Shown here: piece after piece, positions 1 through 26,217 of the stretch
Layout: every line of letters starts with the position of its first letter
Numbering within the stretch: the first letter of the stretch is position 1
IMG/VR virus record: IMGVR_UViG_3300030060_005444
Span: 1 to 26,217 of that record
DNA length: 26,217 nt
Strand: one strand, 5' to 3'
DNA from: a virus
The notes under the pieces: generated by a model
Databases searched by the model: none
What the model saw: the letters and a program-made list of their open reading frames with translations, nothing else
Told to the model about the DNA's origin: nothing
Made by a program: the position numbers and the translations under genes

Positions 1-36
1 AAAACCTTATGTAAGCAAGATGCTTATATCTTTCAG

Positions 37-62
37 GAGACCCTTCACGGGTCTCTTTTTTT
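37..62 (+). terminator. Rho-independent terminator
   Basis: A perfect 7-bp stem (GAGACCC at 37-43, GGGTCTC at 49-55) closes the 5-base loop TTCAC and is followed by seven T. It ends the transcript of whatever gene lies upstream of the window. The loop coincides with the -35 element of the next promoter. Confidence 0.9.
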
Positions 63-72
63 ATGCTATAAT
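44..72 (+). promoter_or_regulatory. Sigma70-type promoter inside the terminator
   Basis: TTCACG (44-49), a 17-base spacer and a perfect TATAAT (67-72), with an extended -10 TG at 64-65. The -35 matches consensus only partly and lies in the terminator loop. It would drive the tail-tube-like gene and uvsY. Confidence 0.6.
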
Positions 73-77
73 AAATA
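70..77 (+). promoter_or_regulatory. Late-promoter-like motif
   Basis: AATAAATA matches the NATAAATA form of the T4 late promoter (TATAAATA in T4) described for marine T4-like phages. It overlaps the sigma70 -10 and lies 24 bases before the ATG of a virion-type gene, where gp55-dependent late transcription is expected. The motif is short and this DNA is AT-rich, so position is the main support. Confidence 0.5.
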
Positions 78-101
78 TAAACGGAGACCTGCTCAGAACT
101 A

Positions 102-659
102 ATGGCAACTCGCCCATCACAAATAGATAATAGGAATTTTCTTGCACCAGTTGGATTTAAGTTTTCACTTAAACGAAGCCCTGGTGTTGCTTATTTCTGC
201 AATAGTGCCAACATTCCAGATCTTAACTTAGGTGTTGCAAATCAACCAAACTATCTTAGAGACATTCCAGTTCCCGGAGATAAAATTGATTTTGGAGATT
301 TAAGTATTAGATTTTTAGTTGATGAAGATCTGACTAACTTCATGGAAATACAAAAATGGTTAAGAGGATTAGGTTTTCCAGAAGACGTACAAGAGTTTCG
401 TGATTGGGAAGCAAGTGGTAATCTTCCTAAAAGAAATTACGGTAGAGCAGGACATGACATCTACTCTGATGGCACTCTTCAAATATTAAGTAGTAACTTA
501 ATTGCAAAATTTAATGTTAATTTTACTGATTTATGGCCCTATAGTTTGACAACTTTATCATTTGACGCTACAGATACTGACATAGAATATTTTACAGCAG
601 ATGTTAGTTTCAAATACACTATGTACACAATTACTGATTTAGTAGGAAATGACCTTTGA
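102..659 (+). CDS. gp19-like tail-tube-fold structural protein
   Basis: A 185-residue protein that I place in the gp19-type tail-tube/baseplate-tube fold of contractile-tailed phages. The visible pattern is an FKFSL strand near residue 20, the segment around ANIPDL, a region where PVPGDKIDFG leads into a strand ending LVDEDL, and a C-terminal segment with LWPYSLTTLSFD. This resembles the VPGDK...F.VDED pattern of tail-tube proteins in marine T4-like phages. In cyanophages this slot before uvsY is often given to the tail completion protein gp3, so the exact role (tube subunit, tube initiator or completion protein) is open. It has its own promoter, including a late motif 24 bases upstream. GGAG at 83-86 is the only Shine-Dalgarno-like sequence, and it is unusually far from the start. 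The end overlaps uvsY by 11 bases. Confidence 0.7.
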   Translation: MATRPSQIDNRNFLAPVGFKFSLKRSPGVAYFCNSANIPDLNLGVANQPNYLRDIPVPGDKIDFGDLSIRFLVDEDLTNFMEIQKWLRGLGFPEDVQEFRDWEASGNLPKRNYGRAGHDIYSDGTLQILSSNLIAKFNVNFTDLWPYSLTTLSFDATDTDIEYFTADVSFKYTMYTITDLVGNDL

Positions 660-1086
660 TCTTGAAAAGATTCAAGAAATGTGGGAGAAAGATGCAAAAA
701 TAGATCGAGATAACCTACATGATGAATCTTTAAATATTCCATCACTACATGCAAAATACTTTCAGATATATAACACGATATTTCTATTAAGAAAAAAAGC
801 AGAACAACAAAGAAAAAATATACGTCACGAAAGATTTGAATATTTTAGTGGTAAGGCTGATCCTGATGTTTATATACAAAATCCATTTCCAAAAAAGATA
901 AGAGATAAAGATACAATGACTAAGTATCTTGATGCAGATGAAAAATTATCAAATGCCTCTCTTAAAATAGATTATTATGATACGATGTTAGTATACTTAG
1001 AAAGTATTCTTAAGGTTGTGCAAAACAGAACGTATCAAATTAAAAATGCTATTGAGTTTATGAGATTTAATTCTGGACTAGGATAA
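649..1086 (+). CDS. uvsY: UvsY recombination mediator
   Basis: 145 residues, close to T4 UvsY (137). UvsY loads the UvsX recombinase onto gp32-covered single-stranded DNA during recombination-dependent replication and repair. The match is over the whole length: an N-terminal helix with a KDAKIDRDNL-type segment, the central YFSGKADPD block (T4 has YYSGRGDGD), the LDADEKL segment (T4 LSADKDV) and a C-terminal helix with R..QIKNAIEFMRF (T4 R.FAIKHIQDMRAF). It is all-helical and charged. The start overlaps the preceding gene and AGGA sits just before the ATG. uvsW, its T4 neighbour, follows after one inserted gene. Confidence 0.93.
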   Translation: MTFDLEKIQEMWEKDAKIDRDNLHDESLNIPSLHAKYFQIYNTIFLLRKKAEQQRKNIRHERFEYFSGKADPDVYIQNPFPKKIRDKDTMTKYLDADEKLSNASLKIDYYDTMLVYLESILKVVQNRTYQIKNAIEFMRFNSGLG

Positions 1087-1733
1087 TGGAATCAAATTAT
1101 ATAAAAGCATATGGTGGTGTTTTTTCACCCTCTCTCTGTGACAATTTAATCGAAACATATGAGAGATTATGGAGGGAAAAGGAAGAACAATTGAAGAAAA
1201 TTAGTTTGTGTTATGATGATAAAGGCAATAAAACTTGTGGTGCATGTAATTGCCAAAGACTGGATATAATGCAACATCAAGAATTTAATGAACCATTTAA
1301 AATAGTCATGAATGGTATTCAATCTGCGATTAATCAATACAAGATAGATACAAAATTACACCACTCACAGTGGCCAAAAAAATACGGGTATGAACATTTA
1401 AGAATTAAAAGATACTTATGTAGTGAAAATCAACAACACGATTTTCATAGTGATGTTACTAATGTTGAATCTACTAAAAGGTTTTTAGCAATAGTGTGTT
1501 ATTTAAATAATGATTTTGATGGAGGTGAAACACAATTTCCTCATTTTGGTATCAATGTAAAACCAAAAAAAGGTAACATTCTACTATTTCCTTGCACATG
1601 GACTTATTTACATAAAGGTAATCCCCCTACCAATGGACATGCAAAATATATACTGGGTTCATTTTTAAATTATGCGAATCATCAACAATTTAATCGTATC
1701 GGAGATAAAAATTTAGGGATTGAGGCCATCTGA
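1086..1733 (+). CDS. 2-oxoglutarate/Fe(II)-dependent dioxygenase
   Basis: 215 residues, prolyl-4-hydroxylase-like. It has the HxD iron motif (H121, D123 in HDFHSDV), a distal histidine (H176 in YLHKG) and a basic 2-oxoglutarate-binding residue about ten positions later (K187 in GHAKYILGSF). The segment FDGGETQFP with the following KKGNILLFP strand is typical of the double-stranded beta-helix core. Such enzymes hydroxylate protein, nucleic-acid or small-molecule substrates; the substrate here is unknown. A cysteine cluster (C51, C54, C56) precedes the core and could bind a metal. Its ATG overlaps the uvsY stop by one base. Marine T4-like phages often carry several such oxygenases. This one sits between two recombination genes that are neighbours in T4, so it looks like an accessory insertion. 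Confidence 0.88.
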   Translation: MESNYIKAYGGVFSPSLCDNLIETYERLWREKEEQLKKISLCYDDKGNKTCGACNCQRLDIMQHQEFNEPFKIVMNGIQSAINQYKIDTKLHHSQWPKKYGYEHLRIKRYLCSENQQHDFHSDVTNVESTKRFLAIVCYLNNDFDGGETQFPHFGINVKPKKGNILLFPCTWTYLHKGNPPTNGHAKYILGSFLNYANHQQFNRIGDKNLGIEAI

Positions 1734-1739
1734 TAAATA
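1732..1739 (+). promoter_or_regulatory. Late-promoter motif upstream of uvsW
   Basis: GATAAATA matches the NATAAATA late-promoter motif and overlaps the stop codon of the upstream oxygenase gene. It lies 21 bases before the uvsW GTG start. In T4, uvsW is transcribed from a late promoter, which supports the assignment. Transcription would start about 6-7 bases downstream, near 1745-1747. Confidence 0.6.
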
Positions 1740-1763
1740 CATATAGATCAATGAATCTATGTG
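1740..1763 (+). promoter_or_regulatory. Hairpin sequestering the uvsW start codon
   Basis: Bases 1740-1748 pair with 1755-1763 (nine pairs, one of them G-U) around the loop CAATGA. The whole GTG start codon (1761-1763) lies in the 3' arm. A read-through transcript would contain the hairpin. A late transcript starting near 1746 would lack most of the 5' arm and leave the start free. Function is inferred from T4 precedents (gene e, soc). Confidence 0.55.
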
Positions 1764-3230
1764 AAAACAAACGTCGTTATTTCTAAAGCGAATGAAGTAT
1801 TCTTGAGAGTAAATGCTGAACCTCATATTCAGTATGAACTTCGAGATCATTTCACGTTTCAAGTTGAGAGTGCAAAGTTCATGCCTCAATATCGTAATCG
1901 AAACTGGAATGGAGAAATTCATTTATTTGATCTAAGGTCAAAAAGAATCTACGTTGGACTCTTAGATCGCATTGTAGCATTTTGTAAGAAGCACGATTAT
2001 ACTTATAGTTTTCAAGCAAATGAATATTATGGATCTCCCTTTGAATTAAATGAGGGGATATCATATGAAGGTGTAAAAGATTATATGAAATCTATATGCA
2101 GTCATTCTCCAAGAAAATACCAAGTGGATGGAGTACATGATGCTTTAAGACATAATAGAAAGCTACTGATATCACCGACTGCTTCAGGAAAATCTTTGAT
2201 GATTTATGCTCTTGTAAGATATTACGTAGATAAATCTCAAAAAATACTTCTAGTTGTTCCGACGACATCTCTCGTAGAGCAGATGTATAAGGACTTTCAG
2301 GATTATGGTTGGGATTCTGAGTCATACTGTCACAGAATATATTCAGGTAAAGAAAAAACCAATGAGTTTCCTGTTACAATCACAACATGGCAATCTGTTT
2401 ACAAATTAGAGAGAACCTTTTTTGAAGATTATAACGTTGTTATTGGTGACGAAGCTCACTTATTTAAAAGTAAGTCATTAATATCTATAATGACAAAACT
2501 GCATCATGCAAAATACAGGTTTGGATTTACTGGAACTTTAGATGGTACACAAACTCATAAATGGGTTCTAGAGGGATTATTTGGCCCATCATATAAAGTT
2601 ACAAAAACAGATGAACTTATGAAACAAGGTCATCTTTCACAATTAGATATTCAATGTTTAGTATTGAAACATCCACCACAAAAATTTGAAACGTATAATG
2701 ATGAGATAGAGTATCTTATATCGCATGAACAACGAAATAAATTTATTACCAATTTAACTCTTGATTTAAAGGGCAATACTTTAATTTTGTATAGCAGAGT
2801 ACAAGCACATGGTTCAGTCTTATATGGTATGATAAATACAAACAAGAGTGATAATCGTAAAGCTTTCTTTGTTCATGGTGGTGTTGATGCCGAAGAAAGA
2901 GAGATGATTCGTGAAATTACTGAACAAGAGGAGAATGCTATTATTGTTGCATCCTATGGAACATTTTCAACAGGTATCAATATTAAAAATTTGCATAATA
3001 TTGTTTTCGCCTCTCCGTCAAAATCAAGAATACGAAACCTCCAGAGCATTGGAAGAGTTCTCCGAAAAGGAACTAACAAAGTCAAAGCTATTTTATACGA
3101 TATCTCTGATGATTGCTCAATTAAATCAAGAAAAAACTACACGTTAAATCATCTCATAGAAAGAATTAAAATTTATAATGAAGAAAATTTTAACTATGAT
3201 ATAATCACAATTCAACTTAAAAACAAATGA
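1761..3230 (+). CDS. uvsW: UvsW DNA/RNA helicase
   Basis: 489 residues, superfamily 2 helicase. T4 UvsW unwinds R-loops at origins and branch-migrates recombination intermediates, moving replication from origin-driven to recombination-driven. The N-terminal domain (about 1-90) matches T4 UvsW, with the ELRDHF and NWNGEIHLFD segments (T4 ELRDFF, NWDGRIRLLD). Helicase motifs in order: Q/K-Y contact near 119-121, motif I SPTASGKS (138-145), motif II DEAH (230-233), motif III FTGT, motif V TGINIK, motif VI QSIGRVLRKG. The start is GTG at 1761: an in-frame TGA at 1752 excludes anything upstream, and the N-terminus then aligns with T4. No clear Shine-Dalgarno is present, and the start is predicted to be buried in a hairpin. 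The end overlaps the next gene by four bases. Confidence 0.95.
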   Translation: MKTNVVISKANEVFLRVNAEPHIQYELRDHFTFQVESAKFMPQYRNRNWNGEIHLFDLRSKRIYVGLLDRIVAFCKKHDYTYSFQANEYYGSPFELNEGISYEGVKDYMKSICSHSPRKYQVDGVHDALRHNRKLLISPTASGKSLMIYALVRYYVDKSQKILLVVPTTSLVEQMYKDFQDYGWDSESYCHRIYSGKEKTNEFPVTITTWQSVYKLERTFFEDYNVVIGDEAHLFKSKSLISIMTKLHHAKYRFGFTGTLDGTQTHKWVLEGLFGPSYKVTKTDELMKQGHLSQLDIQCLVLKHPPQKFETYNDEIEYLISHEQRNKFITNLTLDLKGNTLILYSRVQAHGSVLYGMINTNKSDNRKAFFVHGGVDAEEREMIREITEQEENAIIVASYGTFSTGINIKNLHNIVFASPSKSRIRNLQSIGRVLRKGTNKVKAILYDISDDCSIKSRKNYTLNHLIERIKIYNEENFNYDIITIQLKNK

Positions 3231-3631
3231 TCGAAGACGATTTCTATGCTACTATTAAATTCAAAAGTGGAGAGGAGATCTTTGCAAAAGTGGCTGCTTC
3301 TGAAGAAGTAGGTAGAACATTACTAATAATTTCAAATCCTATTATTGTAAATGAAGTTAAAAGTAAAAAAGGAATGACAGGATATCGTATTGAACCTTGG
3401 TTAAAAACAACTAAGGATGATATGTTTATGGTAGATCTAAGTGAAGTATTAACTATGTCGGAATCATCGGATATTGAAATGATTACAATGTATCAAAGAT
3501 GGTTAAAAGATACCATAAAAGTAAAAAATAATGAACCAAAATTAAGTCGTGCGATGGGATATATTTCTAGTGTAAATGATGCAAAAGATATATTGGAAAA
3601 ACTCTATAGATCTAAAGAATCAAAGGGCTAA
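3227..3631 (+). CDS. Sm-like small protein, family copy A
   Basis: 134 residues, function unknown. The first 85 residues look like a small Sm/Hfq-type beta barrel: a strand with IKFKSGEEIFAKV, then NPIIVNEV, PWLKTT, and a strand DMFMVDLSEVLTMSE, followed by YQRWL. The same order of elements is found in the two proteins at 23240 and 23523, especially the PWL, FM, I/V-LT and YQ-L positions, so the three look like paralogues. The remaining 50 residues are a charged helical tail not shared with the others. It starts inside the uvsW stop (ATGA overlap). RNA binding is a guess from the fold resemblance only. Confidence 0.7.
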   Translation: MIEDDFYATIKFKSGEEIFAKVAASEEVGRTLLIISNPIIVNEVKSKKGMTGYRIEPWLKTTKDDMFMVDLSEVLTMSESSDIEMITMYQRWLKDTIKVKNNEPKLSRAMGYISSVNDAKDILEKLYRSKESKG

Positions 3632-3721
3632 TATCCTTAAACCTCTACAAAGGTTATTGTACATGAAATTTAACATAATGTCAAGTATGTCATGCTGTCA
3701 CGTCATCAAATGTAAAATAAC

Positions 3722-3750
3722 TTGCCTTTTCAGTGTATAAATGTTATAAT
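3722..3750 (+). promoter_or_regulatory. Strong sigma70-type promoter for gene 55
   Basis: TTGCCT (3722-3727), 17-base spacer, perfect TATAAT (3745-3750) with extended -10 TG at 3742-3743. Transcription should start near 3757, eighteen bases before the gp55 ATG at 3775. A TATAAATG late-like string (3736-3743) overlaps the spacer. Upstream, 3632-3721 holds no gene, only a weak 5-bp hairpin at 3640-3655 and four GTCA repeats. Confidence 0.8.
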
Positions 3751-3774
3751 TTCTACATAATAGGGATTAAAACT

Positions 3775-4269
3775 ATGGCAATAATTAGACCTATGCCTAA
3801 ACGGAAAAGATCTGAACACTACGTTAATAATAAAGAGTTTCTTGCAGCTCTTATTAGATATCGTGAAGATGTGGAAATAGCACAGATACAAAATAAACCA
3901 AAGCCTGTTATACCTCGATACATTGGTGATTGTTTTTTAAAGATTGCAAATCACTTATCATTTAAACCAAACTTTGTAAACTATATGTTTAAGGAGGATA
4001 TGATTTCTGATGGAATCGAAAATTGCGTTCAATACATTCATAATTTTAATCCTGAGAAATCCAAAAATCCTTTTGCTTACTTTACGCAGATTATACATTA
4101 TGCGTTTCTCAGGAGAATACAACGGGAAAAAAGGCAACTTGATATCAAAAATAAAATCCTAGAAAGATCAGGATATGATGAAGTTATGCATGGTGATAAA
4201 GTTGACGGAATGGATACTTCCGACTATAATCAAATTAAGGATGCGGTTCATTCTAAACTGAGATATTGA
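3775..4269 (+). CDS. 55: gp55-like late sigma factor
   Basis: 164 residues (T4 gp55 is 185). gp55 binds host RNA polymerase core and recognises the late -10 motif; in T4 it acts with gp33 and the gp45 clamp. The central block from FKEDMISDGIENC through NFNPEKSKNPFAYFTQIIHYAF to RRIQREKRQ is the sigma region 2-like core typical of phage gp55. An open frame reaches back to 3733, but that ATG lies upstream of the -10 box. The ATG at 3775, followed by the MAIIRPMPKRKRSEHY N-terminus, is therefore preferred. It starts its own sigma70-type transcription unit, so the late sigma factor would be made from host-type transcription. The next gene overlaps its stop by one base. Confidence 0.93.
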   Translation: MAIIRPMPKRKRSEHYVNNKEFLAALIRYREDVEIAQIQNKPKPVIPRYIGDCFLKIANHLSFKPNFVNYMFKEDMISDGIENCVQYIHNFNPEKSKNPFAYFTQIIHYAFLRRIQREKRQLDIKNKILERSGYDEVMHGDKVDGMDTSDYNQIKDAVHSKLRY

Positions 4270-4427
4270 TGAAGAAAATACTTTTGAAAATAATAGAAGG
4301 TATAGCATTAGCAGGAATGGTAGTATTCTTAGGATTTTTATTTTTTATTGAATTGGTAGATCTGTTCATTGTTAGACCCCTTTACCAGAAATTATTTAAA
4401 AAGAAAAGACGGAGGAGAAGAGTATGA
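4269..4427 (+). CDS. Small basic-tailed membrane peptide
   Basis: 52 residues, not recognised. One clear membrane segment (about residues 11-35, GIALAGMVVFLGFLFFIELV) is followed by a strongly basic tail ending in KKKRRRRRV. The lysines and arginines should hold the C-terminus in the cytoplasm. The ATG overlaps the gp55 stop (TGATG) and the end overlaps the next start (ATGA), so it sits in a tightly coupled series from gp55 to gp47. Confidence 0.65.
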   Translation: MKKILLKIIEGIALAGMVVFLGFLFFIELVDLFIVRPLYQKLFKKKRRRRRV

Positions 4428-4507
4428 TTGAAAAAATATGGTTCACATTTAGTATCTGCTATGCAGCATTCATTTTTTATAGGTATTTTACTAAACCAAC
4501 AGTATGA
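4424..4507 (+). CDS. Tiny hydrophobic peptide
   Basis: A 27-residue frame, mostly one hydrophobic segment (WFTFSICYAAFIFYRYF). It links the 52-residue peptide and gp47 with four-base ATGA overlaps at both ends, which is the main reason to believe it. GGAGGAGAAGAG just upstream is a strong Shine-Dalgarno-like stretch. No function can be suggested; it may mainly couple translation to gp47. Confidence 0.5.
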   Translation: MIEKIWFTFSICYAAFIFYRYFTKPTV

Positions 4508-5544
4508 AAATAGCAATAATAACTGATCAACACTTTGGATGCCGTAAAAATTCAAAGGTATTTCATGATTATTTTTTAGAATTTTACAATGATATATTTT
4601 TTCCAAAGTTAGAGGAACTTGGAATAAGTACAATTGTTGATATGGGTGATACCTTTGATAGTCGAAAGGGTGTTGACTTTGCTACTTTATCATGGGCAAA
4701 AGATAATTATTTCGATCGTCTTGCTCAAATGGGATGCACAATACACACTATTGTAGGTAATCATACAGCCTATTATAAAAATACAAATGATGTAAATGCT
4801 GTTGATTTATTATTAAGAGAATATAATAATATTAAAATATATTCAGAGGCAACAGATATAAAATTAGGTAAGTTAAGTATTTTATTAATACCTTGGATAA
4901 ACTCTGAAAATAAAGAACAAACAATGAAGATGATTAAAAAGTCAAAATCACCATGTGTGATGGGTCATCTTGAATGTAAGGGGTTTGAAATAAATCCGGG
5001 ATTTGTTATGGATCATGGAACAGATGTAAAAACATTTGATAAGTTTGAAAAAGTCTATTCAGGCCATTATCATACAAGATCTGATAACGGAAAAGTTTTC
5101 TATCTTGGCAATCCATATGAAATGTACTGGAATGATGTAGGTGATACTCGCGGATTTCATATATTTGATACAGATACTATGGAACATACACCTGTAAATA
5201 ATCCATATAAAATGTTTTATAACTTGTATTATGAAGATGATGATGCACAACTTTTAGATACTCGTCAATTTGCGGGTAAAATTTTAAAGTTGATTGTTCG
5301 TAAAAAATCTGATCCTAAAAAATTTGAAAGATATATTGATAAAATATATTCATCAGATGTTCATGAATTAAAAATACTTGAAAACTTTCAACTTCAAGAA
5401 AATGAAGAGTTTGAAGCCTTTGAATCTGAAGATACACTTTCTATATTAAATAGGTATGTAGAAGAATCTGAAATTGATTTGCAAAAATCTACAATACAAG
5501 ATATAATAAAAGAAGTATATCAAGAAGCATGTGAGTTAGTCTAA
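4504..5544 (+). CDS. 47: gp47 recombination nuclease subunit (Mre11/SbcD type)
   Basis: 346 residues (T4 gp47 is 339). With gp46 it forms the Mre11/Rad50-type nuclease that resects DNA ends for recombination-dependent replication and helps degrade host DNA. The metallophosphoesterase motifs are in order: TDQHFG (D8, H10), MGDTFD (D49), VGNHTAYY (N86, H87), MGHLE, and SGHYHTR near residue 188. The C-terminal third carries the cap and gp46-binding region. It starts within the stop codon of the 27-residue peptide and ends one base into the DUF3110 gene, which separates it from gp46. Confidence 0.95.
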   Translation: MKIAIITDQHFGCRKNSKVFHDYFLEFYNDIFFPKLEELGISTIVDMGDTFDSRKGVDFATLSWAKDNYFDRLAQMGCTIHTIVGNHTAYYKNTNDVNAVDLLLREYNNIKIYSEATDIKLGKLSILLIPWINSENKEQTMKMIKKSKSPCVMGHLECKGFEINPGFVMDHGTDVKTFDKFEKVYSGHYHTRSDNGKVFYLGNPYEMYWNDVGDTRGFHIFDTDTMEHTPVNNPYKMFYNLYYEDDDAQLLDTRQFAGKILKLIVRKKSDPKKFERYIDKIYSSDVHELKILENFQLQENEEFEAFESEDTLSILNRYVEESEIDLQKSTIQDIIKEVYQEACELV

Positions 5545-5816
5545 TGCATATCATCACGATCGATGGAAGAGAGGATGCCGGAGCTTACTCTGTAAAAAAT
5601 GAGGATGGTGAAGACGTTCTTTATATTTTTGAAGAGAGAGATGATGCAGTTCGTTATGCTATGATGTTGGAGGACAAAGGTTATCCAGAAATGCATGTTA
5701 TGGAAGTTGAACCTGCAACTATGATTGCAATGTGCGAAACTCATGAATATGAGTATACTATTATTACATCAAATGACATTGTAATACCACCTGATAAAAA
5801 GTATGATCTTATTTGA
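5544..5816 (+). CDS. DUF3110 family protein
   Basis: 90 residues matching the DUF3110 pattern of cyanobacteria and plants: a first strand with IITIDGR, then VLYIFEERDDAVRYAMMLEDKGYPE, a C-terminal segment with CETHEYEYTII, and IPPDKK near the end. The FE..DDA.R.A..LE...(F/Y)PE core is diagnostic. Function is unknown for the family. It is wedged between the two subunits of the gp47/gp46 nuclease, overlapping gp47 by one base and gp46 by fourteen, so the three are surely co-translated. A family of host lineage in this slot fits a cyanobacterial host. Confidence 0.8.
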   Translation: MHIITIDGREDAGAYSVKNEDGEDVLYIFEERDDAVRYAMMLEDKGYPEMHVMEVEPATMIAMCETHEYEYTIITSNDIVIPPDKKYDLI

Positions 5817-7515
5817 AAAAGTTCGTTGGAAGAATTTTCTATCAACAGGAAATCAATATTCTGAAATAGATTTTCAAGGATCACCAACAACGTTGATAGT
5901 TGGTGCAAATGGTAGTGGAAAGAGCACAGTTTTAGATGCACTTACATTTGGATTATTTGCAAAACCATTTCGTAAGATAAACAGAAGTCAACTAATCAAT
6001 ACTGTAAATGAAAAGGATTTATGTGTTGAGGTAGAATTTAAGATAGGAACTATCTCTTGGAAAGTTATAAGGGGAGTTAAACCAAATATATTTGAGATAT
6101 GGAGAAATGATAAGTTACTCGATCAGGCTGCATCTGTAAATGATCAACAAAAGTGGTTGGAACAAAATGTGGTAAAGATGAATTACAAATCTTTTACGCA
6201 GATTGTCATTCTGGGATCAAGCAACTTTATTCCATTCATGCAGCTAAGTGCACCAAATCGTAGAGAGGTGATAGAGGATCTTCTTGATATTAAAATATTT
6301 ACTTCGATGAACAATATTCTTAAAGAGAAATTAAGGAAGGTTAAAGATGAAGTTAAGACATTGGATCTAAAAAGAGAGTCTTTGAATGATAAAGTTAAGA
6401 TGCAAGAAAAGTTTATTTTAGATGTTGAGACTCGTGGTAAAGAAGACATAGATCAAAAACAGAAAAAGAAAGATGCACTTGCCGATGATATATGTGTATG
6501 TACAATGCAGAATGAAGAAGCAAGTGATGCTATTTTTGGTTTAAAGGAGCAGCAGGAAAAGTTAACAAATACAACGACCACGTTAGCGAAACTTAATACT
6601 CTAAAAGGTCAAATTGCTAATAAGGTAACAACTATTACAAAGGAGCATAAATTCTTCACAGATAATACGGTATGCCCAACATGCACACAATCTATTGAAG
6701 AAGAGTTCCGCTTAAATAGAATTAATCACGCTCAAACTAAAGCAAAAGAGCTTAAATCTGGTTACGAAGAACTAGAGAAAGCAATTAAAAAAGAACAAGA
6801 TAGAGAGCGTAAATTTACTCACTTATCAAAGGAGATTACTAGACTCACGCATGGCATTTCTAAAAACAACACTCTTATCTCTAACTGCCAAAAACAACAA
6901 AGAGATCTTGAAAATGAAATTCAAACACTTACCAATCAAATTGAAAACAGAAATACTGAGCATGAAAAGTTAGAAAAATTTAAGTCCACTTTACAGGAGA
7001 CATATGAGTCCTTAGCCACTAAAAAAGAAACAATTAAATATTTTAATTATACTTATGAGTTGCTAAAGGACGGAGGAGTTAAAACTAAAATTATCAAGAA
7101 GTATCTACCGCTGATAAATCAGCAAATAAATCGTTATCTACAGATGATGGATTTTTATATAAATTTTACTCTTGATGAGGAGTTTAACGAAACCGTCCAA
7201 TCACCGATTCACGAAGATTTTTCATATGCATCGTTTAGTGAGGGAGAGAAACAAAGAATAGATTTAGCTTTGTTATTTACTTGGAGAGAAGTTGCCAAGT
7301 TTAAAAATTCAGTATCAACAAACTTAATGGTATTGGATGAGGTATTCGATAGTTCATTAGATGGTCAGGGAACGGAGGAGTTTTTAAAAATAATAAAATA
7401 TGTTATTGATGATGCAAATATATTTGTCATATCACATAAAACAGGCCTTGATGATAGGTTTGAAAATGTGGTAAGATTTGAAAAAGTAAAAGGATTTAGT
7501 AGGATGGCATTATGA
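5803..7515 (+). CDS. 46: gp46 recombination nuclease subunit (Rad50/SbcC type)
   Basis: 570 residues (T4 gp46 is 560). It is the ATPase partner of gp47. Walker A is GANGSGKST (34-42); a long coiled coil from about 160 to 430 is interrupted by the zinc-hook CPTC (C291, C294); the ABC signature is SFSEGEKQRIDLAL; Walker B is LMVLDEVFDSSLD; an ISHK switch segment follows. The first residues (FEKVRWKNFLSTGN) are typical of phage gp46. It overlaps DUF3110 by 14 bases and the next gene by four. Confidence 0.96.
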   Translation: MILFEKVRWKNFLSTGNQYSEIDFQGSPTTLIVGANGSGKSTVLDALTFGLFAKPFRKINRSQLINTVNEKDLCVEVEFKIGTISWKVIRGVKPNIFEIWRNDKLLDQAASVNDQQKWLEQNVVKMNYKSFTQIVILGSSNFIPFMQLSAPNRREVIEDLLDIKIFTSMNNILKEKLRKVKDEVKTLDLKRESLNDKVKMQEKFILDVETRGKEDIDQKQKKKDALADDICVCTMQNEEASDAIFGLKEQQEKLTNTTTTLAKLNTLKGQIANKVTTITKEHKFFTDNTVCPTCTQSIEEEFRLNRINHAQTKAKELKSGYEELEKAIKKEQDRERKFTHLSKEITRLTHGISKNNTLISNCQKQQRDLENEIQTLTNQIENRNTEHEKLEKFKSTLQETYESLATKKETIKYFNYTYELLKDGGVKTKIIKKYLPLINQQINRYLQMMDFYINFTLDEEFNETVQSPIHEDFSYASFSEGEKQRIDLALLFTWREVAKFKNSVSTNLMVLDEVFDSSLDGQGTEEFLKIIKYVIDDANIFVISHKTGLDDRFENVVRFEKVKGFSRMAL

Positions 7516-8300
7516 TTGGAATTGTTGGTAATGGTTTTGTAGGCAATGCTGTTTATCAAAACTTTAGAGATAAAACAAGTTGTAAGGTCTATGATGTTGA
7601 TAAGAATAGATCTTTAAATACTCTTGGTGAAGTTATAAATGAAGATTTTATTTTTGTTTGCTTACCAACTCCCATGAGATATGGTGGTGAATGTGATCTT
7701 TCGATACTTGATAATTTTTTCGAGAGTTTGCCAGATCATATCGCAGGAACATTTGTTATCAAATCAACAGTCCCAATTGGAACAACCAAAAAATACTATG
7801 AAAGACATAATGTAATTCATAATCCAGAATTTTTGACTGCAAGGAATGCAATAAAAGATTTTGCAAATTCGGAAAGAAATATTGTTGGTGGAAATTTAGA
7901 ATTATGTGTAGATTTTGTTCGCATGTTTTCTGATTATTTTCCTGATATACCAAGTATCATCACTGATTCAGACGAGAGTGAAGCGATCAAGTATTTTTCT
8001 AATACATTTCTTGCATACAAAGTAGCATACTTCAATAAAATTTATGATATCTGTCAAGCAGTAGGAATGGATTATGATTTAGTTTGTGAGGGTGTAACTG
8101 CGGATAGCCGTATCGGTAAATCACATACTAAAGTTCCCGGTATAGATAATGATAGGGGATTTGGTGGCACATGTTTTCCAAAAGATCTTAACTCCTTGAT
8201 TGTTCAAATGGAGAGTCATGGTGTCAACGCTGACATGCTCAAAGAAGTGTGGAAGTATAATGAACAAATTAGAAAAGTTATAGATTGGCCAGTGACATGA
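7512..8300 (+). CDS. Nucleotide-sugar dehydrogenase, short form
   Basis: 262 residues of the UDP-glucose/GDP-mannose dehydrogenase family, which makes two NAD-dependent oxidations of a sugar nucleotide to the uronic acid. The N-terminal Rossmann fold starts IGIVGNGFVG. Catalytic residues line up: E106 (NPEFL), K160 and N164 (EAIKYFSN), C221 (GFGGTCFPKD). Family members usually have about 430 residues. This one stops soon after the catalytic cysteine and lacks the C-terminal sugar-nucleotide-binding domain, yet keeps the active site, so it may be a compact phage form rather than a broken gene. The substrate (UDP-glucose or GDP-mannose) cannot be read. It follows gp46 by ATGA overlap and overlaps the next gene the same way. 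Confidence 0.85.
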   Translation: MIGIVGNGFVGNAVYQNFRDKTSCKVYDVDKNRSLNTLGEVINEDFIFVCLPTPMRYGGECDLSILDNFFESLPDHIAGTFVIKSTVPIGTTKKYYERHNVIHNPEFLTARNAIKDFANSERNIVGGNLELCVDFVRMFSDYFPDIPSIITDSDESEAIKYFSNTFLAYKVAYFNKIYDICQAVGMDYDLVCEGVTADSRIGKSHTKVPGIDNDRGFGGTCFPKDLNSLIVQMESHGVNADMLKEVWKYNEQIRKVIDWPVT

Positions 8301-9013
8301 AAGTATTAGTTACAGGACATCGTGGATTCATAGGTAGATATGTATTCGCAGATTGGAGACGTGAATTAGGTTTTGAAGTTCATGGAATAGATAAACCAAA
8401 TGATGTGGGTAATTTTAAAGGTGGAGATTATGGATTAGTCATTCATCTTGCAGCTTGGGCAGATATTCGTGAGAGTCTAGAGAAACCAGAAGAGTATTAT
8501 ATTAATAATGTTGTAAAGGCAAAACCTATATTCGATTGGTGTCGAGAAACTAATACAAGGTTATTATATGCATCATCAAGTGCAGTCGATGATAATTACT
8601 GGGAGAACCCATATGCAATGAGCAAGTGGATTAATGAACAGATGGCACCACCTAATTCAGTTGGAATGCGCTTTACAACAGTCTATGGCCCTGATGTTAG
8701 ACCAAATATGATGTATGGGTTACTTCGTGATAAGAAAGCAACATACGTTACAAATCATAAAAGAGACTGGATTCATGTGCATGATGTATGCACTGCGATT
8801 CGTTACCTCGCCCCTAGCACCATCACAGGGCCTGTACCAATTGGATATGGAGAGTCTGTTCCGGTTAGAAAACTTGCAGAAAAATTTGGTCAGGGTGATC
8901 TACCAGTTAAAGAATTTACTCCGGGTGAAGCAGAGGATAACGTTGCAGATATATCAATTATTGCAAGCACGGGATGGATGCCAACTATAAGTGTTTTAGA
9001 TTCTGTAGAATAA
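8297..9013 (+). CDS. NAD-dependent sugar epimerase/dehydratase (extended SDR)
   Basis: 238 residues. The nucleotide-binding motif TGHRGFIG is at 7-14; further marks are VIHLAA, the ASSSAV strand, a YAMSK catalytic motif (YxxxK), a VYGPD segment, and a DWIHVHDV segment typical of sugar-nucleotide SDRs. Members usually have 300-340 residues, so this too is a short form. The frame can be extended to a TTG at 8285, but the ATG at 8297 in the usual ATGA overlap puts the VLVTG strand at the N-terminus and is preferred. With the dehydrogenase before it, it could convert a uronic-acid nucleotide by epimerisation or decarboxylation; the exact product is not known. Confidence 0.85.
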   Translation: MKVLVTGHRGFIGRYVFADWRRELGFEVHGIDKPNDVGNFKGGDYGLVIHLAAWADIRESLEKPEEYYINNVVKAKPIFDWCRETNTRLLYASSSAVDDNYWENPYAMSKWINEQMAPPNSVGMRFTTVYGPDVRPNMMYGLLRDKKATYVTNHKRDWIHVHDVCTAIRYLAPSTITGPVPIGYGESVPVRKLAEKFGQGDLPVKEFTPGEAEDNVADISIIASTGWMPTISVLDSVE

Positions 9014-9022
9014 ACCACTTAA

Positions 9023-9047
9023 ATTAGTGTCCACTAATACCTTTTTT
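9023..9047 (+). terminator. Weak terminator after the sugar cassette
   Basis: A 6-bp stem ATTAGT/ACTAAT (9023-9028, 9033-9038) with loop GTCC is followed by ACC and six T. The stem is AT-rich, so termination is likely partial. It lies in the 78-base gap before the CobT-like gene. Confidence 0.5.
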
Positions 9048-9051
9048 ATGA

Positions 9052-9080
9052 TTGGTTTTCGATTATCATGGGTATATAAA
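9052..9080 (+). promoter_or_regulatory. Promoter for the CobT-like gene
   Basis: TTGGTT (9052-9057), 17 bases, TATAAA (9075-9080). TATATA at 9073 is an alternative -10. The start of transcription would be only about 5-8 bases before the ATG at 9092, giving a very short leader. Confidence 0.55.
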
Positions 9081-9091
9081 GACGAGACACA

Positions 9092-11293
9092 ATGGCAGTA
9101 CAACACGAAATCAAATCACAACTCGCTAAACTATTAGCAACAGAAGACCTAGTAGTAGAGCACAAGCAAGTTGAAACAGCATCCTTCAATGTAGAGACAA
9201 GGGTATTAGTTCTTCCACTCTGGGAGAAAGCAAGTAATAGTGTATATGACATGCTTGTTGGTCATGAAGTTGGCCATGCATTGTTTACACCTAATGATGA
9301 TTGGTACAAAACCTCTGATATACCTCATGGCATCGTCAATGTATGTGAGGATGCACGTATCGAAAAGTTAATGAAGAGAAAGTACATGGGTCTTGCAAAG
9401 ACTTTCTATTATGGATACAGTGAGTTATGTGAGGATGATTTCTTTAACCTAGAAGATGAAGATGTAGATAAGTTTAATCTTGCAGATAGAATTAATTTAT
9501 ACTTTAAGATTGGTAATTTTATTGATTTATATTTTACTGAGAGAGAAACTGAAATAAGAGATTTGATTGGAAATACTGAAACTTTTGAAGAAGTTTTAGA
9601 AGCATCAAAAATATTACATGAATATTGTAAGGAGGAGCAAGAGAATAAAAAGAAAGTCGCAGATATTGATACTCATCAATTACCATCAAGTGGATCACCT
9701 GATCAATTTGACTCACAAGATTCTGATGAAAAAGGTGAAGAAGAAGAAAATGATCAGATAACAAAAGGTGCATCATCTCCTAAAGCTGAGGAAGCACAAG
9801 GATCTGATAAAAATGGTGATATGACAGAGCAACCTACATCTGCAGAATCTGATCAGGGTGGAGAAACAAATGATATTGAAGTAAAAACAGTTGAGTCACT
9901 CAGCGAAAACATTCAAGACTTAGTTTCCAAAGTATCAACATACGAGAATGTTTATTGTGAAATACCTGATGTTAATACTGATCATGTTATCGCTAAAAAT
10001 TCTGATGTTCATAAAGTAATTGATGATCATTATAATGAGGAAATTGTAAGATTAAATGCAAACAATATTCATAATGGATTTCCTACTCGTGATTGGTTTG
10101 CTGAATCAGACAGAGAGTTTATGGATTTTAAACAAAGTGCGAGAAAGGAAGTAAGTTATCTTGTTAAAGAGTTTGAGTGTAGAAAATCTGCAAGTGCATA
10201 TGCTCGTGCAGCTATCGCTCGTACAGGTGTTCTTGATACATCAAAACTACACACATACAAATTTAATGAAGATATATTTAAGAAAGTAACAGTTCTTCCT
10301 GATGGAAAAAATCATGGATTAGTATTTCTTCTTGATTGGTCTGGTTCAATGCAGTATGTAATGCAAGATACTTTGAAGCAACTATACAATCTAATTTGGT
10401 TCTGTAAAAAAGTTCAGATTCCATTTGAAGTATATGCATTCACAAATGAATGGAGACATAATGATACAGATTCTCATTATGGGTATTATGGATCTGGTGA
10501 TTATGGAAGATTTTATGAGAAAAAATCTGGATTGATTGCTATTGATAATCAATTTGCTCTTATGAATCTATTCACAAGTGAAGTAAATGGAAAAACTCTT
10601 GAAAAGCAAATGCTAAACATATGGAGAGTCGTTCATAGTTTCAGAGAGTATGGACTTTCATACCCAAGAAGATTGTCATTATCTGGCACACCTTTAAATG
10701 AAGCGTTGATTACATTCAGAAAACTTTTACCTGAGTTTCAAAAAAAAGCAAAGGTGGAGAAAGTGCAATGTGTTGTCTTAACTGATGGTGAAGCAGGGCC
10801 ACTCTCACATCACATGGAAGTTAATCGTGACTGGGAAGAAGAACCATACATGGGAACAAGAAGATGTATCCCAGAAATTACTTTTATCAGAGATCGTAAG
10901 GTTGGTAGAACATATAAAATTGGACACAGACATAGTGATTTTACTGATGCCCTTCTTGAAAATATGCAAGATAGATTACCTAACGTAAACTTTATTGGTA
11001 TTAGAGTCTTATCAAATAGAGATGGTATGAGATTTGCAAGACATTACAGCACGGATCAGAAAGAACTTAACATCATGGAGAAAGATTGGAAAAAATCTAA
11101 AAGTTACATCATCAAAAATTCTGGATATGACGCATACATTGTAATGTCATCACATCATCTTAATCAAGACTCAGAGTTTGAAGTTAAAGAAGATGCAACT
11201 AAATCTCAAATTAAGTCAGCATTTGTTAAATCATTGAAGACTAAAAAACTAAATAAAAAAGTATTAGGCGAATTTATCTCTTTAGTGGTATGA
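9092..11293 (+). CDS. CobT-like VWA protein with metalloprotease motif
   Basis: 733 residues. Three parts can be seen. The N-terminal domain (about 1-170) has a zinc-peptidase HEVGH (58-62) and a downstream CEDARIEKLM (E86, E91) that could give the third ligand. An acidic low-complexity linker (about 190-265) is rich in D, E, S and Q. A C-terminal von Willebrand A domain (from about 405) has the metal-site motif DWSGSM (D415, S417, S419) and a later VVLTDGEAG. Cyanophage copies are commonly labelled CobT, the cobaltochelatase VWA subunit. With a CobS-like AAA+ ATPase nearby (12253) it forms an AAA+/VWA pair. The large subunit CobN is not in the window, so a true role in cobalt insertion is doubtful; a remodelling or proteolysis machine is an alternative. 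It starts its own transcription unit. Confidence 0.8.
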   Translation: MAVQHEIKSQLAKLLATEDLVVEHKQVETASFNVETRVLVLPLWEKASNSVYDMLVGHEVGHALFTPNDDWYKTSDIPHGIVNVCEDARIEKLMKRKYMGLAKTFYYGYSELCEDDFFNLEDEDVDKFNLADRINLYFKIGNFIDLYFTERETEIRDLIGNTETFEEVLEASKILHEYCKEEQENKKKVADIDTHQLPSSGSPDQFDSQDSDEKGEEEENDQITKGASSPKAEEAQGSDKNGDMTEQPTSAESDQGGETNDIEVKTVESLSENIQDLVSKVSTYENVYCEIPDVNTDHVIAKNSDVHKVIDDHYNEEIVRLNANNIHNGFPTRDWFAESDREFMDFKQSARKEVSYLVKEFECRKSASAYARAAIARTGVLDTSKLHTYKFNEDIFKKVTVLPDGKNHGLVFLLDWSGSMQYVMQDTLKQLYNLIWFCKKVQIPFEVYAFTNEWRHNDTDSHYGYYGSGDYGRFYEKKSGLIAIDNQFALMNLFTSEVNGKTLEKQMLNIWRVVHSFREYGLSYPRRLSLSGTPLNEALITFRKLLPEFQKKAKVEKVQCVVLTDGEAGPLSHHMEVNRDWEEEPYMGTRRCIPEITFIRDRKVGRTYKIGHRHSDFTDALLENMQDRLPNVNFIGIRVLSNRDGMRFARHYSTDQKELNIMEKDWKKSKSYIIKNSGYDAYIVMSSHHLNQDSEFEVKEDATKSQIKSAFVKSLKTKKLNKKVLGEFISLVV

Positions 11294-11778
11294 TAACTTT
11301 CAAGGAATTTATGCAGGAGAGTAGTCTCTCTCGTATCAAAAGTAAATCAGACAAGGGGGGTATAGGTATACTTTCTGGAAGCCGTGGTGATAAGTCTGCG
11401 AAAGAAAATCGTGCAAGGGCAAAACAATTAGATAAAGATATTCGTGGTAAGTTTGGTCGAGGTGCAACAAAGGCAACTGGTTCATATGTTGAGAAAGATG
11501 ATGATGGTAAAGAGAAGAAAGTAAAAGAAAGAAGTCATATCATAGATCGTGGAAAGATGAGTAAGAGAAAGTTTAAGAAAGCAGTAAAGGCACTTGGAAA
11601 GAAATATGGTCAGGATTCGGTTATTGCACAGACAAAAGGTAAAGGAGGTGCTACACTAGCCAGAACCCGTAAGGGTGGATTACCGAAGAGAAATATACCA
11701 ATAGGAAAAATGAAACCACAGGGCAAAAGTCCCGAAGGTCAAACTCAAATCAAAGGAAAAACTTTTACTTATGGATAA
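11290..11778 (+). CDS. Basic protein with capsid-targeting-like N-terminus
   Basis: 162 residues, very rich in lysine, arginine and glycine. The first ten residues, MITFKEFMQE, resemble the capsid-targeting sequence of T4 internal proteins (MKTYQEFIAE in IPIII), which ends at the gp21 protease site (I/L-x-E). Here the site would be MQE followed by S. The rest begins LSRIKSKSDKGG, carries SRGDKSAKENRARAKQL, and has a second block KRKFKKAVKALGKKYGQDSV. I know similar proteins in other marine T4-like phages, without function. Packaging in the head and delivery with the DNA is a reasonable inference. Start and stop overlap both neighbours. Confidence 0.7.
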   Translation: MITFKEFMQESSLSRIKSKSDKGGIGILSGSRGDKSAKENRARAKQLDKDIRGKFGRGATKATGSYVEKDDDGKEKKVKERSHIIDRGKMSKRKFKKAVKALGKKYGQDSVIAQTKGKGGATLARTRKGGLPKRNIPIGKMKPQGKSPEGQTQIKGKTFTYG

Positions 11779-12007
11779 CAAACTTTATGATGACTCCAAC
11801 TGGAGAGAGGAGTACAAGAATTACACAAGTAATAAAAGGTATCTTGAATTACTTGAAAATGGGCCAAAAAGTTTATCACAATCTTGGTTACTTGGTGCAT
11901 TATATAACGAGTGGAAACAAATGAAAGGATATAATAAATATGATGCGAAGGAAAATACTGGACAATTACAATCCTCTTTTAAAGATTTTAATAAAAAGTA
12001 TGAGTGA
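11771..12007 (+). CDS. Hypothetical protein, 78 residues
   Basis: Not recognised. A soluble, tyrosine- and asparagine-rich small protein (NWREEYKNYTSNKRYLELLE near the N-terminus, then a helix with SWLLGALYNEWKQMKG). No membrane segment. It overlaps the preceding gene by eight bases and the following one by eight. The block TATAATAAATA inside its 3' part (11930-11940) could serve as a promoter for the next genes. Confidence 0.65.
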   Translation: MDNKLYDDSNWREEYKNYTSNKRYLELLENGPKSLSQSWLLGALYNEWKQMKGYNKYDAKENTGQLQSSFKDFNKKYE

Positions 12008-12269
12008 GTTTTGGAAGGTCTGGAAGTACGCTCTCGGATCTTTTAATGATGAGACAACAAAGAAATACGATAATTGGATTTGTATAATTAGAACTCTTGT
12101 CATGGTGCAGTTGATTATAACTAACTGTTTTATTATTGCCGGTAATATCCGACATTGGAATGACTTGGAAAAAGACAATAAAATAAGTGTCCATTTTTTC
12201 TCGCATGACGTTTCTAATCGACTATTATGGCCATATAGAAACGAACTACATCATGACAAAATTATTTGA
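12000..12269 (+). CDS. Small membrane protein
   Basis: 89 residues. The start MSEFWKVWKYALGSFNDE followed by a membrane segment (about residues 28-48, with CIIRTLVMVQLIITNCFIIAG) resembles a small membrane protein I associate with marine T4-like phages; its function is unknown. The frame extends back to 11940, but the ATG at 12000, overlapping the previous stop, gives the expected N-terminus. The last 30 residues after the IRHW segment look less regular and overlap the cobS start, so the C-terminus may be a local extension. Confidence 0.7.
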   Translation: MSEFWKVWKYALGSFNDETTKKYDNWICIIRTLVMVQLIITNCFIIAGNIRHWNDLEKDNKISVHFFSHDVSNRLLWPYRNELHHDKII

Positions 12270-13368
12270 AATCAAAATGACACGCGAAGAAATCATTGAG
12301 GGTCTTAGATCCAATTACGGCATTGAGTTTACAGCTGCTGACGTAAAAGGTTTCTGTGCAATGAATGACATTGGATACTCCACAGTTACTAAAAAAATTG
12401 AAAGTTTTAAAGTAGGTCGTGGTAAATGGAATCTTGAAGTTACACAAAAAGCAGTTGATAATATTGAACGTTCTTATAGTGCACCTGCAGTAATGCCTGT
12501 TGTAGAAGAAAACTTAATACCTGAGATAGATGATTCATTCGTTAAGTTTGGAAACTTTAATGATGTAAAAAATATCATTAAGTCTAAATTATTCTATCCA
12601 ACATTCATCACAGGTTTATCTGGTAACGGTAAAACCTTTGGTGTAGAACAAGCATGTGCTCAATTAAAAAGAGAAATTGTTCGTGTAAACATTACTATCG
12701 AAACAGATGAAGATGATCTTATTGGCGGTTTCCGTCTTGTTAATGGTGAAACCGTATGGCACAATGGCCCAGTCATCGAAGCACTTGAGCGAGGAGCTGT
12801 ATTGCTTCTTGACGAGATCGACCTTGCCTCAAACAAAATCCTTTGTCTTCAGAGTGTTCTTGAAGGAAATGGAGTCTTCCTCAAAAAAATCGGAAGATTC
12901 GTTAGACCAACAAAAGGATTCAACGTTATTGCTACCGCCAACACTAAAGGCAAAGGTTCAGACGACGGACGTTTCATTGGAACTAATGTGCTTAACGAAG
13001 CGTTCCTTGAGCGATTCCCAGTAACCTTTGAGCAAGACTATCCTGCTCCTAAAACAGAATTGAAAATCCTTGAAAACGCTCTAGAGCAAGTTGGTAAAAA
13101 TGATTCTGAGTTTTGTAAAAGATTAGTTGATTGGGCAGACATCATTCGCAAAACATTTTTTGATGGTGGTGTAGAGGAAATCATTTCTACTCGTAGATTA
13201 GTTCACATTATTCGTGCATATGGCATCTTTAAAAATAAAGCAAAGGCAATCGAAGTATGTGTCAATCGTTTTGATGATGAGACTAAGCAAGCATTTATGG
13301 AGTTATATGACAAAGTAGATGCTGATGTTGATTTCAAAGAGGGTGAGAATGCATCAACTTTGGGATAA
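12253..13368 (+). CDS. cobS: CobS-like AAA+ ATPase (MoxR type)
   Basis: 371 residues from the ATG at 12253. A small N-terminal domain (about 1-70) precedes a AAA+ module with Walker A GLSGNGKT (121-128), the IETDEDDLIGGF insert typical of MoxR/CobS ATPases, Walker B VLLLDEID (183-190), a sensor-1 NVIATANTKG and a conserved LNEAFLERF. CobS works with CobT and CobN in cobalt insertion for vitamin B12; cobS is a well-known cyanophage gene and is generally read as a B12 gene. It may instead work with the VWA protein at 9092 as a protein-remodelling pair. The frame can be extended to a GTG at 12187, and ATG 12277 is also possible; neither has a clear Shine-Dalgarno. Base composition from about 12770 to 13060 is noticeably richer in G+C than its surroundings. 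Confidence 0.88.
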   Translation: MTKLFEIKMTREEIIEGLRSNYGIEFTAADVKGFCAMNDIGYSTVTKKIESFKVGRGKWNLEVTQKAVDNIERSYSAPAVMPVVEENLIPEIDDSFVKFGNFNDVKNIIKSKLFYPTFITGLSGNGKTFGVEQACAQLKREIVRVNITIETDEDDLIGGFRLVNGETVWHNGPVIEALERGAVLLLDEIDLASNKILCLQSVLEGNGVFLKKIGRFVRPTKGFNVIATANTKGKGSDDGRFIGTNVLNEAFLERFPVTFEQDYPAPKTELKILENALEQVGKNDSEFCKRLVDWADIIRKTFFDGGVEEIISTRRLVHIIRAYGIFKNKAKAIEVCVNRFDDETKQAFMELYDKVDADVDFKEGENASTLG

Positions 13369-13972
13369 TTACAGAAACTCCTTGTTCTCCATATTTCCTG
13401 ATTTGGAATATGGAGATACTTGGGCTAGATGGGAAGGTAAAGGAACTTCTCTTATAGCAAAGACTTATACCAATCCAAATATCATTAAAGCAAGAGAAGT
13501 TGATATATGGAGTGATAAGTCTTGTATTTACAACAACATCATATACCCAAAGACTGGTGCAGATTTACCTTGTTTTGGTATGGACTTGATGGGGTTCAAT
13601 GAAAATCGAGTTATTATTGTATTTGACTTTCAACATCCAAGAGAAAAATATTCTTTCTCTGTAGATGGATTACCAAAACACGAAGGAGACTATCGTTTCT
13701 TCGAGCCTGGTAATCACTTCTCTGAAAACATCTATATCGCAAAGTGTAAATCAAATGAAGTTGATGATCATCTTGAAATGTTCACAACATACTTGACGAA
13801 ATACAGAGATATGATAGAATTAAAGAAACCGATTGGTATTGATACCAATCAATATAAAGACTTTGATTCTTACATGACCAAACTTGACCCAGTTGCAGGA
13901 TATCTGTCAGGTAAGTTTGGTAAAGAATCTGCAGACAGTCTTGTAAATGATTTCCTCTTTACATATGGTTAA
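13349..13972 (+). CDS. pebS: Phycoerythrobilin synthase PebS
   Basis: 207 residues, ferredoxin-dependent bilin reductase. PebS makes phycoerythrobilin from biliverdin in two two-electron steps, a cyanophage invention that replaces host PebA plus PebB. The match to phage PebS is strong through most of the length: YPKTGADLPCFGMDLM, VIIVFDFQHPREKY, FSVDGLP, YRFFEPGNHFS, YLTKY, TKLDPVAGY and VNDFLFTYG. The two catalytic aspartates are present: D79 (FGMDLM) and D180 (KLDPV), equal to D105 and D206 of P-SSM2 PebS. The shorter N-terminus accounts for the length (P-SSM2 about 233). GAGGGTGAG just before the ATG at 13349 is a good ribosome site and sets the start inside cobS. No haem oxygenase gene, which would make biliverdin, is in the window. 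Confidence 0.95.
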   Translation: MHQLWDNYRNSLFSIFPDLEYGDTWARWEGKGTSLIAKTYTNPNIIKAREVDIWSDKSCIYNNIIYPKTGADLPCFGMDLMGFNENRVIIVFDFQHPREKYSFSVDGLPKHEGDYRFFEPGNHFSENIYIAKCKSNEVDDHLEMFTTYLTKYRDMIELKKPIGIDTNQYKDFDSYMTKLDPVAGYLSGKFGKESADSLVNDFLFTYG

Positions 13973-14057
13973 TGCTTGGAGTTTAGCTTATGAAACTCTT
14001 TATGGGGATATGGATAAAACCTATCCAATTATACAAATGAAATTACGTCCAAAAACT

Positions 14058-14723
14058 ATGAAGATCTCTGATAAAACTTTGACACTGTTGAAGAATTTTT
14101 CTAACATCAATCAATCAATTCTCTTCAAGCAAGGCAAAGAACTCAGAACAATATCTGTTATGAAAAATATTCTTGCCGAAGCTACTATTGAGGAGGATGT
14201 TCCAAAAGATTTTGGTATCTATGATTTAAACCAATTTCTAAATGGTCTCGCATTACATCAAAAGCCTGGTCTTGACTTTGAGAATGACTCTTATGTCGTT
14301 ATCAAGGAAGGTAAAATGAGATCTAAGTATTTCTTTGCTGATCCAAAAGTAATTATCACACCACCTGATAAAGAGATTACACTTCCAAGTGAAGATGTTG
14401 CATTTACAGTAAGCACAGAACAACTTGATAAGTTACTCAAGGCTGCTGCGATCTATCAACTTCCTGATTTATCTGCTGTTGGTGGTGATGGTGTTGTTAA
14501 ACTTCTTGTTAAAGATAAAAAGAATGATACATCAAATGATTTCTCTATCGTTGTTGGTGAAACAGATGCAACATTCTCTCTTAATTTTAAGGTTGAGAAC
14601 ATTAAGATTCTTCCCGGAACTTATGATGTTGTGATGTCTAAGAAACTATTATCTAGATTTGTAAGTAAAGATTATAATCTAAAATATTACATCGCATTGG
14701 AACCAGATTCAACATTTGAATAA
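14058..14723 (+). CDS. 45: gp45 sliding clamp
   Basis: 221 residues (T4 gp45 is 228). The trimeric clamp holds gp43 on DNA and in T4 also activates late transcription with gp55 and gp33. The N-terminus MKISDKTLTLLKNFSNINQS matches T4 (MKLSKDTTALLKNFATINSG); further matches are ILAEATIEE, IYDLNQFL, and at the C-terminus ILPGTYDVVMSKK and YIALEPDSTFE. The frame stays open back to 13947, with ATGs at 13965 and 14037, but homology supports 14058. Upstream, 13973-14057 shows no clear promoter. Confidence 0.93.
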   Translation: MKISDKTLTLLKNFSNINQSILFKQGKELRTISVMKNILAEATIEEDVPKDFGIYDLNQFLNGLALHQKPGLDFENDSYVVIKEGKMRSKYFFADPKVIITPPDKEITLPSEDVAFTVSTEQLDKLLKAAAIYQLPDLSAVGGDGVVKLLVKDKKNDTSNDFSIVVGETDATFSLNFKVENIKILPGTYDVVMSKKLLSRFVSKDYNLKYYIALEPDSTFE

Positions 14724-15001
14724 TGAAACTTACACAGGAAATGATTGACGAAATCCAAAGACTCATGGAACATACTAAAAAAGATGGTAGTATGAATTGG
14801 GTTGATGGAGAAGATATAGAGATTAGTTTAGCAGGAACATTTGCAGCAGATAGATTTATCGTTATTAATAACAGATCTAAGAAACCTTGGGAACCATCTA
14901 TCAATAGTTCAAAACATCCTGATTATGATCCTACAGCTGCTGAAGAGTTTTATAAAAAATGGCCTCATTTATTAGAACCACCATATAGGAGTAAAAAATG
15001 A
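14723..15001 (+). CDS. Hypothetical protein, 92 residues
   Basis: Function unknown. An N-terminal helix (TQEMIDEIQRLMEHTKKDG) is followed by NWVDGEDIEISLAGTFAADRF, and the C-terminal half is rich in proline, lysine and tryptophan (PWEPS, KKWPHLLEPPYRSKK). No membrane segment. The start overlaps the gp45 stop by one base and the end overlaps the next small gene, so it is translated with gp45. Genes in this slot are common in cyanomyoviruses. Confidence 0.7.
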   Translation: MKLTQEMIDEIQRLMEHTKKDGSMNWVDGEDIEISLAGTFAADRFIVINNRSKKPWEPSINSSKHPDYDPTAAEEFYKKWPHLLEPPYRSKK

Positions 15002-15156
15002 TGACAGTCACAATTAATGATTTTGCAACTGATGAAGAGATAAAAACTTTATGGAAAATTGCAGAACGTATTATTAAAGAGGGTCATGTATATGATGATC
15101 CAGATTATAAAATACAATTAAATCTTATCACCGAAACTTGGAGACCCGAAGAATAG
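14998..15156 (+). CDS. Small acidic protein, 52 residues
   Basis: Frame from ATG 14998 (ATGA overlap with the preceding stop), MMTVTINDFATDEEIKTL onward, ending TWRPEE. A short strand, an acidic helix and a DDPDYKIQ turn can be seen. Not recognised. The overlap with its neighbour and its place just before a promoter gap support it as real; a second ATG follows immediately. Confidence 0.55.
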   Translation: MMTVTINDFATDEEIKTLWKIAERIIKEGHVYDDPDYKIQLNLITETWRPEE

Positions 15157-15158
15157 TA

Positions 15159-15187
15159 TTGGCAAAAAAATAATTTTATGTTATGAT
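15159..15187 (+). promoter_or_regulatory. Sigma70-type promoter
   Basis: TTGGCA (15159-15164), 17-base spacer, TATGAT (15182-15187) with extended -10 TG at 15179-15180. The start of transcription would be near 15194. It opens the unit that includes speD and probably gene 44. Confidence 0.75.
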
Positions 15188-15195
15188 GGAAGTAA

Positions 15196-15209
15196 GGAAA
15201 CTTATTTCC
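15196..15209 (+). other. 5'-leader hairpin
   Basis: GGAAA (15196-15200), loop CTTA, TTTCC (15205-15209), followed by A and seven T. It would lie at the very 5' end of the transcript from the 15159 promoter. A weak terminator or attenuator is the alternative reading. Confidence 0.45.
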
Positions 15210-15220
15210 ATTTTTTTATT

Positions 15221-15754
15221 ATGAACATTTTTGTTACGGATCCTGACCCAAATATTTCAGCACAAGTGTTGCCTGATAAGCATGTGGTCAAGATGCCCCT
15301 TGAAAGTTGCCAAATGTTGGCAGTTGTTTATTCTAAATGGTATTTTAACTGGGGTAATGACTTATTACCTAAGAAGGATGGAACACCATATAACACGGAG
15401 AAAGGTGCCTTCAGAGGGCATCCATGCACCATCTGGGCAGCAGAAAGTATTGCTAATACAGCGTGGTTAATACAGCATGGTTTTGGATTACTCCAAGAAT
15501 ATACAAACAGATATGGAAAAGTGCATTCATGTCAAACTGCTATGAATGCAGCGGAAAAAATATTTGAAGAAAAAACAGGTAAAACTTTACTTTGTCATAA
15601 AGATGCAACCCCATTTGCATTTGCAGGCCCTGATGAATTTAAACTTGATACAAGTATTGATATCTTAACTAAGTACAAAAGATACATTGCATCTAAACCA
15701 TGGGTGTGTAATAATTATATTAGAAACCCAAATCGTAAACCTAACTGGCTTTAA
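15221..15754 (+). CDS. Conserved phage protein with DKHVVKM motif
   Basis: 177 residues of a family I know from many marine and T4-like phages, without proven function. Conserved marks: N-terminal MNIFVTDPDP, DKHVVKMPLESCQML (19-33), HPC..W near residue 67, an EYTNRYGKVH segment, TPFAF, and a C-terminus with YKRY...KPW...RNPNRKPNW. The conserved charged and histidine residues suggest an enzyme. A faint likeness to DNA glycosylases of the pyrimidine-dimer type is conceivable but not shown. It is the first gene behind the 15159 promoter. Confidence 0.75.
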   Translation: MNIFVTDPDPNISAQVLPDKHVVKMPLESCQMLAVVYSKWYFNWGNDLLPKKDGTPYNTEKGAFRGHPCTIWAAESIANTAWLIQHGFGLLQEYTNRYGKVHSCQTAMNAAEKIFEEKTGKTLLCHKDATPFAFAGPDEFKLDTSIDILTKYKRYIASKPWVCNNYIRNPNRKPNWL

Positions 15755-15756
15755 TC

Positions 15757-15903
15757 ATGAACCCTATTGACACAAATCGTATTGCTAATGCACTTGAAAG
15801 AATTGCACAAGCACTAGAGCATATCAACATTGAAAATATCGAACACAATCATGTGGAGACTGACGTTCCAGTTGAAGTAAATACACATGCTAAAAATTGG
15901 TAA
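15757..15903 (+). CDS. Small helical protein, 48 residues
   Basis: MNPIDTNRIANALERIAQAL starts an amphipathic helix, followed by an acidic histidine-containing tail (NIEHNHVETDVP). Not recognised. It begins two bases after the preceding stop and shares one base with the speD start, so it is very likely translated between them. Confidence 0.55.
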   Translation: MNPIDTNRIANALERIAQALEHINIENIEHNHVETDVPVEVNTHAKNW

Positions 15904-16244
15904 TGAAACACGTACTGTTTGATTTAAAAGGATGTTTGATGACTCCTCCACTAGATGATGAAGAATACATCAAAGAAACTCTAGTGGAGGCAACAAAGAT
16001 TGCAAATCTAGAATTACTAAAGGTTGACACCCACAAGTTTAAACCTCATGGTGTTACTGGTTATGCATTACTTTCAGAGAGTCATATAAGCATACACACA
16101 TGGCCTGAGGATGATGTTGCGAGATGTGACTTATTCTCATGCAATCCAAAGACAGATTATAAATCTGTGATACAATACATGCAGAACCGTTTTCACTCAA
16201 CAGAAGTTAAAAAATGGGGATGTGATAGATCTGACTGGTTATGA
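15903..16244 (+). CDS. speD: S-adenosylmethionine decarboxylase proenzyme
   Basis: 113 residues, prokaryotic class. It makes decarboxylated SAM, the aminopropyl donor for spermidine. The proenzyme cuts itself within LSESHISIHTWPE, between E59 and S60, to create the pyruvoyl group; H65 and C80 (DLFSC) match the conserved processing and catalytic residues. The N-terminus MKHVLFDLKGC is typical. An in-frame TTG six bases upstream exists, but the ATG overlapping the previous stop is preferred. speD is a recognised cyanophage auxiliary gene. No aminopropyltransferase (speE) is in the window, so the phage probably relies on the host enzyme. The stop overlaps the DUF4385 start. Confidence 0.95.
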   Translation: MKHVLFDLKGCLMTPPLDDEEYIKETLVEATKIANLELLKVDTHKFKPHGVTGYALLSESHISIHTWPEDDVARCDLFSCNPKTDYKSVIQYMQNRFHSTEVKKWGCDRSDWL

Positions 16245-16702
16245 AGGAATTTGATTATGGACTCGATTACAAAACCCTTGATTTTACAATTAAGGAAAAT
16301 CGCAAACTTTATCGCATTGGAAGGGGCGAACAAGGAGTGTTATTGGTACGGCCTTATACTAACGATATATGTGCTCATTGGAGATTTGTAAATGAAACTA
16401 TCGCTCGCAAATCTGCTGATAAAATTTACTCCATGTTTTGTGACTATAAAGACAAACAAGACTTCATTGGAATGGATATGGCAAGGAAGTTTCTTGAGAT
16501 GGGATTTACTCGCTCCCGTAGGTATGCAAATCATTCTGATGGAAAGAAGTATGCTAAAGATGGTTCCGTTAGACCCCAATCGCCAGATGCATTACACTGT
16601 GAAAAGTCGCGTTCTGCAAGAGTTTTCAAACAAATGAGAGACAAAGTAGCAAAAGATATAAAATATGTTACAATGAGAAAAGAATGGAGATCTCAAGAAT
16701 GA
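16241..16702 (+). CDS. DUF4385 family protein
   Basis: 153 residues with the full DUF4385 pattern: FDYGLDYKTLDF, YRIGRGEQGVLLVRPYTNDI, HWRF, DFIGMDMARKFLEMGFTRSRRYANH, KKYAKDG. The family is found in bacteria and phages and its function is unknown. The run of invariant R, K, G and H residues suggests a nucleic-acid or nucleotide-binding enzyme. ATGA overlaps at both ends tie it to speD and the next gene. Confidence 0.88.
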   Translation: MKEFDYGLDYKTLDFTIKENRKLYRIGRGEQGVLLVRPYTNDICAHWRFVNETIARKSADKIYSMFCDYKDKQDFIGMDMARKFLEMGFTRSRRYANHSDGKKYAKDGSVRPQSPDALHCEKSRSARVFKQMRDKVAKDIKYVTMRKEWRSQE

Positions 16703-17031
16703 TTTTTTTATCTTGCCCACCAATTTATCATCTTCCCGGAACTTGGGACGATCCAGCTAAAATTGCTAGATGTAATGAAACATTAATTCCTCATGCACAT
16801 TTAGGACAAGGAGCAGCATTTGCTGTGTTTCTTGGTTTAGTTGTTATCGCATTAATTGGTTATGGAATTTATATGACTTTTGGTTCTGGAGGAAGAGGAC
16901 TTAAAGATGAAATCAAAGAACATGCTAGAATGCATGAGCTAGGAATAGCACATGGACATGAAGGTAGAAAACCTGTTCTAACACAAAGAGCACAAGAGCA
17001 AGACTATCCTCAACATCACCACGATAACTAA
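16699..17031 (+). CDS. His-rich single-pass membrane protein
   Basis: 110 residues. A short N-terminal part with two cysteines (C6, C25) precedes one membrane segment (about 38-60, QGAAFAVFLGLVVIALIGYG). The C-terminal part is hydrophilic and rich in histidine (HARMHELGIAHGHEG, then HHH near the end), which might bind a metal. The frame extends to 16684, but ATG 16699 overlapping the DUF4385 stop fits the pattern of its neighbours. Function unknown. Confidence 0.7.
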   Translation: MIFLSCPPIYHLPGTWDDPAKIARCNETLIPHAHLGQGAAFAVFLGLVVIALIGYGIYMTFGSGGRGLKDEIKEHARMHELGIAHGHEGRKPVLTQRAQEQDYPQHHHDN

Positions 17032-17034
17032 CTA

Positions 17035-17976
17035 ATGAGTGATTTTATATGGGTTGAAAAATACAGACCCCAAACTATTGAAGAGTGTATTCTCCCTGAG
17101 AGCATTAAAAAAACTTTTAGGGATTTCTTGTCTAGTGGCGAGATACCAAATATGTTACTATCAGGCCCACCGGGCATTGGTAAAACCACAGTTGCAAAAG
17201 CATTGTGTAAAGAATTAGGAGTTGACTATTATGTCATTAATGGATCGGATGAAGGACGTTTTCTTGACACTGTTCGTACGAACGCGAAGAACTTCGCGTC
17301 AACAGTCTCTCTTACGTCTGAGGCAAGTCACAAAGTCATTATCATCGACGAAGCAGACAATACCACTTCCGACGTACAACTCCTCCTTAGAGCGTCGATT
17401 GAGGAGTTCTCATCCAACTGTAGATTTATCTTCACCTGTAACTACAAAAATAAAATTATTCAACCCTTACATTCACGCTGCACTGTTATTGATTTCTCAG
17501 TCAACAAACGAGACAAACCATCAATAGCTGCACAGTTCTTTTCAAGGATTAATGAGATTCTTACTCAAGAAAATATTCGGAGTGATAAGAAGGTTGTTGC
17601 TGAACTTATAAACAAACACTTTCCTGATTGGAGGAGAGTTCTTAATGAGTGTCAAAGATACTCAGTCGGAGGTGAAATAGACTCTGGCATATTAGCGTCC
17701 TTTTCAGATATTTCAATTAATGATCTCACCAAAAATCTCAAGGAAAAAAACTTTCCCGAAGTTCGTAAATGGGTCAGTACCAACTTGGATAATGATACTA
17801 CTTTACTTTTTCGTCGCATTTATGATAGTTTCTATGAAACCTTGGTCGCTAGTTCTATTCCTGCTGCCATTCTTATTTTGGCTAAATATCAGTACCAAGT
17901 AGCATTTGTTGCTGATCAAGAAATCAATATGTTGGCTTGTCTAACAGAAATTATGGTTGAATGTACCTTTAAATGA
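17035..17976 (+). CDS. 44: gp44 clamp loader large subunit
   Basis: 313 residues (T4 gp44 is 319). Four gp44 and one gp62 open and load the gp45 clamp. AAA+ motifs: WVEKYRP near the N-terminus, Walker A GPPGIGKT (44-51), Walker B IIIDEADN (102-109), sensor-1 FTCNYKNKI, and the SRC arginine finger (147-149). A short stretch at about 17260-17440 is richer in G+C than the surroundings and contains two adjacent palindromes. Confidence 0.95.
   Translation: MSDFIWVEKYRPQTIEECILPESIKKTFRDFLSSGEIPNMLLSGPPGIGKTTVAKALCKELGVDYYVINGSDEGRFLDTVRTNAKNFASTVSLTSEASHKVIIIDEADNTTSDVQLLLRASIEEFSSNCRFIFTCNYKNKIIQPLHSRCTVIDFSVNKRDKPSIAAQFFSRINEILTQENIRSDKKVVAELINKHFPDWRRVLNECQRYSVGGEIDSGILASFSDISINDLTKNLKEKNFPEVRKWVSTNLDNDTTLLFRRIYDSFYETLVASSIPAAILILAKYQYQVAFVADQEINMLACLTEIMVECTFK
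17272..17298. repeat. Adjacent palindromes inside gene 44
   Basis: GTTCGTACGAAC (17272-17283) is a perfect 12-bp palindrome. Sharing one base with it, CGCGAAG/CTTCGCG (17283-17289, 17292-17298) forms a 7-bp inverted repeat. Both lie in coding sequence. Confidence 0.6.
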
Positions 17977-18095
17977 AAAACAAAACAAAACCATTTAAAC
18001 TTAATTGTTTTGGTTTCATTGGAATCTTCTTATTATTGAGTGGTATTGGTTCTGGTTTTGTGGTATATTATTCTATTATGGGAAACTTAAAATGA
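17973..18095 (+). CDS. Tiny membrane peptide, 40 residues
   Basis: A basic start (MKNKTKPFK) leads into one hydrophobic segment (about 13-34, FGFIGIFLLLSGIGSGFVVYY). ATGA overlaps with both gp44 and the next gene support translation. Not recognised; a holin-like or envelope role is possible but nothing shows it. Confidence 0.55.
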   Translation: MKNKTKPFKLNCFGFIGIFLLLSGIGSGFVVYYSIMGNLK

Positions 18096-18331
18096 CAAAA
18101 TTTTCAAAATTAAAACATCAAGTGAAATCAAACAAGTATTATCTGTTTTGGGGTGCTTGCACCATTGCAGTGATGGCAGGTCAAATTTACGTAGGTAATG
18201 GATATCGTAAGATGTCAGAAACTGGTGATGCGATATCTGCAGATATTAATTTATTGATAGAGGTTCTTACCATGCCATCTGAAAGAGAATTTTTGTATGA
18301 ACCACTTAACCAAATGCCTATTATACAATGA
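18092..18331 (+). CDS. Small membrane protein, 79 residues
   Basis: Basic N-terminus (MTKFSKLKHQVKSNKYY), one membrane segment (about 20-42, with LFWGACTIAVMAGQIYVG), then a soluble tail with DAISADINLLIEVL. The frame extends to 18005, but the ATG at 18092 with ATGA overlaps on both sides is preferred. Not recognised. Confidence 0.65.
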   Translation: MTKFSKLKHQVKSNKYYLFWGACTIAVMAGQIYVGNGYRKMSETGDAISADINLLIEVLTMPSEREFLYEPLNQMPIIQ

Positions 18332-19464
18332 CGAAAGTTATCAGTGAATGTTCTCCAGAAAATGCTCTTTGGGCTGCTGAAGAATTTATTAATTATTTTA
18401 AAAACTTTTCAAGTATAGAAGACTATCTTCGTTTTGCTAAAGGTGAGGCGGTATCAAGCGTCGGAACTATTGAAGGAATATCTGATAAAGATAGATTCTT
18501 TAATGAGGATGTTCATCCAGAGGATATGGACTTTGAAATTAAAAATGTTGGTGATAGATTCAATGATGAAGTAAGTCAAGATTATTATATTAAATATCTT
18601 ACCGCAACATCTTCTCATGTTATTGAACATAATATTCCGGGAAGAGAGCTTCGTTGGTTAGTTAGAGAAAAAAATACAGGGAAGATCATTGGATTTATTA
18701 GATTTGGATCACCAACAATTAATTCAAAACCTAGAAATAATTGGTTAGGTAAGGCACCTGATCTTTCAGTATTCAATCGTCATGCTGTGATGGGATTTGC
18801 TATTGTTCCATCTCAACCTTTTGGATTTAATTATCTTGGTGGTAAATTACTTGCTTTAATGTGTGTATCCCATTTTGCAAGAGAACAGGTATCTAAAGTT
18901 TTTCAAAAAGATATTGCTTTATTTGAAACAACTTCACTGTATGGATCAACCACAAGTGCATCGCAATATGATGGACTTAAACCTTTTATAAGATATAAAG
19001 GTCTTACTGATAGTCAATTTACTCCTTTACTACATAAACAATCATTTCATAAACTTCACAACAAATTTAAAGAGTGGAATCATGGAGAGCCTTTAACAGA
19101 GAATAGAGCATCTTCAAAGAAAATGAAGAGACAGAATAAGATGATCTCAATAATTAGAAATAGTTTAAAGGATCAAGAAAAGTTAAATGAATTTAACTCT
19201 GTTATTCAAATGGCATTTGGACTCACTCAAAGAAAGAGAGCATATATTTCTGATTATGGATACGGCAATGTTCGTGAGGTTATTTTAGGAGAACAGAAAA
19301 AATTAGTTAAAGGTCAAAATTGGGACAAATTTGAATATGAAAATGTGATTTCTTGGTGGAAAAAGAAAGCAGGTAAAAGATATGAAAAGTTAAAGTCTGA
19401 GGGTAGATTCAGAACTGAAGTCGAACTTTGGACAGAAGATCAAAACATACAAATTATAAGATGA
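18328..19464 (+). CDS. DUF4338 (DruA/Mom)-like protein
   Basis: 378 residues. The middle (about 105-225) resembles the DUF4338 domain of Druantia DruA, related in fold to GNAT acetyltransferases and Mu Mom. Marks in order: GRELRWLVREKNTGKIIGFI (105-124), NNWLG, then FNRHAVMGFAIVPSQPF leading to GGKLLALM, and ALFETTSLYGSTTSA with the following YDGLKPFIRYKGLT. The order (paired strands, a conserved N-R position, helix after a G-rich turn, E-T-T strand, G-lT end) is the family order. The C-terminal 130 residues are basic and could bind DNA. Enzyme function is unproven; nucleic-acid modification is the best guess. ATGA overlaps link it to the membrane peptide before and DUF3310 after, amid clamp-loader genes. 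Confidence 0.65.
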   Translation: MTKVISECSPENALWAAEEFINYFKNFSSIEDYLRFAKGEAVSSVGTIEGISDKDRFFNEDVHPEDMDFEIKNVGDRFNDEVSQDYYIKYLTATSSHVIEHNIPGRELRWLVREKNTGKIIGFIRFGSPTINSKPRNNWLGKAPDLSVFNRHAVMGFAIVPSQPFGFNYLGGKLLALMCVSHFAREQVSKVFQKDIALFETTSLYGSTTSASQYDGLKPFIRYKGLTDSQFTPLLHKQSFHKLHNKFKEWNHGEPLTENRASSKKMKRQNKMISIIRNSLKDQEKLNEFNSVIQMAFGLTQRKRAYISDYGYGNVREVILGEQKKLVKGQNWDKFEYENVISWWKKKAGKRYEKLKSEGRFRTEVELWTEDQNIQIIR

Positions 19465-19670
19465 ATAAATTTTCTCCAAAACATTATCAACGCGGAAAGA
19501 TTCAAGTTTGGGATTTCATAGCAGATCAAAACTTAGATTTCTTTTTAGGAAACGTGGTTAAGTATGTGTGTCGTGCGGGGCATAAAGATCAAGAGGGTGA
19601 ACTTGATGACTTACTCAAAGCAAAAGCTTACATTGATAAAAAAATAGAATTGTATCATGGCAGAACTTAA
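19461..19670 (+). CDS. DUF3310 family protein
   Basis: 69 residues matching the DUF3310 pattern of phages: KHYQRGKIQVWDFI, DFFLGNVVKYVCRAGHKD, DLLKAKAYIDKKIELY. The family is sometimes called nucleotide-kinase-like, without good proof. The conserved GN.VKY..R.G.K core suggests a nucleotide or nucleic-acid contact. The start at 19461 overlaps the previous stop; an in-frame ATG at 19428 is less likely. Its end overlaps gp62 by 14 bases. Confidence 0.85.
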   Translation: MNKFSPKHYQRGKIQVWDFIADQNLDFFLGNVVKYVCRAGHKDQEGELDDLLKAKAYIDKKIELYHGRT

Positions 19671-20040
19671 AGATTGGTTGAATTCAATCAACTTCACAAA
19701 AGAAAATTTGATTGAGGAAGATCCAAATATTATCAAAGAATATCCTCCATACATTGTAAATCGTTGTCTATCTGGACATCTTGATACAATCATGTTTGCT
19801 AATGAAATGAATAAATTTCCGAATTTAGATAAAGACCTCCAATATTCGTTTTATCTAAATACACTTAGGAAAAAGAAGAGGTTTTCTCCCTGGCTCCGGA
19901 AGGATAAAGTCACGGATCTTGAAATCATCAAACAATACTATGGTTATAGTAACGAAAAAGCATTACAAGCTTTGAAAATATTAACACCTGATCAGATTAA
20001 TTTTATTAAACAACGACTTGATATTGGAGGAACACGATGA
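19657..20040 (+). CDS. 62: gp62 clamp loader small subunit
   Basis: 127 residues (T4 gp62 is 187, cyanophage forms are shorter). It completes the clamp loader with gp44. The pattern typical of marine phage gp62 is seen: LKDWLNSINFTK, EYPPYIVNRCLSGHLDTIMFANEMN, DLQYSFYLNTLRKKKRF and the C-terminal helix around ALKILTPDQINFIKQ. It lies between DUF3310 and regA, overlapping both, with regA downstream as in T4. Confidence 0.92.
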   Translation: MAELKDWLNSINFTKENLIEEDPNIIKEYPPYIVNRCLSGHLDTIMFANEMNKFPNLDKDLQYSFYLNTLRKKKRFSPWLRKDKVTDLEIIKQYYGYSNEKALQALKILTPDQINFIKQRLDIGGTR

Positions 20041-20474
20041 CGACGACCGTTGAACCAACCGTGCAATGGACTCAAGATAAGATGCTAGAGGTTGTGTTGA
20101 ATGAACCAGATGATTTTTTAAAAGTTCGAGAGACATTGACCCGTATTGGAGTTGCATCAAGAAAGGAAAAGAAACTCTATCAATCCTGCCATATTTTGCA
20201 TAAGCAAGGAAAATATTTTATCGTACACTTCAAAGAATTATTTGCCTTAGATGGTAAGCATGCCAATCTTACAATCAATGATGTGCAAAGACGTAATCGA
20301 ATCACTCGTTTACTAGCTGATTGGGGACTTATCTCGATTGTAAAAGAGGATTCATGCATAGATATCGCACCCCTTAATCAAATTAAAGTGTTATCTTATA
20401 AAGATAAAGGTGACTGGATTCTTGAACAGAAGTATAATATAGGCAAGAAAGGAAAAACAACTGAATCTGAGTAA
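20037..20474 (+). CDS. regA: RegA translational repressor
   Basis: 145 residues (T4 RegA is 122). RegA binds early mRNAs near the start codon and blocks ribosomes. The core matches T4: NEPDDFLKVRETLTRIGVAS, YQSCHILHKQGKYFIVHFKE, LLADWGLISIV and a C-terminal YNIGKK. The T4 N-terminus corresponds to M16 here; the GGAGG seven bases before ATG 20037 supports the longer start with a 15-residue extension. It follows gp62 by ATGA overlap. Confidence 0.95.
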   Translation: MTTTVEPTVQWTQDKMLEVVLNEPDDFLKVRETLTRIGVASRKEKKLYQSCHILHKQGKYFIVHFKELFALDGKHANLTINDVQRRNRITRLLADWGLISIVKEDSCIDIAPLNQIKVLSYKDKGDWILEQKYNIGKKGKTTESE

Positions 20475-21182
20475 TTGAAAAAATTTATCTTTGATGTTGA
20501 CGGCACACTTACACCAAGTCGTCAACAAATGGACACAGGTTTTATGGCTTATATGATTGTATTTGCATGCAATTATGATACTTATCTTGTGACCGGTAGT
20601 AATCGTGAAAAAACAATCGAACAGATAGGACTTGATCTTTATAATAGATGTAAGAGGGTATATAATTGTGCGGGTAATGATGTTTATGAGAAAGATAAAC
20701 TCTATTATCGTAATCCATGGGAGCTTCCAAAGGAGGCAAAATTATTTCTTTTAGAAGAATTAAGAAAGAGTGATTTTCCAATAAGAACAGGTGGGCATAT
20801 TGAAGATAGACCCGGTTGTGTAAATTTCAGTATCATAGGTAGGGGATGTAAGTTTGAACAAAGAGGTGTATATAAAAAGTGGGATCAAAATTCAAATGAA
20901 AGAATTGGAATCGCGCAAAGATTTAATAAACAGTTTCCTAAACTTCATGCTTTTGTAGGTGGAGAGACTGGTGTTGATATTTCATCAAAGGGATCAGATA
21001 AAAGTCAAATAATTCGTGATTTTTCTGAGGATGATGATGTGTATTTTTTTGGAGATCGAATGGATAAAGATGGAAATGATTATCCATTAGCAAAAGAGGT
21101 TGACAAAATAGGAGGAGTAAACTATATTGTAAATGGGTGGAAAGACACTTACTCAAAATTAAAAATGTTGATATCAACATAA
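20475..21182 (+). CDS. Eukaryotic-type phosphomannomutase (HAD-IIB)
   Basis: 235 residues, HAD superfamily. It should interconvert mannose-6-phosphate and mannose-1-phosphate (or the glucose forms), feeding sugar-nucleotide synthesis. Motifs: DVDGTLT (D7, D9), TGSN (40-43), and FFGDRMDKDGND (191-202). The cap has HIEDRPGCVNFSIIGRGC and FEQR (R123 and R130, matching substrate arginines 134 and 141 of human PMM2), then GGETGVDISSKGSDKSQ, all in the order of eukaryotic PMM. The start is TTG at 20475, directly after the regA stop; no in-frame ATG or GTG lies close and the HAD motif needs this start. A 16-bp palindrome covers its last codons. Confidence 0.85.
   Translation: MKKFIFDVDGTLTPSRQQMDTGFMAYMIVFACNYDTYLVTGSNREKTIEQIGLDLYNRCKRVYNCAGNDVYEKDKLYYRNPWELPKEAKLFLLEELRKSDFPIRTGGHIEDRPGCVNFSIIGRGCKFEQRGVYKKWDQNSNERIGIAQRFNKQFPKLHAFVGGETGVDISSKGSDKSQIIRDFSEDDDVYFFGDRMDKDGNDYPLAKEVDKIGGVNYIVNGWKDTYSKLKMLIST
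21165..21180. repeat. 16-bp perfect palindrome
   Basis: ATGTTGATATCAACAT reads the same on both strands. It covers the last codons of the phosphomannomutase gene and ends six bases before the -35 of the next promoter, so it could be an operator. Confidence 0.6.
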
Positions 21183-21185
21183 TAA

Positions 21186-21213
21186 TTGATTTTCTCTTTC
21201 ACTCATATATAAT
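21186..21213 (+). promoter_or_regulatory. Promoter for the DUF262-like gene
   Basis: TTGATT (21186-21191), 16-base spacer, perfect TATAAT (21208-21213). Start of transcription near 21220 gives an untranslated leader of about 105 bases, the longest in the window. Confidence 0.75.
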
Positions 21214-21219
21214 AAAGAT

Positions 21220-21242
21220 ATCAGATTTATTCACAGTCTGAT
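21220..21242 (+). other. Leader stem-loop before the DUF262-like gene
   Basis: ATCAGA (21220-21225) pairs with TCTGAT (21237-21242) around an 11-base loop, at the predicted 5' end of the transcript. The rest of the leader (21243-21312) shows nothing recognisable; GGAAGAA before the ATG is the ribosome site. Confidence 0.45.
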
Positions 21243-21324
21243 TCTCACATCTCCCTCTAACATACTGAGGCGATGTCGTTAAGAGTAATAGCTTAGCATT
21301 GTACATTTTATAGGAAGAATTTCC

Positions 21325-22620
21325 ATGTCTAACTCATTTAAGTTACCTCAAAGTCCAATTCCATTCTTGGATGGCAATTTCCCGATCGGTGATGAATTAG
21401 GGGGTCAACCGATTGTTGTAAAAAGAGATCCCAAAGTATTAGATTTAGGTCAGGTCGTTAATAAATACGCTCTTAATACTGCACCAGAAAATTTTCAACG
21501 TCCAGAATCATGGACAAAAGATAACCATAAGGCTTTTTTCAAGTCTTTACTAATGGATAGAATTGAAGGTGTCATTGTAATTGTAGATGTTGACAGTGCA
21601 CTACACAGAGTAAAGCAAGTTGCCCCTGATGATAGAGCAATAGCAAATATATTTGAACCAATATTAGACGAAGGTTTAAAATATATTGTTCTAGATGGAA
21701 ACAACCGTTTACAATTTTTGATTAACTTGGTTAATGGAAATTACAGTATTCCACAAGGAAGATACGAATACATAAGACACCCACAAGATACTTCTACTTC
21801 AGTCTTCACAGTAAGACGTAACAAAAATAAGTTCTCAGACTTACCACAAGCAGTTCAAGATACAATACTTGGTAGAAGCATCATAATGAGTGTATATACA
21901 CAAATAGGTTATGATGGATTATCTGAAGTCTTTGTTAATACAAATGCCGGAGTATTTCCAAATGCTCAAGAGTTAAGAAATGCAAAAAATTCACCATGGG
22001 CTGACTATGTAAGAGCACTTCGTTCTGAAGTTCCTGAGTTACTAGGTTACATGTTTGCTAACTTTAAAAAACGTTACTGTGGTGATGATTGGATTGTTGA
22101 TTGCCTTGATTTTGTTTTGAATGTAAAAACAGAAGAACGTAATGATGAGGACATAGTGATTAACACCACATTCTCTCCTATCAATCAAACATCAAAAAAT
22201 AATCTTTACAAAGGTGAGTTTTTAAATGCTGCTGAACAAATCAGAATCAAAGATACGTTTATTGATTTGGCAAGTATCTTAGCACAATTGATTGATGAGG
22301 CCTCTGGAAAAGAAGAGAAAAAACTTCTACAAAGAAAATCACTTATTCAAAATTTATTCTTCTTAATGTATAATGGACTCTCAACGTATGAACAAGTAAA
22401 AGATGCAATTGCACTACATGATAAAGCATACAACGACAAATCAAACTTCTTCTATCCTAATTGGAGTGAAAAAGTAGAACATGAACAGTTCAATGATCTT
22501 ACATTCAAAAATGCATGTGAGGGTGCTCGTGCAATCAATATGGAGTTTCGTTATCTTCAACTATCAAAAATATTAAGTGAGGTGTTAGGAACCGAACTTA
22601 GTAAAGCGTTTAATCTTTGA
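21325..22620 (+). CDS. DUF262-like (ParB/GmrSD N-domain) protein
   Basis: 431 residues. The N-terminal half follows the DUF262 pattern: ENFQRPESW (55-63, family QRP..W), a following helix with SLLMDRIEGVIVI, the signature VLDGNNRLQFL (122-132, family DGQQRL), and EVFVNTNAGVFPNAQELRNA (201-220, family F..lN..g..L...E.rna). DUF262 is the NTP-binding/nuclease domain of GmrSD-type and SspE-type restriction of modified DNA and is related to ParB. No DUF1524 HNH nuclease motif is seen in the C-terminal half, so it may bind or hydrolyse nucleotides without cutting, or antagonise host systems. It is a single-gene unit: own promoter, 105-base leader and strong terminator. Good ribosome site (GGAAGAA). 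Confidence 0.75.
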   Translation: MSNSFKLPQSPIPFLDGNFPIGDELGGQPIVVKRDPKVLDLGQVVNKYALNTAPENFQRPESWTKDNHKAFFKSLLMDRIEGVIVIVDVDSALHRVKQVAPDDRAIANIFEPILDEGLKYIVLDGNNRLQFLINLVNGNYSIPQGRYEYIRHPQDTSTSVFTVRRNKNKFSDLPQAVQDTILGRSIIMSVYTQIGYDGLSEVFVNTNAGVFPNAQELRNAKNSPWADYVRALRSEVPELLGYMFANFKKRYCGDDWIVDCLDFVLNVKTEERNDEDIVINTTFSPINQTSKNNLYKGEFLNAAEQIRIKDTFIDLASILAQLIDEASGKEEKKLLQRKSLIQNLFFLMYNGLSTYEQVKDAIALHDKAYNDKSNFFYPNWSEKVEHEQFNDLTFKNACEGARAINMEFRYLQLSKILSEVLGTELSKAFNL

Positions 22621-22644
22621 TTAAATTCTAACCGAACATAATCT

Positions 22645-22671
22645 GAGGGGTTTCAACACCCCTCTTTTTTT
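22645..22671 (+). terminator. Strong Rho-independent terminator
   Basis: GAGGGGT (22645-22651) pairs with ACCCCTC (22658-22664) around loop TTCAAC, followed by seven T. It ends the DUF262-like unit and separates it from hsp20. Confidence 0.95.
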
Positions 22672-22677
22672 GTGATT

Positions 22678-22686
22678 TGATATAAT
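22678..22686 (+). promoter_or_regulatory. Extended -10 promoter for hsp20
   Basis: TGATATAAT: perfect TATAAT (22681-22686) with the TG of an extended -10. No good -35 at the right distance; the terminator loop TTCAAC is 23 bases upstream. Start of transcription near 22693. Confidence 0.65.
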
Positions 22687-22691
22687 TAGTA

Positions 22692-22710
22692 GTGTCGCCG
22701 TAAGGGACAC
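22692..22710 (+). other. 5'-leader stem-loop of hsp20
   Basis: GTGTC and CC pair with GG and GACAC around a GTAA (GNRA) tetraloop, with one bulged G. It lies at the predicted 5' end of the mRNA and could stabilise it or act as a heat- or protein-responsive element. Confidence 0.5.
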
Positions 22711-22739
22711 AAACTAACACTCGCTGTAACAGGAGAACT

Positions 22740-23159
22740 ATGACAAACATCTACAGAGCTAAAGATTTAGCAGAACTATTTGACAAGATAACAACAAATA
22801 GTATTGGTTTAGATAGAACCATACAGAATTTTTGGGAAAGCACAAACGCAACATACCCACCATTTAACATAATTCAAGAAAACAATCACGAATCCACCTT
22901 AGAGATTGCACTTGCAGGATTCAAAAAGAAAGAAGTCAAGGTTTACACAGAGCATGGTAAACTAATCGTTGAAGGAAAAAAAGAAGAGAAAAAAGAAAAC
23001 GAGTATGTCCATCGTGGCATGGCTCAAAGATCATTTCAAAGAGGGTGGCAACTTACTGATGATGTAGAGATTAAAGAAGTTACATTTGAAGATGGTTTAC
23101 TTTCAATTAATCTTGGCAAGGTAGTTCCAGAGCATCATGCTCGTAAAGATTACCTCTAA
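22740..23159 (+). CDS. hsp20: Small heat-shock protein Hsp20
   Basis: 139 residues. A short N-terminal arm (1-40, ending PFNII) is followed by an alpha-crystallin domain: STLEIALAGFKKKEVKVYTE, KLIVEGKKEEKK, YVHRGMAQRSFQRGWQLTDD, and EDGLLSINL near the end. Hsp20 holds unfolding proteins; cyanomyoviruses nearly always carry one beside gene 43. AGGAGAAC before the ATG is a strong ribosome site. The typical I-x-I C-terminal anchor is not evident. Confidence 0.94.
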   Translation: MTNIYRAKDLAELFDKITTNSIGLDRTIQNFWESTNATYPPFNIIQENNHESTLEIALAGFKKKEVKVYTEHGKLIVEGKKEEKKENEYVHRGMAQRSFQRGWQLTDDVEIKEVTFEDGLLSINLGKVVPEHHARKDYL

Positions 23160-23184
23160 ATATATTTGAGTTCGAGATGGACTT

Positions 23185-23208
23185 GGGGATCTTGACGATC
23201 CCCTTTTT
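23185..23208 (+). terminator. Rho-independent terminator after hsp20
   Basis: GGGGATC (23185-23191) pairs with GATCCCC (23197-23203) around the loop TTGAC, followed by five T. The loop is also the -35 of the next promoter. Confidence 0.92.
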
Positions 23209-23219
23209 CATGGTATAAT
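23192..23219 (+). promoter_or_regulatory. Strong sigma70-type promoter inside the terminator
   Basis: TTGACG (23192-23197), 16-base spacer, perfect TATAAT (23214-23219), extended -10 TG at 23211-23212. The best promoter in the window. It drives two Sm-like genes and gene 43. Confidence 0.85.
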
Positions 23220-23239
23220 ATAATGAGAGAAGAACAAAC

Positions 23240-23587
23240 ATGACAGTCAAAATTTTATTGCTAAAATCTGGTGAAGATGTTATTTCTGATGTAAAAGAAA
23301 TGGTATCTCCTGATGAGAAAGTTATAGGATATTTTCTTTCAAAACCTTGTGTGGTAAAACTATTACCCAAAAAAGGTGAAGATAAAAGAGAGGCATCTGT
23401 GACAATGTATCCGTGGATGCCCCTTGCAAAAGAAGCAGAAATACCATTACCAACCGATTGGGTAGTTACAATAGTGACACCAATAAAAAAAATTGAACAA
23501 ATGTACACAGAGGATGTATTAAATGGAAAAACCACCGATCAAACTAATAATTTTAGTGAACTCAAAGCAGTTGATCTCTCAAATTGA
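23240..23587 (+). CDS. Sm-like small protein, family copy B
   Basis: 115 residues, function unknown. The shared family order is visible: VKILLLKSGEDVISDVKEM, KPCVVKLL, a charged loop with GEDKREA, YPWMPLA, then VVTIVTPIKKIEQMYTEDVL. It resembles the proteins at 3227 and 23523, with a longer loop before the PW position. It is the first gene after the 23192 promoter, with ribosome site GAGAGAAG. Its last 65 bases overlap the next gene in another frame, unusually long here. Confidence 0.72.
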   Translation: MTVKILLLKSGEDVISDVKEMVSPDEKVIGYFLSKPCVVKLLPKKGEDKREASVTMYPWMPLAKEAEIPLPTDWVVTIVTPIKKIEQMYTEDVLNGKTTDQTNNFSELKAVDLSN

Positions 23588-23783
23588 GGAAATAGGTGCC
23601 GATATTGGCCAACCAGATTGTAAGTTAACTGAACCATTTATTATTGGCCCTGATAGTACTCTTAGTCCTTGGTTGGTTGATGTTACCAGTGAAAACACTT
23701 TTATGTTATCATCTGATAAAATTCTTACACTTACTGAACCAAAACCAACTATACTGGAAAAATATCAAGACCTTCTTAAATGA
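23523..23783 (+). CDS. Sm-like small protein, family copy C
   Basis: 86 residues. Marks: IKLIILVNSKQLISQIEEIG, EPFIIGPDS, SPWLVDVTSENTFMLSSDKI, LTLTEP, YQDLLK. Against the protein at 3227 the PWL, FM, I/V-LT and YQ-L positions align. The strict Sm-type SG turn is NS here. The long overlap with the preceding gene is supported by the family match, which begins within the overlap. An ATGA overlap couples it to gene 43. Function unknown. Confidence 0.72.
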   Translation: MEKPPIKLIILVNSKQLISQIEEIGADIGQPDCKLTEPFIIGPDSTLSPWLVDVTSENTFMLSSDKILTLTEPKPTILEKYQDLLK

Positions 23784-26217
23784 AATTCTATACTAATGTC
23801 CAGTTAATTGGTAATCAGTTTCTGGTTCGTGGTGTTGAGAATGGAAAGAGGTATGCACATAGAGATGAATTCTTTCCTACTCTCTTCGTTAGATCAAAAA
23901 AGAAAACAAAATATAAAACATTAAATGGTGTTCCTGTTGATGCTGTCAAACCCGGAACTGTAAGAGAGTGTCGTGACTTTTTTAAAAAATATGATGAAGT
24001 AGAAGGATTTGAAATATATGGAAATGATCGGTATATCTATCAATACATATCTGAAAAATATCCAGAGAATGAAGTTAAGTTTGATATCAGTCAGATAAAA
24101 TTAGTCACACTTGATATTGAGGTATCATCAGAACAAGGCTTCCCTGATGTTGAATCATGTACAGAAGAAATACTTGCAATCACGATACAAGACTATACAA
24201 CGAAACAAATTACAAGTTGGGGTGTTAAACCATTTAACAACAAACAAAAAAATGTAACTTATCATTGTTGCCATACTGAAGAAAATTTACTTCGTACATT
24301 TATTAATCACTGGATGCAAGATGTTCCTGATGTGATTACTGGATGGAATATTCAACTATATGATATTCCTTATATTTGTAAAAGAATTAATCGTGTCCTT
24401 GGTGAAAAACTAATGAAAAGAATGTCGCCTTGGGGTCTTGTATCTGAGGGAGAGGTTTATATCAACGGACGTAAGAATACTACATTTGATATTGGTGGTG
24501 TCACTCAACTAGATTACCTTGATTTATATAAGAAGTTTACATACAAGGCACAAGAATCATATCGACTAGACTATATTGCAAAGGTAGAACTAGGACAACA
24601 AAAACTTGATCACTCAGAGTTTGATACCTTTAAAGATTTCTATACGAAAGGTTGGCAAAAGTTTATTGAATATAACATCATTGACGTAGAACTTGTTGAC
24701 CGTTTGGAAGATAAGATGAAACTAATTGAGTTGGCACTTACCATGGCTTATGATGCCAAAGTCAATTACAACGATGTGTTTTATCAGGTAAGAATGTGGG
24801 ATACTATTATCTACAACTATCTCAAGAAACGTAACATTGTAATCCCCCCAAAGAATCGATCATCAAAGGCAGAAAAGTATGCGGGTGCCTATGTTAAAGA
24901 ACCGATTCCCGGCAAGTATGATTGGGTAGTATCTTTTGACTTAAACTCACTGTATCCGCATTTAATCATGCAATACAATATATCTCCAGAAACACTTATT
25001 GAAACAAAACATCCAACAGTTACAGTGGATAAAATACTTGATCAAGATTTGACATTTGAAATGTATAAGGACAATGCTGTATGTGCAAATGGTGCAATGT
25101 ATCGCAAAGATGTTCGTGGATTTCTACCTGAGTTGATGGACAAAATGTATGGAGATCGTGTAGTCTTTAAAAAGAAAATGATTGAAGCAAAGAAAGCTTA
25201 TGAAAAGACTCCTACAAAGACATTGGAAAAAGAGATTGCTAGATGTAATAACATTCAAATGGCAAAAAAGATTTCTCTTAATTCTGCCTATGGTGCGATT
25301 GGTAATCAATACTTCCGCTATTATAAATTAGAAAATGCGGAAGCAATTACTTTATCTGGTCAGGTTTCTATTCGTTGGATAGAGAACCGCATGAACTCTT
25401 ATCTAAACAAAATACTAAAAACGGAGGATGTTGATTATGTTATTGCTAGTGATACTGATAGTATCTATCTCAACTTGGGTGATTTGGTCGATAGGGTATA
25501 CGAAGGTAGAGAAAAGGATGCTGCGAGCATCGTGTCGTTCCTTAATAAGGTCTGTGAGGTGGAATTTGAAAAATATATTGAGAGTTCTTACCAAACGTTG
25601 GCCACGTACGTAAATGCATATGATCAAAAAATGTTCATGAAAAGAGAGAACATCGCAGATCGTGGCATATGGACAGCAAAGAAAAGATATATCTTAAATG
25701 TATGGGATAGTGAGGGTGTTCGTTATGAAGAACCTAAACTCAAAATGATGGGCATTGAGGCAGTCAAATCATCTACCCCTGCACCATGTCGTAAGATGAT
25801 TAAAGATGCACTTAAGATAATGATGAACGGCACAGAAGAAGATATGATTGATTATATTGATACATGTCGTAAAGAATTTAAAAAGTTGCCACCAGAAGAG
25901 ATTGCTTTCCCAAGAACTGCATCTGATGTTGTTAAGTACAGAGCTCATTCTACAATCTATGCAAAAGGAACTCCCATACATATACGGGGTGCATTATTGT
26001 TTAATCACTATGTGAAGAAACACAAATTGGACAATAAATATTCACTCATTCAAAATGGTGAGAAGATTAAATTCTGTTATTTGAAAAAACCAAATATCAT
26101 TCATGAAAATATAATTTCATTCATTCAAGACTTTCCTCACGAGATTGGTCTTGACAAATATATCGATCACGATCTACAATTCGACAAGTCATTCTTAGAA
26201 CCACTCAAGATTATTCT
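23780..26217 (+). CDS. 43: gp43 DNA polymerase, 3' end cut by window
   Basis: 812 codons are present without a stop; the protein runs off the window edge, probably near its end (T4 gp43 has 898 residues, cyanophage forms are shorter). Family B replicative polymerase with 3'-5' exonuclease. Exo I is TLDIEV with D112 and E114, the same numbers as in T4; Exo II YDIPY (D195); Exo III NIIDVE (D302). Polymerase motif A SFDLNSLYPHLI (D387), motif B KKISLNSAYGAIGNQY, motif C ASDTDSIYL (D558, D560). No intron or homing endonuclease interrupts it. The start follows the Sm-like gene by ATGA overlap. Confidence 0.97.
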   Translation, partial: MKFYTNVQLIGNQFLVRGVENGKRYAHRDEFFPTLFVRSKKKTKYKTLNGVPVDAVKPGTVRECRDFFKKYDEVEGFEIYGNDRYIYQYISEKYPENEVKFDISQIKLVTLDIEVSSEQGFPDVESCTEEILAITIQDYTTKQITSWGVKPFNNKQKNVTYHCCHTEENLLRTFINHWMQDVPDVITGWNIQLYDIPYICKRINRVLGEKLMKRMSPWGLVSEGEVYINGRKNTTFDIGGVTQLDYLDLYKKFTYKAQESYRLDYIAKVELGQQKLDHSEFDTFKDFYTKGWQKFIEYNIIDVELVDRLEDKMKLIELALTMAYDAKVNYNDVFYQVRMWDTIIYNYLKKRNIVIPPKNRSSKAEKYAGAYVKEPIPGKYDWVVSFDLNSLYPHLIMQYNISPETLIETKHPTVTVDKILDQDLTFEMYKDNAVCANGAMYRKDVRGFLPELMDKMYGDRVVFKKKMIEAKKAYEKTPTKTLEKEIARCNNIQMAKKISLNSAYGAIGNQYFRYYKLENAEAITLSGQVSIRWIENRMNSYLNKILKTEDVDYVIASDTDSIYLNLGDLVDRVYEGREKDAASIVSFLNKVCEVEFEKYIESSYQTLATYVNAYDQKMFMKRENIADRGIWTAKKRYILNVWDSEGVRYEEPKLKMMGIEAVKSSTPAPCRKMIKDALKIMMNGTEEDMIDYIDTCRKEFKKLPPEEIAFPRTASDVVKYRAHSTIYAKGTPIHIRGALLFNHYVKKHKLDNKYSLIQNGEKIKFCYLKKPNIIHENIISFIQDFPHEIGLDKYIDHDLQFDKSFLEPLKII

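Follow-up and report, generated by a model that had tools for sequence, protein, structure and literature searches.

The leaders of the phage T4 genes e, soc, 49 and I-TevI are described as containing inhibitory hairpins, and, in the described cases, the late RNA lacks part of the helix (PMC3014915, PMC2988022). According to these accounts, the RNA helix in e, soc and 49 covers the Shine-Dalgarno sequence and/or the start codon, as does the hairpin considered here, which precedes the helicase gene uvsW of a cyanophage. For gene e, the RNA produced from late promoters just upstream is reported to be devoid of the 5′ part of the helix (PMC3014915), which is also what we propose for uvsW. A late promoter is likewise described directly upstream of the hairpins in the homing endonuclease genes I-TevI, I-TevII, I-TevIII, segB and mobE, similar to the uvsW arrangement, and the inhibitory structure of I-TevI is described as present only on early and middle RNA, again as proposed for uvsW (PMC2988022). 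However, the I-Tev leaders are said in the same source to hide a consensus Shine-Dalgarno sequence, whereas the stem analyzed here holds the start codon instead.

In T4, UvsW is reported to be made from a late promoter, a likeness to the layout of cyanophage uvsW, and to unwind the R-loops at the origins that start early replication, so that its late timing matters (PMC3016281). The T4 late motif is placed at positions −13 to −6 (PMC1524935), the bases right after the motif are described as AT-rich in T4 late promoters (PMC2988020), and NATAAATA is described as the late motif of cyanophage S-PM2 (PMC2984593). In the open-licence literature that was searched (titles and abstract openings), we found no mention of a hairpin at cyanophage uvsW.

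Here we analyze such a hairpin in a 26,217-nucleotide stretch of viral DNA, hereafter the window. Judged by its predicted anatomy, the hairpin appears to join the T4 hairpins that are relieved by late promoters (e, soc, 49 and I-TevI), and its sequestering of a start codon seems to fit the definition of this class. A match to the late motif lies immediately upstream; a helix over the start in the longer RNA is predicted by folding and finds support in the comparison of relatives; and the 5′ arm is located 5′ of the late start if +1 is the sixth base past the motif, as in T4. Unlike T4 e, soc and 49, the present case involves another gene and another phage family and is known from sequence and predicted folds; furthermore, the stem at uvsW is short and AT-rich with a 5′ arm directly past the motif, and the position of the 3′ arm varies by clade. 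In RB14, a relative of T4, there is no late motif within 60 nt of uvsW, and the close succession of motif, hairpin and start is absent because the closest TAAATA lies within segE, about 100 nt upstream.

The uvsW locus and its predicted hairpin

By Pfam and PHROG matches, the window is part of a T4-like cyanophage and includes a tail-tube family gene, uvsY, a 2OG-Fe(II) oxygenase gene, uvsW, a gene for an Sm-like protein, gene 55 and SbcD/SbcC-like genes of the gene 47/46 type (Table 1). A similar order, from uvsY through uvsW to gene 55, is found in named cyanophages, with small genes inserted or missing; the Sm-like gene carries the label 'methylamine utilization' in several relatives. Both uvsY and the oxygenase gene lie 5′ of uvsW on the same strand, and no terminator-like site was found on the plus strand between position 58 and uvsW. 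The TGA stop codon of the oxygenase gene (1731-1733) overlaps the late motif, and therefore ribosomes ending there could disturb the hairpin.

Table 1. Features of the uvsW locus in the window and SegE-type loci with the same layout in other contigs
Feature	Position	Strand	Evidence or remark
Intrinsic-terminator-like hairpin	35-57	+	5′ of the gene cluster; no other plus-strand site of this type found in 1-5000
Sigma-70 (early) type promoter-like site, TTCACG-17-TATAAT	44-72	+	Consensus match only; TG before the second hexamer
uvsY, recombination mediator	649-1086	+	Pfam PF11056, E 4e-40; PHROG 231
2OG-Fe(II) oxygenase gene	1086-1733	+	Pfam PF13640
T4-type late promoter motif GATAAATA	1732-1739	+	Motif match in sequence; predicted promoter
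Hairpin 5′ arm CATATAGAT	1740-1748	+	Sequence, predicted fold
Putative late +1 (A, sixth base past the motif)	1745	+	Inferred from T4
Hairpin loop CAATGA	1749-1754	+	Predicted fold
Hairpin 3′ arm ATCTATGTG	1755-1763	+	Whole uvsW GTG start inside
uvsW, helicase gene, GTG start	1761-3230	+	UvsW_N PF21241; PHROG 16
Sm-like domain protein	3227-3631	+	PF16243; overlaps the uvsW end
Gene 55, late sigma factor	3733-4269	+	PHROG 234; in-frame ATG 3775 may be the start
SegE-type loci with motif-arm-start layout	L352:1360-1844; L346:1119-1577; L366:1764-2223; L382-L541	L352: −	

The initial annotation had placed uvsW downstream of an early-type promoter. There is indeed a consensus match ahead of the gene cluster, which is a candidate source of read-through RNA, but the scan for sigma-70-type promoters gave a total of 34 matches against 29.8 expected, that is, the chance level. 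The TATAAT of this match overlaps a late motif, ATAAATA (71-77), ahead of the first gene, an arrangement (window 44-77) reminiscent of the combined early and late promoters that have been described in S-PM2 and RB49 (PMC2984593). Over the window, ATAAATA is rarer than in shuffled sequences (6 occurrences versus 15.8 expected, with at least 6 in 100 of 100 shuffles), as if stray late promoters were avoided.

Direct reading confirmed the late motif and the adjoining nine-pair hairpin of the initial annotation. The hairpin spans 24 bases between the oxygenase gene and uvsW, with one G-U pair (U1742-G1761), and its 3′ arm contains the entire GTG start (1761-1763). The predicted folding energy of the hairpin alone is −7.3 kcal/mol; the segment 1734-1775 is predicted to fold at −8.4 kcal/mol (z −3.57), and none of 200 shuffles was equally stable. 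The hairpin is retained in both the minimum-energy and the centroid folds of positions 1700-1800, a 101-base stretch that is not unusually stable as a whole (z −0.48). In RNA that begins at 1745 or 1746, the hairpin is not predicted to form, and the predicted cost of opening the start region (−8 to +5) is 8.3 kcal/mol for the read-through RNA versus 2.0 kcal/mol for the late RNA. A clear Shine-Dalgarno sequence was not seen in the window; the stem takes in the start codon itself.

The length of the stem alone is at the chance level: the plus strand of the window contains 7 stems of at least 9 pairs (loop of 3-8, at most one G-U pair), compared with 6.05 on average in 20 first-order random sequences. 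The case therefore rests on the relatives, and it is the placement of the stem between a late motif and a start codon, together with the relatives, that is special. Rfam gave no matches in the window at the gathering score. A terminator role for the hairpin was rejected because the stem is not followed by a run of T. A small upstream open reading frame beginning at ATG 1751 was dropped as well: inspected by eye, it runs in a different frame from uvsW in the window, and among the few relatives inspected in the same way, the ATGs in the loop have no common frame or stop.

Co-adaptation of the motif-proximal bases with the uvsW start

The uvsW loci were collected as the best 80 from viral contigs for each of four overlapping queries, which is not a census, along with 20 phage-collection records, one of which is RB14. 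Loci of different queries may share a contig, and identical spacers were merged. Of the resulting 328 loci (327 and the window), 8 had no readable start or upstream stop, leaving 320; 294 of these have the late motif [ACT]TAAATA 15-28 nt before uvsW, yielding 160 distinct spacers, and the remaining 26 lack a motif at this distance. The spacer between motif and uvsW is 19-25 nt long, and the start codons of the 160 distinct spacers are GTG in 79, ATG in 75 and TTG in 6. In 36 of the 160 distinct loci, TTGAC lies within 20 nt 5′ of the late motif that precedes uvsW, always at 13 bases; the window has TTGAGG at this place (1719-1724), too close for a −35.

Given the location of the motif in T4 late promoters, +1 is expected at the sixth base past the motif, A1745 in the window. 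The sixth base is A in 151 of the 160 distinct spacers. The previously proposed loss of the 5′ arm from late transcripts is supported by the comparison of cyanophages described below, with the start position itself taken over from T4. The spacers together with six coding bases fold at −4.81 kcal/mol on average, compared to −2.56 when shuffled; taken singly, only 35% of the 160 are more stable than their own shuffled versions at p 0.05. In the bases directly past the motif, the G + C content is 35% in the 160 uvsW spacers versus 25% at 235 late-motif sites from five genomes, and the hairpin may explain this higher value at cyanophage uvsW.

The first five bases past the motif (bases 1-5) contribute a mean of −3.19 kcal/mol to the folding of the remaining leader and the start in the 160 spacers, as against −1.63 when they are exchanged among loci, a loss of 1.6 (z −14.9, 0 of 300 permutations). 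When the spacers were reduced to representatives less than 80, 70, 65 and 60% alike (68, 38, 33 and 26 spacers), z was −10.0, −8.8, −7.4 and −6.3, respectively, and the real value was unmatched in 1000 permutations of each set. For the 33 representatives less than 65% alike, there was no effect for bases 6-10 (z 0.8) or for the five bases preceding the motif (z −0.4), and bases 9-13, which were meant as a control, showed a weak effect (z −1.8). To allow for descent, near-relative pairs were drawn from the UvsW protein tree with no reuse. Among 80 such pairs, a locus folded better with its own bases 1-5 in 45 and with those of its partner in 16, with 19 ties (Wilcoxon p 3.9e-6). The control bases 6-10 gave 24 own against 27 swapped with 13 ties (64 pairs), and bases 9-13 gave 37 against 19 with 15 ties (71 pairs, p 0.012). 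On the strength of these sequence comparisons, the five bases past the motif are co-adapted with the uvsW start region in the relatives.

In 81 of the 160 spacers, a symmetric scan, in which the 5′ arm begins, by construction, at most 4 bases from the motif, detected an inverted repeat with a score of 4 or more, compared to 45.4 spacers in permuted sets (sd 4.2, largest 55). In the scored stems, the end of the 3′ arm ranges from 8 bases 5′ of the start codon to the fifth coding base. Because the antisense strand is co-adapted as well (z −5.6), the argument for the sense strand rests on the count of mismatches within the stems, namely 23 G-T, 1 A-C and 4 others, as opposed to 8.1 G-T and 3.7 A-C in the permuted sets. 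The ratio of G-T to A-C is 7 to 1 in the 68 representatives and 5 to 0 in the 33, with cells that are not independent. This asymmetry favors pairing in the sense RNA.

The paired changes that the initial annotation had suggested looking for across cyanophages are present, most clearly in the 23-nt class (25 spacers). In this class, 87% of the cells are paired, against 35-52% in slid registers, and its tree includes 18 double compensatory changes, 19 one-sided changes that keep the pair, 21 losses and 8 gains, compared to 1-10 double changes in the slid registers. In the class of the window (57 spacers of 21 nt with GTG or TTG), 63% of the cells are paired versus 35-58% in slid registers, with 5 double and 44 one-sided changes, 73 losses and 32 gains on the tree. 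The 21-nt ATG class (25 spacers) is 58% paired (slid, 39-47%), with 6 double changes, and the 20-nt class (20 spacers) is 70% paired (slid, 26-44%), with 2; the 22-nt class (19 spacers) misfits any one register (44% paired; slid, 42-52%). From arms and a register that wander while the promoter anchor stays fixed, we infer that a blocking role fits better than a protein-binding site.

Controls and loci that lack the hairpin or the motif

As the control, we used motif matches before open frames, that is, predicted promoters, in five of eight whole cyanophage genomes (S-SM2, SynMITS9220M01, S-SKS1, Sf-CH5 and P-SSM2). Of the 235 such sites, 145 with spacers of 15-28 nt were retained; removal of 8 uvsW/SegE sites left 137 for the folding contribution, and removal of 7 genes with a length of 480-500 codons, including two other than uvsW, left 138 for the opening energy. 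The contribution of bases 1-5 is −3 kcal/mol or stronger in 85 of the 160 uvsW spacers versus 6 of the 137 other late-motif sites, which are themselves weakly co-adapted (z −1.87). Between the read-through and late RNAs, the opening energy of the start region differs by a median of 1.99 for uvsW and 0.59 for the other sites, with overlapping distributions; the difference amounts to at least 2 kcal/mol in 80 of the 160 uvsW spacers compared to 37 of the 138 other sites (p 0.024 on the 33 representatives).

A clear stem is absent in 79 of the 160 distinct spacers. By the opening measure, uvsW of S-SM2 shows no gain (−0.66), and that of SynMITS9220M01 has the opposite sign (−3.05) although a hairpin is predicted; on the S-SM2 side of the tree, only 12 of 35 spacers gain at least 2 kcal/mol from bases 1-5. 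The initial annotation would have counted against itself a loss of pairing in homologous phages that keep the same regulation. This was found in part: the motif is kept, yet the pairing is weak or absent in four of the seven near relatives looked at (L003, L006, L007 and L015), where the contribution of bases 1-5 is 0.0 to −1.8. Because about half of the spacers, S-SM2 and these four near relatives are without clear pairing, the putative hairpin guard of uvsW is common and recurrent but not universal. Strong versions are present, for instance, in the cultured cyanophages S-SKS1 and S-B43.

For the uvsW loci without the motif, with RB14 left out and identical sequences counted once, 19 starts were available. 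The repeat, defined by a bases 1-5 contribution of −3 kcal/mol or stronger, is present in 1 of the 19, and the start overlaps or abuts the stop of the upstream frame in 15 of these distinct cases. In seven named motif-less phages (L086, L087, L088, L092, L093, L096 and L099), the annotated upstream frame is uvsY; motif-less uvsW overlapping the upstream frame is also seen in contigs such as L161. S-SCSM1 and P-TIM68 are examples of phages with the uvsY overlap. Loss of the motif combined with the uvsY overlap suggests that uvsW switches between being controlled late and being coupled to uvsY.

Proposed mechanism and alternative explanations

We consider it likely that the hairpin switches uvsW translation depending on the promoter, with uvsW off in read-through RNA and on in late RNA, and the hairpin probably keeps UvsW off until late infection. 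Under this model, read-through RNA that begins further upstream, such as in the uvsY transcription unit, would carry both arms, and with both present, the GTG start and its surroundings would be paired and uvsW would be translated poorly. Late transcription of the gp55 type would begin at about A1745, leaving 1740-1744 out of the RNA; the four remaining pairs would fail to hold, and uvsW would be translated. The presumed purpose is to keep an R-loop-unwinding helicase from early origin firing. In this scheme, the position of the late +1, the occurrence of read-through, the timing and the purpose are all carried over from T4. If the model is true, the change from early to late replication in common marine viruses would be controlled at translation as well, and the natural variants, with a hairpin, without one or overlapping uvsY, make the purpose of the guard testable by comparison.

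Translational coupling offers a different and, in our estimate, unlikely explanation. Here, the ribosome terminating on the upstream gene would cover the 5′ arm, so that the hairpin would tie the translation of uvsW to that of the upstream gene instead of silencing it early. The stop of the upstream frame is located 3-7 nt before the motif end in 90 of the 160 distinct loci (27 + 40 + 23), and in the window it overlaps the motif, as coupling would have it. However, coupling fails to explain why the co-adapted bases lie between the late motif and the inferred +1, and the motif-less uvsW starts, most of which overlap the upstream frame, are nearly devoid of the repeat. Coupling and the promoter-dependent switch could coexist.

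Other explanations assign the repeat to protein binding, to the stability of the transcript or to chance. We regard as very improbable an RNA operator for a protein (RegA-like or autoregulatory) or a hairpin that stabilizes the 5′ end of the late transcript: many relatives do have a AGATGAATGG- or AGGTGA-like sequence past the inferred +1, but both loops and stems vary by clade, and a stabilizer would be absent from the late RNA if +1 is base 6, the position at which A predominates. The least probable of the readings is a DNA palindrome to which a regulator of the late promoter would bind as its operator. An inverted repeat adjoining the promoter and co-adaptation of the antisense strand would be compatible with such an operator, whereas the excess of G-T over A-C mismatches, the variation of the arm sequences by clade and the wandering register and length of the stem argue against it. 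There is also little to recommend the notion that the hairpin in the window is a chance AT-rich stem, irrespective of the relatives. The count of such stems in the window is close to expectation and some near relatives are without the hairpin, but it is kept in the two relatives closest to the window on the tree, L001 and L002, with contributions of bases 1-5 of −9.7 and −7.8 kcal/mol, respectively, next to −7.8 kcal/mol in the window. The UvsW of L001 is 99% identical to that of the window, and the two spacer bases that differ both keep or add pairing.

The SegE-like nuclease and other genes

Three of the 19 strongest control sites, in three phages, belong to a SegE-type GIY-YIG nuclease (PF19835), a gene that resembles the T4 homing endonucleases in kind and was tested after being noticed among the strongest sites of the control genomes. 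The late motif precedes the SegE-like gene in 154 of 163 loci (160 contigs and three reference genomes); of the 9 without a usable motif, 8 are cut by the contig end, and L450 has the motif and the arm but falls outside the start rule. The exchange of bases 1-5 gave z −8.5 for 91 distinct spacers, −6.2 for 41 representatives and −4.1 for 24 representatives less than 65% alike (0 of 300 each), whereas for the control bases 6-10, the values were in the opposite direction (z 2.3, 1.5 and 1.3). In the S-SKS1-like group, ATAGCTCAT, which follows the motif, pairs with the first three codons, ATGAGTTAT or ATGAGCTAT, and the ATG is therefore buried. In the SegE group that was scored with a TTG start, folding is weak or absent in many spacers, and the next ATG may be the true start. 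PHROG 447 is named 'NAD synthetase', yet its members in L346, L352 and L366 match Pfam SegE_GIY-YIG (E 2e-53 to 4e-55), so this name looks wrong.

A broader reading, on which we are evenly divided, is that T4-like cyanophages have a general guard for late genes, in which the bases between motif and start evolve as the complement of the gene's own start region. Genes guarded in this way would be silent in read-through RNA and active in late RNA. The guard would be used on DNA-processing enzymes (uvsW and the SegE-like GIY-YIG nuclease), would come and go between lineages and would be replaced by the uvsY overlap where the late promoter is lost.

Two endonuclease-like genes of cyanophages, L351:17914-18348 (minus strand) and L367:16971-17393, have opening differences of 9.0 and 16.4 kcal/mol, respectively. 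One of these genes has an HNH/NUMOD3 match and the other a weak GIY-YIG match, and the differences are large, as is known for the T4 homing endonucleases. Outside the cyanophages, the uvsW genes of Sinorhizobium phage phiM19, Acinetobacter phage Berthold, Vibrio phage GR28A and Rhizobium phage RL38J1 were compared, and a nearby late motif was found only in Berthold. In this phage (L543, about 40 bases upstream of position 604), the motif starts 36 bases before the uvsW start, and a predicted hairpin directly after the motif covers the leader with its AGG, making Berthold uvsW a possible independent case outside the cyanophages.

What the first reader, a model, noticed from the sequence alone, without database searches (positions are those of the whole stretch)
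23185..23219. Terminator loop that is also the -35 box of the next promoter
Seen: a 7-bp terminator stem closes the loop TTGAC, and TTGACG starting exactly at that loop is a near-perfect -35 placed 16 bases from an extended TATAAT. Terminator and promoter share the same bases, so hsp20 transcription is stopped and the gene 43 unit restarted within 35 bp. Inference: a compact insulator-restart element; polymerase passing through may interfere with initiation.
Basis: partly seen in the sequence, partly recalled or inferred. Interest (0 to 1): 0.65.

Follow-up and report, generated by a model that had tools for sequence, protein, structure and literature searches.

The report
Terminator and promoter sharing one hairpin
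In viruses of ocean cyanobacteria, the short RNA hairpin predicted to stop transcription of one gene repeatedly contains the recognition box where host RNA polymerase should restart for the next gene, so one element of about 35 bases appears to serve as both stop and start signal.

Summary
In this cyanomyovirus fragment a 7-bp terminator hairpin (23185-23203) has TTGAC as its loop. TTGACG (23192-23197) is a 5/6 -35 box lying 16 nt before an extended -10 (TGGTATAAT). At the same hsp20/gp43 gap, all 35 environmental relatives with at least 64% identity in the downstream protein keep the exact 19-mer. More distant cyanophages have a different, larger hairpin whose 3' arm carries TTGACA, 17 nt before the -10, and whose variable stem pairs change only compensatorily. 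Genome-wide, 20 of 405 distinct strong cyanophage terminators carry a -35 inside the hairpin at the right distance from a -10, against 1.6 expected from stem-preserving shuffles (maximum 6). They occur in 13 of 16 other cyanophage records and in none of T4, RB49 or KVP40. RB49 instead places the whole promoter after the terminator, the layout I attribute to the known PeSL cassettes (papers not readable here). Best reading: a fused, compact PeSL-like element that ends hsp20 transcription and starts the gp43 replication unit with host sigma-70 polymerase; a new variant of a known kind. RNA ends were not mapped; coupled termination and re-initiation is possible but untested.

The parts
22740..23159 (+). 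hsp20 (small heat shock protein), the upstream gene whose transcription is to be terminated
   Evidence: ORF; phrog_432 and PF00011
23168..23184 (+). small conserved hairpin (GAGTTCGAGATGGACTT) abutting the terminator; role unknown
   Evidence: kept at all close relatives, with a paired variant; same motif before other terminators
23185..23203 (+). terminator hairpin GGGGATC-TTGAC-GATCCCC
   Evidence: exact in 51 contigs
23204..23208 (+). T-tract of the terminator, also part of the promoter spacer
23192..23197 (+). -35 box TTGACG, formed by the loop and the first base of the 3' arm
   Evidence: spacer 16-17 enrichment genome-wide
23211..23219 (+). extended -10 TGGTATAAT
   Evidence: kept at all close relatives
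23226..23226 (+). predicted transcription start (7 nt after the -10)
   Evidence: inference from the usual spacing; not mapped
23240..23587 (+). first gene of the downstream unit (unknown function, phrog_431)
23523..23783 (+). second small gene (DUF6561)
23780..26217 (+). gp43 DNA polymerase, runs off the window end
37..72 (+). second fused element: hairpin 37-55 with loop TTCAC, -35 TTCACG 44-49, T7, -10 TATAAT 67-72, spacer 17

Best explanation
A fused terminator and sigma-70 promoter. Host RNA polymerase leaving hsp20 makes the hairpin and U-tract and releases the transcript. The same DNA, read as duplex, is a host-type promoter: the loop and first 3'-arm base form the -35, the 3' arm plus T-tract form the spacer, and an extended -10 follows. 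The unit of two small genes and gp43 can therefore be transcribed independently, probably early in infection. The geometry (7-bp stem, 4-5 nt loop, T5-7, about 4 nt, -10) puts the loop 16-17 bp from the -10. Shown: the sequence geometry, its conservation across non-identical hairpins, compensatory stem changes, and genome-wide enrichment. Inferred: actual termination and initiation, their timing, and that while polymerase is on one signal the other is unavailable.
For: Exact element in the window. The 19-mer and -10 are kept at 35 of 35 relatives with at least 64% identity at this locus, and the 19-mer in 51 contigs in all. Diverged genera carry TTGACA/G/T in the 3' arm of a different hairpin, 17 nt from the -10. 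All variable stem pairs there are compensatory, including the pair made by the sixth -35 base. Genome-wide, 20 fused cases against 1.6 expected, in 13 of 16 records. Exact TATAAT peaks 8-12 nt after the stem end (33 cases, near zero elsewhere), and -35s appear at spacers 16-17 and at none of 11-15 or 18-23. About 30 distinct hairpins with this geometry occur in IMG/VR. Annotated cases sit between same-direction genes: pstS/hli in Bellamy, ORF/hli in S-PM2, ORF/restriction gene in P-SSM4. Cyanomyoviruses lack motA and asiA homologues, so early promoters are thought to be host sigma-70 type (PMC2984593).
Against: No RNA 3' or 5' ends were available for this phage. Promoter and terminator calls rest on consensus scoring with E. 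coli-type hexamers. About 95% of cyanophage terminators are not fused, and Syn9, P-HM2 and S-CAM9 gave none at the strict threshold. The stem GGGGATC itself is more conserved than either function demands, hinting at an additional constraint or recent spread. The set used for one search was chosen to form hairpins, so its 100% pairing is by construction.
Confidence: 0.82

Rival explanations
1. Terminator only. The hairpin ends hsp20 transcription and the downstream AT-rich TATAAT is incidental or an extended -10 promoter that does not use the loop; TTGAC is just a favourable loop.
For: Many cyanophage terminators have a -10-like hexamer nearby without a good -35 (98 of 118), and extended -10 promoters need little -35.
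Against: TTGAC-like boxes occur at spacers 16-17 and at none of 11-15 or 18-23. When the hairpin changes at this locus the box moves from loop to 3' arm but keeps its distance to the -10. Hairpins borrowed from terminators without a -10 give only 1.9 fused cases.
Confidence: 0.1
2. Promoter only. The inverted repeat is a DNA feature or an inefficient terminator; hsp20 transcripts run through into gp43.
For: Terminator efficiency cannot be predicted from sequence with certainty; the unit is co-directional.
Against: Stem pairs change compensatorily, T-tracts are kept at every close relative, and the stem energies are typical of strong terminators.
Confidence: 0.07
3. Mobile recombination cassette (PeSL-like). 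The main selected role is as a short homology used for shuffling genes, which would explain the invariant 19-mer; the transcription signals are carried along.
For: The same 19-mer occurs with different neighbours in a few contigs, and Bellamy and S-SM2 share an identical fused hairpin (GGAACCCTTGACAGGGTTCC). PeSLs are cited as mediating shuffling in T4-like phages (PMC4503421).
Against: Most copies sit at the same gap; hairpins at the orthologous gap differ between genera, so the sequence is not simply copied. PMC4503421 notes a low density of such elements in S-PM2. Does not exclude the best explanation.
Confidence: 0.15
4. Termination-coupled re-initiation. A polymerase that terminates here stays on the DNA and is recaptured by sigma-70 at the same spot, so hsp20 transcription feeds gp43 transcription.
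For: Bacterial polymerase often stays bound after termination and can re-initiate at nearby promoters (PMC6978322, PMC11347151); here the distance is effectively zero.
Against: No data on cyanobacterial polymerase; the cited work found mostly antisense restarts; compactness alone explains the arrangement.
Confidence: 0.14

Closest known systems
PeSL, promoter-early stem-loop cassettes of T4-like phages (Arbiol et al. 2010; Comeau et al. 2014; known here by title through PMC4503421 and from memory)
   Same: Intrinsic terminator stem-loop combined with a strong sigma-70 early promoter between genes of T4-like phages; recurrent within and between genomes.
   Different: In RB49 as measured here the -35 starts mostly 16-34 nt after the stem, i.e. 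tandem; in cyanophages the -35 lies inside the hairpin and the T-tract is part of the promoter spacer. No fused case in T4, RB49 or KVP40 at the strict threshold.
Post-termination recycling and re-initiation of bacterial RNA polymerase (PMC6978322, PMC11347151)
   Same: A promoter close to an intrinsic terminator could be used by a polymerase that has just terminated.
   Different: A process of the enzyme, not a sequence element; not tested here.
Overlapping early/late promoters as middle-mode control in RB49 and S-PM2 (discussed in PMC2984593)
   Same: Two transcription signals compressed into shared or adjacent bases in the same phage group.
   Different: Two promoters, not a terminator plus a promoter.

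Membership tests
Intrinsic (Rho-independent) terminator | GC-rich stem followed directly by a T-tract | tested here: met
   variable stem pairs all compensatory in the related hairpins
Intrinsic (Rho-independent) terminator | RNA 3' ends in the T-tract | not testable with these tools
   no RNA data held
Sigma-70 promoter | -35 and -10 hexamers at 16-18 bp spacing | tested here: met
   TTGACG-16-TATAAT with TG before the -10; spacer 16-17 preferred genome-wide
Sigma-70 promoter | Transcription start about 7 nt after the -10 | not testable with these tools
   predicted near 23226; no RNA data
PeSL cassette of T4-like phages | Terminator stem-loop plus early sigma-70 promoter as one intergenic unit | tested here: met
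   sequence level only:
PeSL cassette of T4-like phages | Tandem order, complete promoter after the stem-loop (as measured in RB49) | tested here: not met
   -35 lies inside the hairpin; RB49 -35s start mostly 16-34 nt after the stem
PeSL cassette of T4-like phages | Mediates gene shuffling by recombination between copies | tested here: inconclusive
   same 19-mer with different neighbours in a few contigs, but mostly one locus; no close genome pair compared

The most novel reading that the evidence does not exclude
The fusion is a terminate-and-restart device: polymerase that ends hsp20 (or pstS, etc.) is recaptured on the promoter whose -35 it has just transcribed, so upstream transcription directly feeds the next unit, while promoter-bound polymerase gates read-through. 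This would be a natural, genome-wide use of post-termination recycling by phages.
Probability: 0.14. Interest if true: 0.82.

Novelty: new variant of a known kind. Interest (0 to 1): 0.6.

Why it matters
It shows that two opposite transcription signals can be encoded in the same ~35 bases and be kept so across different hairpins in a major group of ocean viruses. It gives a simple rule (loop or 3' arm = -35, T-tract = spacer) for finding candidate early promoters in cyanophages, whose early and middle control is described as unclear (PMC2984593). It also provides natural zero-distance terminator-promoter pairs to test whether recycled polymerase restarts in vivo.

Tried and rejected
A cellular origin of the 19-mer: the genome collection gave only 4 scattered hits, none cyanobacterial. 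A chance TTGAC loop: rejected by shuffles, hairpin swap and spacer profile. Rfam membership of the element: none. A relative in E. coli T4-like phages suggested by BLAST (terminator after the ssDNA-binding protein gene of G4507): similar stem but a different loop and no promoter in the hairpin. A fused promoter for the upstream terminator 22645-22664: rejected; its -10 lies 16 nt after the stem and no -35 falls at the right spacing. The PhoB box reported for S-PM2 gp43 as the same element: it lies inside an upstream gene, not at the terminator. The two PeSL papers could not be read.

Full report
What is there. The window is a 26.2-kb virus record from IMG/VR, related to cyanomyoviruses (Kyanoviridae) at about 65-70% DNA identity around the locus. 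Between hsp20 (22740-23159; phrog_432, PF00011) and two small genes leading into gp43 DNA polymerase (from 23780; phrog_262) lies GGGGATC-TTGAC-GATCCCC-TTTTT-CATGG-TATAAT. The hairpin with its T-tract folds at -12.7 kcal/mol, z -4.6. TTGACG begins at the loop, the spacer is 16, and TG precedes the -10. A second example in the same window (37-72) has loop TTCAC, spacer 17, and precedes a tail-tube gene.

Conservation at the locus. A search with the downstream protein, not with the element, returned 54 loci. All 35 with at least 64% identity carry the exact 19-mer, the T-tract and TATAAT at the same spacing. A separate scan for the 19-mer found 51 contigs, mostly at this gap although flanking DNA has diverged; a few have a different gene on at least one side (such as L055, L061, L062). 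More distant relatives and cultured phages (SynMITS9220M01, S-SCSM1, S-B43, S-SRM01, Bellamy, S-SM2, L037, L041) have a different hairpin of the type GAGGGGTAACTGGC...CCAGTTGACACCCCTC. There TTGACA sits in the 3' arm beside a 3-nt bulge, again 17 nt before a -10. In these, all stem pairs that vary do so on both sides, including the pair made by the last -35 base (TTGACA with U-A, TTGACG with C-G, TTGACT with A-U). L048 has yet another stem with loop TTCAC. The shared feature is therefore not one inherited sequence but the coincidence of -35 and hairpin.

Genome-wide test. I scanned 16 cyanophage records plus the window, with T4, RB49, KVP40 and HTVC008M as comparators (two records were not complete to the last bases). 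Among 408 strong cyanophage terminators, exact TATAAT occurs 33 times at 8-12 nt after the stem end and almost nowhere else out to 70 nt. For terminators with a -10, boxes matching TTGACA in at least 5 of 6 positions occur at spacers 16 (6) and 17 (15) and at none of 11-15 or 18-23. Fused cases: 20 distinct, against 1.6 from shuffles that keep the stem and its pair composition (maximum 6) and 2.2 from downstream shuffles (maximum 7). Other thresholds agree in direction, and 13 of 16 records have at least one. Using hairpins borrowed from terminators without a -10 gives 1.9. T4, RB49 and KVP40 have none among 138. RB49 instead has many terminators followed by a complete promoter whose -35 mostly starts 16-34 nt after the stem.

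Environmental scan. Of 69 distinct held matches, 43 form a hairpin ending at the T-tract (2 of 8 for the control). Over all held loci there are 36 distinct hairpin sequences, a few of them trimmed versions of one another. Part of the TTGAC excess simply reflects promoters; the hairpin fraction is the relevant figure.

Gene context. Annotated fused elements lie between same-direction genes: pstS then hli in Bellamy, an ORF then hli in S-PM2, an ORF then a restriction endonuclease gene in P-SSM4, and two ORFs in S-SCSM1. In ACG-2014h the element falls inside the annotated start of a glutaredoxin gene, probably a misplaced start codon.

How it most likely works. Cyanomyoviruses lack the T4 factors that redirect polymerase in the early and middle phases (PMC2984593), so host sigma-70 promoters are expected to drive replication genes. 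The element ends hsp20 transcription (hsp20 has its own upstream start region) and starts the gp43 unit, at a cost of about 35 bp. Because a terminating polymerase sits over the spacer and -10, termination and initiation cannot happen at once on one copy; this is inference. Whether a terminated polymerase is reused there is an open, testable idea based on PMC6978322 and PMC11347151.

Relation to known systems. It resembles the PeSL cassettes of T4-like phages, which combine a terminator and an early promoter (papers not held; cited through PMC4503421; details from memory). The RB49 arrangement measured here is tandem, so the cyanophage form is a distinct, fused variant. I found no description of it in the held literature, which is not exhaustive.

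Limits. No transcript ends were available. Hexamer scoring uses the E. coli consensus. Coding regions were not masked in the survey. The alignment was assembled from sequences already known to form hairpins, and the nine hairpins came partly from the pattern scan, so pairing percentages there are partly by construction; the compensatory changes among the orthologous loci are the informative part.

Noticed in passing
22681-22739: The hsp20 leader is strongly conserved in cyanophages: a tetraloop hairpin (GTGTCGCC-GTAA-GGGACAC, stems and loops varying between phages) then CTCGCTnnnAGGAG, in which CTC-G-CTTT can pair with the Shine-Dalgarno with a bulged G, as in ROSE RNA thermometers. The SD is paired in 54 of 65 predicted folds. 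Rfam's ROSE_3 matches 22689-22745 end to end but far below threshold (E 1.7, 15.7 bits against 43). A candidate heat-controlled phage mRNA.
   Followed up: partly
23157-23184: TAAATA (late-promoter-like) overlaps the hsp20 stop codon; a purine lies 6 nt on, followed by a nearly invariant GTTCGAGATGG motif abutting the terminator. The same motif precedes other terminators (L246, L248, L300, P-SSM2, S-SSM7). Possible tiny late RNA or processing signal.
   Followed up: partly
37-102: Second fused terminator-promoter (loop TTCAC) before the tail-tube gene; its -10 runs into AATAAATA, which resembles the late promoter, so early and late signals may overlap there.
   Followed up: partly
23240-23783: The two small genes between the element and gp43 share families (phrog_431/483, DUF6561/Sm-like), suggesting a tandem duplication.
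   Followed up: no
L423 (KF156338 181533-182033): The annotated glutaredoxin start appears too early: the fused terminator-promoter lies inside the annotated gene.
   Followed up: no
L074 1538-1620 and L096 1365-1560: A similar structured-looking sequence (CAGAGAAATACTGRCTGCGG...) follows hsp20 in P-SSM2 and the fused element in L074; no Rfam match there.
   Followed up: no
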